From Desulfovibrionales bacterium (GTDB lineage: Bacteria; Desulfobacterota; Desulfovibrionia; Desulfovibrionales; Desulfovibrionaceae): a stretch of 47,162 nucleotides of DNA. The DNA is taken from positions 1 through 47,162 of the forward strand of contig JASGMV010000029.1 of NCBI GenBank assembly GCA_030156255.1, given 5' to 3'. The translations under genes were made by a program, and so were the position numbers. Under the pieces are notes generated by a model, which did not search any database, was not told where the DNA came from, and saw only the letters and a program-made list of their open reading frames with translations. Positions 1 to 47,162 of the stretch are shown one piece after another (position 1 is the first letter of the stretch; the number at the start of each line of letters is the position of its first letter).

Positions 1-4
1 GGGC

Positions 5-37
5 GGCGCGGCGTGCAGCCTGCTGCATCGCCGCGCC
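5..37 (-). terminator. Hairpin at window edge, possible terminator
   Basis: A GC-rich stem of about 14 pairs (5-18 with 23-37, one bulged T at 28) closes a four-base loop. It lies just past the stop of the small lipoprotein gene on the minus strand. Any U-run would be outside the window, so the terminator role is a guess from position. Confidence 0.4.
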
Positions 38-44
38 GTTCGGA

Positions 45-425
45 TCAATTGATTTTGGTTTGCGCGACAGGCTCGGGGTAGACGGGATGAAAGGCGATAT
101 CCTGAATGAAGCCTTGCCGGTTCGTGGTAATGGTCACGTCGGTGGTGTACAGGGTTCCGCAGGAGCAGCGAAAGAACGCGATGAAGTAATATTTGAACGT
201 GGTTCCATCCTGCTCTCGGTGATCGAAGGCCAAGTAGTACAGCACTCCATGATCATGGTCCATCGTGGCGCTGTCTTCCATGACTTCGAGAATATGTTTG
301 CCCTTGGCGGCTCCGAGTTGTCTTTCAAACGTGAGTTCGGCGGCCGGCCGCGCGGCGCAGGCGCTGACTGCGCAGGTGATTAGGGCCAGCAAGGCGAAGA
401 TCGCCAATCGACGTGAGGCGTACAT
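45..425 (-). CDS. Small secreted lipoprotein, unknown function
   Basis: This encodes 126 residues starting with a basic, then hydrophobic signal segment (residues 1-22) that ends in a lipobox-like V-S-A-C, so the mature protein is probably lipid-anchored in the envelope. The rest is a small soluble domain with a Cys-Ser-Cys pair near residue 87 and no family I recognise. The start is supported by a GAGGAG ribosome site a few bases upstream. It stands alone, with a hairpin after its stop. An 8-base inverted repeat lies 60-85 bases before the start and could be an operator. Function is not assigned. Confidence 0.75.
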   Translation of the reverse strand: MYASRRLAIFALLALITCAVSACAARPAAELTFERQLGAAKGKHILEVMEDSATMDHDHGVLYYLAFDHREQDGTTFKYYFIAFFRCSCGTLYTTDVTITTNRQGFIQDIAFHPVYPEPVAQTKIN

Positions 426-760
426 GCTGTTCTCCTCTCATGAGCTACAGATTCGCGAGATAAGGTCCGGAAAACATTCAACGGATATGCAAATTCAGCT
501 TTTTTGCATACCGGGTTCTTTTCGATAGCAGCCCGGAGAAAATTTGTAAAAAAGGTCTGGTGACAATTCCGTACCCCCTCGCAACCAGCGCACGCCGCTG
601 CATGCGGCGTGCGTCGTCCAGATCCGACTGCCGATAACGTGTTCATTTTTCAGCTGGATTGCAACCGTTCCGGCACATTTTTTTGCCCTTTAAAGTTGGC
701 TGCCACGACTGCCGATAAGAACATCAACACTTTCTTTTACATCGCTCTTGTTTTTGAGAG
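426..760. other. Divergent intergenic region with dyads and a promoter
   Basis: No credible gene is seen. The region holds an inverted repeat TATGCAAA/TTTGCATA (486-493 and 503-510), a perfect 10-bp hairpin stem with a TGCAT loop (589-598/604-613), and a 13-base direct repeat, CGACTGCCGATAA, at 625-637 and 706-718. The second copy includes the -10 element of a sigma28-type promoter; the first has no matching -35. Confidence 0.6.
691..718 (+). promoter_or_regulatory. Sigma28 (FliA)-type promoter
   Basis: TAAAGTT at 691-697 and GCCGATAA at 711-718 match the flagellar sigma factor consensus (TAAA, about 15 bases, GCCGATAA). The -10 octamer is perfect and the spacer is 16, one longer than ideal. 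The ATG of the downstream gene is 49 bases after the -10. Sequence match only; no expression data. Confidence 0.75.
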
Positions 761-766
761 GTGTTT

Positions 767-1414
767 ATGAAGATTGCAGGCGGCGCGGAGTACGGCCGGA
801 GCGCTTCCTTCGGTCTTTCGCCGAACGCATCGGAACAGGCGAAGAACGTCGAACCAATGGAGCGTTCCTCCAAAAATCTCATGGAGGGCAACTTCGTCCA
901 GCAGCATTACACCCGCTCGAAGTATATTGACGCCCATTTGACCGGCCTTCGTATCAGCAATGAATTTCAAGACAAAATGCAAGGAATCGTAGACTATTAC
1001 TCGTCCCAAAGGTCAGACAACTACGCCGAACTTTGGCTCCTTGGCCGGAAAGCCAGTCGGGCGGTCGGAGATGCGGTGGAAAACGAAGTCGCCAGCTCCG
1101 AGGCAAAGCGGATGGAGAAGGAGCGCGAAGAGTCCGAGGAAACGGCGGCCGAGCGCAATGGGACCGACTCCGAAGAAAACGCCATCAGCGAAATAAACAC
1201 CGCCTCAGAGACGTCCTCCGAGAAGCAAGGCGACGAAAAATCGACGCCGCAGGAGGCGGCGGACGCGGCCAAGGAGAACGTCCGGGATCAGGCGAAAGCC
1301 GTTGCGATCGAACCCGGCGCGCCACAAGGCGCTCGCATCAGCGTTGCTCCAGGCGGCGAAGAAGCGAACTCCGGAGGCGCCGGCGCCGGTTCGAGCCTTG
1401 ATGCTTTTGTGTAG
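767..1414 (+). CDS. Acidic unknown protein, flagellar-type promoter
   Basis: The protein has 215 residues and no signal peptide. The first 100 residues look folded. Roughly residues 100-200 are a low-complexity tract rich in Glu, Ala, Ser and Lys, probably disordered or helical, and the end is Gly/Ala rich. I do not recognise the family. I chose ATG 767 because GAGAGG lies five bases before it; a GTG at 761 in the same frame is the alternative. The sigma28-type promoter at 691-718 suggests expression with late flagellar genes, so a motility or chemotaxis accessory role is possible. Nothing in the protein itself proves that. Confidence 0.75.
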   Translation: MKIAGGAEYGRSASFGLSPNASEQAKNVEPMERSSKNLMEGNFVQQHYTRSKYIDAHLTGLRISNEFQDKMQGIVDYYSSQRSDNYAELWLLGRKASRAVGDAVENEVASSEAKRMEKEREESEETAAERNGTDSEENAISEINTASETSSEKQGDEKSTPQEAADAAKENVRDQAKAVAIEPGAPQGARISVAPGGEEANSGGAGAGSSLDAFV

Positions 1415-1419
1415 AAATT

Positions 1420-1472
1420 CTCGTTCCCGGAGAGAGTCCGCCCGTGGTCCGGGGGCTCTTTCCGGGAACGAG
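1420..1472 (-). terminator. Shared terminator between convergent genes
   Basis: An 11-bp stem, CTCGTTCCCGG (1420-1430) with CCGGGAACGAG (1462-1472), extends inward with further pairs. Read on the minus strand it is followed by a weak T-rich tract, which favours use by ilvC. It also lies right after the plus-strand gene ending at 1414 and may serve both. Confidence 0.6.
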
Positions 1473-1534
1473 ATGATACCGGCGTCAATTCAGTCGATAC
1501 GCCGAGCAAGACGTGATCTTAAGCTGGAATCGCT

Positions 1535-2536
<1,002 letters not shown>

Positions 2537-2549
2537 TCAGGGTATGCGA

Positions 2550-2579
2550 CAAGGGGCTCATTCTGCGACGAGCCCCTTG
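2550..2579 (-). promoter_or_regulatory. Intercistronic hairpin between ilvN and ilvC
   Basis: A perfect 10-bp stem, CAAGGGGCTC with GAGCCCCTTG, around a 10-base loop. No U-run follows it on the minus strand, and the ilvC ribosome site is about 15 bases downstream. It is more likely an mRNA processing or stability structure than a full terminator. That role is inferred. Confidence 0.55.
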
Positions 2580-2626
2580 CGGAATTATTGCATGGCGAGG
2601 CGGTGGAGCCGCCCCGCCCTTCTCTC

Positions 2627-3109
2627 TTATTCCTGCATGGATCGCTTCATGGCCAGCATGCCGGCGCGAGTGATCTCCTTGACGCCGAACCGCTGGAGCA
2701 GCTGGAGCAGCGCTGCAATCTTACCGGCGTCGCCCGTGACCTCCAGAATCAACTCGTCGACGCTGACGTCCACGACCTTGCAGCGGAAGATGTCCACGAT
2801 GCGCAGGATCTCCGCCCGCCGTTCGCCTTCGGCGTTGACCTTGACCAGGCACATTTCGCGCTGGATCGACTTCAGCTCGGTCAGGTCCACAACTTTGATG
2901 GTGGTGATGAGCTTGCGCAACTGTTTGACGATCTGCTCCATGATCTGCTCATCGCCGAACGTGGTGATGGTCATGCGCGAAACGCCTTCCTCCAGGGTGG
3001 GAGCGACGTTCAGCGTTTCAATGTTGAATCCCCGGCCGCTGAAGAGGCCGGCGACCCGGGAAAGCACCCCGGGTTCATTCTCCACAGTGACGGAAAGTAT
3101 GTGTCGCAT
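2627..3109 (-). CDS. ilvN: Acetolactate synthase, small (regulatory) subunit
   Basis: At 160 residues this is the regulatory subunit of acetohydroxyacid synthase, which binds branched-chain amino acids and raises large-subunit activity. The N-terminal ACT domain opens with the family signature (HILSVTVENEPGVLSRVAGLF, residues 3-23, including the ENEPGVL loop). The C-terminal half matches the family's second domain. It starts 9 bases after ilvB stops, so the subunits are co-expressed. The ilvN or ilvH name cannot be fixed from sequence alone. Confidence 0.95.
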   Translation of the reverse strand: MRHILSVTVENEPGVLSRVAGLFSGRGFNIETLNVAPTLEEGVSRMTITTFGDEQIMEQIVKQLRKLITTIKVVDLTELKSIQREMCLVKVNAEGERRAEILRIVDIFRCKVVDVSVDELILEVTGDAGKIAALLQLLQRFGVKEITRAGMLAMKRSMQE

Positions 3110-3118
3110 GGCGGGCTC

Positions 3119-4810
3119 CTAAATCAACAGCATTTCGGTGAGAGAGGCCCCGGCCGGGACCATGGGGTACACGTTCTCCTCTCTGGACACGCGAACGTCG
3201 ACAATGACCGGCTTGTCGATGGCGAATGCCTGCGTCAGCGTCGGGAGGACCTGTTCGGTCTGCGTGACGCGGTAACCGGCCGCACCGTACGCCTCGGCCA
3301 GCATCACGAAGTCAGGCTGTGCATCCATGCAGGTCCAGGAGTAGTTCTTGTTGAAGAAGAGCTCTTGCCACTGCCGCACCATGCCAAGATAGCCGTTGTT
3401 GAGGATGACGATTTTCACCGGCAGGTTATGGCTGACAGCCGTGGCCATCTCCTGAATGTTCATCTGGATGGAGCCGTCGCCGGCGATATCGATGGCCAAT
3501 TTGTCCGGGAACGCCGCCTGGGCGCCGATGGCTGCGGGGAAACCGTAGCCCATGGTGCCCAGCCCTCCGGAGGTCAGGAAGGTGTTGGGTTTGTGGTAGT
3601 GGTAGTACTGGGCGGCCCACATCTGGTTCTGTCCGACCTCGGTGGAGATGATGGCGTCGCCTTTGGTCAGTTCGTAGATGCACTCCACCACGTATTGCGG
3701 TTTGATCTCCGGACCGGTGTTGTCGTATTGCAGGGGCTGGGTCGAGGCCCAGGCCTGGATCTGATCCAACCACCCCTGATTCTTTTCTTTCCACGGCGTG
3801 TCAGTGAGGCGGCCGATCTCCTCGTTCAGAGCGTGGAGCGCCTTCTTGCAGTCGGCTACGATGGGCACCTCGACGTTCACGTTTTTCTGGATCGAGGTGG
3901 GGTCGATGTCGATATGCACGAAGGTCGCCTTCGGCGCGAAGGTGGAGAGCTTGCCCGTCACCCGGTCGTCAAAGCGCGAGCCTACGGCCAAAATGAGATC
4001 GGCGCTGTTGATCGCCATGTTGGCGCGATAGGTGCCGTGCATGCCGAGCATGCCGAGCCACAACGGATCGTTTCCAGGGAAGGCTCCCAGTCCCATCAGC
4101 GTCGAGGTGACAGGCGTCTGGGTGGTCCGCGCAAGCTCGATGAGCTCCTTGTGGGCCTTGGCGGAAATGACTCCGCCGCCGGAGTAGATCACCGGCGTTT
4201 TCGCATTGCTGAGCAGCTCCGCCACCTTTTTGATCTGCTTGACGTGCGGTTCGGTGTGCGGATTGTAGCTGCGCATGTGCATGCTTTTGGGATACCGGAA
4301 TTCCGTGCTGTCGGACAAAACGTCCTTGGGCAGGTCCACCAGCACGGGGCCCGGCCGGCCGGAGGTCGCCAGATAAAACGCCTGCTTGATGGTTTTGGCC
4401 AGGTCGCGCACGTCTTTCACCAGATAGTTGTGCTTGGTGCAGGACCGCGTGATGCCGACGATGTCCACTTCCTGAAAGGCGTCGTTGCCGATAAGCGGCG
4501 TCGGGACCTGCCCGGTGAAGATGACCACGGGGATGGAGTCCATGTAGGCCGTGGCGATGCCGGTCACGATGTTGGTGGCGCCGGGGCCGGACGTCACCAG
4601 ACAGACGCCCGGGGCGCCCGACGCGCGGGCGTAGCCGTCGGCCGCGTGAATCGCTCCCTGTTCGTGGCGGAACAGGATGTGCTTGAAGGGATAGTTCGGC
4701 AGTTCGTGATAGATGCCGATGATCGCGCCTCCGGGGTAGCCGAAGATTGTATCGACTTCCTCTTTGAGAAGGCTTTCCAATAAAATTTGAGCTCCTGTGA
4801 GCTGAGCCAT
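3119..4810 (-). CDS. ilvB: Acetolactate synthase, large (catalytic) subunit
   Basis: A thiamine-diphosphate enzyme of 563 residues that condenses pyruvate with pyruvate or 2-ketobutyrate, the committed step of branched-chain amino acid synthesis. The N-terminal PYR domain has FGYPGG and the catalytic Glu in RHEQGA (about residue 50). The central domain binds FAD in this family. The C-terminal PP domain carries the GDGS...NN cofactor motif. It starts 3 bases after the DUF465 gene, so the ilv genes appear to be at the end of a longer transcript. No leader peptide or T-box was seen in front. Confidence 0.96.
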
Positions 4811-4813
4811 GTG

Positions 4814-5044
4814 TCAGGCCTCCACTTGACGATATTTATCCAGAAGGAGTTGCAGTTTCGTTTTACCGGCAAGTTTTTTCTTTTTTAGCTCACGTACTTC
4901 CTGTTCTTGGGTCGGGCTGAGATAAGGCTTGGAGTCGTACTTATTCAACATGCGCTCATACTCTACGTGCTGGTGATACAGCGCCATAAGTTCCGCGTCT
5001 TCCTTTCCAAACTGTTCGATGAGCTGAATGTCTCTCTGATCCAT
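4814..5044 (-). CDS. DUF465 (YdcH-like) small protein
   Basis: A 76-residue, highly charged, wholly helical protein of the DUF465/YdcH type: paired short helices with a Lys-rich segment (KKKKLAGK) near the middle. The family has no settled biochemical role. The start follows a clear GGGAGGG ribosome site. It lies 3 bases before ilvB and after DUF167 and DivIVA genes. Co-transcription with ilvB is likely from the spacing, but a functional link to amino acid synthesis is not implied. Confidence 0.85.
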   Translation of the reverse strand: MDQRDIQLIEQFGKEDAELMALYHQHVEYERMLNKYDSKPYLSPTQEQEVRELKKKKLAGKTKLQLLLDKYRQVEA

Positions 5045-5059
5045 GTCAACCCTCCCGTG

Positions 5060-5395
5060 TTATGGTTGATCACCGTCCATGGCCGCAACATCAGGCCAAT
5101 CCGGTGGATTTTGGGATTCGACAATAATCGTCTTGCCTCGGCTGGCGTGGCCGGCCTCGAGTCGGACCTGCGACTTCTTGAGTCCAAGCAGGGAAGCGAG
5201 GAAGGCGACGGCGGCCTTGTTGGCCTTGTTGTCCACGGCCGGAGCGCGAAGACGAAGCTTGAGCCGTCCCTGGTAGAGGCCGACGGCTGCGTCCTGCTTG
5301 GCGCCCGGCTGAATCCAACAGCGCACTTTCCAGCGGCCTTCTCCAGCCTGGTCTGCGTAGTCCGGGCAAGCGGAGCGTCGGTTCGTCGTCTTCAC
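5060..5395 (-). CDS. DUF167 (YggU-like) family protein
   Basis: A 111-residue protein with the DUF167 core: strand QPGAKQDAAVG, then LKLRLRAPAVDNKANKAA, in which the VDxKANKA segment is the family hallmark. Function is unknown in bacteria; YggU is often found beside YggT, as here. It begins with GTG at 5395, overlapping the DivIVA stop as GTGA, so it is translationally coupled. A basic Cys-containing N-terminus of about 20 residues precedes the domain. Confidence 0.88.
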   Translation of the reverse strand: MKTTNRRSACPDYADQAGEGRWKVRCWIQPGAKQDAAVGLYQGRLKLRLRAPAVDNKANKAAVAFLASLLGLKKSQVRLEAGHASRGKTIIVESQNPPDWPDVAAMDGDQP

Positions 5396-5892
5396 TCCGC
5401 CTGCTTCAAGTAGGTGACTTTGGCTTCTTGGACCTCCAGCTTCTCGGCCTCCGGATCCATTTCCAATAGTCGGAAATGGGTGGTCAGAAGTCCTTTGAGC
5501 TGAGTCTCGAACTGCAGGCGCTGGCGCTTGAGTTCGAGAATGTCCTCGTGGACCTGGGCCTGCCGGCTGTGCGCTTGGCGAATCATTTCCTGGCCTTTGG
5601 CGTTGGCCTCGTCCAGAATGAGCTCCGCCTCCTTGCGGGCTTGCGCCTTGAGATCGTCCACCATCTTCTGGGTGGTGATCAGGGTGTCCCGCAGGGTCTC
5701 CTCCCTTTGCCGGTAGTCCTTGAGAGCGGACTGCATGTGGTCCAGCCGTTGTTTCATGGCGCGGCGCTCTTCCGCGGCTTTGCCCAATACTTCGGCCAGC
5801 TCCATCAGCAGCTGATCCACCTCGTCGCGGCTGTAGCCCATGAGACGGGTGGAAAATTTCTTGTTGATCAGATCGATCTTGGACAATGTCAT
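5392..5892 (-). CDS. DivIVA-domain coiled-coil protein
   Basis: 166 residues. The N-terminal 50 residues match a DivIVA/GpsB-type membrane-targeting domain: a DLINKKFSTRLMGYSRDEVDQLL segment (residues 7-29) with the usual F-x-x-x-x-x-GY-x-x-x-EVD pattern. A long coiled coil follows to about residue 140. Such proteins bind curved membrane and organise the cell pole or division site in Gram-positive bacteria; in deltaproteobacteria the role is less clear. It sits four bases after yggT and overlaps the DUF167 start, an envelope/division-type cluster joined to the ilv genes. Confidence 0.9.
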   Translation of the reverse strand: MTLSKIDLINKKFSTRLMGYSRDEVDQLLMELAEVLGKAAEERRAMKQRLDHMQSALKDYRQREETLRDTLITTQKMVDDLKAQARKEAELILDEANAKGQEMIRQAHSRQAQVHEDILELKRQRLQFETQLKGLLTTHFRLLEMDPEAEKLEVQEAKVTYLKQAE

Positions 5893-5896
5893 GTCA

Positions 5897-6199
5897 TCAT
5901 CCCCCCACCAGCATTCTGGCGGCCAAATCGTATAAGTTGCCGACCACCACGGTTTTCAGGGCCATAACGACCAGAATAACCACGATGGGAGACAAATCAA
6001 AGCCTCCGGCCACGACAAAAGGCAACAAACGCCGAATGCGGTACAGAACCGGTTCTGTTACAGCGTATAGAAAACGTACGATGGGGTTGTAGGGATCAGG
6101 GCGCACCCAGCTGAGAAGAGCGGAAATAATCACAATCCACATGTAGGCGGAGAGAAGCCAATCCAGAATCTGAGCGATAGCGAGAATGAGGCGGCCCAT
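5897..6199 (-). CDS. YggT family integral membrane protein
   Basis: 100 residues with two long hydrophobic blocks (about 3-30 and 68-92) around a conserved loop containing SWVRPDPYNPIVRFLY, the YggT signature. The family is in the inner membrane and has been connected with osmotic stress, fission and photosystem or division-ring distribution, without a defined activity. A TAAGGAGG ribosome site gives a firm start. The 103 bases upstream separate it from the HAD gene and probably hold a promoter, though I could not pick one confidently. Confidence 0.9.
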   Translation of the reverse strand: MGRLILAIAQILDWLLSAYMWIVIISALLSWVRPDPYNPIVRFLYAVTEPVLYRIRRLLPFVVAGGFDLSPIVVILVVMALKTVVVGNLYDLAARMLVGG

Positions 6200-6302
6200 T
6201 GTTCCTCCTTAAAGCGCCGCGATCAGCGGAACGCTGCGGCCGGTTCAACTTCTTTCTGACAAAATTGCATACCACTTGCCGTAAATCAAGAACTTTTCCC
6301 CG

Positions 6303-6989
6303 TCACGCCCGGGAGGACGCCTCCCTGTCTCGCAACACCTGTACGAACAGACGACGCAGATCTACAAAATCTTCAATCAACATCTCTGCTTGCAGCTTGG
6401 GGTTCTTGTATGACCAGAAGCGCACTCCCGCCTGTTCCGCCGCCTGTTGGTCCAAGGAGGAGTCGCCGATGTAGGCGGCCTGGCGGGGTTGCATATTCCA
6501 AGAACGTAAAATGTAGTGCATACTCTCCGGATGCGGTTTGGACTGGCTCACCTTGGCGGCCGTCATCACCGGCGAGAAAAAGCCGAACAGCCCCAGATGG
6601 CTGAGCAGCAGCTCCATGGTGTTGGTGCGGTTGGTGTTTACGGCCATCGGGACGCCATGGAAGCGCAAGAGCGACAGGAGGGAGATCAGGCCGGGTTCGA
6701 TCTTGATATACGGCAGCAGGTCCCGATAGTCGGATTGGCGGTTCAACTCCAAGGCCTCGTCGACGCGTTCCGGCGGCAAAATGCGGGCCAGGGAGCGAGA
6801 GACGCTTTGTGCATGGGAGTACTCTTCTTCTTCCCTGGTCATCGGCGGCAACCCGTAGCGCTTTTTGAACGAATTGTAGAAGACGACGTTGGCCTGGAAG
6901 GAGTCCACCATCACCCCGTCGCAATCAAAGATCACGCCGCGCACGTCCCGAACCTGGTCCGCGCTCGTCGACTTTCCAATACGGATCAT
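6303..6989 (-). CDS. HAD-superfamily phosphatase
   Basis: A 228-residue haloacid-dehalogenase-type hydrolase. Motif I is FDCDGV near residue 21 (nucleophile Asp and general acid Asp), motif II is NTNRT, motif III the Lys of SKPHPE, and motif IV GDSSLD. A helical cap follows motif I, so it is the small-molecule phosphatase type (phosphoglycolate phosphatase or beta-phosphoglucomutase-like); the substrate cannot be told. Its ATG overlaps the previous gene's TGA (ATGA at 6986-6989), so it is coupled to the unknown gene upstream. Confidence 0.9.
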   Translation of the reverse strand: MIRIGKSTSADQVRDVRGVIFDCDGVMVDSFQANVVFYNSFKKRYGLPPMTREEEEYSHAQSVSRSLARILPPERVDEALELNRQSDYRDLLPYIKIEPGLISLLSLLRFHGVPMAVNTNRTNTMELLLSHLGLFGFFSPVMTAAKVSQSKPHPESMHYILRSWNMQPRQAAYIGDSSLDQQAAEQAGVRFWSYKNPKLQAEMLIEDFVDLRRLFVQVLRDREASSRA

Positions 6990-7807
6990 CCGCTCTCCCC
7001 TTTCTTTGCGTCCGCCAGGACGATCTCCAATATCTTGTCGAGCCAGGGACCGGGAAAATATTTTGCTTTGGGCGCAAGCGAGCCCGCGCCGCGGATGCGT
7101 CCCGGTTCGATTTGTTCGAACCCCGCGTCGACGAGCTCCCGAAAAATTTCTTCGTCCGCGGCGGCGAGCTGCGTCCCTGCCGGAGCGAACGCCCAGACGG
7201 CCGAAAGCACGGCGGCCCAGTCCGTGGGCGTTTCGTCCTCTTCAATCGTCAAATTGGACAGCGTCTTGCCCGTAGCGACAACCGTACGCTCCAGGGCGTC
7301 CTCACTATCTTCGCGGCCCTCGTCTGGACCGGACAGGCCGAGGTCGAAGCCGCTGAATCCTTCCGCCACTTTCCGTTGCAGGCTTCGGGTTTCCAACCGA
7401 TTGATTTCCTGTCCATACGCCAGCAAAAGAGCCAGTTGGGCGCGAATCAGGGTTTGATGGTCCGAAGGCTCGCCGTCGGGCGCCGGAGGCGCCGGTTCGC
7501 CCGCCGTTCGCTGTAAAATTTCCCTGGTCAATTGGCGCGTGGTCTCCACTCGGACGGCCGGTTTGTCCGGCGAAGCAAGATAAAACGCCAGATCGGAGGG
7601 ACGCTTGAAGTTCGAGCCGAAGCCCATGAACTCCTTTAAGGCCCGAGACGCCGCCGCGCCCGTCAAGGGCAGATTCGGGGGGCGGTAGCATTCCAGAGAT
7701 TCATCCGCCATGCCGGGATCGAGGAATCGGGCCCCAGGGACCGAATCGCCGGGCCAGAGTTCAGGGTGCATGGTCGGAAAATGCAACACGAGCGATGGGT
7801 TGCTCAT
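6986..7807 (-). CDS. Conserved unknown protein in HAD operon
   Basis: 273 residues, soluble, without signal peptide. It begins MSNPSLVLHF and has two parts: an N-terminal domain (1-165) with a proline/charged linker near 115-130, and a helical C-terminal region. I do not recognise the family. The frame runs upstream to 8113, but I chose ATG 7807 because it overlaps the stop of the preceding gene as ATGA and the extra 102 residues are low-quality, Arg-rich shadow sequence. Position between a Cys-rich protein and a HAD phosphatase, all overlapping, indicates one functional unit. Confidence 0.75.
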   Translation of the reverse strand: MSNPSLVLHFPTMHPELWPGDSVPGARFLDPGMADESLECYRPPNLPLTGAAASRALKEFMGFGSNFKRPSDLAFYLASPDKPAVRVETTRQLTREILQRTAGEPAPPAPDGEPSDHQTLIRAQLALLLAYGQEINRLETRSLQRKVAEGFSGFDLGLSGPDEGREDSEDALERTVVATGKTLSNLTIEEDETPTDWAAVLSAVWAFAPAGTQLAAADEEIFRELVDAGFEQIEPGRIRGAGSLAPKAKYFPGPWLDKILEIVLADAKKGESG

Positions 7808-8235
7808 GACTCTCCCTTTGACTCCATTGGTTTGAAATACCGACATTTCCCTTCGCACTTCGGCAAAGCGGCCAGACACAGTCCGTCCAGTTGCCGAGCG
7901 CACTCCGGCGGGCCGGCGCAACCGGTGGGAGCAAAATGAGCGCATTGACGCTCCAGCTGAAGCAACCTCCCCAGTTTCTTCCGCCACAGTTCCGAGGTGG
8001 TTTTTTCGTCGAGTCCAAAGGCTTCGGCCCGGAGAAGGAACGTATCGTGCTCGCGCATCCAGATTTTGATCGGTTCGCATTGATGGTGCGGATTCAGGCC
8101 TGGATTGAGCCATTCTTCATACATGCAGCAGCCTGTGTGATAGTATCGGCAATCTCCGCCGGGAAGCCTGCAGAGTTGAGCCGGACCGTTTTTTTTCATG
8201 GAGATGTCCACATGTTCGAAGCCGTGTGCGGCCAT
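7804..8235 (-). CDS. Cysteine-rich protein, probable metal or cluster binder
   Basis: 143 residues with 11 cysteines in two clusters: QLCRLPGGDC...GCC...HHQC in the first half and CAHFAPTGC...EC...LC...KCEGKC in the second. This spacing suggests zinc or iron-sulfur binding, or a methyltransferase-like Cys-rich fold, but no known family is clear. The start is uncertain: ATG 8235 is used; ATG 8199 (before KKNGPAQ) and a TTG at 8322 are alternatives, none with a strong ribosome site. It overlaps the next gene by ATGA. Confidence 0.65.
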   Translation of the reverse strand: MAAHGFEHVDISMKKNGPAQLCRLPGGDCRYYHTGCCMYEEWLNPGLNPHHQCEPIKIWMREHDTFLLRAEAFGLDEKTTSELWRKKLGRLLQLERQCAHFAPTGCAGPPECARQLDGLCLAALPKCEGKCRYFKPMESKGES

Positions 8236-8412
8236 GTGATAGGCGGAAATCGGGTATGTTGCAAGGATCGATTTCGGAGTTGTCCCAACGCCTTGACCTT
8301 CGAGGCCGCCAGGGTGTATCAATCAATAGACAACCGTTGGGGTGGAAGGGGTTTCGTAATCTGAAACGAACAAACGCCGCGGCGCCCGCAACGGGAGAAT
8401 GGAGGCCAATGA

Positions 8413-8601
8413 ATGATAGGCGGAATCGGCATTTGGGAGCTTTTGCTCATTTTGGTCATCGTGTTGATCATCTTTGGCGCCAATAAGTTGCCGGAAATCG
8501 GCGGCGGGCTTGGCCGGGCCATCAAGAATTTCAAAAAGGCGACAGGCGAGCCTGAAGAAATCGACGTAACGCCGGACAAAGATAAAAAAGCAGACGAATA
8601 A
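8413..8601 (+). CDS. tatA: Sec-independent translocase protein TatA/E
   Basis: A 62-residue subunit of the twin-arginine export channel in the inner membrane. It has one N-terminal transmembrane segment (about 5-21), the conserved [14 protein letters not shown] hinge (residues 21-34), an amphipathic helix with F-K-K, and a charged tail. GGAGG seven bases before ATG 8413 fixes the start; an out-of-frame ATG overlaps at 8409. It is monocistronic here, transcribed away from the Cys-rich gene and followed by a strong terminator. tatB and tatC are not in the window. Confidence 0.95.
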
Positions 8602-8647
8602 GTCGAACAACAACCAACCGCCGCCGCGAAATTTTTGCGACGCAACG

Positions 8648-8678
8648 CCCCGGAAGTCTCAGACTCCGGGGTTTTTTT
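8648..8678 (+). terminator. Rho-independent terminator of tatA
   Basis: CCCCGGA...TCCGGGG with an inner AGTCT/AGACT pairing and one bulge, followed directly by seven T residues. A textbook terminator 46 bases after the tatA stop. Confidence 0.9.
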
Positions 8679-8698
8679 CGCCCCGCTACTCCGTTCCG

Positions 8699-9268
8699 TC
8701 AGTCATGATGCGGAACGTACTGGAGTCCCTGGCGCACATACTGGGCGCCGGACAAGAACGTCAGCCCCGCGGCGAGGACGCACAGTCCGACGGCGAACCC
8801 ATTGGTTTTCCATTCAAAAGCATTGACTGTCAGCAAATACAGCACAAGTAGAATTTGCACCGCCGTGGTGACTTTGGAGAGCCAGGACGGCGCAAGCCGC
8901 CCTACCAGATTGACGCCCATGGACATCAACAAGGCGTACCCGCCCAGAATGATTACGTCTCGCGTCACCACGAGAACGGCGAGCCAACTCGGGGCGAGGT
9001 CCGCCAGCCCTAGGCAGATAAAAGCGGTGTTCAGAAGGAATTTGTCGGCGATGGGGTCCAGAATGGCGCCCAGCCGTGATTTTTGATCGAGAACTCTGGC
9101 CAGAAATCCGTCCAGGCAGTCCGTTACTCCGGCCAGGGCGAAAATGATCCACGTCGCCAGATGGCGCTCGTTCACAAAGGCCGCGACAAAGGCCGGAGTC
9201 AGGGCTATCCTCGCCACCGTGAGCGCGTTGGGGATCGTCCAGGCTGAGCCGCCTCGCTGTTCGATCAC
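8699..9268 (-). CDS. pgsA: CDP-alcohol phosphatidyltransferase, PgsA-like
   Basis: 189 residues with several transmembrane helices and the full CDP-alcohol transferase motif: DCLDGFLAR (about residues 49-57), then a Gly, and DPIAD downstream. This family joins CDP-diacylglycerol to an alcohol; length and motif context best fit CDP-diacylglycerol:glycerol-3-phosphate 3-phosphatidyltransferase, which makes phosphatidylglycerophosphate at the inner membrane. The start is GTG 9268, nine bases after AAGGAG. Substrate specificity is inferred from family resemblance, so PgsA is probable rather than certain. Confidence 0.88.
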   Translation of the reverse strand: MIEQRGGSAWTIPNALTVARIALTPAFVAAFVNERHLATWIIFALAGVTDCLDGFLARVLDQKSRLGAILDPIADKFLLNTAFICLGLADLAPSWLAVLVVTRDVIILGGYALLMSMGVNLVGRLAPSWLSKVTTAVQILLVLYLLTVNAFEWKTNGFAVGLCVLAAGLTFLSGAQYVRQGLQYVPHHD

Positions 9269-9313
9269 TCACCGCTCCTTCGTTCGGAATGCTGCATGGT
9301 TGCCGCCCGCGCG

Positions 9314-10075
9314 TTATGGTCGGCCAAGACTCCGGTCGCGCTGCTCATTCCATTTGACCCAGGGATTCTGTGCATCCTGCTGACGGTTGAACGGTTCCGG
9401 AGCGTCATAGCGCCCGTCCGCCCGGATGTGGAACTCGTAACCGGCCGAGACGATTTTCATCCATTCCTCGGCCGTCACTTTCCGGGGACCGGCCACGGGC
9501 TTTGGCCCCTCGACCGCATGGACGGGGCCCGCCTCACCGGTTCCCTCGGGACGCCAGCGGTTGCTGACCTTTATTTTTCCGTCATAAACCCGGTACATGG
9601 CGTTCTTCGCCGCATCCACGCGCAGGCGGTAGACCGTGCCGGCCACGCCGGCCACGGCCGTGGGAGCGTTGACCTCGAACGCTCCGCCGGCTGCGTCGCC
9701 CAAAATATCCTTGACCGTGGCCCAGCAGTCGCCCATGGCCACATCCACCTCGATTTGGCGATTGGTCGTATCCGCCGAAGCCTTGACCAGGGAAAATTCC
9801 GCGCCCGAATCGAAACGGACCACGCTGCCTTCGGGCAGCGCCAGCTCCAAGCGGGCGCCCTTCTCCACGCGCACCTTGGACGGCGCGTTGATCTCGCCTC
9901 CTGGTTGGAGCTCCGAATTTCCAGATTTTTCAAGCAGAAGGACCCTTCCCTCCACCAGCGTCGCCCGCGCCGAGCCGGATACGGGCAGGTCGTAGTCCGA
10001 GGCCGCATAAGCCAACGCTGCGAGAAGGCCGCAGGCCAGCATCGCCGTCAGCCACACCAAGAGCGCGCGTTTCAT
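9314..10075 (-). CDS. Secreted FecR-domain protein
   Basis: 253 residues. A signal peptide (1-24, ending AYA) leads to a FecR-like beta domain: an effector-type core with LELALPEGSVVRFDSGAEFSL (residues 77-97) and the recurring APTAVAGVAGTVYRLRV segment (about 141-157), followed by a Pro-rich C-terminal part. FecR domains here are periplasmic and not linked to a sigma factor gene. It is last in the four-gene minus-strand operon and its ATG overlaps the stop of the preceding gene (ATGA, 10072-10075). A structural or peptidoglycan/envelope role is more likely than signalling; unproven. Confidence 0.85.
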   Translation of the reverse strand: MKRALLVWLTAMLACGLLAALAYAASDYDLPVSGSARATLVEGRVLLLEKSGNSELQPGGEINAPSKVRVEKGARLELALPEGSVVRFDSGAEFSLVKASADTTNRQIEVDVAMGDCWATVKDILGDAAGGAFEVNAPTAVAGVAGTVYRLRVDAAKNAMYRVYDGKIKVSNRWRPEGTGEAGPVHAVEGPKPVAGPRKVTAEEWMKIVSAGYEFHIRADGRYDAPEPFNRQQDAQNPWVKWNEQRDRSLGRP

Positions 10076-11124
10076 TGCAGCCCTCCTTCCGTTGCATCGG
10101 AGTTTGCATCAAGATGGGGCGTCGCGTCCGCTGCTCCCGGAGCGCCATCCGGCTCCTCGGGCGCCTGCGGTTCGACGATTTTATAGCTCAAGCTCCTCGA
10201 CGCCACATAACTGTCCAGTTTGGCGTACAATCCCACGGGATTGAGGATTTTGATGCTCCACACGGCCTCGATGCCTTCAGGCTGCATGGACAGGCTTTGC
10301 AATTGGGACTCCTGAACCAGGCTCAGCCAGTCATCCAGCAGCCGGTCGAATTCCTGCACGCCGTCCGACGCGTACCAGCCCTGCACCACAAGCTGTTTTT
10401 CCGACAGAGCGCCGGCGACGTCCCCCAGGGTGGACATGAATTTGCCCGCCATTTTGGCCCACAGGGTCGGTAAATCCGGCGACGTGGCGGACCACAGGGC
10501 GTTCGGGGTCATGAGCGACCCCTTCCAGAAGGGATCCTTGACCGACTGCGCCCGGTCGCCGCTCCCCTGGATGCGCGTTCCGGTCGGGACAAACTCCAAA
10601 CGGAGCAAGGGACCTTCCGCGTCGCTCTGCTCCATGTTGCACAGCCGCAGCAGCGATTGGATGAACTCCGAATCCTCGGGGGGTACGGAAACCAGCTCCA
10701 ACCGCACGGGAGCAGGTTTGGTTCGAAAGGAGAGCAAGCCGAGCTGCTCCAGGCAATCCCGCAAGGCTTGCCGATTGACCATGACGTCCGCCGTCAGGCT
10801 CAACCCGGAGACGCCCGACTGCTCGGAAAGCTCTTCGTAGCCGTAGACAAAATGGTCGGCTCCGTCGGACAGGTAGGATTCCAGAATCATCCTGCGATCC
10901 GGCGGCAGGGGGCGCGGGAGAATACTCAGGGCTTCCTGCTGCACGGCTTGCGCGAACACCTTTTCCAAAGCCAGGGGCTTGAGCGCCGATGGCGTCGAGG
11001 CCTCTTCGGTCATGGGCTGATGCGCCTCCACGCGCCGCGCCTCAGCGAAATTCGGAGCAAGAAGAAACAGGCCGGCGGCCAGGAAAGCCGAAACAAAAAC
11101 TCGCCAGAAAGCGGCTCGCATCAT
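10072..11124 (-). CDS. Secreted protein resembling flagellar FlgT N-domain
   Basis: 350 residues with a signal peptide (about 1-29, AFWRV then a hydrophobic run). The N-terminal third has a helix FAQAVQQEALSILP, then a SYLSDGADHFVYGYEEL strand set and VNRQALRDCLEQLGL: the layout seen in FlgT/LPP20-related envelope domains, where a variable helix is followed by strands and an 'xxALxxxLxxLGL' end. The middle (about 120-310) is a unique domain and the end is acidic and low complexity. ATG 11124 is chosen for GAGG eight bases upstream. Resemblance is by pattern only, hence modest confidence. Confidence 0.6.
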   Translation of the reverse strand: MMRAAFWRVFVSAFLAAGLFLLAPNFAEARRVEAHQPMTEEASTPSALKPLALEKVFAQAVQQEALSILPRPLPPDRRMILESYLSDGADHFVYGYEELSEQSGVSGLSLTADVMVNRQALRDCLEQLGLLSFRTKPAPVRLELVSVPPEDSEFIQSLLRLCNMEQSDAEGPLLRLEFVPTGTRIQGSGDRAQSVKDPFWKGSLMTPNALWSATSPDLPTLWAKMAGKFMSTLGDVAGALSEKQLVVQGWYASDGVQEFDRLLDDWLSLVQESQLQSLSMQPEGIEAVWSIKILNPVGLYAKLDSYVASRSLSYKIVEPQAPEEPDGAPGAADATPHLDANSDATEGGLQ

Positions 11125-11151
11125 TGAAACAACCTCGCGCATTGCGCAAAG

Positions 11152-11181
11152 CCCCGGGCGAAGCCGGAGCTTCGCCCGGGG
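11152..11181 (-). terminator. GC-rich hairpin between operon genes
   Basis: A perfect 13-bp stem, CCCCGGGCGAAGC with GCTTCGCCCGGGG, and a 4-base loop, located between the SLH gene and the next gene. On the minus strand only a short CTTTG follows, so it may attenuate or protect the mRNA rather than stop transcription fully. Confidence 0.6.
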
Positions 11182-11197
11182 CGGATCATCCATAGGA

Positions 11198-12385
11198 TCA
11201 GCGTTTTTCGAATGGGGACAGAACCCGTTTCAACTCGCGGATGGACAGCAGCGCGTCCACGCCGGCTACGGGCGCCGCGGGTTTGAACAGGCCGAAGTCC
11301 TTGTCCGCGCCCATAAGCCCCCGCGTGGTCGCCACCATGGCCGCGTTGAAGGCGGGATGGCTGGAGGGCAAATCCGGGAACGGCGACGTCTCGCCGATAA
11401 ACTTGGTGGACAGGGCTTCGTCGTGCATGGCCCGGACAATGAGGTCCTGGAAGATCATCGCCATCTCGACCCGTGTGATGTTCTCATCGGGCCGGAAGGT
11501 TCCGTCCGGATAGACCTCCAAGCCCTGCACCCCGTATTCGATCACCTCTTCGATGTCGGCCTTGAGGGGATGGTCTTGGATGTCCTCGGGGGAAGCCGCC
11601 TGCTTTTTCGCCGCTGCCTGGTCGGGTGTCTGGAATTGCAGCTGCTCGACCGGCGTGGTCTTGGTGTAGAAGCGGGCGATGTTCAACTCTTCGGCCAGCA
11701 GTCCGGCCATGTCGGCGCGGGACAACTCCTCCACCAGGACGATGCTTTTGCCGAGATCCGTGACCGGCGCGGCGCGGCGGGCCTTTTGCAGCAGTTGCCA
11801 GCGCTGGTCGGCCTGCTCTTCGAAGCCGCTCTTGAGCGCCATGACCTGGGCGTATTGCTCGGAGGCTTCATCGAATTCAAGCGCGTAGAGAGCGGCCTCG
11901 CCGTAATAGAAAGGAACGGACGGGTCCGTGGGGGCCAGAACCTTGGCGCGCTGGGCGTCCGCCCGCACGTCTTTCATGAGGCGCCACTGGGCCTTGCCGC
12001 CCTGCCGCATGACGGCGGTCAGGGCGCGGATTTCCAGCACCAGCGCCTGGACCCGTTCGGAATCGTTGTCCGCCTCGCGCACGCCGTCTTTGGTCAACGA
12101 CAATGCGTCGTCAGGGTCCTTGCCTTCGAGGACGTCCACCAGTCCTTTGCCGGCCAGAGCCGGACCAAAGTCGTCATCCAATTGCAGGGCGAGATCGAAT
12201 TCCTCGCCGGCTTTTTCCACATCGCCCTGATCCAGCAGGCGCAGGCCGACTTTAAAATGATGTTCGGGCGTATCCATGGCCCCGCGCGGCGTCCTCGCCT
12301 TGCCGGCGCAGCCGGCCATGGCGGCGGCCGCAAGCAACATGCAAGCCAGAATGAGATATTTCGTCAAAGAGCGACGAATCGACAT
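11198..12385 (-). CDS. TPR lipoprotein with a C-terminal SLH domain
   Basis: 395 residues. The signal segment ends with lipobox A-M-A-G-C (Cys near residue 26), giving a lipid-anchored envelope protein. TPR-like helices occupy about 40-240 (HHFKVGLRLLDQGDVEKAGEEF and similar units). A single S-layer-homology domain follows at about 270-395, with VYPDGTFRPDENITRVEMAMI at its core. SLH domains bind cell-wall or S-layer polymers; a single copy on a lipoprotein could bridge the outer membrane and peptidoglycan. It is second in the sigma54-linked operon, 31 bases after the LPP20-like gene. Confidence 0.88.
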   Translation of the reverse strand: MSIRRSLTKYLILACMLLAAAAMAGCAGKARTPRGAMDTPEHHFKVGLRLLDQGDVEKAGEEFDLALQLDDDFGPALAGKGLVDVLEGKDPDDALSLTKDGVREADNDSERVQALVLEIRALTAVMRQGGKAQWRLMKDVRADAQRAKVLAPTDPSVPFYYGEAALYALEFDEASEQYAQVMALKSGFEEQADQRWQLLQKARRAAPVTDLGKSIVLVEELSRADMAGLLAEELNIARFYTKTTPVEQLQFQTPDQAAAKKQAASPEDIQDHPLKADIEEVIEYGVQGLEVYPDGTFRPDENITRVEMAMIFQDLIVRAMHDEALSTKFIGETSPFPDLPSSHPAFNAAMVATTRGLMGADKDFGLFKPAAPVAGVDALLSIRELKRVLSPFEKR

Positions 12386-12416
12386 GCTCCACCTCGAATG
12401 CTGGAGGTTGGACGGA

Positions 12417-13298
12417 TTAATCCAAAACGATCATGACCTTGCACTTCTCCAACACGTCGGAGTCCTTGGAGAGCTGCTTGATCTGCTGGGCCTGGTCGTT
12501 GGAGACCATCAGGTTGGTGCGGGCCTTGCCGCTGACGTCCTTGGCCTTGACCTGCAAGGGCGTGGAGGCGATGCGAGGATTCTGCGCGGCGGACTCCACG
12601 TTTTTGGCGTATCCGGCCATACCCTGCTGAATGGCGTACTCGCGGCTGACCATGACGGAGCCGTAGACTTCCTCGCCGTTTTCATCCACGATTTTGGGGC
12701 TCATGGCCGGCCGCAGGCTCAGGCCTCTGGCGTCGATCAGCAGCCCGGTGTAATTTACGGCCGGAGTTTCGGGCGCCGGCTGCGCCTTGGGCTCCGGTTC
12801 GGGCGTCGGCTGCGCCTTGGGCTCCGGCGCCGCCATGGTTTTGAACGGCGCGTTGTTGGGAATCAGCAACCCGGAAAGGCGTCCATGCAGGGGAATGCCG
12901 ACCGTAATCTCCACCGATCCGTCGGAAAGATAGGTCGGCGGCCCCATCACCTTGGAATTTTGCAAAAATCCGGAGACCTGGCTGACAACCACGTCCGAAG
13001 TCACCATGTAGTCCTCGACCGTGGTGGCCGAGTCGATTTGCACGCCTTTGACGATTTCCAGAAGGTTCCGTCTGGCGACCACCGTGGCGGCCCGCACCGC
13101 CATGCCCCTCTTTTGGGCCATGTTCACCGCGTTGGCCGGCGGAGCGCCGATGCCCGTGGCGGTGATCATGCCCGTTTGCCAGTTGATCTGGCCATTGTCG
13201 AAGTACTGGACAAAAGCGTTGCTCTCTTCAGCGACGACGAGACAAGGCGTCAACAACAACGCGGCCATCGCCACTGTAAGCATCAACGTGCGTTTCAT
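12417..13298 (-). CDS. LPP20-like (FlgP-like) secreted protein
   Basis: 293 residues. A signal peptide (1-23) is followed by the LPP20-type domain: INWQTGMITATGIGAPP, an Ala-rich helix ending RNLLEIVKGVQID, then VSGFLQNSKVMG and SDGSVEITVGIPL (about 30-150). In Vibrio and Campylobacter, LPP20-family FlgP forms flagellar outer-ring or basal-disk parts; the resemblance is at domain level. The middle has a PEPKAQP repeat linker (about 158-178), then a second beta domain. ATG 13298 has GGAGG eight bases ahead; longer readings to 13472 lack support. It is the first gene behind the sigma54-type promoter at 13393-13408. Confidence 0.75.
   Translation of the reverse strand: MKRTLMLTVAMAALLLTPCLVVAEESNAFVQYFDNGQINWQTGMITATGIGAPPANAVNMAQKRGMAVRAATVVARRNLLEIVKGVQIDSATTVEDYMVTSDVVVSQVSGFLQNSKVMGPPTYLSDGSVEITVGIPLHGRLSGLLIPNNAPFKTMAAPEPKAQPTPEPEPKAQPAPETPAVNYTGLLIDARGLSLRPAMSPKIVDENGEEVYGSVMVSREYAIQQGMAGYAKNVESAAQNPRIASTPLQVKAKDVSGKARTNLMVSNDQAQQIKQLSKDSDVLEKCKVMIVLD
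12768..12827 (-). repeat. Two tandem 30-bp units in coding linker
   Basis: Units at 12768-12797 and 12798-12827 are nearly identical and translate to a Pro/Glu/Lys-rich repeat (PEPKAQP...). It is a flexible linker in the LPP20-like protein; unit number may vary between strains. Confidence 0.75.
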
Positions 13299-13392
13299 TC
13301 CTTTTCCTCCTTGATGAACCTGCAACAGTCCAAAAGGCGTTTGATGCAATCGGTCTTGATTCGACCAGTTTTTACCCTGCATACTGGTTGAA

Positions 13393-13408
13393 AGCAAGCC
13401 CGTCGCCA
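13393..13408 (-). promoter_or_regulatory. Sigma54 (RpoN)-type promoter for envelope operon
   Basis: On the minus strand the 16 bases read TGGCGACGGGCTTGCT: the invariant GG (-24) and GC (-12) are exactly 10 bases apart and the TTGC core is complete. The predicted start is near 13382, giving an 84-base leader to ATG 13298. An activator of the sigma54 class would be needed; none is encoded in the window. Confidence 0.75.
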
Positions 13409-13492
13409 GGGAATCCTTGCGTCCTGCAACTCTATGGGCTACTTCATGGAAAGGATCAAGGTCAGGAAGCAATGCATTAAAGGAGCTCGACG

Positions 13493-13984
13493 ATGGAACT
13501 TATTCTCATGCAACATGGCGCCGCCTTGTCCAAGGAAATCAACCCGGAGCGGCCGCTGAGCCCGGTCGGGCGCGATCAGGCGGCTCGAACCGGAAAACTG
13601 TTGCGCAATATGGGACTGCATTTTACCGCCATTCTATCGAGCCCCAAGGCCAGGGCCGTGGAGACCGCTGTCATCGTCGCCGAGGCCGTGGGCTATCCCA
13701 AACAGCGCATTCACGCCGACGAAGTCTTTCTACCCAAGACCCAGCCGAAACGCACGGCGGAATTCCTGAGCCAGTTCCCGGGCGACGCCCGCGTGCTGGC
13801 GGTCGGGCATCTGCCCAATCTGGCGGACCTGGCCTCGTTTACGCTCACTCCGGGGCCGCCGCTGCAAATCGTGTTTGAAAACGCCGGGCTTACGTGCCTG
13901 GATCTCGGCGCTCCCACCGTCCGAAGCGGCTCGCTGGCCTACCATCTGTCCCCGCGGCTCATTCAGATGATGGTCGGGCGGTAG
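13493..13984 (+). CDS. sixA: SixA-like histidine phosphatase
   Basis: 163 residues, a compact member of the histidine phosphatase branch. The RHG-type motif is MQHGAALS (residues 6-13; Gln replaces the usual Arg, as in many SixA proteins). SSPKARAVETA carries the second conserved Arg (about 50-60), and VGHLPNL holds the second catalytic His near residue 104. SixA dephosphorylates His-phosphotransfer proteins such as ArcB or PtsP; the partner here is unknown. AAAGGAG precedes the start. It is divergent from the LPP20-like operon and stands alone. Confidence 0.88.
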   Translation: MELILMQHGAALSKEINPERPLSPVGRDQAARTGKLLRNMGLHFTAILSSPKARAVETAVIVAEAVGYPKQRIHADEVFLPKTQPKRTAEFLSQFPGDARVLAVGHLPNLADLASFTLTPGPPLQIVFENAGLTCLDLGAPTVRSGSLAYHLSPRLIQMMVGR

Positions 13985-14114
13985 CGGCGCTCCTCGGGAA
14001 AACGCCCCCTTCCCGCGTTGTCCTGTATCCCCTTTTGTAGGGGGCGATCCGTAAAAAAATTTCGGCGGGCGGACGGGATTTCAAAGCAGATTTGCCGCAG
14101 CCGAGGCCAAGCGG

Positions 14115-14891
14115 CTACACCAGCGGCTGCTGAGCCCGGCCGAAGCATCGTTTTCGCACCAGCAAGACGGCGGCCGAGGTCGAGAGGGCGGCGGAGGCGG
14201 CCAGCATCAACATCACCACGATCTGGTACCGGATGGACGCCAAAGGATCGGCGCCGGCGAGAATCTGTCCGGTCATCATCCCGGGTAAAAAAACCACGCC
14301 CACGCCCATCATGGCGTTGATGGACGGAATCATGCCGGCCTTGATGGCGTCGCTGGCGAGATCCCGGCTGGCCTCCCAATCCGTGGCGCCGAGGCACAGC
14401 CGCATCTCCACCATTTCCCGTTTGGACCGCAAATCCGCCATCAGCCGCTCCAGGGCCACGGCCAATGAACTCATGGAGTTGCCGACGACCATGCCGCCGA
14501 TGGGGATCAGGTACATGGGATCGTACCACGGCTTGGCCTGGATGATCACCCCCGTCACCATGGCCGCGACCAGCAGGTAGGGGGCGAACATCGAAAAAAA
14601 CACCGGGAGCCGAAAACGGACGGCTTTCGTTTTGATCCGCGACCCTACGATATGCGTCGCCGCGGCGACCATGAAGGAAAAAACCAGCAGGGAAACCAGT
14701 TTCACCGGGCAGGCGAAAATGTAGGTCAGCGCGTAGCCCATGATGAAAAGCTGAGCGAAAGTCCGGATGGCTCCTACGGCGAGGTCCCTGGCCAGGCCCA
14801 GCCTGAACAGAATCGAGCACCCCTGGGCCAGAAAGATAAAACCCAGTCCGATGAACAGCTGCAGCGTTCCGATATTCTGGAGGTGCGTCAT
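14115..14891 (-). CDS. fetB: FetB-like ABC transporter membrane subunit
   Basis: 258 residues, about seven hydrophobic segments, of the YbbM/FetB family. The recognisable core is IPIGGMVVGNSMSSLAVAL (about 118-136), followed by the cytosolic loop ERLMADLRSKREMVEMRLCLGA and LPGMMTGQILAGADP (about 205-219). In E. coli FetAB exports iron and protects against peroxide stress. ATG 14891 is chosen because it overlaps the fetA stop (ATGA); the frame stays open to 15401, but the extension is non-homologous reading through fetA. Confidence 0.9.
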   Translation of the reverse strand: MTHLQNIGTLQLFIGLGFIFLAQGCSILFRLGLARDLAVGAIRTFAQLFIMGYALTYIFACPVKLVSLLVFSFMVAAATHIVGSRIKTKAVRFRLPVFFSMFAPYLLVAAMVTGVIIQAKPWYDPMYLIPIGGMVVGNSMSSLAVALERLMADLRSKREMVEMRLCLGATDWEASRDLASDAIKAGMIPSINAMMGVGVVFLPGMMTGQILAGADPLASIRYQIVVMLMLAASAALSTSAAVLLVRKRCFGRAQQPLV

Positions 14892-15559
14892 TCGATCCTC
14901 GCCGTACCGTTCCGGACGCTCAGCGTCCGGAGGTTGTCGACCGGGATGACCTGCGTCCCGTGGGTGACGAGCAGGATGGTCTGCCCTTTTTCGCGATGCA
15001 GCCAGGCGATCCGGTCCAGGACAACGGCGGCGTTGTCCTGGTCCAGAGCCGACGTCGGCTCGTCCAGCAGCAGAATGTCGGGAGACAGGACCAGCGCCCG
15101 CAACAGGCAGACGCGTTGCTTCTGTCCCACGGAAAGCTTGTCCGCCGGCCGGTCCAGGTCCACGCCGTCCAACCGAAGTTCGCGCATCAGCTCCAGCAGG
15201 CGTTCGCGGCCGGGGCGCTCCAGAGCGGCGTTCGCTTTGAAGGTGAAAGGAAGCAGAATGTTGTCCTCGACCCCGCCTTCGACCATCAGAGGCGATTGGT
15301 GCAGGTACAGGACCTTGCTCCGAAGCTCCGGCGCCGGGATTCGGTTCACCGGCCGCCCCCGCAACAGAACGGCGCCCGAGGAAGGAAGGATCAGGCGGCA
15401 CAGAAGCCTCAATAGAGTGGACTTGCCGGCGCCCGACGGCCCTTTGACCACGTAAAACCCGCCGGCCTCGATATCGAGGTTGACGTCACGGAGCAACGTT
15501 TCGCCTTCGGAGGGGGCGTAGCTCAGAGCCCGGACGGACAGGATCGGCTGGTCCAGCAT
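14888..15559 (-). CDS. fetA: FetA-like ABC transporter ATPase
   Basis: 223-residue nucleotide-binding subunit of the FetAB-type iron exporter. Walker A GPSGAGKST (about 40-48), Q-loop LHQSPLM, signature LSVGQKQR, Walker B ILLLDEP with catalytic Glu and the switch His in VTHG are all intact, so ATP hydrolysis is expected. It precedes fetB with an ATGA overlap. Substrate is inferred from the fused FetB type rather than from the ATPase itself. It is 120 bases after proC, with a strong hairpin between. Confidence 0.92.
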   Translation of the reverse strand: MLDQPILSVRALSYAPSEGETLLRDVNLDIEAGGFYVVKGPSGAGKSTLLRLLCRLILPSSGAVLLRGRPVNRIPAPELRSKVLYLHQSPLMVEGGVEDNILLPFTFKANAALERPGRERLLELMRELRLDGVDLDRPADKLSVGQKQRVCLLRALVLSPDILLLDEPTSALDQDNAAVVLDRIAWLHREKGQTILLVTHGTQVIPVDNLRTLSVRNGTARIE

Positions 15560-15638
15560 AGGCCGCTCTTACAATAGCCGGCTGAGGCTCGAAATGATTA
15601 TTGAAGCGTCTTGCGCTGCGGGTTCGGATCGAGGCGAC

Positions 15639-15673
15639 ATCGTCCGCCGCAGCTTCTCGCTGCGGCGGACGAT
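15639..15673 (-). terminator. Hairpin after proC
   Basis: A perfect 15-bp stem, ATCGTCCGCCGCAGC with its complement, and a 5-base loop. On the minus strand it lies 7 bases after the proC stop but lacks a trailing U-run; on the plus strand it is followed by a T-rich tract. It probably weakens read-through into fetA. Confidence 0.6.
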
Positions 15674-15679
15674 ATTTTC

Positions 15680-16483
15680 TTATTCTTCTCCCAGCTCCAC
15701 GCTGCGATCGAAAGCCGCTTCGGCCGCGTCGATAATGGCCGCGCGCACGGCGCAACGATCCAGATGCGTCAAACCGCGCACCGTCGTTCCTCCCGGAGAG
15801 GTGACCAGTTCGCGCAGCACGCTCGCGTGGCGTTCGGACTGCAGGGCCATGGCGCTGGTTCCTTCAAACAGGCCAAGCACCATCGCCGTGGCCATATCCC
15901 GGGGCAAACCCAGGCTGACGGCCGACTCGATGAGCGCCTCCATGAAGTACAACACGTACGCCGGACCGGAGCCGATCACCGCGGTAAAGGCGTCGAACTG
16001 TTTTTCGGACAACACGTGCGCCTGCCCCAGGGGCTCGAACAGCCCCAGAACGGTTTGCGCCGTTTCTTCGGACAGCAGGGGGTCCTCCAGGCAAACGGCG
16101 AACACGCCTTTGCGCACCAGGGCCGGCGTGTTGGGCATGACCCGAACCACCGGCAGCTTGCCGCCGGTCCACTCCCGCAGGGTTGTGGACGTCACGCCGG
16201 CGGCGATGGAGACCAGGCAAGCGCCGGATTTGGCCGCGCCGGCCGCGACAGGAGCCGCAGCGCCCAGATGCTGCGGCTTGACCGCCATGACGATGATGTC
16301 GCAGCTTGCGGCCAGCTCCTCCGCCGAAGCGTACGCCGTAAGACCGATCTCTTTGGAAAGCGCCTCCAGTTTGTCCCGGTCGATGTCAAAAGCGTGCAGC
16401 TGAAGGTCGTTACGGCCGGCCAATCCCCGAAGGATCGCCGAACCCATGGCGCCTGCGCCGATGAATCCCACGCTTGTAGGCAT
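15680..16483 (-). CDS. proC: Pyrroline-5-carboxylate reductase
   Basis: 267 residues, last step of proline synthesis: NAD(P)H reduction of pyrroline-5-carboxylate. N-terminal Rossmann fold GFIGAGAMGSAILRGL (residues 6-21), cofactor loop AVKPQ near 89, and the C-terminal family signature VTSPGGTTVRGL (about 230-241) are clear; GSGPAYV (about 171-177) is the substrate-helix motif. Normal length. It begins 1 base after the ndk stop, so the two are co-transcribed. Confidence 0.96.
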   Translation of the reverse strand: MPTSVGFIGAGAMGSAILRGLAGRNDLQLHAFDIDRDKLEALSKEIGLTAYASAEELAASCDIIVMAVKPQHLGAAAPVAAGAAKSGACLVSIAAGVTSTTLREWTGGKLPVVRVMPNTPALVRKGVFAVCLEDPLLSEETAQTVLGLFEPLGQAHVLSEKQFDAFTAVIGSGPAYVLYFMEALIESAVSLGLPRDMATAMVLGLFEGTSAMALQSERHASVLRELVTSPGGTTVRGLTHLDRCAVRAAIIDAAEAAFDRSVELGEE

Positions 16484-16484
16484 G

Positions 16485-16904
16485 TTACCCTACCTGTTCC
16501 AACTGATTGAAGAAGTAGGACGTCTCCACGGCCGCCGTCTCAGGGGCGTCGGAGCCGTGCACGGAATTGGCCTCGATGTTCAGGGCGAAACGTTTGCGGA
16601 TGGTGCCCTCTTCGGCCTGCTCGGGGTTGGTGGCGCCCATGAGCTTGCGATATTTCTCGATGGCGCCCTCGGCCTCGAGAACGGAGACCACCACCGGACC
16701 GGAAATCATGTACGCGACCAGGTCGTTGAAGAAGGGACGCTCCTTGTGCACGGCGTAAAACCCTTCCGCCTGCTCTTTGGTCAATTGGATCATTTTCATG
16801 GCCTTGATCTTCAGGCCGGCGTCGGAAATCATTTTCAGAATGTCCCCGATGAGTCCGCGCTGCACGGCGTCGGGTTTGATGATGGACAAAGTCAGTTGGC
16901 TCAT
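16485..16904 (-). CDS. ndk: Nucleoside diphosphate kinase
   Basis: 139 residues, normal for bacterial Ndk, which balances nucleoside triphosphates by ping-pong phosphate transfer. The start [10 protein letters not shown], and the active-site NSVHGSDA with the phosphorylated His (about residue 116), are intact. The frame is open further upstream to 16979, but ATG 16904 has AAGGAG 11 bases before it and matches the family N-terminus. First gene of ndk-proC. Confidence 0.97.
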
Positions 16905-17045
16905 AATCTTTTTTCTCCTTTCAAAGTGTCTCCATCCTGGACCGCTCCCTACACTGAAACGGTTTCCGAGGCAATCCAAGCCGCCAGAAACGCATTAAAA
17001 AGCGCCCTCACCGGCTCAACGTCGGGAAAATTGAGATACTTTCCC

Positions 17046-17072
17046 TAAAGTCAAAGAAAAAAATGCCGATGA
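17046..17072 (+). promoter_or_regulatory. Sigma28 (FliA)-type promoter
   Basis: TAAA at 17046-17049, exactly 15 bases of A-rich spacer, then GCCGATGA at 17065-17072 (one mismatch to GCCGATAA). The ATG is 47 bases past the -10, almost the same layout as the promoter at 691-718. Sequence match only. Confidence 0.75.
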
Positions 17073-17118
17073 GGTTATTAGCTGACTAACAAGGTCAAAC
17101 CTCAACGGAGCAGAAACC

Positions 17119-17535
17119 ATGTTGACCCGTATGCTCAAAGCCCAGGCGTTCAAGCAGGCGCAACAACTTTTCGCCCAGGGCAAAGTCCAGGAAGCCACGG
17201 AATTGCTTGAGCATCTTCAAGAAGAGTATGTGACGCTTTGTGACGAAAACAAGGCGTTGCGATCCCAGCTTTCGGAAGTGGCGGAAGTTTTGGACATGTC
17301 CGAGCACATGGAATTTGACGGACAAAAGTATTGGATCAATGAAGAAAATGAACGCAAGGGCCCGTTCTGCCAGATCTGCTACGACCGGGACGGCCTGCTC
17401 ATACGGCTCCAGGAAAGAAGCCGTCATTTTCTCTGCCACGGCTGCGGCAGCCATTATCCTCGCGCGGATTCGGCCAACGGCGACGCAACGCCCGAGGCCC
17501 AAGTCCAAAAGCGGGTCGTCAGCCTCTTCAAATAA
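17119..17535 (+). CDS. Unknown zinc-ribbon-like protein, flagellar-type promoter
   Basis: 138 residues. An N-terminal helical hairpin resembling a TPR (AQQLFAQGKVQEATELLEHL, about 13-32) continues into a coiled coil to about residue 60. A C-terminal zinc-ribbon-like part has CQIC near 84-87 and CHGC near 105-108, the four-cysteine spacing of a rubredoxin-type knuckle. No named family is recognised. The start is supported by ACGGAG upstream. The sigma28-type promoter suggests production with late flagellar or chemotaxis genes; an adaptor role is conceivable but not shown. Confidence 0.8.
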   Translation: MLTRMLKAQAFKQAQQLFAQGKVQEATELLEHLQEEYVTLCDENKALRSQLSEVAEVLDMSEHMEFDGQKYWINEENERKGPFCQICYDRDGLLIRLQERSRHFLCHGCGSHYPRADSANGDATPEAQVQKRVVSLFK

Positions 17536-17551
17536 ACCGTCCCGCCGTTCT

Positions 17552-18217
17552 TCAATCGTCTTCCTCCGGCCAGGGCGTACAGTCTCTGGCCGGCGCGTAT
17601 CCTCTCCAGAAGGCCTCCCGCATCGTATTGAACAAAGCCCGGTGCTCTGAAGACATTCTCCTCGCATTTTTGAAGCTTTCGGGGCAGGCCCGGCGGGTGT
17701 TTCTGTTGCCGATCCATTTTTCACGGGCGGCTTCCAGCTTGAGCAGCATGGGCCAGAAGCCCTTTTGGCCCACCATGGCCAAACGCTGGGCGCCAAGCAC
17801 CTGCCGCATGTAATGCTTTGGCGAATCGGAAAACCAGTAGCAAAACGCCGCCCCTTGTTTCACCATCTCCAGATTGACGTTGGTTTTGTCCTCCAACTTG
17901 ACGATGGCCACCACGCGGCCGAACCGGTCGCGCCCCTTGCCCGCGGGAATGACGGCTACCTGCTTGCCGAGAACCATCTCCTCCAGAACCGACCGGCTGG
18001 TAGCCGCATAGCGCTGTTCAGGACGGTCTTTTTTTCCGGTCTCCGGGGCGTCGATTCCGGCCAGGCGAACGATGGTTCCGTCCTGCGTAACGAATGTATC
18101 GCCGTCCAAAACGGTCTTGACCACGGGCGGCGGCGCGTCCGTTTTGTTGGGCTCGCTCGCGAGCGCCATGCAGGGGAAACAAAGCAGAAAAAGCGTGCAG
18201 ACGACGAACTGGCGCAT
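17552..18217 (-). CDS. Secreted thermonuclease-family protein
   Basis: 221 residues with a signal peptide (1-20, ending ALA). The staphylococcal-nuclease fold is clear: VLDGDTFVTQDGTIVRLAGIDAPE (about 36-59) with the calcium Asp and first catalytic Arg, then RYAATSR and RDRFGRVVA with the second Arg region. About 70 C-terminal residues extend past the domain with Cys and Arg-rich sequence. Expected to cut nucleic acid in the periplasm or outside. The start is uncertain: ATG 18217 is used, with a TTG at 18229; neither has a good ribosome site. It lies after a terminator, in line with glgP. Confidence 0.85.
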   Translation of the reverse strand: MRQFVVCTLFLLCFPCMALASEPNKTDAPPPVVKTVLDGDTFVTQDGTIVRLAGIDAPETGKKDRPEQRYAATSRSVLEEMVLGKQVAVIPAGKGRDRFGRVVAIVKLEDKTNVNLEMVKQGAAFCYWFSDSPKHYMRQVLGAQRLAMVGQKGFWPMLLKLEAAREKWIGNRNTRRACPESFKNARRMSSEHRALFNTMREAFWRGYAPARDCTPWPEEDD

Positions 18218-18219
18218 AG

Positions 18220-18262
18220 TGCAAAACAAAAAGGTAACAGGCGCCCCGAAGCCGGGGCGCCT
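18220..18262 (-). terminator. Rho-independent terminator of glgP
   Basis: A 10-bp stem, AGGCGCCCCG with CGGGGCGCCT, loop GCTT (18239-18262), lies 8 bases after the glgP stop and is followed by GTTACCTTTTTGTTTTG. The tail runs into the start region of the nuclease gene, so that gene must have its own promoter or depend on read-through. Confidence 0.85.
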
Positions 18263-18270
18263 TGGTGATT

Positions 18271-20847
18271 TTATTGTTCAGGTTTGGCCCAACAAATCAG
18301 GCCAAGAGAGCGCGGGTCGATGAGCAGGGGGTGGTGCGGAAGCACCCGCACGGTGAACCCGAACCGCCCTGCGTTTTGCGGAAGCACTTCGCCCCGATAC
18401 AGGCGCCAACCTCCGCCCAGGTCCTTGTCGGGCGCCATGGGAGCGGTTTTGCGCCGTTGGAAATTGCCGTCCTGATTCACGGCCCCGTAGTAGACCTCCA
18501 CCAGGAAATCCTCGGGATTGCGGCCGCCGGTCTGCACTTCCGCCTCCAAAATGACCGGTTCCTCCACGTAAAGCTTCTCCGGCGCTTCGGCCGTGACGTT
18601 GCGCACCTGCACCGCGCCCCAGACGGTCATCATTTCCATGCGCCAGGCGGCGAGTTCCTTGGAGGCCTTGAACTGGTCGGCGACCAGTTGGTTGTAGTTG
18701 CGGATGGCGGGGATATAGGCCTTGTTGACGTAATCCTCCACCATGCGATGTGCGTTGAACACCGGCCCCAGCTCCATGAACGCCTTTTTCATCTTGGCGA
18801 TCCAGCTCCGAGGCAGGTTGTCGTGCCCGCGATCATAGTAGTCGGGCACGATCTCGTTTTCCAATACGGTGTACAGGGTCTGGCTTTCCACAAAGTCCTG
18901 GTAGGCGTGGTCCGCATACTCCTCGCCGCGGCCAATGGCCCACCCCACGCTGTTGTCCGCCAGATAGGCCTCGTCCCACCAGCCGTCCAGCGTGGAGAAC
19001 TGAAGCACGCCGTTGGCCATGGCTTTCATGCCGCTGGTGCCGCAGGCCTCCAGCGGACGCCGGGGATTGTTCAGCCAAATATCGCATCCCTGGACCATGC
19101 GGCTGGCGACCTTCATATCGTAGTCTTCGAGGAACACCATATTGTAACGGCAGTCCTCCCGGCGGCAAAGCTGGACCAGCTCCTGAATGAGCTTCTTTCC
19201 CTCGTTGTCCTGCGGATGCGCCTTGCCCGCGAAAATGAACTGCACGGGCTGCTGTTTGTTGGACACCAGCTTGATAAGCCGCTCTTTGTCCTTGAGCAGC
19301 ATGTTGGCCCGCTTGTACGTAGCGAAACGGCGGGCGAAGCCGATGGTCAGCGCCTGCGGGTCCAGCACCTCTTCGGCGATTTTTATCTCCTCGTAGCGGG
19401 CGCCCTTGCCTTCGAGCTGCCGGCGCAGCCGAATCCGAACGAAGCTGATGAGCCGCTCCTTGAGCCGCTCGTGGGTCCGCCAAAGCTCCGCTTCGGGAAT
19501 GGTCTTGGCCTGAAGCCAGATGCGGCCGCAGTCCGGGTCCTCCCGCCAGTTGCCCCCAAGGTACCGGTCGAAGAGCTGCCCCATGTCAGAGGCCACCCAG
19601 GTCGGCATGTGCACCCCGTTGGTGACGGCTCCGATGGGCACGTCGTCCACGGGATATTGCGGCCAGATGCGCTTCCACATGTTGCGCGACACGGCGCCGT
19701 GAAGTTTGCTCACTCCGTTGTTGAACCGGGAAAGCCGCAGCGCCAGAACCGTCATGCAGAAAGTTTCGGAGTCGTCCCGGGGGTCTTCACGGCCCAGGGC
19801 GACGAAGACCTTGTAGGCTAGGCCAAGGCTTTTGGCGTACCCTTCAAAATAGGGGCGCATCATTTCGGGATCGAAGCGGTCGTTGCCGGCCGGCACGGGC
19901 GTGTGCGTCGTGAACACGCTGCTGGAGGCCACCAGCTCCGATGCGGCTTCGAAGGAGAGCTTGCAGTCGTTCATGAAGATGCGGATGCGCTCCAGCCCGG
20001 CGAAGGCCGAGTGGCCTTCATTCATATGGATGACCTTGGGAGCGAGCCCCAGCGCGTCCAAGGCCTTGACGCCGCCGATGCCCAGCAAAATTTCCTGCCA
20101 CAACCGCATCTCCACGCCGCCGCCGTAGAGCCGCGAGGTCACCTCCCTGAGGTGGGGAGGATTCTCGGGGAGGTGCGCGTCCAGCAGGAACAGCGAAACC
20201 CGGCCCACTGCCACTTTCCAGATGCGGGCCTTCAGTTCCTGCTCGGCCAGGTAGACGGAAACGACCACATCGGCGCCGTCTTCGTTCTTGACCAACTCCA
20301 TGGGCATGGATTCGAAATCCGAAGCCGGATAGCGCTCCTGCTGCCAGGCGTCCGGAGTCAGGTACTGCCTGAAATATCCCTGCTGGTACGCCAGGCCGAT
20401 GGCTACAAAGGGCAGGTTCAGGTCCGAGGCGGACTTGACGTGGTCTCCGGCCAGAATGCCCAGGCCGCCGGAATAGATCGGCAGGCTCAGGGCCAAGCCG
20501 TACTCCATGCTGAAGTAGGCCACCACGGGCTCGCCTTTCTTTTCATCGGGAAACGGCAAAAACCAAGCGTCCCGCTCCAGGTACCGGCGCTGCTCCTCCA
20601 GGGCGGAATCCATCCGGTCCAGGAAAAACTGGTCCCGGGACAACTCCTCCAGCGTCTTTTGCGGCAGACGGTTCAGGAACAGCACCGGATTTTGCTCCAC
20701 GTCCCGCCATAACTCCGGATCGATCTTGGCGAACAGGGCGGTCAACTGGTCGCTCCAGGTAAACCAGAGGTTGTTGGCCAACTCCCACAGGCCGGACAGG
20801 GGGCGGGGAATCCTAGGAACCACGCTGTACACACGGAGAGGTTGCAT
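18271..20847 (-). CDS. glgP: Alpha-glucan (glycogen) phosphorylase, short type
   Basis: 858 residues. A DUF3417-type N-terminal segment (PRPLSGLWELANNLWFTWS, about 13-31) precedes the GT35 phosphorylase core, the architecture of the short bacterial/archaeal family rather than the E. coli type. Active-site landmarks include YSGGLGILAGDH (about 124-135), NEGHSAF, and GTSGMKA with the pyridoxal-phosphate Lys near residue 608. It releases glucose-1-phosphate from storage glucan. ATG 20847 is chosen for AAGGAG seven bases ahead; the frame is open to 21654, but that extension is antisense to dut and argD. Confidence 0.95.
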   Translation of the reverse strand: MQPLRVYSVVPRIPRPLSGLWELANNLWFTWSDQLTALFAKIDPELWRDVEQNPVLFLNRLPQKTLEELSRDQFFLDRMDSALEEQRRYLERDAWFLPFPDEKKGEPVVAYFSMEYGLALSLPIYSGGLGILAGDHVKSASDLNLPFVAIGLAYQQGYFRQYLTPDAWQQERYPASDFESMPMELVKNEDGADVVVSVYLAEQELKARIWKVAVGRVSLFLLDAHLPENPPHLREVTSRLYGGGVEMRLWQEILLGIGGVKALDALGLAPKVIHMNEGHSAFAGLERIRIFMNDCKLSFEAASELVASSSVFTTHTPVPAGNDRFDPEMMRPYFEGYAKSLGLAYKVFVALGREDPRDDSETFCMTVLALRLSRFNNGVSKLHGAVSRNMWKRIWPQYPVDDVPIGAVTNGVHMPTWVASDMGQLFDRYLGGNWREDPDCGRIWLQAKTIPEAELWRTHERLKERLISFVRIRLRRQLEGKGARYEEIKIAEEVLDPQALTIGFARRFATYKRANMLLKDKERLIKLVSNKQQPVQFIFAGKAHPQDNEGKKLIQELVQLCRREDCRYNMVFLEDYDMKVASRMVQGCDIWLNNPRRPLEACGTSGMKAMANGVLQFSTLDGWWDEAYLADNSVGWAIGRGEEYADHAYQDFVESQTLYTVLENEIVPDYYDRGHDNLPRSWIAKMKKAFMELGPVFNAHRMVEDYVNKAYIPAIRNYNQLVADQFKASKELAAWRMEMMTVWGAVQVRNVTAEAPEKLYVEEPVILEAEVQTGGRNPEDFLVEVYYGAVNQDGNFQRRKTAPMAPDKDLGGGWRLYRGEVLPQNAGRFGFTVRVLPHHPLLIDPRSLGLICWAKPEQ

Positions 20848-20946
20848 GCTTTGCTCCTTAACGAACAATAATCGCCAGACTGAATGGATTAGGCTGAATC
20901 TGCCCAAATCCCGTTGGAAAAGCAAGACTACCCAGAGGTTCACGCG

Positions 20947-20975
20947 TTGCGTTTTGGCTACAGCTTGACTATCAG
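20947..20975 (+). promoter_or_regulatory. Candidate sigma70 promoter for dut
   Basis: TTGCGT, 17 bases, TATCAG in the 195-base divergent region between glgP and dut. Match quality is moderate. No other feature is evident in this region apart from the glgP ribosome site. Confidence 0.35.
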
Positions 20976-21042
20976 AAGCCAAAGGAGTTGAAAACAAGGC
21001 GGCCCGGTTTTCGGCCGGCCTACAAAATCGACGGGAGCGTCC

Positions 21043-21540
21043 ATGCCGCAGCCTCACGCTTTTGAACCTGCTGACGCAAGCCTTCCCCAGGTGGGATTGA
21101 AGGTCAAGCTTCTCAATCCCCTGCTGGATCAGTATCCTCCGAAGCCGGCGACCGAGCGCTCGGCCGGACTGGACCTGCGGGCGTGCATTCAGGAGGAGCG
21201 TCTGGAAATCGCTCCCGGCCAGCGGGCCAAGATTCCGACCGGCCTGGCCATGGAGGTCGAGGCGCCCGGAGTGGCGGGACTGGTCTGCTCCCGCAGCGGC
21301 CTGGGCGCCAAGGAGGGGCTCACCGTGGCCCAGGGCGTCGGATTGATCGACCCGGATTACCGGGGAGAAATCATCGTCTGGCTCTTGAACACCTCGCAGG
21401 CCCCCGTGAGCGTAGAGCGCGGGCAACGCATCGCCCAGTTGGTTCTCATCCCCGTGCTTCACCCTCTTGTGCGCGTATGCGCCGAGCTTGAAAAAACCGA
21501 ACGCGGCGCCGGAGGCTTCGGCCATACGGGCAAAAATTGA
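21043..21540 (+). CDS. dut: dUTP diphosphatase
   Basis: 165 residues, a trimeric-type dUTPase that hydrolyses dUTP to dUMP, keeping uracil out of DNA. Five family motifs are present: SAGLDLRA (about 40-47), SRSGLGAKEGL (about 83-93), GLIDPDYRGEI (catalytic Asp nearby, about 99-109), RGQRIAQLV, and the C-terminal Phe arm ERGAGGFGHTG (about 153-163). An N-terminal extension of about 18 residues precedes the usual start. It heads a plus-strand run with argD 58 bases downstream. Confidence 0.95.
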   Translation: MPQPHAFEPADASLPQVGLKVKLLNPLLDQYPPKPATERSAGLDLRACIQEERLEIAPGQRAKIPTGLAMEVEAPGVAGLVCSRSGLGAKEGLTVAQGVGLIDPDYRGEIIVWLLNTSQAPVSVERGQRIAQLVLIPVLHPLVRVCAELEKTERGAGGFGHTGKN

Positions 21541-21598
21541 CCGTACGGCGGTCCGCCGTTCACAGCAAACCATGCAACTACATTGAAGGAGTCGGAAA

Positions 21599-22804
21599 AT
21601 GTCCACCACTGAAGCCGCGGTCATCGAGCAGGAATCGCGGCTCATCATGAACACGTACGCCCGTTATCCCATCGTGATCGACCGCGCCAAAGACGCGCGG
21701 CTCTACGATCTGGACGGCAAGGAGTACGTGGATCTGCTGGCCGGCATCGCCGTCGTCAACGTGGGGCACTGCCGGGAGGAGATCGCCCAAGCCATCGCCG
21801 ACCAGGCCCGCGCCATGGTTCACGTCTCCAACCTGTTCTACCAGAAAAAGCAGGTGGAGCTGGCCGAACGCCTGTTGGAGACCTGCCAGGCGGACAAGGT
21901 CTTTTTTTGCAACTCCGGCGCCGAGGCCAACGAAGCGGCCATCAAGCTCGCCCGCCGCTACATGCGGGACGTCAAGGGACGCGACGCCTATGAGATCATC
22001 AGCCTGGAGAACTCCTTCCACGGCCGGACCATGGGCACGCTGGCGGCCACGGGCCAGTGCGGCCTGCGCCGCGGCTTCGAGCCCTTGCCCGGCGGCTTCA
22101 AGAACGTACCTGCCAACGACATCTGCGCTATGCGCGAGGCCGTGGACGAGCACACCGCCGCGGTGATCATCGAAATGGTCCAGGGCGAGGGCGGCGTTCT
22201 CCCTCTGGATGCGGCCTACGTCAACGATCTCATGGCCCTGCTCAAGGATCGGGACGTGTTGCTCATCGTGGATGAAATCCAAACCGGCCTGGGGCGCACC
22301 GGCGCCTTCTGGGCTCACGAACATTTCAATCTGAAGCCGGACATCTTCACCTGCGCCAAGGCGCTGGCCGGGGGCCTGCCCATGGGCGCCATGCTGGCCA
22401 CGGAGGAAGTCGCCCGCGGCTTCACCCCGGGCGCGCACGCCACCACCTTCGGCGGCGGACCGGTGCTTTGCGCCGCTGCGCTGAAGGTGCTGGACATCAT
22501 CCGGGACGAAAACCTCGTGGAGCGCAGCCGCAAACTTGGCGAATCGACGCTGGCCATGCTCAAAGAGCTCATCCTGATCCATCCCGGCAAAATCCGGCAC
22601 GTGCGCGGCATGGGCCTCATGATCGGCGTGGAGCTGTCCTTCCCCGGCCAAGAGGTTCACCGGGCTCTGCTGGACAAGGGTTTTGTCTGCAATCTGGCCC
22701 AGGGCCGCATCCTGCGCCTTGTGCCCCCATTGATCATCGAACAGGCCGACATCGAGGCCTTTGTCGCGGCGTTGAACGAAGTTTTGGCCGCAGTGGAGGA
22801 TTAA
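21599..22804 (+). CDS. argD: Acetylornithine aminotransferase
   Basis: 401 residues, pyridoxal-phosphate class III aminotransferase converting N-acetylglutamate semialdehyde to N-acetylornithine in arginine synthesis (often also used in lysine synthesis). FCNSGAEANEAAIKLARRY (about 102-120), the VDEIQTGLGRTG cofactor Asp region (about 222-233) and CAKALAGGLPMGAM with the Schiff-base Lys (about 251) are intact. GAAGGAG precedes the ATG. Closely related class III enzymes act on ornithine or GABA, but length and motifs favour ArgD. Confidence 0.93.
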   Translation: MSTTEAAVIEQESRLIMNTYARYPIVIDRAKDARLYDLDGKEYVDLLAGIAVVNVGHCREEIAQAIADQARAMVHVSNLFYQKKQVELAERLLETCQADKVFFCNSGAEANEAAIKLARRYMRDVKGRDAYEIISLENSFHGRTMGTLAATGQCGLRRGFEPLPGGFKNVPANDICAMREAVDEHTAAVIIEMVQGEGGVLPLDAAYVNDLMALLKDRDVLLIVDEIQTGLGRTGAFWAHEHFNLKPDIFTCAKALAGGLPMGAMLATEEVARGFTPGAHATTFGGGPVLCAAALKVLDIIRDENLVERSRKLGESTLAMLKELILIHPGKIRHVRGMGLMIGVELSFPGQEVHRALLDKGFVCNLAQGRILRLVPPLIIEQADIEAFVAALNEVLAAVED

Positions 22805-22812
22805 ACCGAGCC

Positions 22813-23658
22813 ATGTCCGATCTGTCCCGCATCGTCTTCGCCCTGCCCAGTGAACTGGCCGAAGAGGCCTGTCTGGCCCTTACCGATCTGGCCCCGCAGG
22901 GGTGGGAGGAATCCGAGGAAAACGGAGAAACGACCTTTCGCATCCACCTGCACGAACGCGACCAGGCGGAGGACATCTCCCGCAAAATCAGCGCGCAATG
23001 GCCCGCCGCCGCGCCCGTGCTGGAAGACGTCGAGTCCTGCGACTGGTCCTCGGCCTGGAAGGAGTTCTTCACCCCCATCAACTGCGGAGAGCGATTCGAG
23101 ATCGTTCCGCCGTGGCTCGAAGACCAGGCCGACGGGAGCCTGACGACCATCGTCATCGAACCGCGCATGGCCTTCGGCACCGGGCATCACCCCACCACGG
23201 CGCTGTGCCTGGAGGCCATGGCCGACCTGGCCAGGGACGGACGCATCCAGCCGGGACAGAATTTCCTGGACCTTGGAACGGGCTCCGGCATTCTGGGCGT
23301 CGGACTGGCCAAGCTTGGCCTGGTCGGCCTGGGGCTGGACATCGATCCCATGGCCGTGTCCTGCGCCGCCGAAAATCTGGAGACCAACGGCGTGGCCGAC
23401 AAGATGGCCCTGGCCGTGGGCAGCCTCGACAGCTTGGCGCCCGGTCGGACCTTCGACGTGGTCACGGCCAACATCCTGAGCGGCCCGCTCATCTCCATGG
23501 CGCCGAGCATGGCCGGCGCCATGGCCGAGGGCGGGCGCCTGATCCTGTCGGGCATTCTCGTCGAGCAGGGACCGGACGTGCGCCAGGCCTACCAGGCGGC
23601 GGGGTTCGGCGAGCCGGAAATTCGCGAACAGGGCGAATGGTGCGCTCTGATCTTCTGA
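22813..23658 (+). CDS. prmA: Ribosomal protein L11 methyltransferase
   Basis: 281 residues. The N-terminal substrate-recognition domain (1-95) is followed by a class I methyltransferase domain with IEPRMAFGTGHHPTT (about 115-129), the SAM-binding LDLGTGSGILGVGLAKLG (about 152-169) and the VTANIL catalytic-loop motif. It trimethylates L11. ATG 22813 begins 8 bases after argD stops and matches the family N-terminus. Confidence 0.95.
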   Translation: MSDLSRIVFALPSELAEEACLALTDLAPQGWEESEENGETTFRIHLHERDQAEDISRKISAQWPAAAPVLEDVESCDWSSAWKEFFTPINCGERFEIVPPWLEDQADGSLTTIVIEPRMAFGTGHHPTTALCLEAMADLARDGRIQPGQNFLDLGTGSGILGVGLAKLGLVGLGLDIDPMAVSCAAENLETNGVADKMALAVGSLDSLAPGRTFDVVTANILSGPLISMAPSMAGAMAEGGRLILSGILVEQGPDVRQAYQAAGFGEPEIREQGEWCALIF

Positions 23659-23665
23659 GACGCCC

Positions 23666-24322
23666 GTGCGCATCGCCGACCGGCTTCTGGACATGCAGCA
23701 ACGCCTGCTCGACCGGCTCGGTCCGCGTCATTGGTGGCCCGCGGACTCGCCCTTCGAAGTGGCTCTGGGCGCCATCCTGACCCAGAACACGAACTGGACC
23801 AATGTGGAGAAAGCCCTGGACAACATCCGCCGGGCCGGCCTGCTGGACCCCGTTTCCCTGGCGACCCTACCCGAGGAGGAATTGGCCGAACTCATCCGGT
23901 CTTCAGGATATTATCGCCTCAAGGCGAATCGGTTGAAGTCTTTCCTGAGCTTCCTCGAATCGGAAAACGCGGCCGACCTTCGGCTCGGCCCGTTGCGGGA
24001 CCGGGATCCGGGCGAGCTGCGCCAGAAGCTCCTGGCGATCAAGGGCGTCGGGCCGGAGACGTGCGACTCCATCTTGCTGTATGCGCTGGACGCGCCCATA
24101 TTCGTCGTGGACGCCTACACGTGGCGCATTCTGACCCGGCACGGACTCATCACCGAAGACGCCGGCTACGGGGACATGCAACAGCTCTTCATGGACGCCC
24201 TGGAGCCGAATGTGGATACGTTCAAGGAATTCCACGCCCTCATCGTCCATGCAGCCAAGGATTGGTGCCGAAAGAACGAGCCGTTATGCCAGGAATGTCC
24301 TCTGGGCGAGACGCTTCCATAA
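23666..24322 (+). CDS. Endonuclease III-like DNA glycosylase (COG2231 type)
   Basis: 218 residues of the helix-hairpin-helix glycosylase fold, resembling the branch related to MagIII 3-methyladenine glycosylase. The N-terminal helix has TQNTNWTNVEKAL (about 39-51), the hairpin IKGVGPET sits at 125-132, and the catalytic Asp is Asp149 in VVDAYTWR. The Lys that gives lyase activity in Nth is Glu131 here, so a pure glycosylase is expected. Only three of the four cluster cysteines are present (201, 208, 211); the fourth is lost at the very C-terminus. Starts 7 bases after prmA. Confidence 0.85.
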   Translation: MRIADRLLDMQQRLLDRLGPRHWWPADSPFEVALGAILTQNTNWTNVEKALDNIRRAGLLDPVSLATLPEEELAELIRSSGYYRLKANRLKSFLSFLESENAADLRLGPLRDRDPGELRQKLLAIKGVGPETCDSILLYALDAPIFVVDAYTWRILTRHGLITEDAGYGDMQQLFMDALEPNVDTFKEFHALIVHAAKDWCRKNEPLCQECPLGETLP

Positions 24323-24345
24323 AACACCCGGCCGGTTGGCGGCGT

Positions 24346-25449
24346 ATGGCGTTGCGCGCCGTACTGCTCTGCCTGGCGCTGTCGCTTTCGTCGGCGGCCG
24401 GGCCGGCTCGCGCCAAAAACGCCGAGGAGTTGCAGGAGGCCATCAACGCAAGCCGGCAGGAGGCTCAAGCCAAAAAGGAGGAGCTTTCGCGCCTCAGCGG
24501 CCGCGAACGCAAGCTCCACGGCTCGTTGTCCGGGCTTGAAGACGACATCGAAAGCCTCACCAAAAGCGTGCGTTCCGAGCAGAAGAAGCTGGAGGCCATT
24601 CGCGGGGAGGGACAACGGGTCAAGGACGATTATTTCGCCTTGAAAAAGGAGCAGGAAGCCACCCGGGCTAGCCTCGAAAAATTGCTGCACTGCATTTGGC
24701 CGCTACGCATGCAAGGACTTGCGGCCACATTGCGGGGCTTGGGCGATTGGTCCAGCCTGGACCGAAAATTTACTTGGCTTGCGGCCGTGTATGGACAAAT
24801 CGACCGGGATATGCGGCGCATGGCCGACCAGGCCCGGCGGCTCTCCACCAATCTGGCCGAACAGGAGCGCCTGCGTCTGGAGAGCGAAGACCGCCTGGAC
24901 GCCGTCAACGCCGTCAAGGACACGCTGCTGGCCAAGAAGCTCGCGCTGCTGGCGGAGATCAAAAAAGTCCGGTCGCTCAAACTTTCGGCCGAAGACGAAC
25001 TCGACTCGGTCCTGTCGACCATCCACAGCCTGAACTATCAACTCAAAAGCCTAGTCGACCGCCGTATCAGCGCACTCAAGGGCTATTTGCCCTGGCCGGC
25101 CAAAGGCGAGGTCGTCTCCACGTTCAGCCTCGGCGCCAAACCGCCCCGCCACGGCCTGGGCGTCAAGCTCCCGGAAGGCGCGCCCGTACGGTCCGTGTTT
25201 TGGGGAAAGGTTGTCCACAACAACGTCTTGCGCGGTTTCGGCAACGTGGTTATCATTTATCACGGCGATGATTATTACAGCCTTTACGCCTACTTGTCCG
25301 AAAGCCGCGTCCGTATGGGGCAGGAAGTCGAAAAGGACGAGGTCATCGGCCGGGCCGGCTACTATCCCGAGGCCCACGCCGACGGACTTTATTTTGAATT
25401 GCGTTTTCACCAAAAACCAATTAACCCGAGCAAGTGGCTCTCGAAATGA
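24346..25449 (+). CDS. EnvC-like coiled-coil protein, decayed LytM domain
   Basis: 367 residues: signal peptide (1-23), a long coiled coil (about 24-235) and a C-terminal M23/LytM domain. The metal-binding positions of active LytM peptidases are replaced: H269-G-L-G-V273 lacks the Asp, the HxH motif is degenerate (LYAYL, LYFELRF), as in E. coli EnvC. It is therefore expected to activate periplasmic amidases at division rather than cut peptidoglycan itself. ATG 24346 is favoured because a signal peptide begins there; ATG 24295 or 24286, overlapping the previous gene, are alternatives. Followed by ctpA and a deacetylase-like gene. Confidence 0.85.
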   Translation: MALRAVLLCLALSLSSAAGPARAKNAEELQEAINASRQEAQAKKEELSRLSGRERKLHGSLSGLEDDIESLTKSVRSEQKKLEAIRGEGQRVKDDYFALKKEQEATRASLEKLLHCIWPLRMQGLAATLRGLGDWSSLDRKFTWLAAVYGQIDRDMRRMADQARRLSTNLAEQERLRLESEDRLDAVNAVKDTLLAKKLALLAEIKKVRSLKLSAEDELDSVLSTIHSLNYQLKSLVDRRISALKGYLPWPAKGEVVSTFSLGAKPPRHGLGVKLPEGAPVRSVFWGKVVHNNVLRGFGNVVIIYHGDDYYSLYAYLSESRVRMGQEVEKDEVIGRAGYYPEAHADGLYFELRFHQKPINPSKWLSK

Positions 25450-25492
25450 GAGCCCGGCCCGCTTATAGCCCCTACTCGATACGGAGGAGAGG

Positions 25493-26785
25493 ATGCGCAC
25501 TGCCTTGTGGATCGCTTCATTCGCCCTGCTTATAACGGTTGGACTCTCCCAGACGCCCAGCCTAGCCGACAGCACCGTCAGCCGCTTCGAACCCCTCAAA
25601 CGCTTCAGCAGGGTTCTCGACATCGTGGAAAGCCACTACGTCCAGAATATCACCCGCAAGGAGCTCATCACCGACGCCATCAAAGGCATGTTGCAGCAGC
25701 TTGATCCGCACTCCACCTACATGACCGACGATGAATTCAAGGACATGCAGATCAACACGAGCGGAGAATTTGGCGGCATCGGCATTGAAATCAGCATGGA
25801 GAACGGCCGGCTCATCGTGGTCTCCCCCATCGAAGACACGCCGGCCTACAAAGCCGGGCTCAAAGCCGGCGACCTCATCCTCGAAGTGGACGGCGAGACC
25901 ACCCAGGACATGACCTTGATGCAGGCGGTGAAAAGAATCCGCGGGCCCAAAGGCTCCAAGGTCACCCTGACGATCCTTCACGAAGGCGAGCAGCAGCCCG
26001 CGGAAGTGGCCATCACCCGCGGCACCATCCCCATCGTCAGCGTCAAGAGCCAGGTTCTCGAAGACGGCTACCTGTACATCCGGCTGACGCGGTTCAACGA
26101 GAACACCACGCACGACATGCGTGAGAAGCTTCAGGACTACGCCAAGAAGCATCAGTTGAAGGGGGTCGTACTCGATCTGCGCAACAACCCCGGCGGTCTG
26201 CTCGAACAGGCGGTGTCCGTGGCGGACACGTTCATCTCCGACGGTTTGATCGTCTATATCCAGGGACGCGATGCGGACCAGCGCAAAGACTACCCGGCCA
26301 AGAACGACGATGCGGACGTGAAGACGCCGCTGGTTGTGTTGATCAATCCCGGCAGCGCCTCGGCCTCGGAAATCGTGGCCGGCGCCCTGCAGGACCATAA
26401 CCGCGCTCTGCTCATCGGCGAGCGCACGTTCGGCAAGGGGTCGGTCCAGACGCTCATTCCCCTGGCCGACGGCTCCGGCATCAAACTTACCACCGCCCTT
26501 TACTACACGCCGAACGGCCGCTCCATCCAGGCCGAGGGCATCGAACCCGACGTGAAGGTTCCATTCATGGCGCCCGAACCGATGGACAATAAAAATCCGC
26601 GGCGCTTCATCCGGGAGAGGAATCTCACCCGCCACTTGAAGAACGCCAACGGCGATCATGAAAACGACGCTGAAGATGAAGAAGGCGAAAACGGCGGCGC
26701 TGCGAGCATGCTCGAAAAAGACAACCAGCTCCGCCTGGGCTTGGAGCTGGTCAAGGAACTGCCCCGGATGAAAAAAATCCAGTAG
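25493..26785 (+). CDS. ctpA: C-terminal processing protease (S41 family)
   Basis: 430 residues. Signal peptide (1-25), N-terminal helical part, PDZ domain (about 100-180, GIGIEISMENG and KAGLKAGDLI), then the S41 catalytic core with Ser in NPGSASASEIVAGAL (about 284-298) and Lys in FGKGSVQTL (about 313-321). It cleaves C-terminal tails of periplasmic proteins. GGAGG precedes the ATG. The envC-ctpA-yibQ order is conserved widely in proteobacteria, suggesting a shared cell-wall division role. Confidence 0.95.
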   Translation: MRTALWIASFALLITVGLSQTPSLADSTVSRFEPLKRFSRVLDIVESHYVQNITRKELITDAIKGMLQQLDPHSTYMTDDEFKDMQINTSGEFGGIGIEISMENGRLIVVSPIEDTPAYKAGLKAGDLILEVDGETTQDMTLMQAVKRIRGPKGSKVTLTILHEGEQQPAEVAITRGTIPIVSVKSQVLEDGYLYIRLTRFNENTTHDMREKLQDYAKKHQLKGVVLDLRNNPGGLLEQAVSVADTFISDGLIVYIQGRDADQRKDYPAKNDDADVKTPLVVLINPGSASASEIVAGALQDHNRALLIGERTFGKGSVQTLIPLADGSGIKLTTALYYTPNGRSIQAEGIEPDVKVPFMAPEPMDNKNPRRFIRERNLTRHLKNANGDHENDAEDEEGENGGAASMLEKDNQLRLGLELVKELPRMKKIQ

Positions 26786-26803
26786 CCGCGGCGAACGGTC
26801 CCG

Positions 26804-28042
26804 ATGATGCACCGCCGGCAAGAAAAGGCAGACACACCCCGGGCCGGCCGAAGCACAGCTTCGGCCCGGCCCGTTTTCTTTCTTCTCGTTTGGATGGCGC
26901 TGGCCCTTGCGGCCGGATGCGGCGACAGGACGGCGCCGACGCAGAACGCCTCGGCCCCGCAAAACGGCGACGGCGTGGTCCGGGCCGCGGCCCAGCGACA
27001 ACTGGACTACGAAGTATTCAGCACGGGCGATCTGGAGGACAAGACCCGCCTGGCCGACTTGGCTATCATTCAGTCGCTCCGGCAAAACGGCCTGTCTGAA
27101 GACGACCTGCGGCTGGAAGACATACGCATGAATTCGGCCCAGGGCGAGCGCTACCACTTCCAGATTCTGCGCCTGTTGCGCAACGAAACCTTCGACGCCT
27201 TCATCGACACGCTGAGCGGCGCACTGGCCAGCCGGTTGCCCAGCGCTGTGGTGTTCCGCCCCGAGGACGGCGGGGCCTATATCCTTCTCGACAAAATTCC
27301 GACGCACCAATTGCTTCCGCCAAGCGCGCCCGAGGTCTCGCCTGCGCCGGAGCAAACCAACGCCACGAAGGCGCCTGCGCCGCGAGGACGTTTGGCCATC
27401 GTCATCGACGACTTGGGCGAGGACCTGCAGCTCGCCCGCGGCCTAGCCAATCTTCCGGCGTCCATCAGTTTCTCCATCTGGCCCCGTTCCTCCCACGCCA
27501 AGGAAACGGCGGCACTCGCCGCAAGCCGCGGCAGGGACATTCTGGTGCACCAGCCCATGGAGCCCCACGGCTATCCCAAAGTGAACCCTGGCCCCAACGC
27601 CCTTATGGTGGGCATGACCCGCCAGGAAATCGAAAACATCCTGGACGACAGCATCTCCCGGGCGCCGGGCGCCAAGGGCATGAACAACCACATGGGGTCG
27701 AAGTTCACGGAGTGGGGACCGGGAATGAAGGTCGTGCTGCAACGGCTGCGCGACAAGGGCTTCTATTTCCTCGACAGCCTGACGACCGCCCAAAGCGTGG
27801 GCGGCGCCGAGGCCCGGCGCGCCGGAACCGCTTTTTGCCGCCGCAGCGTGTTCCTGGACAACACGGCCGAAACCCAGGCCATTCTCCACCAGCTCAAGAA
27901 AGTCCAGCGTCTGGCCGAACGCGAGGGATCGGCCATCGCCATCGGGCACCCCCACCCCGCAACCCTCGAGGCCTTGACCCTGTGGCTGCAAAGCCTTCCT
28001 CCCGACGTCGAAGTGGTGGGCGTGAGTCAACTGGCCCATTGA
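26804..28042 (+). CDS. Divergent polysaccharide deacetylase lipoprotein (YibQ-like)
   Basis: 412 residues. A membrane segment (about 24-42) ends in a lipobox L-A-A-G-C, indicating lipidation despite a long charged N-terminus. The C-terminal half is a polysaccharide deacetylase-2 domain: IVIDDLG (about 199-205), VHQPMEPHGYP (about 247-257), NNHMGSKFT (about 291-299) and FLDSLTT. Predicted to act on or bind envelope glycans near the division site; activity is not established for the family. It begins 18 bases after ctpA and closes the run. Confidence 0.9.
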   Translation: MMHRRQEKADTPRAGRSTASARPVFFLLVWMALALAAGCGDRTAPTQNASAPQNGDGVVRAAAQRQLDYEVFSTGDLEDKTRLADLAIIQSLRQNGLSEDDLRLEDIRMNSAQGERYHFQILRLLRNETFDAFIDTLSGALASRLPSAVVFRPEDGGAYILLDKIPTHQLLPPSAPEVSPAPEQTNATKAPAPRGRLAIVIDDLGEDLQLARGLANLPASISFSIWPRSSHAKETAALAASRGRDILVHQPMEPHGYPKVNPGPNALMVGMTRQEIENILDDSISRAPGAKGMNNHMGSKFTEWGPGMKVVLQRLRDKGFYFLDSLTTAQSVGGAEARRAGTAFCRRSVFLDNTAETQAILHQLKKVQRLAEREGSAIAIGHPHPATLEALTLWLQSLPPDVEVVGVSQLAH

Positions 28043-28158
28043 AACGCGTCCGCGCCGAAGACGCAGCGCCCAAAGCTCGATGAGTTGCCCGGCGCCGGCT
28101 TTGTTGTTATTCTGACGCCGTCGGGGCCTCTGCATGGATGTACAGGGCGATGCTTACA

Positions 28159-28174
28159 TGGCAGAGATTTTGCA
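28159..28174 (+). promoter_or_regulatory. Sigma54 (RpoN)-type promoter for fliM
   Basis: TGGCAGAGATTTTGCA: the -24 GG and -12 GC are 10 bases apart and both hexamers match the consensus (TGGCA, TTGCA). The predicted start, near 28185, leaves a 48-base leader to the fliM ATG. Confidence 0.8.
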
Positions 28175-28232
28175 TTTACTCTTTGGACAGACTGCGGCTC
28201 TGCAACGCCGTCCGTCCGCGAGGTGAAGATTC

Positions 28233-29210
28233 ATGAGCAAAATTCTTGACCAAAACGAAGTCGACGCATTGCTACGGGGCCTTTCCGGCGGCGAGGTGGA
28301 CTCCGAGGCCGAGCTTCCCGAAGACGACTCCGGGGTGGTGTCCTTCGACCTGGCGAACCAGGACCGCATCATCCGTGGCCGCATGCCCGTTCTGGAGATC
28401 GTCAACGACCGTTTTGCGCGGTTGTGCACCAATGCGCTGGCCAACCTCATGCGCAAGCGCGTGGACATCAACCCGATCTCCATCGACATGTCCAAGTTCG
28501 GGGATTTCATGCGCTCGCTGCCCGTGCCCACGTCCATATCCATCTTCAAAATGGATCCCCTGCGCGGCAACGCCATCATGGTGGTGGACTCCCGCCTGGT
28601 TTTCGCCTTGGTGGAAAGCTTCTTCGGCGGCGCAGGCTCCCAGCCCAAGGTCGAGGGACGCGACTTCACCCACATCGAACAGGCCATCGTGGACCGCGTG
28701 GTCAAGCTGTGCCTGGCCAACATGGAGGACTCCTGGCGGCCGGTGCACGAGGTGCACGTGGAGCACGTCCGCTCGGAGGTCAACCCGCAGTTCGCGGCCA
28801 TCGTGCCGCCCAGCGACGTGGTTATCGTCATCACCTTCGAGGTGGAGCTGGAGAACGCCATCGGCTCCCTGATCTGCTGCCTGCCCTACGCCACCCTGGA
28901 GCCCATCCGCTCCAAGCTGCACTCATCCTTCCAGTCCGAACGGCTGGAGGTGGACCACGTTTGGATGAATCGCTTCAAGGAGCGCCTCATGGAGACGCCC
29001 GTGGAGCTGGTGATTCGCCTGGGCCGGACCAAAATCACCGGTCGGCATCTTTTGCAGCTCGAAGTGGGCGATATTCTCCTGTTGGACACGGACGAGGACG
29101 ACCTGCTGGAGTGCGAGATCGAAGGCGTCAAAAAATTTTACGGCTTGCCCGGCAGGGTCAAGGGCAACAAGGCCTTCCAGGTCATCAAGGAAGAGCCCAT
29201 CAAGTTCTAG
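28233..29210 (+). CDS. fliM: Flagellar motor switch protein FliM
   Basis: 325 residues. The N-terminal LDQNEVDALL (about 5-14) is the CheY-phosphate binding peptide. The middle domain (about 45-235) contains the ring-forming segment with GNAIMVVDSRLVFALVESFFGG (about 110-131), and the C-terminal SpoA domain (about 248-320) binds FliN and FliG. It sits in the cytosolic C-ring and controls rotation sense. It stands alone between cell-wall genes and convergent miaA, under its own sigma54-type promoter; other flagellar genes are outside the window. Confidence 0.96.
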   Translation: MSKILDQNEVDALLRGLSGGEVDSEAELPEDDSGVVSFDLANQDRIIRGRMPVLEIVNDRFARLCTNALANLMRKRVDINPISIDMSKFGDFMRSLPVPTSISIFKMDPLRGNAIMVVDSRLVFALVESFFGGAGSQPKVEGRDFTHIEQAIVDRVVKLCLANMEDSWRPVHEVHVEHVRSEVNPQFAAIVPPSDVVIVITFEVELENAIGSLICCLPYATLEPIRSKLHSSFQSERLEVDHVWMNRFKERLMETPVELVIRLGRTKITGRHLLQLEVGDILLLDTDEDDLLECEIEGVKKFYGLPGRVKGNKAFQVIKEEPIKF

Positions 29211-29350
29211 AGCGGTTTTTCCTTCCCCCGGACCCATCTCCTTTTCCCGAAATTTTTTTATAGGAAATGAAGCCGGACAACGGCGTCTTTCCGTTGTGTG
29301 GACTCTTGCAACATGGAATGGCTCTGAGAAATGCTTGCAGGCGTCACATC

Positions 29351-30265
29351 CTACAAGGAGGCCTGCACCCGCGCTACGGCCGCTGCAATATCCGAGGCCG
29401 GCAGCCATTGGATGTCCGGCTCCTTGCGGAACCAGGTCATCTGGCGTTTCGCGTAGGCCTTGGTGTTGCGGCTCCACGAGGCCGAGGCCTCCTCAAGCGT
29501 CGCCTCTCCCCGGAGGTGCGCCAATATTTCGGCGCAGCCGATGCCGGTCCAACCCGGGGCTTCGGGATCGTCGCACAGCTTGCGCGCCGCCCTGGCTTCG
29601 TCCAGCGCGCCGGCTTCGAGCATGGCCTCCACGCGCCGTTCGATGCGTCGGTGCAATTCCGCCTTGTCCATGTCCAGTCCGAATAGCCGGTAATCGTACG
29701 CCGGGGGCTGGTGGCTCTTTTCCCTCCACCAGCTGATGGGCTGGCCCGTGGCGCGGTAGACCTCCAGCGCCCTGGCGATTCGCTGGCGGTCGTTGGGGTG
29801 GATGCGCGCGGCCGCGGCGGGATCGATCCGCTCCAACTCGCCGTGTAAGGCGGCCGGCCCGGTGCGTTCCAGGTCCTTCAGAATCTCGCTGTGAATTCCG
29901 TCCGGGATGGGAGGAATGGGCGCCAGGCCTTGGCGCAGAGACCGCAGATACATGCCCGTGCCCCCGACCAGAACCGGAAGTCCGCCTTGGCGCAACGCCT
30001 CGCCCACGGCCTCGCGCGCCAGCTCGACGTAGCGCCCCGCGTGAATCGTCTCGGTCAGGCCGAGAAATCCGTAGAGGCGATGCGGGCACACGGCCTGCTC
30101 TTCCGGCGTCGGCTGGGACGTGATGATGGGAAAGTCGCGGTAGACCTGGCGGGAGTCCAGATTGATCACATGCACGGGGTTGCGCACGGCCAGCGCCAGC
30201 GCCAGATCGTTCTTGCCGCAGGCCGTGGGGCCGACGATGCATGCGACAACGGCCTTGGACGCCAC
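29351..30265 (-). CDS. miaA: tRNA dimethylallyltransferase, variant P-loop
   Basis: 304 residues; adds dimethylallyl to A37 of tRNAs reading UNN codons. Family landmarks are the P-loop GPTACGKND (residues 10-18 in the GTG-started reading), DSRQVYR (about 34-40), GGTGMY (about 101-106) and a C-terminal QMTWFR. Two conserved positions differ: the Ser/Thr after the P-loop Lys is Asn, and the TAKP motif reads TSQP. The start is GTG 30265, two bases past the coaD stop. Divergent but full length, so probably functional. Confidence 0.88.
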   Translation of the reverse strand: MASKAVVACIVGPTACGKNDLALALAVRNPVHVINLDSRQVYRDFPIITSQPTPEEQAVCPHRLYGFLGLTETIHAGRYVELAREAVGEALRQGGLPVLVGGTGMYLRSLRQGLAPIPPIPDGIHSEILKDLERTGPAALHGELERIDPAAAARIHPNDRQRIARALEVYRATGQPISWWREKSHQPPAYDYRLFGLDMDKAELHRRIERRVEAMLEAGALDEARAARKLCDDPEAPGWTGIGCAEILAHLRGEATLEEASASWSRNTKAYAKRQMTWFRKEPDIQWLPASDIAAAVARVQASL

Positions 30266-30267
30266 CC

Positions 30268-30789
30268 CTACCCCCTGCAGTTCTTGCCGTTCTTGAGCTC
30301 CGCAACCCGGGCGTAGACTTTGGAAAGGACGCAATCCGGCGCAAGTCCGTTAATGTCGCCGCCGTTCTTGGCCGCTTCCTTAATGATGGTGGAGCTCAGG
30401 TACATCCATTTGTATTCGGTCATGAGGAACACCGTTTCGATCTCGCGCTTCAGCCTGCGGTTCATGAGGGCCATCTGGAATTCGTATTCGAAGTCGGAAA
30501 TGGCGCGAAGCCCCCGCAGGATGACCGCGACCCCGTGGCGATGGACGTAATCCACCAGGAGCCCGTCAAAGGACTCCACCGTCACGTCGGGCGCGTCTTG
30601 GAAGACTTCTTTGGCCATGTCGATGCGTTCCGGAATGGAGAACATCGGATTTTTGGTCGTCGAGGCGGCGATGGCCACGATGACCTTGTCGAAAATTTTG
30701 AGTCCGCGCCGAACAAGGCTCACATGGCCGTTGGTCAGGGGGTCGAACGTTCCGGGGTAAACGGCGATTCTTGGCGAACAAGTGTCCAT
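30268..30789 (-). CDS. coaD: Phosphopantetheine adenylyltransferase
   Basis: 173 residues, fourth step of CoA synthesis: ATP plus 4'-phosphopantetheine to dephospho-CoA. YPGTFDPLTNGH (about 11-22) is the nucleotidyltransferase HxGH-like motif, RGLRAISDFEYEFQM (about 92-106) contacts substrate, and STIIKEA replaces the usual SSTxVRE. ATG 30789 has AAGGAT upstream. Its start lies inside the 3' end of rsmD (55 bases of overlap), and miaA follows at once. Confidence 0.94.
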   Translation of the reverse strand: MDTCSPRIAVYPGTFDPLTNGHVSLVRRGLKIFDKVIVAIAASTTKNPMFSIPERIDMAKEVFQDAPDVTVESFDGLLVDYVHRHGVAVILRGLRAISDFEYEFQMALMNRRLKREIETVFLMTEYKWMYLSSTIIKEAAKNGGDINGLAPDCVLSKVYARVAELKNGKNCRG

Positions 30790-31331
30790 GCAGCTATCCT
30801 TGTCTGTCCATACGTTCGATCCAGCTCTCTGGTCCACCCGGATGGCGCATCCGGCGCCGGGGTCGAGCTTTCGATCTCCGCTACGGCCCAGCCTTGAGGA
30901 GACAAATAGCCGTTGGAGGCCAAAAGGGGAAGCGTTTTGGCGGCCAAACCGTAACCGTATGGCGGGTCTACGAAAATCACGTCGAACGGCGTCTGCGCCG
31001 GCCTCGACGCGAAGCTTAAGGCGTCGGCCTGGACGACTTTCCAGGCTTTGAGCGCCAGGTCCATTGAACGAAAGTTGTCGCGCAGGCAGGCCGCCACCTT
31101 GCGGCTCATCTCCACGCACAGAGCGAAACCGGCTCCGCGGCTTAAGGCCTCCAGGGCCATGGCCCCGGAGCCGGCGAAAAGGTCCAGCACCCTGGCCTCC
31201 TGCAAGTCGAGCCCGCGGGCGGCCAGCATGGAGAACACGGCCTCGCGGACTTTGTCCGTGGCCGGCCGCATGCCGGGCCCTTCCACGGTCTTGAGCCGAC
31301 GGCCCTTGAATTTGCCGGAGGTGATGCGCAT
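30735..31331 (-). CDS. rsmD: 16S rRNA (guanine-N2)-methyltransferase RsmD
   Basis: 198 residues. MRITSGKFKGRRL begins the family, the SAM site is LDLFAGSGAMALEALSRGA (about 50-68), and the catalytic loop is VDPPYG (about 122-127). It methylates G966 of 16S rRNA. ATG 31331 is used; a TTG nine bases upstream is the alternative. The C-terminal tail of about 18 residues runs into coaD in another frame. Gene order rsmD-coaD is common across bacteria. Confidence 0.93.
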   Translation of the reverse strand: MRITSGKFKGRRLKTVEGPGMRPATDKVREAVFSMLAARGLDLQEARVLDLFAGSGAMALEALSRGAGFALCVEMSRKVAACLRDNFRSMDLALKAWKVVQADALSFASRPAQTPFDVIFVDPPYGYGLAAKTLPLLASNGYLSPQGWAVAEIESSTPAPDAPSGWTRELDRTYGQTRIAAWTLVRQESPFTPERSTP

Positions 31332-31347
31332 ATCGAGCAATTTGTTG

Positions 31348-32955
31348 CTATAGTTCGGAAATCAACTCAACCATGGCCCGATTGATTTCCATCAGCCTGT
31401 CGCGCATGTCGGTCTGGTCGACCCATGGCCGATTCTCCGTCTCGACCGCGCGAGCTTTGAGTTCTTCGAGAATCCGTTGCGAATCGGCCAGGAGATAATT
31501 CCAGTCGATCCGCGGTGCGGCTTTTTCTTCGTCCACGACAGGGGTCATGACCCGGCCGGGCTCCAGGATCAGCTCTTCCCGATAGGCCGGCGCATGCACG
31601 TCGAAAGAAAATTTTTCCCGGATGCGCTGAGCCAGAACGGTCTGGGCCGAAGATTCACCGTGGACCAGAATGACCCGCATATCCTTGCTTGTAAAATTGG
31701 AGAGCCATTCGAGCAGCTGCGATTGCCCTGCGTGGGCGGAAAAGCCGCCGATGGTCCAGATCTTGGCGGCCACGGACACCTCTTCGCCGAACAGGCGGAT
31801 GGTCTTGGCGCCGTCCACGATCCTGCGGCCCGGCGTTCCCATGGCTTGAAACCCGGTGAAGACCACGCTGGCGCCCTGTCGCCATAGATTGTGCCGCAAA
31901 TGATGTTTGATGCGGCCGGCGTTGGCCATGCCGCTGGCGGAGATCACGATGGCCGGCCCCGCCGCGCTGTTGATGGCCTGGGATTCGGCCGTGGCCAAGG
32001 TGGGCCGTAGGTTTTTGAGCTCCAGGGGATTCTCGCCGGCGTCCATAAGGGTCCGGGTCTCTTTATCCAGATACTTGGGGTATCGGGAAAACACTTCGGT
32101 CGCCCGGATAGCCATGGGGCTGTCGAGGTAAACGGGCATGTCCGCCGGCAATTTGCCCTCGCGCTCCAAGAGGTGCAGGCTGTACAGAACCTCCTGGGTC
32201 CGCTCCACGGCGAAGGCCGGGATGATGACCTTTTCTCCGGCGTTGTAGCTGTACCGGATGGCGGCGGCCAGCTCCTCGCGGCTGGACGCCTCGTTCTTGT
32301 GGTCGCGATTGCCGTAGGTGGACTCCATGAACAGGTAGTCCGCCTCCTTGATGACCGTGGGGTCGGCCATGAGGAGCTGGTTGGGGCGCCCGATGTCGCC
32401 GGAGAAGACCAGTTTGGTGGGCTGCCCGTTTTCCCGGTATTCGATTTCCAGCATGGCCGAGCCCAGGATGTGTCCGGCGTCCCGCATGGTGACTTGAATC
32501 CCCGGGGCCGGTTCGAATGCTTTGTCCGTGGGGGCGGCCCTCACGAGCCGATGCGCCGCCTCGGCGTCCTTTTCGGAGTACAGCGGGGCTTCCTGCTTTT
32601 TGCCGTGGCGGCGCTTCTTCTTGTTGCGCCATTCGGCCTCCATCTCCTGGATGTGGGCGCTGTCCAACAGCATGATCTCCAGCAAATCCCGGGTGGGAGG
32701 CGTGGTGTAAATGGGCCCGGCGAAACCTTCCTGGGCCATCTTGGGCAACAACCCGGAATGGTCGATGTGGGCGTGGGTGATGAGAATGAAGTCGAGGTGT
32801 TTGGGATCGTACAGGGAGGCGTCCCAGTTCCTCTTTTCAATTTCCGCGTTGCCCTGGTGCATGCCGCAATCCACGGCGAACCGTACATGGTCGGTTTCCA
32901 GGATGAAGCAGGAGCCGGTAACGGTCTGCGCGGCTCCAAGAAAGGTGATTTTCAT
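31348..32955 (-). CDS. Beta-CASP metallo-beta-lactamase-fold ribonuclease-like protein
   Basis: 535 residues. The metallo-beta-lactamase part has HAHIDH (61-66) as zinc ligands, with Asp and His further on; the beta-CASP insert (about 215-390) and the C-terminal RMMBL-type part with VILVHGESSAQ follow. This is the CPSF73/TTHA0252-like RNA-processing family, related to RNase J but shorter at the C-terminus. Expected to be an exo- or endoribonuclease acting in the cytosol. ATG 32955 has GGAG seven bases before it. It is 16 bases upstream of rsmD, so RNA nuclease and rRNA methylase are together. Confidence 0.9.
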   Translation of the reverse strand: MKITFLGAAQTVTGSCFILETDHVRFAVDCGMHQGNAEIEKRNWDASLYDPKHLDFILITHAHIDHSGLLPKMAQEGFAGPIYTTPPTRDLLEIMLLDSAHIQEMEAEWRNKKKRRHGKKQEAPLYSEKDAEAAHRLVRAAPTDKAFEPAPGIQVTMRDAGHILGSAMLEIEYRENGQPTKLVFSGDIGRPNQLLMADPTVIKEADYLFMESTYGNRDHKNEASSREELAAAIRYSYNAGEKVIIPAFAVERTQEVLYSLHLLEREGKLPADMPVYLDSPMAIRATEVFSRYPKYLDKETRTLMDAGENPLELKNLRPTLATAESQAINSAAGPAIVISASGMANAGRIKHHLRHNLWRQGASVVFTGFQAMGTPGRRIVDGAKTIRLFGEEVSVAAKIWTIGGFSAHAGQSQLLEWLSNFTSKDMRVILVHGESSAQTVLAQRIREKFSFDVHAPAYREELILEPGRVMTPVVDEEKAAPRIDWNYLLADSQRILEELKARAVETENRPWVDQTDMRDRLMEINRAMVELISEL

Positions 32956-33079
32956 GTTTTCTCCAAGCTGCATTTTTGGCTTGAAATCGCCAAGAACGCA
33001 ACCTTTCATATAATGGGGCTTTCCGCTATACAGCTGGCGGGCCCGTTGACCCGCAAACCCCTACCCTATGGAGCGAATC

Positions 33080-33736
33080 ATGTACAGATCGCGGCAGTAC
33101 CTCATCGACGATCTTTCCATGCAGGAGTCCTGGCGTCTTTTCAAAATCATGGCCGAGTTCGTCGAGGGCTTCGAAAATTTGAGCGATCTCGGCCCGGCGG
33201 TTTCCGTATTCGGCTCGGCCCGCTGCGCGCCGGGCAGCGAGCTATACCAACTGGCCGAAGAATTATCAAAGCAGCTGGCGGCGGCCGGCTTTTCGGTCAT
33301 TACCGGCGGCGGTCCCGGCCTCATGGAGGCGGCCAACAAAGGCGCCAAGGACGCCGGCGGGCAGTCGGTCGGCCTGCACATTCAGCTGCCGCTCGAGCAA
33401 AAAGCGAATGACTATATGGACTTGAAGTGTAACTTCAATTACTTCTTCATCCGGAAGGTCATGTTTGTGAAGTACGCCATGGCCTACGTGGCCCTGCCCG
33501 GAGGATTCGGAACGCTGGACGAGCTGTTCGAGGCGCTAGTCTTGATCCAGACAAAGCGCATCAAGCCGTTTCCCATTGTTTTGTTGGGGTCCGACTACTG
33601 GCGCGGCCTGACGGATTGGATCAAAGCAAAGCTGATCGAACAGGCGTTCATCCATCCGGACGACTTGAATCTGTTCACGGTGTTGGACGACCCCGCCGAG
33701 GCGGTCGCCTACATCAAGAAGTGCGTCATCATCTGA
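33080..33736 (+). CDS. LOG family nucleotide phosphoribohydrolase-like protein
   Basis: 218 residues of the Rossmann-like TIGR00730 group. GGGPGLMEAANKGA (about 76-89) and PGGFGTLDE (140-148) are the two family motifs; the catalytic Arg (125) and Glu (148) are in place. LOG proteins cleave ribose-5-phosphate from nucleotide monophosphates, including cytokinin ribotides; the true bacterial substrate is often AMP-like. GGAG eight bases ahead selects ATG 33080 over the in-frame ATG at 33068. It diverges from the nuclease gene. Confidence 0.9.
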   Translation: MYRSRQYLIDDLSMQESWRLFKIMAEFVEGFENLSDLGPAVSVFGSARCAPGSELYQLAEELSKQLAAAGFSVITGGGPGLMEAANKGAKDAGGQSVGLHIQLPLEQKANDYMDLKCNFNYFFIRKVMFVKYAMAYVALPGGFGTLDELFEALVLIQTKRIKPFPIVLLGSDYWRGLTDWIKAKLIEQAFIHPDDLNLFTVLDDPAEAVAYIKKCVII

Positions 33737-33829
33737 GACGCTGCAGAGGGGCGGCGCAAGAACTTCGAGCTCGCCCCTGGAATACGGAGAGGCGCAGCTT
33801 GTTCTTCACACCCGACGAGGTAGGCCGTC

Positions 33830-34723
33830 ATGGCGTCCAATCAACGACGCGCAATCTTATACGCCCTTTCCGCAGTATTGTTGTGGTCTACAGTAGCTTC
33901 GGTCTTCAAGTTGTCCTTGAAGTTTTTGTCGCCTCTGGAGCTGGTGCTGTGGGCCAGCCTGGCCTCCACCTGCGCCCTGGCCGTCGTGCTGGCGATCCAG
34001 CGTCGCCTCGGCCTGCTGCTGAGGCCAACAAAAGCCGATCTCGCCCGCTCGGCGGTCATGGGGGCCGTCAACCCCTTTCTTTACTATCTGGTCCTGTTCA
34101 AGGCGTACGACTTGTTGCCGGCCCAGCAGGCCCAGCCCATCAATTACACCTGGGCCATTACCCTGACCGTGTTGTCCATCCCCCTGCTGGGGCGCAAGGT
34201 CAGGGCCTTGGAGTGGGCGGCCATGGCCCTGAGCTACGCGGGCGTGGTGGTCATCGCGGCCAAGGGCCGCGTTTTCTCGCTGCAGTTCGATAATTCCGCG
34301 GACGTGGCCCTGGCGCTTTTCTCCACGGTGTTATGGGCGCTGTACTGGGTTCTGGGCGCCAAGGACGACCGGGACCCCGTAGCCTCACTGGCCTTGAATT
34401 TCGTTTTCGGAACGGCGTATACGGCCGTCGCGGCGATCTTCGCCGGGGCGTGGCGGTTGCCCGCCTGGCCGGGGCTTGCGGGCGCGGCCTACGTGGGCGT
34501 ATTCGAAATGGGCGTGACGTTCGTGCTCTGGCTCATGGCCATGCGGCTCACGGTCAGTTCGGCGAGGGTGGCCAACCTCATCTTCCTTTCTCCCTTTCTA
34601 TCCTTGTACTTTATCCATCTTTTCGTGGGGGAATCCATCCACTCCTCGACGCTTGTCGGATTGGCGTTGATCATCGGCGGCAACATTCTACAGCAAGCCG
34701 CAGCCCACAAGGGAGATATCTGA
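33830..34723 (+). CDS. EamA/DMT-family transporter
   Basis: 297 residues and ten predicted membrane helices as two EamA repeats (about 1-140 and 150-290), the drug/metabolite transporter fold of the inner membrane. Substrates of this family are varied (amino acids, nucleotide sugars, metabolites) and cannot be read from sequence. GAGG precedes ATG. It lies 93 bases after the LOG gene and converges on the beta-barrel gene. Confidence 0.9.
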   Translation: MASNQRRAILYALSAVLLWSTVASVFKLSLKFLSPLELVLWASLASTCALAVVLAIQRRLGLLLRPTKADLARSAVMGAVNPFLYYLVLFKAYDLLPAQQAQPINYTWAITLTVLSIPLLGRKVRALEWAAMALSYAGVVVIAAKGRVFSLQFDNSADVALALFSTVLWALYWVLGAKDDRDPVASLALNFVFGTAYTAVAAIFAGAWRLPAWPGLAGAAYVGVFEMGVTFVLWLMAMRLTVSSARVANLIFLSPFLSLYFIHLFVGESIHSSTLVGLALIIGGNILQQAAAHKGDI

Positions 34724-34905
34724 GAGAGCGCAATACAACTTCGCGCGACGCATTTGTGGTGACGGTTGAACAACTCATTGAGAGCAGGCCGTTCAAAAAA
34801 GAAGAGATGCGAGGAAGTGAAAAATCACGTGTACAGTGTATTGCGCATACATAAACGGTCCGGCTTTTTTCGCTGATGAAGCGGTCGCCATGTTGTTGCG
34901 GCCGG

Positions 34906-35835
34906 CTAAAACATGTAGCCGAAGCTGAATTGTCCTCCGAAACTTTCGTTGAGAGGCGCGTTGGACAAAAAGTTGCCTTTACTGTCGTACACCTTGTATT
35001 TTCGATAAAAATAATACTCCGGCCCCAGACTGAAGGTCCAATTTTTATCAAACAGTACATCAAGGTAGCCGCCGACCATGGTTCTTTGGATGGAGGCGTA
35101 CCCGTTGTTCGAGACATTGCTGGAGCTGGACAAGCGATAGACTTGCCGTTTTTCCGAAAAAGCCACATGGAAACTGTAGGTCTTTTGGGTGGATTCATGA
35201 TCCAAGCCCAAAAAGTCCAAGAGCAGCTTGATGTGTTTTTGTGAGACGTGCAGCGCAGCGGTGAGCTCCAACTCGTTGAACAGTCCGCTGGACAGCGGGC
35301 TGAGAACCGACGAAGAGGCCACGAGGCCGAGCATCCAGCCCTCATAAACATCGTAGGCCAACTCTCCGCTCAAGCCCAGGCTCAGGGCTCCGGGGAAATC
35401 TTCTTCGAACCCGGCGGTGCCTTTGACATTGATCCAATAATAGAAGTCGTTGCAGAATTTGCCTTCGAAGGCTTGCAGAGCAAGGTCCAGATCGTACAGG
35501 GCCTCCCAGGGCGCCAGGTCGCCTTCCGTGAGGGGGAGGTCGGCGACGTCATGCCAGATGTAGCGGGTTTGGGTGAAACTGGCGGACCAGATCGCTCCGC
35601 TCACCGCGATGCGGTTGGAAAAACTCTCTACGCCTCCGCTGCTTTTGCGGAAATTGGCGGACCCGACATAGGTGGAGTCCAACCGGATCGTCAAGTTGCC
35701 CTCCGGAGTCTCGCCCGGCTCCCTGAAGCTCAAGCTTGCGGCGGTCGTGGTCGCCGGCAGTCCCTCCCCTTCCGCGCACACGGGAAGAGTAAGCAGCACG
35801 AGCAGGAGGAGAAGGAAAAGGGCGCGTCGCCTCAT
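34906..35835 (-). CDS. Outer-membrane beta-barrel protein, unknown role
   Basis: 309 residues. Signal peptide (1-21). The rest alternates aromatic and polar residues in strands such as NLTIRLDSTYVGSANF and ends in Phe, the usual outer-membrane barrel terminus (GYMF). The strand pattern suggests roughly 12-16 strands; no porin or receptor family is recognised. ATG 35835 has CAGGA upstream; the frame extends to 35925 without a ribosome site. A candidate sigma70 promoter lies 87 bases ahead. Divergent from the PEBP-like lipoprotein. Confidence 0.75.
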   Translation of the reverse strand: MRRRALFLLLLLVLLTLPVCAEGEGLPATTTAASLSFREPGETPEGNLTIRLDSTYVGSANFRKSSGGVESFSNRIAVSGAIWSASFTQTRYIWHDVADLPLTEGDLAPWEALYDLDLALQAFEGKFCNDFYYWINVKGTAGFEEDFPGALSLGLSGELAYDVYEGWMLGLVASSSVLSPLSSGLFNELELTAALHVSQKHIKLLLDFLGLDHESTQKTYSFHVAFSEKRQVYRLSSSSNVSNNGYASIQRTMVGGYLDVLFDKNWTFSLGPEYYFYRKYKVYDSKGNFLSNAPLNESFGGQFSFGYMF

Positions 35836-35921
35836 GTTGGTCCTGACGAATGGATAACGGTCGGATGCGTTGGGTGTTGGCATGGAGAGATAAAACGGAT
35901 ACGCGTTCGTTGACTCGACGT

Positions 35922-35950
35922 TCATTATCGATTTGAAGTGATTCGGGCAA
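35922..35950 (-). promoter_or_regulatory. Candidate sigma70 promoter for barrel gene
   Basis: TTGCCC, 17 bases, TAATGA on the minus strand. Modest match; kept because spacing is ideal and it is the best site in the divergent region. Confidence 0.35.
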
Positions 35951-36002
35951 GTATTGATGAAACTGCTGTTGTTTTTGCACGTCCACCAAAGGAGCGTACG
36001 TT

Positions 36003-36548
36003 ATGCGTTGGTTCATCCATTTTTTGCTGTTCGTTGCGTTGTCCGCCGGCGGCTGCGCCAAGCAAGTGACTGTCGTGGAAATCCCGACATTGCAGGCGGA
36101 CTTCGCCGACCCCGAATGGACCGGCGACATGATTCCCCCAGGCCAGCAATGCCGAAAATGCGGCGGCGACGGATCGACGCCGCGGTTCATCGTCAGCAAT
36201 ATTCCTGAAGGGGCTTCGGATCTGGTCATTCAGTTCCGGGACGGCGCTTTCGACAGCGGCATGACCTCCCAAGGGGCGCACGGAGCCATTCGGGTGAAGA
36301 TTGCGGACCATAGCCGGATGACCACTCCGGCCGTAGCCGGCGAAACCTTGGACATGCCTCAGGACGTGACGATAGAAAAACGCCATATAGGCGGTAACGC
36401 CGGTCAGACGGGAGCCTATCTGCCGCCTTGCGCCTGCCTGGCCAAGAATCGTTCGTACCATAAATATTACGCTCTGATCCAGGCGGTTGATGCAAACGGA
36501 ACGGTGCTGGCGGAGCGGACGATCATGATCGGAAAATTCAAAAACTAG
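36003..36548 (+). CDS. Lipoprotein resembling PEBP/YbhB family
   Basis: 181 residues. Signal segment ending L-S-A-G-G-C (lipobox). The remainder resembles a phosphatidylethanolamine-binding-protein fold: STPRFIVSNIPEGASDLVIQFRD (about 59-81) parallels the SPxLxWxxxPxGTxS motif, and GQTGAYLPPCACLAKNRSYHKYYALIQAVD (about 134-163) parallels GxxGYxGPCPPxGxHRYxFxLYALD. A CRKCGGDG motif near 50-57 is an addition not usual in PEBP and could bind metal. Role unknown. GGAG precedes ATG 36003 and a strong terminator follows. Confidence 0.65.
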   Translation: MRWFIHFLLFVALSAGGCAKQVTVVEIPTLQADFADPEWTGDMIPPGQQCRKCGGDGSTPRFIVSNIPEGASDLVIQFRDGAFDSGMTSQGAHGAIRVKIADHSRMTTPAVAGETLDMPQDVTIEKRHIGGNAGQTGAYLPPCACLAKNRSYHKYYALIQAVDANGTVLAERTIMIGKFKN

Positions 36549-36578
36549 TCGCGACGTTGCGCCCATAACACACAACAA

Positions 36579-36600
36579 CCCGGCTTTGCCGGGTTTTTTT
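36579..36600 (+). terminator. Rho-independent terminator
   Basis: CCCGGC, loop TTT, GCCGGG, then seven T residues. Ends the PEBP-like gene transcript and insulates the pel operon that begins about 70 bases on. Confidence 0.9.
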
Positions 36601-36640
36601 ATCATGTCTTTTATTTGCGGGCCGCATTACAGTCGAAGAG

Positions 36641-36669
36641 TTGAGGCCGCGTGCATTGTCAGATATAAG
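36641..36669 (+). promoter_or_regulatory. Sigma70-type promoter of the pel operon
   Basis: TTGAGG (36641-36646), exactly 17 bases, TATAAG (36664-36669). The expected start is near 36676, 40 bases before pelC. No operator or c-di-GMP riboswitch is evident between it and pelC. Confidence 0.65.
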
Positions 36670-36715
36670 ATGAACGCCGGTTACACGGCGCTCTACAACT
36701 TTTCAGGAGGCGATT

Positions 36716-37282
36716 ATGTTCAAGGGCCTCGCCGCCATAGGTGCGGGTTGCGTTCTTGTTTTGCTTCTTTCCGGTTGCGGCGGGCAGTATCAGCAGCAAC
36801 GCGTGGACCGCGACCGCATCCTCGGCCAGCAGCGCTACGTCGCCGTACTGCCGTTGGTCAACCTGACGTCGCATCCGGAGGCCGGGCGCATCGTCGGCGA
36901 TCTGCTTGCAACGGAGCTTTATGCAGCTACCTCGTTCAAATTTCTGGAGCGTACGGAGCTTGTGCGGCAAATCAGCCAGGAGGAGGACCTCGAACTGGTC
37001 ATGGACAAGGCCGCAGCCCAGCAGATCGGCGAGAAGCTTGGCGTTGACACCGTCATTTACGGCTCCGTGGGAGAATACGGTTATCTTCGCGGGCTGGACC
37101 AAGGCCCGGCCGTGTCCGTAACGCTGCGTCTGCTCGACGTCCCTTCCGGACAGGTCCTGTGGGCCGCCTCCCGGTCCGAGTCGGACGGTTGCTTCGCGGT
37201 CTGCGTCAACTCCGTCTCCGAGACGGCGCAGCGTTTGCTGGCGTCCATGGTCAACGACATGTTGCAAACGCCGGGAAATTGA
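36716..37282 (+). CDS. pelC: PelC-like outer-membrane lipoprotein
   Basis: 188 residues. Lipobox L-L-L-S-G-C near residue 21. The body (RYVAVLPLVNLTSHPEAGRIV, about 40-60; LGVDTVIYGSVGEYG, about 110-124; then VSVTLRLLDVPSGQVLWAA) matches the CsgG/GNA1162-like domain of PelC. In Pseudomonas, PelC forms a periplasmic ring that funnels Pel polymer to the PelB barrel. AGGAGG precedes ATG 36716. It is the first gene of the operon here, unlike pelABCDEFG. Assignment rests on fold pattern plus context. Confidence 0.82.
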   Translation: MFKGLAAIGAGCVLVLLLSGCGGQYQQQRVDRDRILGQQRYVAVLPLVNLTSHPEAGRIVGDLLATELYAATSFKFLERTELVRQISQEEDLELVMDKAAAQQIGEKLGVDTVIYGSVGEYGYLRGLDQGPAVSVTLRLLDVPSGQVLWAASRSESDGCFAVCVNSVSETAQRLLASMVNDMLQTPGN

Positions 37283-37283
37283 T

Positions 37284-39377
37284 ATGCCGCGAATTTTTGC
37301 GGTGTTGCTTTTCCTTTTTCTGACCGGCTGGCAGGCGCCGTCCGCCTGGGCCGAGGAACCGCCGCAAGCTACGCCCTACCTGCGCACGATTCTCGTCTTT
37401 TATAATTCGGAGTCAGGCCAGACGCCCCTGGAAAACACCTTCAGGGAAGGCTTCGCCTTCGTCGCCAACTATCTTGGAATGACGCTGCAGTACCGGGACG
37501 TCGCCAAACGGCCCCTCCCCTCGGATGAAGAAATGGCCGGCGTGCGAGGGATCGTCACCTCCTTCGTCGCCGGAGGCATGGGCGCCCCCGAAGCGTACCT
37601 CCGGTGGCTTTTGCGCCAGATGGACCATGGCAGGCCCGTGCTGCTGCTGGGCGGGCTCGGCGCTCTGGAGGACAAGGACGGCCGACCGGTGGACCTGGAA
37701 CTGCCCAAAGAGATTTTTCGAAAACTCGGCCTGGAATTCCAACCCGACTTTCTGGCCAACCAATCCCTGCTGCATTACACCTTCGCGAACAAGACCCTGA
37801 CGGGCTTCGAGCGGCCTTTGCCCGTCTTTCCGCCCGTCTACGAACATTTCGCCCCGCTGCCGGAAGCCGACCCCTGGATTTTGGTCGGCCGGCGCGACAA
37901 GCCCAACGCCCAGAGCGCCCTGGTCGCCACATCCCCCGCCGGCGGATTGGCCATGTGGGAGTACGTCTACTGGGAGGATCCGATCTCCTACGCCCACCAG
38001 TGGTACATCGACCCCTTCTCCCTGCTCCGCAAGAGCCTGCAATGGGAAGGCGTTCCCGCCCTGACGCCCACCACCGTGAGCGGGTTGCGCGTGGCCGTGT
38101 CCCACGTGGACGCCGACGGCTTCGGCGGCTACTCCGAAGTCAACAAGACCGCCTACTGCGGCCAGGTGGTCATCCAGCAGATATTCTCCCGCTATAATTT
38201 TCCGATCACGGCCTCCCTGATCCAGGCCGAGGTGGACCCGGAGCTGTCCGGCAGTCCGGACTTGTTGAAGGCGGCCAGGGATCTCATGCGCATGGACAAC
38301 ATCGAGCCGGCCTCCCACACGTACAGCCACCCCTTTTATTGGGACCCCGAGGACGAAAACAAAGTCAAACTGTATCAGGACAAACTCGGCGTGGACCAAT
38401 ACGGCGTGCACGTGGAAGGCTACCGCTTCAATGCAACCATGGAAATTGTCGAGTCCACGAGCTGGATATCGAAAGTCGTCGATCCACCCGACAAGCCATG
38501 CAGCGTGCTGCTTTGGTCCGGCGATTGCGAACCCACTGCCGAACAGGTGCGATTGTGCCAGGAGCACGGCCTCTTGAATATGAACGGTGGGGATACGGTC
38601 TACGATGCGGCGCATAATTCCTTGTTCGGCGTGTCCCCGTTGTACCAGCCTTTTGGAGACGCCATCCAGGTCCTCACCGGCCAAGCCAACGACAATATCC
38701 TGACCAACGACTGGACCGGCCCTTTCTTCGCCTACCGCAATATTATCGAAACCATGCGCCGCACCGGGGCTCCCCGTCGTCTCGCGCCCATCGACATCTA
38801 CTACCATTTCTTCAGCGGCGAAAAGTTCGCATCTCTCCAGGCCCTGCGCGACGTCTACCAATGGACCATGGCCCAGCCCGTCGCGCCCATGTTTACGTCG
38901 GCCTATATCCGCATGGTCCTGGATTTCGTCAAGGCGCGCATCAGCCGAAGGCCGGACGGCGCCTGGATCATCGAAAACTATGGGGAATGCGCAAGCCTGC
39001 GGATTCCGGCGGGCTTTTTGCCGGATTTACCCCGATGCCAAGACGTCCAAGGCTACTTCGCCTCTCCGGAGGGAATTTTTGTTCATCTTGAGCCGGGCGG
39101 ACGTGCGGTTGTGTTTCTGTCCCACACCGACGGGAGCGCGCCGCATTTACAGTGGGCCACGGGAGTCGTGCGCAGGTTCTCCGTCCATGAACGGGAGATT
39201 CGCCTGCATTTCGACTGTTTCGGTGAAGGACGGCTGCGCCTGGCCGGGCTCGACTCCGGCGCGGTCTGGGAAGCCTCGGGCCCCGGCCTTTCATCCAAAG
39301 AATATACGGTGGACAAGGACGGTGGTTTGACCATCGAGCCCCTGGGCTCGGGCGATTTGAGCCTGAGGGCCCGTTGA
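37284..39377 (+). CDS. pelA: PelA-like polysaccharide deacetylase without hydrolase domain
   Basis: 697 residues (P. aeruginosa PelA is 948). Signal peptide 1-23. Residues 30-260 form a reductase-like Rossmann domain. The deacetylase domain follows with HVDADGFGG (His274, Asp276, Asp278) and SHTYSHP (His345, His349), the Asp and metal-binding His-x3-His of the CE4-like PelA deacetylase. A beta domain occupies the last 150 residues. The N-terminal GH166 glycoside hydrolase of P. aeruginosa PelA is absent. It partially de-N-acetylates Pel (GalNAc/GlcNAc) in the periplasm. One base after pelC; stop TGA overlaps the pelB TTG. Confidence 0.85.
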   Translation: MPRIFAVLLFLFLTGWQAPSAWAEEPPQATPYLRTILVFYNSESGQTPLENTFREGFAFVANYLGMTLQYRDVAKRPLPSDEEMAGVRGIVTSFVAGGMGAPEAYLRWLLRQMDHGRPVLLLGGLGALEDKDGRPVDLELPKEIFRKLGLEFQPDFLANQSLLHYTFANKTLTGFERPLPVFPPVYEHFAPLPEADPWILVGRRDKPNAQSALVATSPAGGLAMWEYVYWEDPISYAHQWYIDPFSLLRKSLQWEGVPALTPTTVSGLRVAVSHVDADGFGGYSEVNKTAYCGQVVIQQIFSRYNFPITASLIQAEVDPELSGSPDLLKAARDLMRMDNIEPASHTYSHPFYWDPEDENKVKLYQDKLGVDQYGVHVEGYRFNATMEIVESTSWISKVVDPPDKPCSVLLWSGDCEPTAEQVRLCQEHGLLNMNGGDTVYDAAHNSLFGVSPLYQPFGDAIQVLTGQANDNILTNDWTGPFFAYRNIIETMRRTGAPRRLAPIDIYYHFFSGEKFASLQALRDVYQWTMAQPVAPMFTSAYIRMVLDFVKARISRRPDGAWIIENYGECASLRIPAGFLPDLPRCQDVQGYFASPEGIFVHLEPGGRAVVFLSHTDGSAPHLQWATGVVRRFSVHEREIRLHFDCFGEGRLRLAGLDSGAVWEASGPGLSSKEYTVDKDGGLTIEPLGSGDLSLRAR

Positions 39378-42205
39378 GGTTCAAGTTTTGGCAGATCGCT
39401 TTGTTCGTGGCCCTGGTGGTCGGGACCACGTTCCTTGCCTTTCCCACGAAATCCAGGCTGGTCGACTTGTATCTGCAAAGCGGAGAACTGGAGAAGGGCC
39501 GCACCCTGCTCGAAGAACAACTGGCGATCCATCCAGAGGACGTACAGCTTTTGCTCACTGCTGCGGACCTATACCAGGAGCTGGGCTATTCCGACCGTTC
39601 ATTGGAGATCTTGCGCAAGGCGCAGGCCCTGCGCCCCACGGATGCGGCCATCCTGCGCAAGCTTGCGCAAATGTATGAATGGAGCATGGAGCCCGACAAG
39701 GCGGCTGAGATCTACAACCGTATGGCGAATGCTTCCTTGGCCTCGGCGGAGATTCTGCGCAAGTTGATCGCCTGGGACCGCTACATCGGCCGCCTTCCGG
39801 CCGAGGTCGACACCATCATTCGCCTCGTGGACAAAAACATTTTCATCTCCGTGGACTCCCCTTCTCCCTATCTCCAGGTCCTGGCCGTCGCCTTGAAGCG
39901 ACTGGCGAAACTGCGCAGTCCCAAGCCTGACGACATTCTGCTCAATTTTCTCATTCAACGCCTGTTCATCCTGGGAGAGCAGTACACGGCCGAGCTGCAG
40001 AGAGGCGACAAGCCCGAGATGCTGCAGTGGTGCACCTACGCACTGGAGTATTTCGTCATGGCGGGAAGGGTCCGCGAGGGCTTGGAGTATGCGGTGGATT
40101 TGGACGCCGCCCTGAACAAGCCCCTGTTCGCCTCCTTGAGGCTGGTGACGGTGCTGCAATGGTCCAGCCTGTACCAGCAGGCCTTGGATGTGCTGACCGA
40201 CCTGGAGCGGATGCGGCCGGACGATTTGAAATTACTCAAGGCCATGGCCGAGTTGGGCCGGCGCGCTAGAAACTATCAGAAAGCGGAGCACGCACTGATC
40301 CGCCTGACCGAACTCGCCCCCCGGGACCAGGAGACCCGCAACGGGCTCGCCGACCTGTATATGGAGCAAGGCGCCTACTCCAAGGCCTTGGACGTGCTGG
40401 TGAAAATCGCCGAGGCCTTCGGTCGGACCTTCCAGCTTATCGACCGGATGTTCGAGGCGGCTCTGGCCGGAGGGGAGGCCGAGCAACTGGAAATCGCAGC
40501 CGAACAGGCCAAGGCGCTTTCCGCCGGGCAATGGGGCGAGATGATTCGCGCCAACCCGCAGGTCGCCCGCAAACGGGCGGACGTGTTGCTCGCCCTTAAC
40601 CGGCCGAAAGAGGCCCTGCCCGTCCTGCAGGATTTGTATCGGCAATATCCGGACGACCGCTCCCTGGTTCTCCAGATACTGCAATTGGCCGGATCGGTTG
40701 GTGACTCTCAGTTGATTTCGGAAGTCGCCGAAAACGCCTTGCAGCATTGGCCGGACGATAAGGACATCCTGAGCGCCGCGGCCTCGGCCGCCCTCGCTTT
40801 GGGCGACGGCGAACGCGCCCAGTCTCTTTTTGCGAGGCTTCTGCAATTGCAGCCGAATCCGGACGAAGCGATCGCCTTGCTCGAAGCCGCCGGCTCCTCC
40901 GGAAAGCCGGCTTTGGTGGAGTCCTCGGCGCGAATCGTCGCCCGCTATTACCCGCACGACGCTAGGCTATTGAGCAAGGCCGGCGAGGTTTCGGAGTGGA
41001 CGAACGATCCGAGGCTCGCTTACGGTTACTATCGCGCCGCCGCCCTGCTCAGCAAAAGCGAATCCGACGTGGGCCGCATGTTGGAAACCGCCAGTTACAC
41101 CGGGGACGAACGCCTCATGTCCGAGGCGCTGCAAACGGCGTTTCAGCTCAGGCCGAACGACGTCGACATCGCCCTTCGAGCGGCGCGGCTGTTCTATAGC
41201 GAGGGACGCACGAACCTGGGCCGGCGGATCATGGAGCAACTGGAGGCGCGCAGGCCGCTGACCGCCGGGCAACTGCGCCAGTGGGCGGACATGGCCCTGG
41301 CCGCCGGCGAAGATGAAGAGGCCTATGGTTTGTTGGAGCGGGTTCACGCCATGGCCCCGGGCGACGAAACGATTACCCGACGCTTGGCGCAGTTGGCCTC
41401 TTGGACCAACCGTTACGAGCGCCAGGCGGAGTTGTTGGGAGAACTGTCCCGGAAGCATCCCAAAAATGCAACGTTGGCTCTGGAGGCGGCCCAGGCTTTC
41501 GGCTCCGCCGGAGACCCGGGACGCGCAGCCGATATCTTAAAGCGTTCCTTGCAATATGCTCCGGACAATCCGGATTTGCTGCGCGCTTACGCCCGGAATT
41601 CCAACGACGCCGGCCGTCCCCGCCAGGCGGCGGAGGCTTTGGAGCGGTTGCGCCGGTTCGTCAGGCTGACCCGCGACGAATCGCTCCTTCTGGCGTCCGC
41701 CCTGGTGGAAGATCAACAACCGGCGCGGGCTTTGGATATTTTGGAGCCTCTGGCTTCGGAAGGCGGTTTGGGCAAAGAGGGTGGACTGCTGCGGATTCGC
41801 GCTTTGGCCCTGGCCGGACTCCGTGACCGGGCGGCCAAGGCGTCCATGGAGATGGCGCTACAGTACGCGAACGACGCGCCCACGCTTTCCAGCCTGGGTG
41901 TTTTGGCCTTGGACAACGCGCAACCGGAAGTCGGGCTCCGGTTCTTCGATCAGGCCCTGTCCTTGAATCCGGACAACCTCGCCGCATTGAAGATGTCGGG
42001 AATGGCGCTGGCCGACCTGGGGCGCAACGATCAAGCCAGGGCGCGGCTGAGCCGATACCTGAAACTGCGGCCCGAAGACCCGCAAGCCCGCTATCGTCTG
42101 GCCGAGACGCTCGACGCTGCGGGACGGACGGTTCAGGCGCGCCAGGAGTACGCCAGGGCGCTGCAAGAATTGAAGAAAGATATCACCCAGGGAGCCCGGC
42201 CGTGA
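39374..42205 (+). CDS. pelB: PelB N-terminal part: membrane-anchored TPR scaffold
   Basis: 943 residues. One N-terminal transmembrane segment (about 5-24) then TPR repeats throughout, about 20 or more helical pairs (SLEILRKAQALRPTDAAIL and similar). It corresponds to the TPR region of P. aeruginosa PelB, which contacts PelA and PelC in the periplasm; no beta barrel is encoded. Start TTG 39374, with GAGG six bases before it and TTGA overlap with the pelA stop, is chosen; it is a rare start, but translationally coupled. The stop overlaps the next gene as GTGA. Confidence 0.8.
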   Translation: MRFKFWQIALFVALVVGTTFLAFPTKSRLVDLYLQSGELEKGRTLLEEQLAIHPEDVQLLLTAADLYQELGYSDRSLEILRKAQALRPTDAAILRKLAQMYEWSMEPDKAAEIYNRMANASLASAEILRKLIAWDRYIGRLPAEVDTIIRLVDKNIFISVDSPSPYLQVLAVALKRLAKLRSPKPDDILLNFLIQRLFILGEQYTAELQRGDKPEMLQWCTYALEYFVMAGRVREGLEYAVDLDAALNKPLFASLRLVTVLQWSSLYQQALDVLTDLERMRPDDLKLLKAMAELGRRARNYQKAEHALIRLTELAPRDQETRNGLADLYMEQGAYSKALDVLVKIAEAFGRTFQLIDRMFEAALAGGEAEQLEIAAEQAKALSAGQWGEMIRANPQVARKRADVLLALNRPKEALPVLQDLYRQYPDDRSLVLQILQLAGSVGDSQLISEVAENALQHWPDDKDILSAAASAALALGDGERAQSLFARLLQLQPNPDEAIALLEAAGSSGKPALVESSARIVARYYPHDARLLSKAGEVSEWTNDPRLAYGYYRAAALLSKSESDVGRMLETASYTGDERLMSEALQTAFQLRPNDVDIALRAARLFYSEGRTNLGRRIMEQLEARRPLTAGQLRQWADMALAAGEDEEAYGLLERVHAMAPGDETITRRLAQLASWTNRYERQAELLGELSRKHPKNATLALEAAQAFGSAGDPGRAADILKRSLQYAPDNPDLLRAYARNSNDAGRPRQAAEALERLRRFVRLTRDESLLLASALVEDQQPARALDILEPLASEGGLGKEGGLLRIRALALAGLRDRAAKASMEMALQYANDAPTLSSLGVLALDNAQPEVGLRFFDQALSLNPDNLAALKMSGMALADLGRNDQARARLSRYLKLRPEDPQARYRLAETLDAAGRTVQARQEYARALQELKKDITQGARP

Positions 42206-43731
42206 TCCGCCGATGCATCCTCCTCCTGATGCTGGCGGGCTACAGCGTCTTGTCCGCAACCGGCCCGTGCTCCGCGCAGGAGATCGCCGCGGACCTGACG
42301 CCCGCCAACCAGGAAGTTCTGCAGGCGCCCGTCCCGGACGCCGCCCGTCCCGAACCGCCTCCGGCGGACCAAACGCCCGACGCGCTCTCCAGCCTCGACG
42401 CCGTGCAAAAACGTCTGCTTTACGCCAGCCTGTTGATAAAAACCGGCAAGATCGGGACGGGGCTGAAGGAATATCGCGCACTGGTCCGGGAATATCCGAA
42501 CCGCGGCGACGTGTTGGGCGCCTATCTCCAGGCCCTTGTCGACTTGCAGCGTTACGAAGAGGTGCGAGCGCCTCTCAAACAATGGCTGATCAGGGAGCCG
42601 GACAACCTGGACGCCCTGCGCCTGGCGGCTTCCATCGCCTTGGCCTCGGGCCGGCCGGCCGAAGCGTCCTTGTATTTCGAACATCTTTGCCGGCTGCGGC
42701 CCGGCGACCCTATCGCCCTGTCCGACGCGGCCTACGCCAGGCAGGAGGCGGGAGACAGCCGGAGCGCTCTGCGTCTGTTTTCCGAGTCTTTGGACGCCGA
42801 TCCAAACCAGCCGGAGGCCCGAAGAGCCGTACGCGAGTTTTTGGTTGACCTGCGTCCGCGGCTCATCGCCGGCGCAAGCGTTCTCAAACAGGACAGCGAT
42901 ACGTACACCTACGCCTCGACGACCGGCTTTTCCGCTCCGATTCGTGACGGAACCCGGCTTGCGGCCCTCTACGACCATGTCAGCGTCACCCGCCCCCAGG
43001 ACGCCGGGACCCTGGGACTGGACGAAACCCTGGACCACGGCCGGTTGCTCCTGACCCAGCGGATCACGCGCAAGCTCGACCTTCGGATCGGCGCCGGGGC
43101 CTTTTCCGGATTCAAGGACGGTTTCTCCCAGGAGGCCGGCCTGGACTGGCGTCCTGCGAACGGCGCCCAGTTCTCCTTGGACGGCAAACGCAACCAGCCC
43201 TGGTACGACGAAGTGGAGGCCACGCAATATCGCGGCGCTTACGATGATTTGGCTCTCAATTTCGACGGGTCTTTGGGAAATTGGGGATTTTACGCAGAAA
43301 GCGGAGCTCGGGCGTACTATCTTTCCCCCGTGAACCATTACGGAACCCGCGAGCGCCTCAATGCGGTGATCAGCCGGAAACTTTTCGATGCGCCGGAAAC
43401 CTATCTGTCGTACTCGTACTACAGGTCGTGGTTCCAGTACGACGTTGGAGACGACTTTCGCCCCTTGGACATGGCGAAGAACGAGGCTCTGCACATGTTC
43501 AATCTCAGCACGGCCCTGCCGTTGGCGCCGTGGTTGCGGGCGGTGCTGGCCGGAGGCGCCGGCAAGGACGAATTCAAGCCGAAACCGACCTTCGTGTTCT
43601 CTCCGTCGTTGGAAGTGAAGCTTGGTCCGCGGGTGGAGGCCACCGCAGGATTCGAATATAGAAGTGAATCGGAGCGCATCGGCGGCGGCGAAACAATGGA
43701 TGCGACGATGGGTTTTCGCATCGTATTTTAA
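42202..43731 (+). CDS. pelB: PelB C-terminal part: TPR plus outer-membrane barrel
   Basis: 509 residues. Signal peptide (1-28, ending CSAQ). Residues about 60-215 form four TPRs (SLYFEHLCRLRPGDPIALSDA etc.), then about 290 residues of alternating strands such as RITRKLDLRIGAGAFSG and a C-terminal VF, the outer-membrane export pore for Pel. Its own signal peptide shows that it is a separate secreted protein, not a frameshifted tail. Start GTG 42202 overlaps the preceding stop. Together with the scaffold gene it covers the same functions as one PelB of 1193 residues. Confidence 0.82.
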   Translation: MIRRCILLLMLAGYSVLSATGPCSAQEIAADLTPANQEVLQAPVPDAARPEPPPADQTPDALSSLDAVQKRLLYASLLIKTGKIGTGLKEYRALVREYPNRGDVLGAYLQALVDLQRYEEVRAPLKQWLIREPDNLDALRLAASIALASGRPAEASLYFEHLCRLRPGDPIALSDAAYARQEAGDSRSALRLFSESLDADPNQPEARRAVREFLVDLRPRLIAGASVLKQDSDTYTYASTTGFSAPIRDGTRLAALYDHVSVTRPQDAGTLGLDETLDHGRLLLTQRITRKLDLRIGAGAFSGFKDGFSQEAGLDWRPANGAQFSLDGKRNQPWYDEVEATQYRGAYDDLALNFDGSLGNWGFYAESGARAYYLSPVNHYGTRERLNAVISRKLFDAPETYLSYSYYRSWFQYDVGDDFRPLDMAKNEALHMFNLSTALPLAPWLRAVLAGGAGKDEFKPKPTFVFSPSLEVKLGPRVEATAGFEYRSESERIGGGETMDATMGFRIVF

Positions 43732-43760
43732 AGCCGGTTGCCTTGGAAAGGTAATCTGCT

Positions 43761-43790
43761 CGGCAAGGATTTGCGATTAAATCCTTGCCG
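43761..43790 (+). promoter_or_regulatory. Perfect 12-bp hairpin before pelD
   Basis: CGGCAAGGATTT with AAATCCTTGCCG around the loop GCGATT. It lies 29 bases after the barrel gene and has no U-run. First of a tandem pair of hairpins in the 136-base gap. Confidence 0.7.
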
Positions 43791-43793
43791 CTA

Positions 43794-43836
43794 AAATGCT
43801 TGCAGGCGGGCTGAGCCCGCCGTTAAGCAAGCATTT
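43794..43836 (+). promoter_or_regulatory. Nested double-stem hairpin before pelD
   Basis: An outer 10-bp stem, AAATGCTTGC with GCAAGCATTT, encloses a perfect inner 7-bp stem, GGCGGGC with GCCCGCC (loop TGA, 43805-43821). It ends 31 bases before pelD. Not a standard terminator. A 15-base identical stretch recurs at 29329-29343, so a dispersed repeat is possible. May set the level of pelD relative to upstream genes. Confidence 0.7.
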
Positions 43837-43867
43837 CAAGCGTAATATGCTCTAGGAGAAAGACGGC

Positions 43868-45274
43868 ATGATTCCCACGGCGAAGCCTAAAAAGGTTCGA
43901 TCCACCTGGCTGCTGGAGACCATCCTCGGGCTGGCGGCCATCACGGTGGTGAACCTGCTTTTGTACCGTCAGGATATCGGCTTTTCCCGAGCCGTCCCCC
44001 ACCCTTTTTGGGCCGTGATCATTTTGATGGCCGCCAGATACGGCTTCCGGGCGGGCTTGGTGAGCGGCGTTCTTTCCGGCGCGCTCTATTTCGTGCTTCG
44101 GGCGCAGGCCGTGGACACCTTGGACGTCGCGGAACTGAGAAGCTTCAGCCTGTGGGGACGGCCCATCCTTTTTACGGCCGTCGGCGTCTTGCTGGGCGAA
44201 CTTCGGCAGCTGCAAATCGTAAGATACAAAAATCTTGAGAAGAAAGCCCAGGAGCAGGAGCGCGAGCTGCAGGTTCTTCAGCAACATTACGAGGCATTGA
44301 GCACGGCGAAGCAGGAGATCGACACGCGCATCATTTCCCAGGAGCAAACGTTGTCCACGCTGTACGAGGCGGCTCACGGCCTGCGCTCCCTGGAGGAAAA
44401 AGACATTTATCCGACGGTTCTGGCCATGCTCCATGATCATCTGAAAGTCGAGGACAGCTGTATTTATCTCATTGAGGGCGATCAGTTGCGCCTCAAGGCG
44501 AGATTGGGGCCCCCGGAAATTCAAAGGCCGAAAACGCTGTCCCTCGCCGCCTCGATGATCGGCGAGGCCATCACCCAGCGCGAGGCGATCTCTTTGGATA
44601 TGGTGCTGGACGGGGCGCCGAGCGGCGACTCTCCCCTGGCCGTCGCGCCGGTCATGGGATTGGCCGGCCGGCGGGTGTTCGGCGCACTGGTGGTCTGGAC
44701 CATGCCTTTCATCAAATTCACCCCGGATTCGGTGAACATGATCGCCTTGATGGCGGACTGGTGCGGCGAGTCGGTGGACAACGCCAGAATCTATCAACAA
44801 ACGAAGGACAAGCTCATCGCGGATGAAACCATCGACGCCTACACGCCGGAATATCTGCGCCAGAGATTGGAGGAAGAATTCACCAGAGCCCGGCGTTACG
44901 ATCTGTCGTTGTCCCTTTTGGTGCTGGAGTTCCCTAAATTCCAAGGAGTATCGGACGCAGACAGGGAGGATATCCTGTTGACCTTGAGTCTTGTGCTCAA
45001 GAATTGGACCAGGAATATCGACCTGCTCTTTCTCGGCGACACGCCGGGGCTGTTCGTCCTGCTGCTGCCCAACACCAATCTGGAAGGCGGACGCGTGGTC
45101 GCGAGAAATATTATGCACACCTTTGAGACGCTGAAGGAAGGCATGAAGGAGCAAGACTCCGCCCTGCAGGATATCCGCATGGGCGTGTCGGCCTTTTCGC
45201 CCGAAATGGAGAACGCCGAAGATATGTTGACGTTGGCGCAGGAGAACGCCGAACATGCCCTCAACATCGATTGA
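43868..45274 (+). CDS. pelD: PelD-like c-di-GMP receptor
   Basis: 468 residues. Four membrane helices (about 16-33, 46-58, 63-78, 98-112), a coiled coil (about 115-165), a GAF domain (about 165-310) and a GGDEF-fold domain (about 320-465). The GGDEF loop has decayed to D-T-P-G-L (391-395), but the inhibitory-site RxxD remains, R382-N-I-D385, five residues before it: the layout by which P. aeruginosa PelD binds c-di-GMP to switch on Pel synthesis. No cyclase activity expected. AGGAG is seen before the start. Overlaps pelE by 20 bases. Confidence 0.88.
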   Translation: MIPTAKPKKVRSTWLLETILGLAAITVVNLLLYRQDIGFSRAVPHPFWAVIILMAARYGFRAGLVSGVLSGALYFVLRAQAVDTLDVAELRSFSLWGRPILFTAVGVLLGELRQLQIVRYKNLEKKAQEQERELQVLQQHYEALSTAKQEIDTRIISQEQTLSTLYEAAHGLRSLEEKDIYPTVLAMLHDHLKVEDSCIYLIEGDQLRLKARLGPPEIQRPKTLSLAASMIGEAITQREAISLDMVLDGAPSGDSPLAVAPVMGLAGRRVFGALVVWTMPFIKFTPDSVNMIALMADWCGESVDNARIYQQTKDKLIADETIDAYTPEYLRQRLEEEFTRARRYDLSLSLLVLEFPKFQGVSDADREDILLTLSLVLKNWTRNIDLLFLGDTPGLFVLLLPNTNLEGGRVVARNIMHTFETLKEGMKEQDSALQDIRMGVSAFSPEMENAEDMLTLAQENAEHALNID

Positions 45275-46319
45275 CCGCAAGTTTCCCCGGCGCGTTGCGT
45301 TCGCCCTGTCCATCGCCGTTCTGCTGGACTGTGCTGCGTTGTGGTCGGTCTTTTCTCTTCCCGTCATTACGCCGGCGCAGGCCTTGCCCGCCATGGGCCT
45401 GCATCTGGCGGCGGCGGGTTTGATGACGGCCGTGGCCGTTGCCGCCAAAAAACAAGCGAACGTAAGGTATCTTGCCGGATTGAGCGCTTTGTTGACCTTT
45501 TTCACCCCTGTCGTTGGGCCGGCGGGCTGTCTGGTCTCCTATGTCGCCGGCAGAGTCTTGATCAAGCCGCGGGGATTGGCCAAGGCGTTTTCCGGAGCGG
45601 AAGGCGGCGTGGTCCAAGGCGAGGAGGAGTTCTACGGCCTTTGGGAAGACGTGAAGCTCCATGAAGAGCTTTCCATACAGCCTGTTGTCGACATCCTGGA
45701 AGGAGAAGACGCGGCCCTCAAACGCGGCGCCATTCAGCTCTTGAGGCGGCTGGGCACGCCCGACGCCGTTCGGACGCTCAAAAAAAGTTTGAGCGATTCG
45801 GACGCCGAAGTCCGGTTCTACGCGCACACCGCGTTGACAAGACTGGAGGAGGATTACGCGGAGCGTTTCACCCAAGTGCAGAAAGAGGCGCGGGACGACG
45901 ATCTTGACGGATTGATCGCCTTGGCGAAAATTCAACAGGAGTACGCAGCGAGCGGCCTTCCGGACGATAGCATTCAGACCCAGATGTTGTCGGAGGCCCG
46001 CTCGAATCTGACCAAGGCCTTGAAAGCTCCGGGGGGCGATCAGACGAAGTTGCGTACGGTTCTCGGGTTGTTGGAGCTGCGCCTGGGCGAGCTTGAATCC
46101 GCCAAACAGGAATTTGAGACGGTTTTGAATGCAGCGCCGGACACCCCCGACGCCTTGCTCGGACTTTTGAACGTTTGTTTCAATCAAAAGGATGCGCAGG
46201 CGCTCCGGCGACTGCGGCAAAACTTGCAAGGCAAGCGGTTCGATACAACGGACCCCGCGAAGCTGACAGTGTTGAATTTCTGGGCGGGACATTTGGGGAG
46301 GAAGCGGTCCCATGCATGA
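45255..46319 (+). CDS. pelE: PelE-like inner-membrane scaffold
   Basis: 354 residues. Two or three hydrophobic segments (about 14-36, 40-60, 72-98), then a HEAT-like part (RGAIQLLRRLGTPDAVRTL, about 155-173) and TPR-like helices to the C-terminus. PelE bridges PelD and the PelF glycosyltransferase at the inner membrane in Pseudomonas. The start overlaps the pelD end and the stop overlaps the pelF start, so the three are tightly coupled. Sequence identity to known PelE cannot be checked here; position and architecture are the evidence. Confidence 0.82.
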   Translation: MPSTSIDRKFPRRVAFALSIAVLLDCAALWSVFSLPVITPAQALPAMGLHLAAAGLMTAVAVAAKKQANVRYLAGLSALLTFFTPVVGPAGCLVSYVAGRVLIKPRGLAKAFSGAEGGVVQGEEEFYGLWEDVKLHEELSIQPVVDILEGEDAALKRGAIQLLRRLGTPDAVRTLKKSLSDSDAEVRFYAHTALTRLEEDYAERFTQVQKEARDDDLDGLIALAKIQQEYAASGLPDDSIQTQMLSEARSNLTKALKAPGGDQTKLRTVLGLLELRLGELESAKQEFETVLNAAPDTPDALLGLLNVCFNQKDAQALRRLRQNLQGKRFDTTDPAKLTVLNFWAGHLGRKRSHA

Positions 46320-47162
46320 TGTCTGCCTCCTCTTGGAAGGTTCGTATCCTTATGTCTCGGGCGGCGTCTCCACGTGGGTCCACAATCTGGTGAGGGGCGC
46401 GCCGGACCTCGATTTCTGCGCGCACTGCATTTTACCCTCCTCGAAACAGGAGTGGCCGTATCGCTATGAAATTCCACAGAATCTCACGGAGATACGAACC
46501 ATCTACCTGCACGATCCCGAAGAAGGCCGCAGGCGTTGGTCCGGACTGAAAAAGGAGGACATCGCCGGGCTCCAAGCGTGGCACGACGAGGCAATACACA
46601 GGGACTACGAGGGGATCGAGCGGGTCATGGACCTGATCCGCACCCCCCGCGCCAATCTGAAGGAATTGGTGCATGGCCGCAAATCCTGGCGGATGATGCT
46701 GGACTTCTATTGGCGACGGTCGCCGAAGGAATCCTTTTTGGACTATTTTTGGACGCAACGTTTCACGCATCTGCCCATCTATAGGGTGCTGCGGGCGAAC
46801 GCCCCAAGGGCTCGCGTCTATCACGCCATCTCCACCGGCTACGCAGGACTCTTGGGTGTGGCCGCGCGCCTGCTCTACGGCCGTCCGCTATTGCTCACGG
46901 AGCACGGCATCTACGTCAAGGAGCGCAAGATCGAGATATCCCAGGCCGAGTGGATCTACACGGCCGGAGACAAACGCGTTCGCATCGAACGGAATCTGGG
47001 CCGCTTCCAGGACATGTGGACTCGGATGTTCGAGCATGTCGGGCGGCTCACCTACCTGCATGCGTCACATATTTACACTCTCTACGAAGGCAACCGGCAA
47101 ATCGAAATTTCCGAAGGCGCCGATCCGGACAAGGTCGAAATCATCCCCAACGGCATCGACAT
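46312..47162 (+). CDS. pelF: PelF-like glycosyltransferase, cut by window end
   Basis: The first 283 residues of a GT4-family enzyme, open to the window end. It starts with LLLEGSYPYVSGGVSTWVH (about 6-24), the N-terminal signature of PelF, and reaches LLTEHGIYVKERK (about 194-206) and IIPNGID, the GT4 nucleotide-sugar loop region. PelF is the cytosolic UDP-sugar polymerase of Pel. ATG 46312 overlaps the pelE stop by 8 bases. The catalytic EX7E motif lies beyond the window. Confidence 0.9.
   Translation, partial: MHDVCLLLEGSYPYVSGGVSTWVHNLVRGAPDLDFCAHCILPSSKQEWPYRYEIPQNLTEIRTIYLHDPEEGRRRWSGLKKEDIAGLQAWHDEAIHRDYEGIERVMDLIRTPRANLKELVHGRKSWRMMLDFYWRRSPKESFLDYFWTQRFTHLPIYRVLRANAPRARVYHAISTGYAGLLGVAARLLYGRPLLLTEHGIYVKERKIEISQAEWIYTAGDKRVRIERNLGRFQDMWTRMFEHVGRLTYLHASHIYTLYEGNRQIEISEGADPDKVEIIPNGID

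Follow-up and report, generated by a model that had tools for sequence, protein, structure and literature searches.

PelB of a Desulfovibrionales bacterium is probably made as two subunits, a scaffold and a pore, from overlapping genes

The pel operon described here probably produces PelB as two subunits from overlapping genes, PelB1 as an inner-membrane rail and PelB2 as an outer-membrane pore. The operon lies in the window, which is the whole stretch of DNA analyzed, a contig of 47,162 nucleotides from a Desulfovibrionales bacterium. A sequence-only reading had proposed that PelB is split between a TPR scaffold in the inner membrane and a distinct pore made of TPRs and a barrel, and this is supported by the operon, the fold, and collinear single-chain relatives. 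The two intact genes of 943 and 509 residues and their GTGA overlap, as described in that reading, are exact in coordinates, lengths, and overlap. The anchor/TPR part and the barrel part are encoded by separate genes within one pel operon.

The pair shares this operon with pelA, pelC, and pelD-F (Table 1), and the gene order C-A-B1-B2-D-E-F was found in 18 of 24 loci from relatives. The pelA product aligns over residues 54–625 with residues 276–831 of the 9cgy chain, and it lacks the N-terminal part of ~275 residues that is present in Pseudomonas PelA. The remainder of pelF, together with pelG, is located on contig C88 (L086). The TTG start codon of pelB1 overlaps the stop codon of the upstream pelA as TTGA, and the GTG start codon of pelB2 sits in a GTGA shared with the pelB1 stop codon, an overlap of 4 nt. 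A search of Rfam gave nothing above the gathering score within the window.

Table 1. Features of the pel operon and of the PelB1 and PelB2 products, in positions of the window
Feature	Position	Strand	Basis or remark
pelC, lipoprotein	36716..37282	+	PDB 9h80_C PelC, E 3.2e-10; CsgG-like
pelA, 697 aa	37284..39377	+	PDB 9cgy PelA, E 1.3e-76
pelB1	39374..42205	+	943-aa ORF; equivalent to the N-terminal part of PelB, a TPR arm bearing an inner-membrane-type anchor
PelB1 predicted transmembrane anchor, residues 5–22	39386..39439	+	Model helix without cleavage motif; start conserved in relatives
PelB1 TPR array, residues 26–938	39449..42187	+	TPR families; AF2 model (53 helices, ~26 repeats)
GGGAG, possible ribosome-binding site	42190..42194	+	Inferred from sequence; 7 nt 5' of pelB2 start
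GTGA, pelB2 start/pelB1 stop overlap	42202..42205	+	Read from sequence
pelB2	42202..43731	+	509-aa ORF; predicted outer-membrane pore subunit
PelB2 putative signal peptide, residues 1–25	42202..42276	+	Predicted by eye; hydrophobic in 29/29 family PelB2
PelB2 linker, residues 26–66	42277..42399	+	Pro-rich, mostly low confidence (AF2 pLDDT)
PelB2 TPR helices, residues 67–217	42400..42852	+	TPR families; AF2 model
PelB2 predicted 16-strand beta-barrel, residues 220–509, C-terminal Phe	42859..43728	+	AF2 model; fold comparison
pelD	43868..45274	+	DUF4118 (below own cut-off), GAF_3, and GGDEF matches; position
pelE	45255..46319	+	Position; HEAT and TPR matches
pelF, cut by contig end	46312..47160	+	NCBIfam equivalog NF038011 PelF, E 1.8e-76

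PelB1 is predicted to carry an inner-membrane-type anchor followed by TPRs, as had been proposed. Its single hydrophobic helix has no AXA-type cleavage site, as judged by pattern and structure model, and the anchor and signal peptide calls in this study are based on hydrophobicity and sequence pattern. The AF2 model (pLDDT 87.5, pTM 0.46) contains 53 helices after the anchor, equivalent to ~26 TPR units, and TPR families match the protein far above the cut-off. The PelB1 proteins of relatives begin alike, for example with MNIKLWRxLLFxLIIxGxTVLIYPFPRD, and residues 1–34 have the top score (0.68) in a stepped conservation profile of 17 PelB1 sequences. The C-terminal TPR is not unusually conserved in these 17 sequences, because 344 of 910 profile windows score above it, and no conserved docking patch was seen there. 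A comparison of PelB1 with solved structures gave 17 matches (E ≤ 0.001) to generic or designed TPR proteins, and the TPR entry of Pseudomonas aeruginosa PelB (PaPelB) was not among them.

The second gene appears, from its sequence and model, to encode a signal-peptide-like start, four TPRs, and a 16-strand barrel whose last residue is Phe, in line with the signal peptide, TPRs, and barrel of the earlier proposal. The N terminus (MIRRCILLLMLAGYSVLSATGPCSA) resembles a signal peptide by eye, and this proposed feature is kept, in that the N terminus is hydrophobic in all family members. In the AF2 model of PelB2 (pLDDT 86.4, pTM 0.73), residues 11–54 and 57–59 have a pLDDT below 50, nine helices between residues 67 and 217 form four TPRs plus one further helix, and the 16 strands span residues 220–508, leaving Phe as the final residue. 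No match to PelB2 was found on plasmids at E ≤ 0.001.

The two-gene PelB is general in the family and is not peculiar to this genome. The family was represented by 288 genomes, and PelB2 was found in 29 of them, the window's own included (E ≤ 1e-20); it is a separate frame of 460–733 aa in every one. In all 29 loci homologues of the two genes adjoin, which rules out a chance pairing; PelB is encoded by two genes in each of these loci, and the pelB2 start falls between -11 and +42 nt from the end of PelB1. The genes overlap by 4 or 11 nt in eight loci and do not overlap in 21. The additional N-terminal part of PelB2 varies by clade and can be a SPOR domain, a Pro-rich linker, or an unnamed stretch. 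A SPOR-like domain occurs in 19 of the 29 proteins; in sister genera it occupies the place of the linker, and the PelB2 of the window has none. An AMIN domain had been considered for PelB2 of the alpha/gamma clade, and Pfam lists none for L154, L138, L158, L132, or L178.

Since two distant fused PelB proteins, L112 and L103, align clearly to PelB1 and then to PelB2, the position of the cut can be located. Residues 1–118 and 503–723 of L112 correspond to residues 1–119 and 718–933 of PelB1, and residues 701–1154 correspond to positions 166–601 of the PelB2 model. L103 aligns to PelB1 863–930 and then to PelB2 model positions 183–622. The first ~165 positions of the PelB2 model have no counterpart in either protein. 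Among the 13 large single-chain proteins scanned, collinearity is clear in these two and weak in a few, such as L164 and L141, which align weakly to PelB1 and then PelB2; no collinearity with the pair was found for Pseudomonas PelB.

Split and fused labels were assigned mechanically, from the ORFs called at profile hits. The 80 named loci yielded 45 that were scored, with 27 fused, 16 late-split, and 2 early-split forms; no barrel ORF was found in 32, and three were set aside (L150 and L167 as weak, L185 as cut). A tree with 60 labelled pel loci, in which L103, L110, L140, and L184 carry no label, requires 10 changes between the two states, or nine on a stricter set; it counts changes and gives no direction. 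Split forms are present in distant clades, and there are two distinct cut sites, early and late. Comparison with related bacteria shows the two-piece PelB to be stable and recurrent in evolution. We give about even chances to a wider interpretation, in which PelB need not be one chain spanning the two membranes. Cutting or joining of this bridge would have taken place some 10 times at no fewer than two places, the first piece keeping the anchor wherever its start is readable, nearly every second piece bearing a signal peptide, and the pore of the sister genera having gained SPOR at its new N terminus. This would mean that a periplasmic joint which can come apart is tolerated, or favoured, in the Pel machine, with the pore held by peptidoglycan and not by the inner membrane.

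The modelled fold of PelB2 is not enough to tell a PelB apart from BcsC or PgaA. Foldseek ranks PelBC (9h80) first (E 3.2e-18) with a small lead over the other matches, followed by BcsC, with PgaA at rank 12. A second aligner (VIA) gives Z scores of 27.2 for BcsC, 27.1 for PgaA, and 26.9 for PelB; two further BcsC entries score 24.6 and 24.3, and CymA is next at 18.2. The Pfam family PF24604 (B-barrel_PelB_C) does not match the PelB2 of the window at E ≤ 10, though the positive controls, Pseudomonas L136 (1.9e-110) and L098 (3e-51), match. PelB2 is therefore filed as a divergent protein working like PelB, outside PF24604. The family PelB2 profile found nothing in the PelB C termini of Pseudomonas and other Gammaproteobacteria (hhalign probability 1.2), and the sequence link to PelB runs through L132 (E 6e-6, and E 8.5e-6, the latter below the Pfam cut-off). 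Because direct profile homology with these PelB proteins was not found, the identity of PelB2 is argued from fold, operon, and one bridging sequence. PelB2 (21.2 bits) and PelB1 (81.5 bits) fall below the cut-off of the PgaA model TIGR03939 (366.65), as does PelB1 (29.2 bits) for the BcsC model NF008520 (858).

In the proposed mechanism, PelB1 would be held in the inner membrane by its uncleaved N-terminal helix, and its ~26 TPRs would extend across the periplasm to form a rail that carries the Pel polymer and, probably, a dock for PelA. PelB2 would be exported through its own signal peptide and fold into a 16-strand barrel in the outer membrane, where its four TPRs and the barrel-proximal helix should occupy the PelC ring. 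As the TPR array of L112 and L103 runs without a break through the position of the cut, end-to-end stacking is predicted, the last TPR of PelB1 probably stacking on the first of PelB2. This would restore the continuous array of a fused PelB without a covalent bond, and the cut position makes it plausible that the two TPR sets dock with one another. The overlapping start suggests coupled translation of pelB1 and pelB2, and the pair would serve Pel secretion.

An overlap of just 4 nt is what might be seen if a single gene had been broken by sequencing error or a recent mutation. The chance of this is negligible: the 28 relatives keep the frames apart, so that the split state in 29/29 loci rules out a frame error, and the junctions vary from locus to locus. 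PelB2 also opens with its own signal-peptide-like stretch, and its ~165 initial model positions, which lack a counterpart in L112 and L103, also speak against a broken gene. Programmed frameshifting, yielding some fused PelB1-PelB2, would suit the GTGA of the window and the short overlaps in eight family loci. It is nevertheless very improbable, because the other 21 junctions have no overlap; their spacing is variable, and the fusion would bear a signal peptide in mid-chain. There is slightly more, but still little, chance that PelB2 was recruited from another exopolysaccharide system, BcsC- or PgaA-like. The equal structural scores, the missing PF24604 match, and the missing profile link to Pseudomonas PelB are in keeping with recruitment, whereas the first rank of PelBC in Foldseek, by its small margin, the bridging sequence L132, and the location of pelB2, which comes after pelA and before pelD in the 18 complete loci from relatives, speak for PelB.

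Two further alternatives are more serious, each of them possible but doubtful. The separate state may be ancestral, with repeated fusion giving rise to the single-chain form seen in Pseudomonas and elsewhere, and "split" would be the wrong word. Distant clades with split forms and a tree without direction fit this, but the clade-specific N-terminal additions of PelB2 suit several separate fissions. It may also be that PelB1 and PelB2 are not in contact and are bridged by PelA, PelC, or the polymer alone, with PelB2 of the sister genera held to peptidoglycan through SPOR. The ordinary conservation of the PelB1 C terminus, the 19 SPOR-like domains, and the low-confidence linker are compatible with this, and alginate export works with the TPR lipoprotein AlgK and the barrel AlgE as separate chains, thought to be complexed (passages of PMC9734138). 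Against it stands the unbroken TPR array across the cut in the two fused relatives.

A division of pelB has been published before, in the legend of one figure that names "pelB fission" in aquatic thermophilic species (Fig. 5 iii of Bundalovic-Torma 2020, PMC7112194). There too pelB is divided between genes; the passages of that paper on the fission hold the phrase only, with no anatomy or cut site, and the word Desulfovibrio is absent from its main text. As far as our literature search reaches, the family-wide conservation, the recurrence, the two cut sites, and SPOR on the PelB2 of sister genera are new. If the operons function, a conserved natural two-piece PelB means that covalent continuity is not generally required, and it offers ready-cut subunits for testing the PelA-binding half, the PelC-binding half, and rail continuity. 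In the sister genera, the SPOR-bearing pore subunit makes it possible to test directly whether the pore is anchored to peptidoglycan.

The early-split PelB proteins (L097-L100, L152 from Alloalcanivorax, and L159 from Curvibacter) combine an anchored ORF of ~300 aa with a barrel ORF of ~927–976 aa. As in the window, anchor and barrel lie in two genes and the second starts with a hydrophobic, signal-peptide-like stretch, but the cut is far closer to the N terminus and the barrel is canonical (PF24604 3e-51, L098). With AlgK and AlgE, too, the TPR scaffold is a different chain from the pore, although AlgK is an outer-membrane lipoprotein and not anchored in the inner membrane as PelB1 is predicted to be, and the polymer differs (PMC9734138, in part). 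BcsC (6tzk and 9b8a, Z 27.2 and 24.6) and PgaA (4y25, Z 27.1) are exopolysaccharide barrels like the PelB2 model; they belong to cellulose and PNAG systems and have TPRs and barrel on one chain, unlike the window (PMC12141448, in part). P. aeruginosa PelB (PA3063, 1193 residues; PelBC, PDB 9h80) is also one chain, in contrast to two here, and the barrel sequence of the window is too distant from it for PF24604. Common to both are an N-terminal hydrophobic helix that lacks a cleavage site, a TPR array, a 16-strand barrel, and a pel operon with PelC. In PaPelB the N-terminal hydrophobic stretch has no cleavage site, and PelB and multiple homologues may, as the 2025 PelBC paper proposes, physically bridge both membranes (passages of PMC12141448). 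TPRs 9–14 of PaPelB are required by PelA, according to a passage of PMC12022489. When residues 762–1193 of PaPelB are fitted with a foreign signal peptide, this engineered protein arrives in the outer membrane and associates with PelC, whereas the barrel alone fails to do so (PMC12141448, in part).

A predicted pel operon lies at the end of the window, which is the entire contig C44 of a draft genome of 3.84 Mb in 106 contigs. At its start, contig C88 encodes the C terminus of a PelF as well as a PelG-like protein, which probably continue the operon. The match of the solved PelA to the window protein begins at 9cgy residue 276, so that ~275 N-terminal residues of Pseudomonas PelA are absent, and PelA measures 693-742 aa across the window and 18 complete loci of the family Desulfovibrionaceae. 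We take the absent region to be the site of the GH166 hydrolase domain.

Predicted pel genes of the window, with the matches that name them
Gene	Position	Match
PelC	36716-37282	PelC in the solved PelBC complex, E 3.2e-10
PelA	37284-39377	solved PelA 9cgy, E 1.3e-76
PelB1	39374-42205	
PelB2	42202-43731	
PelD	43868-45274	
PelE	45255-46319	
PelF	from 46312, interrupted by contig end	NCBIfam equivalog, E 1.8e-76

Shortly upstream of pelC, a lipoprotein-like ORF of 181 aa with a CxxC motif (36003-36548) found no match in Pfam or NCBIfam at E ≤0.001. The pelB2-pelD spacer (43732-43867) consists of a palindromic repeat whose RNA folds strongly (-60.6 kcal/mol, z -5.2) and which has at least 39 more long copies in the genome at 79-88% identity (40 of 102 candidates scored). 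One Y1_Tnp gene, of what we take to be the family of REP-associated transposases, is present on contig C45.

PelB is divided between two genes, PelB1 (943 aa) and PelB2 (509 aa). Their overlap by GTGA, noted in the sequence-only reading, is borne out: the GTG with which PelB2 starts overlaps the stop codon of PelB1, and a GGGAG precedes this GTG by 7 nt. The PelB1 start in turn overlaps the pelA stop, as TTG within TTGA. Predicted structures agree with the further claim of a TPR arm with a membrane helix and a separate TPR/barrel protein. The PelB1 model (11 sequences; pLDDT 87.5, pTM 0.46) has an N-terminal helix at 5-22 followed by 53 more helices, and the PelB2 model (16 sequences; pLDDT 86.4, pTM 0.73) has a low-confidence stretch at 11-59, helices at 67-217, and 16 strands at 220-508.

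When the PelB2 model was searched with Foldseek, PelBC (9h80) ranked first (E 3.2e-18); BcsC entries took the next three places, and PgaA came 12th. On a DALI-like scale BcsC (27.2), PgaA (27.1), and PelB (26.9) are tied, two further BcsC entries score 24.6 and 24.3, below which the nearest other protein reaches 18.2. The barrel fold is common to BcsC, PgaA, and the PelB2 model, and the scores do not part the first two from PelB; the fold therefore indicates an exopolysaccharide barrel, and the operon indicates Pel. Window PelB2 is unmatched by the Pfam PelB barrel PF24604, and direct profile comparison finds no link between family PelB2 and Pseudomonas-type PelB. The sequence link runs through a bridging sequence, L132, which matches the family barrel profile at E 6e-6 and PF24604 at E 8.5e-6, under the cut-off of the latter.

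Of 199 genomes from the order, 30 have a PelF above its cut-off, part of these matches being partial or weak. Among 24 relatives' stretches taken, 18 have the full order C-A-B1-B2-D-E-F; the other six (L068, L079, L081, L083, L084, and L085) are cut, decayed, or have pelEFG without an adjoining pelB. A profile of 12 PelB2 sequences detects PelB2 at E ≤1e-20 in 29 of 288 family genomes, including the window's own, in 7 of 44 genera. The 29 frames span 460 to 733 aa, that of L235 being truncated. Comparison across these genomes shows separate adjoining PelB1 and PelB2 frames at all 29 loci, with the PelB1 end lying anywhere from 11 nt past the PelB2 start to 42 nt ahead of it. The claimed signal peptide of the second gene is matched by a hydrophobic PelB2 N terminus in 29/29 loci, a result favored by picking the start codon for the strongest hydrophobic stretch.

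In genus g29 (L079, L081, L083), pelEFG and an epimerase-like gene lie away from pelB2, which in genomes G112, G136, and G205 is ~5 kb from pelF on the opposite strand. The PelF-like stretch L085 of genome G084 has 4 TAG and 2 TAA codons in frame and PelA fragments nearby, and is either a decayed locus or read in another genetic code.

In sister genera the pore subunit bears a SPOR domain: in genus g8, Pfam places it between the PelB2 signal peptide and the TPRs, at about residues 40-110. SPOR domains bind denuded peptidoglycan. Four proteins exceed the cut-off of 21 bits (L032, 29.7; L065, 23.4; L066, 31.0; L071, 23.5), and L082 (16.9) and L034 (16.3) fall under it. A profile built from those four matches 19 of the 29 family PelB2, 16 at ≥117 bits (the four seeds included) and 3 at 14-25 bits; window PelB2 and 9 others are unmatched. 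Another stretch of ~100 residues ahead of the TPRs, with an alignment pattern like GRELVLRFSxP ... GYDSLL, is common to the PelB2 N termini of L154, L156, L138, L158, L132, and L178 and to L127, a fused PelB in which it lies inside the chain. Pfam names no domain there in the five scanned (L154, L138, L158, L132, L178).

To see how general the division is, the best 80 PelF loci of named genomes were taken. Forty-five were scored: 27 fused, 16 late split (cut like the window's), and 2 early split (cut nearer the N terminus); no barrel ORF was found in 32, and 3 more were set aside. Verrucomicrobiota, Magnetococcales, Eisenbacteria, and Alpha- and Gammaproteobacteria are among the groups with late splits. 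With starts picked for hydrophobicity, the second ORF begins with a hydrophobic stretch (≥1.98) in 13 of 15 late splits examined, L115 and L123 falling short. No anchored neighbor is in view for L132 (at a contig start) or was found for L137, and in L158 the first ORF, with its start called mechanically, is without an anchor. L106, read by eye, is a late split of 632 + 485 residues. L097-L100, from the window's phylum, are early splits of 299-333 + 938-942 residues. This second, N-terminal cut, seen in L097-L100, L152, and L159, gives an anchored ORF of ~300 aa and a signal-peptide/TPR/barrel ORF of 927-976 aa. At L184, from Nitrosospira multiformis, pelD follows directly on an anchored TPR ORF of 915 aa, and a search of the locus for a barrel ORF found none. 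A 498-aa ORF at L105, missed by the PelF-strand scan, scores 1e-55 against the barrel profile of family PelB2.

On a quick PelF+PelG tree (64 rows, 60 labelled, including 9 of 18 complete family loci; 19 open forks and long branches for L106 and L142), the split or fused state requires 10 changes, and 5 of them are forced by branches with support ≥95. In 500 shuffles of the fused labels the count never came as low as this, and it is 9 once 7 doubtful rows are dropped. The tree gives these changes no direction and so does not distinguish fission from fusion. The named Halodesulfovibrio locus L114 falls within the family's clade, on which ground the family is assigned to Desulfovibrionaceae.

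PelB1 and PelB2 profiles (17 family sequences each) were compared with large single-chain proteins (13) and with barrel proteins from early splits (4), within which TPR cross-matches arise. In L112 (1179 aa), PelB1 1-119 matches at the start, PelB1 718-933 at 503-723, and PelB2 166-601 at 701-1154. In L103, whose N terminus is lost at a contig edge, PelB1 863-930 matches at 364-431, then PelB2 183-622 at 439-877. L164 and L141 repeat this pattern, in part only weakly (17 and 12 bits); the remaining proteins, including Pseudomonas, give scattered TPR matches only, and the cut is not placeable on P. aeruginosa PelB from sequence. PelB2 model positions 1 to ~165 (signal peptide and linker) have no counterpart in L112 or L103.

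In the models, the final helix of PelB1 (919-938) is the second helix of a TPR, and the opening helix of PelB2 (67-80) is a first helix; this phase would fit one continuing TPR array. We infer that the two ends meet. The PelB1 end is conserved to an ordinary degree.

A figure legend of PMC7112194 already speaks of "pelB fission ... in aquatic thermophilic species". Searches of open-licence literature yielded no further account of a divided PelB, none of SPOR on PelB, and no description of the evolutionary pattern around the division; pel operons are reported for syntrophic sulfate reducers in a paper whose main text does not mention PelB (PMC10553843). Single-chain PelB of P. aeruginosa has an N-terminal hydrophobic stretch that lacks a cleavage site, and it may connect the two membranes (PMC12141448), and its TPRs 9-14 are needed by PelA (PMC12022489). 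Its barrel alone fails to hold PelC, and residues 762-1193 with a foreign signal peptide reach the outer membrane with PelC (PMC12141448). By its likeness to this engineered fragment, PelB2 should be an autonomous pore bearing the PelC site, and PelB1 should be an anchored rail.
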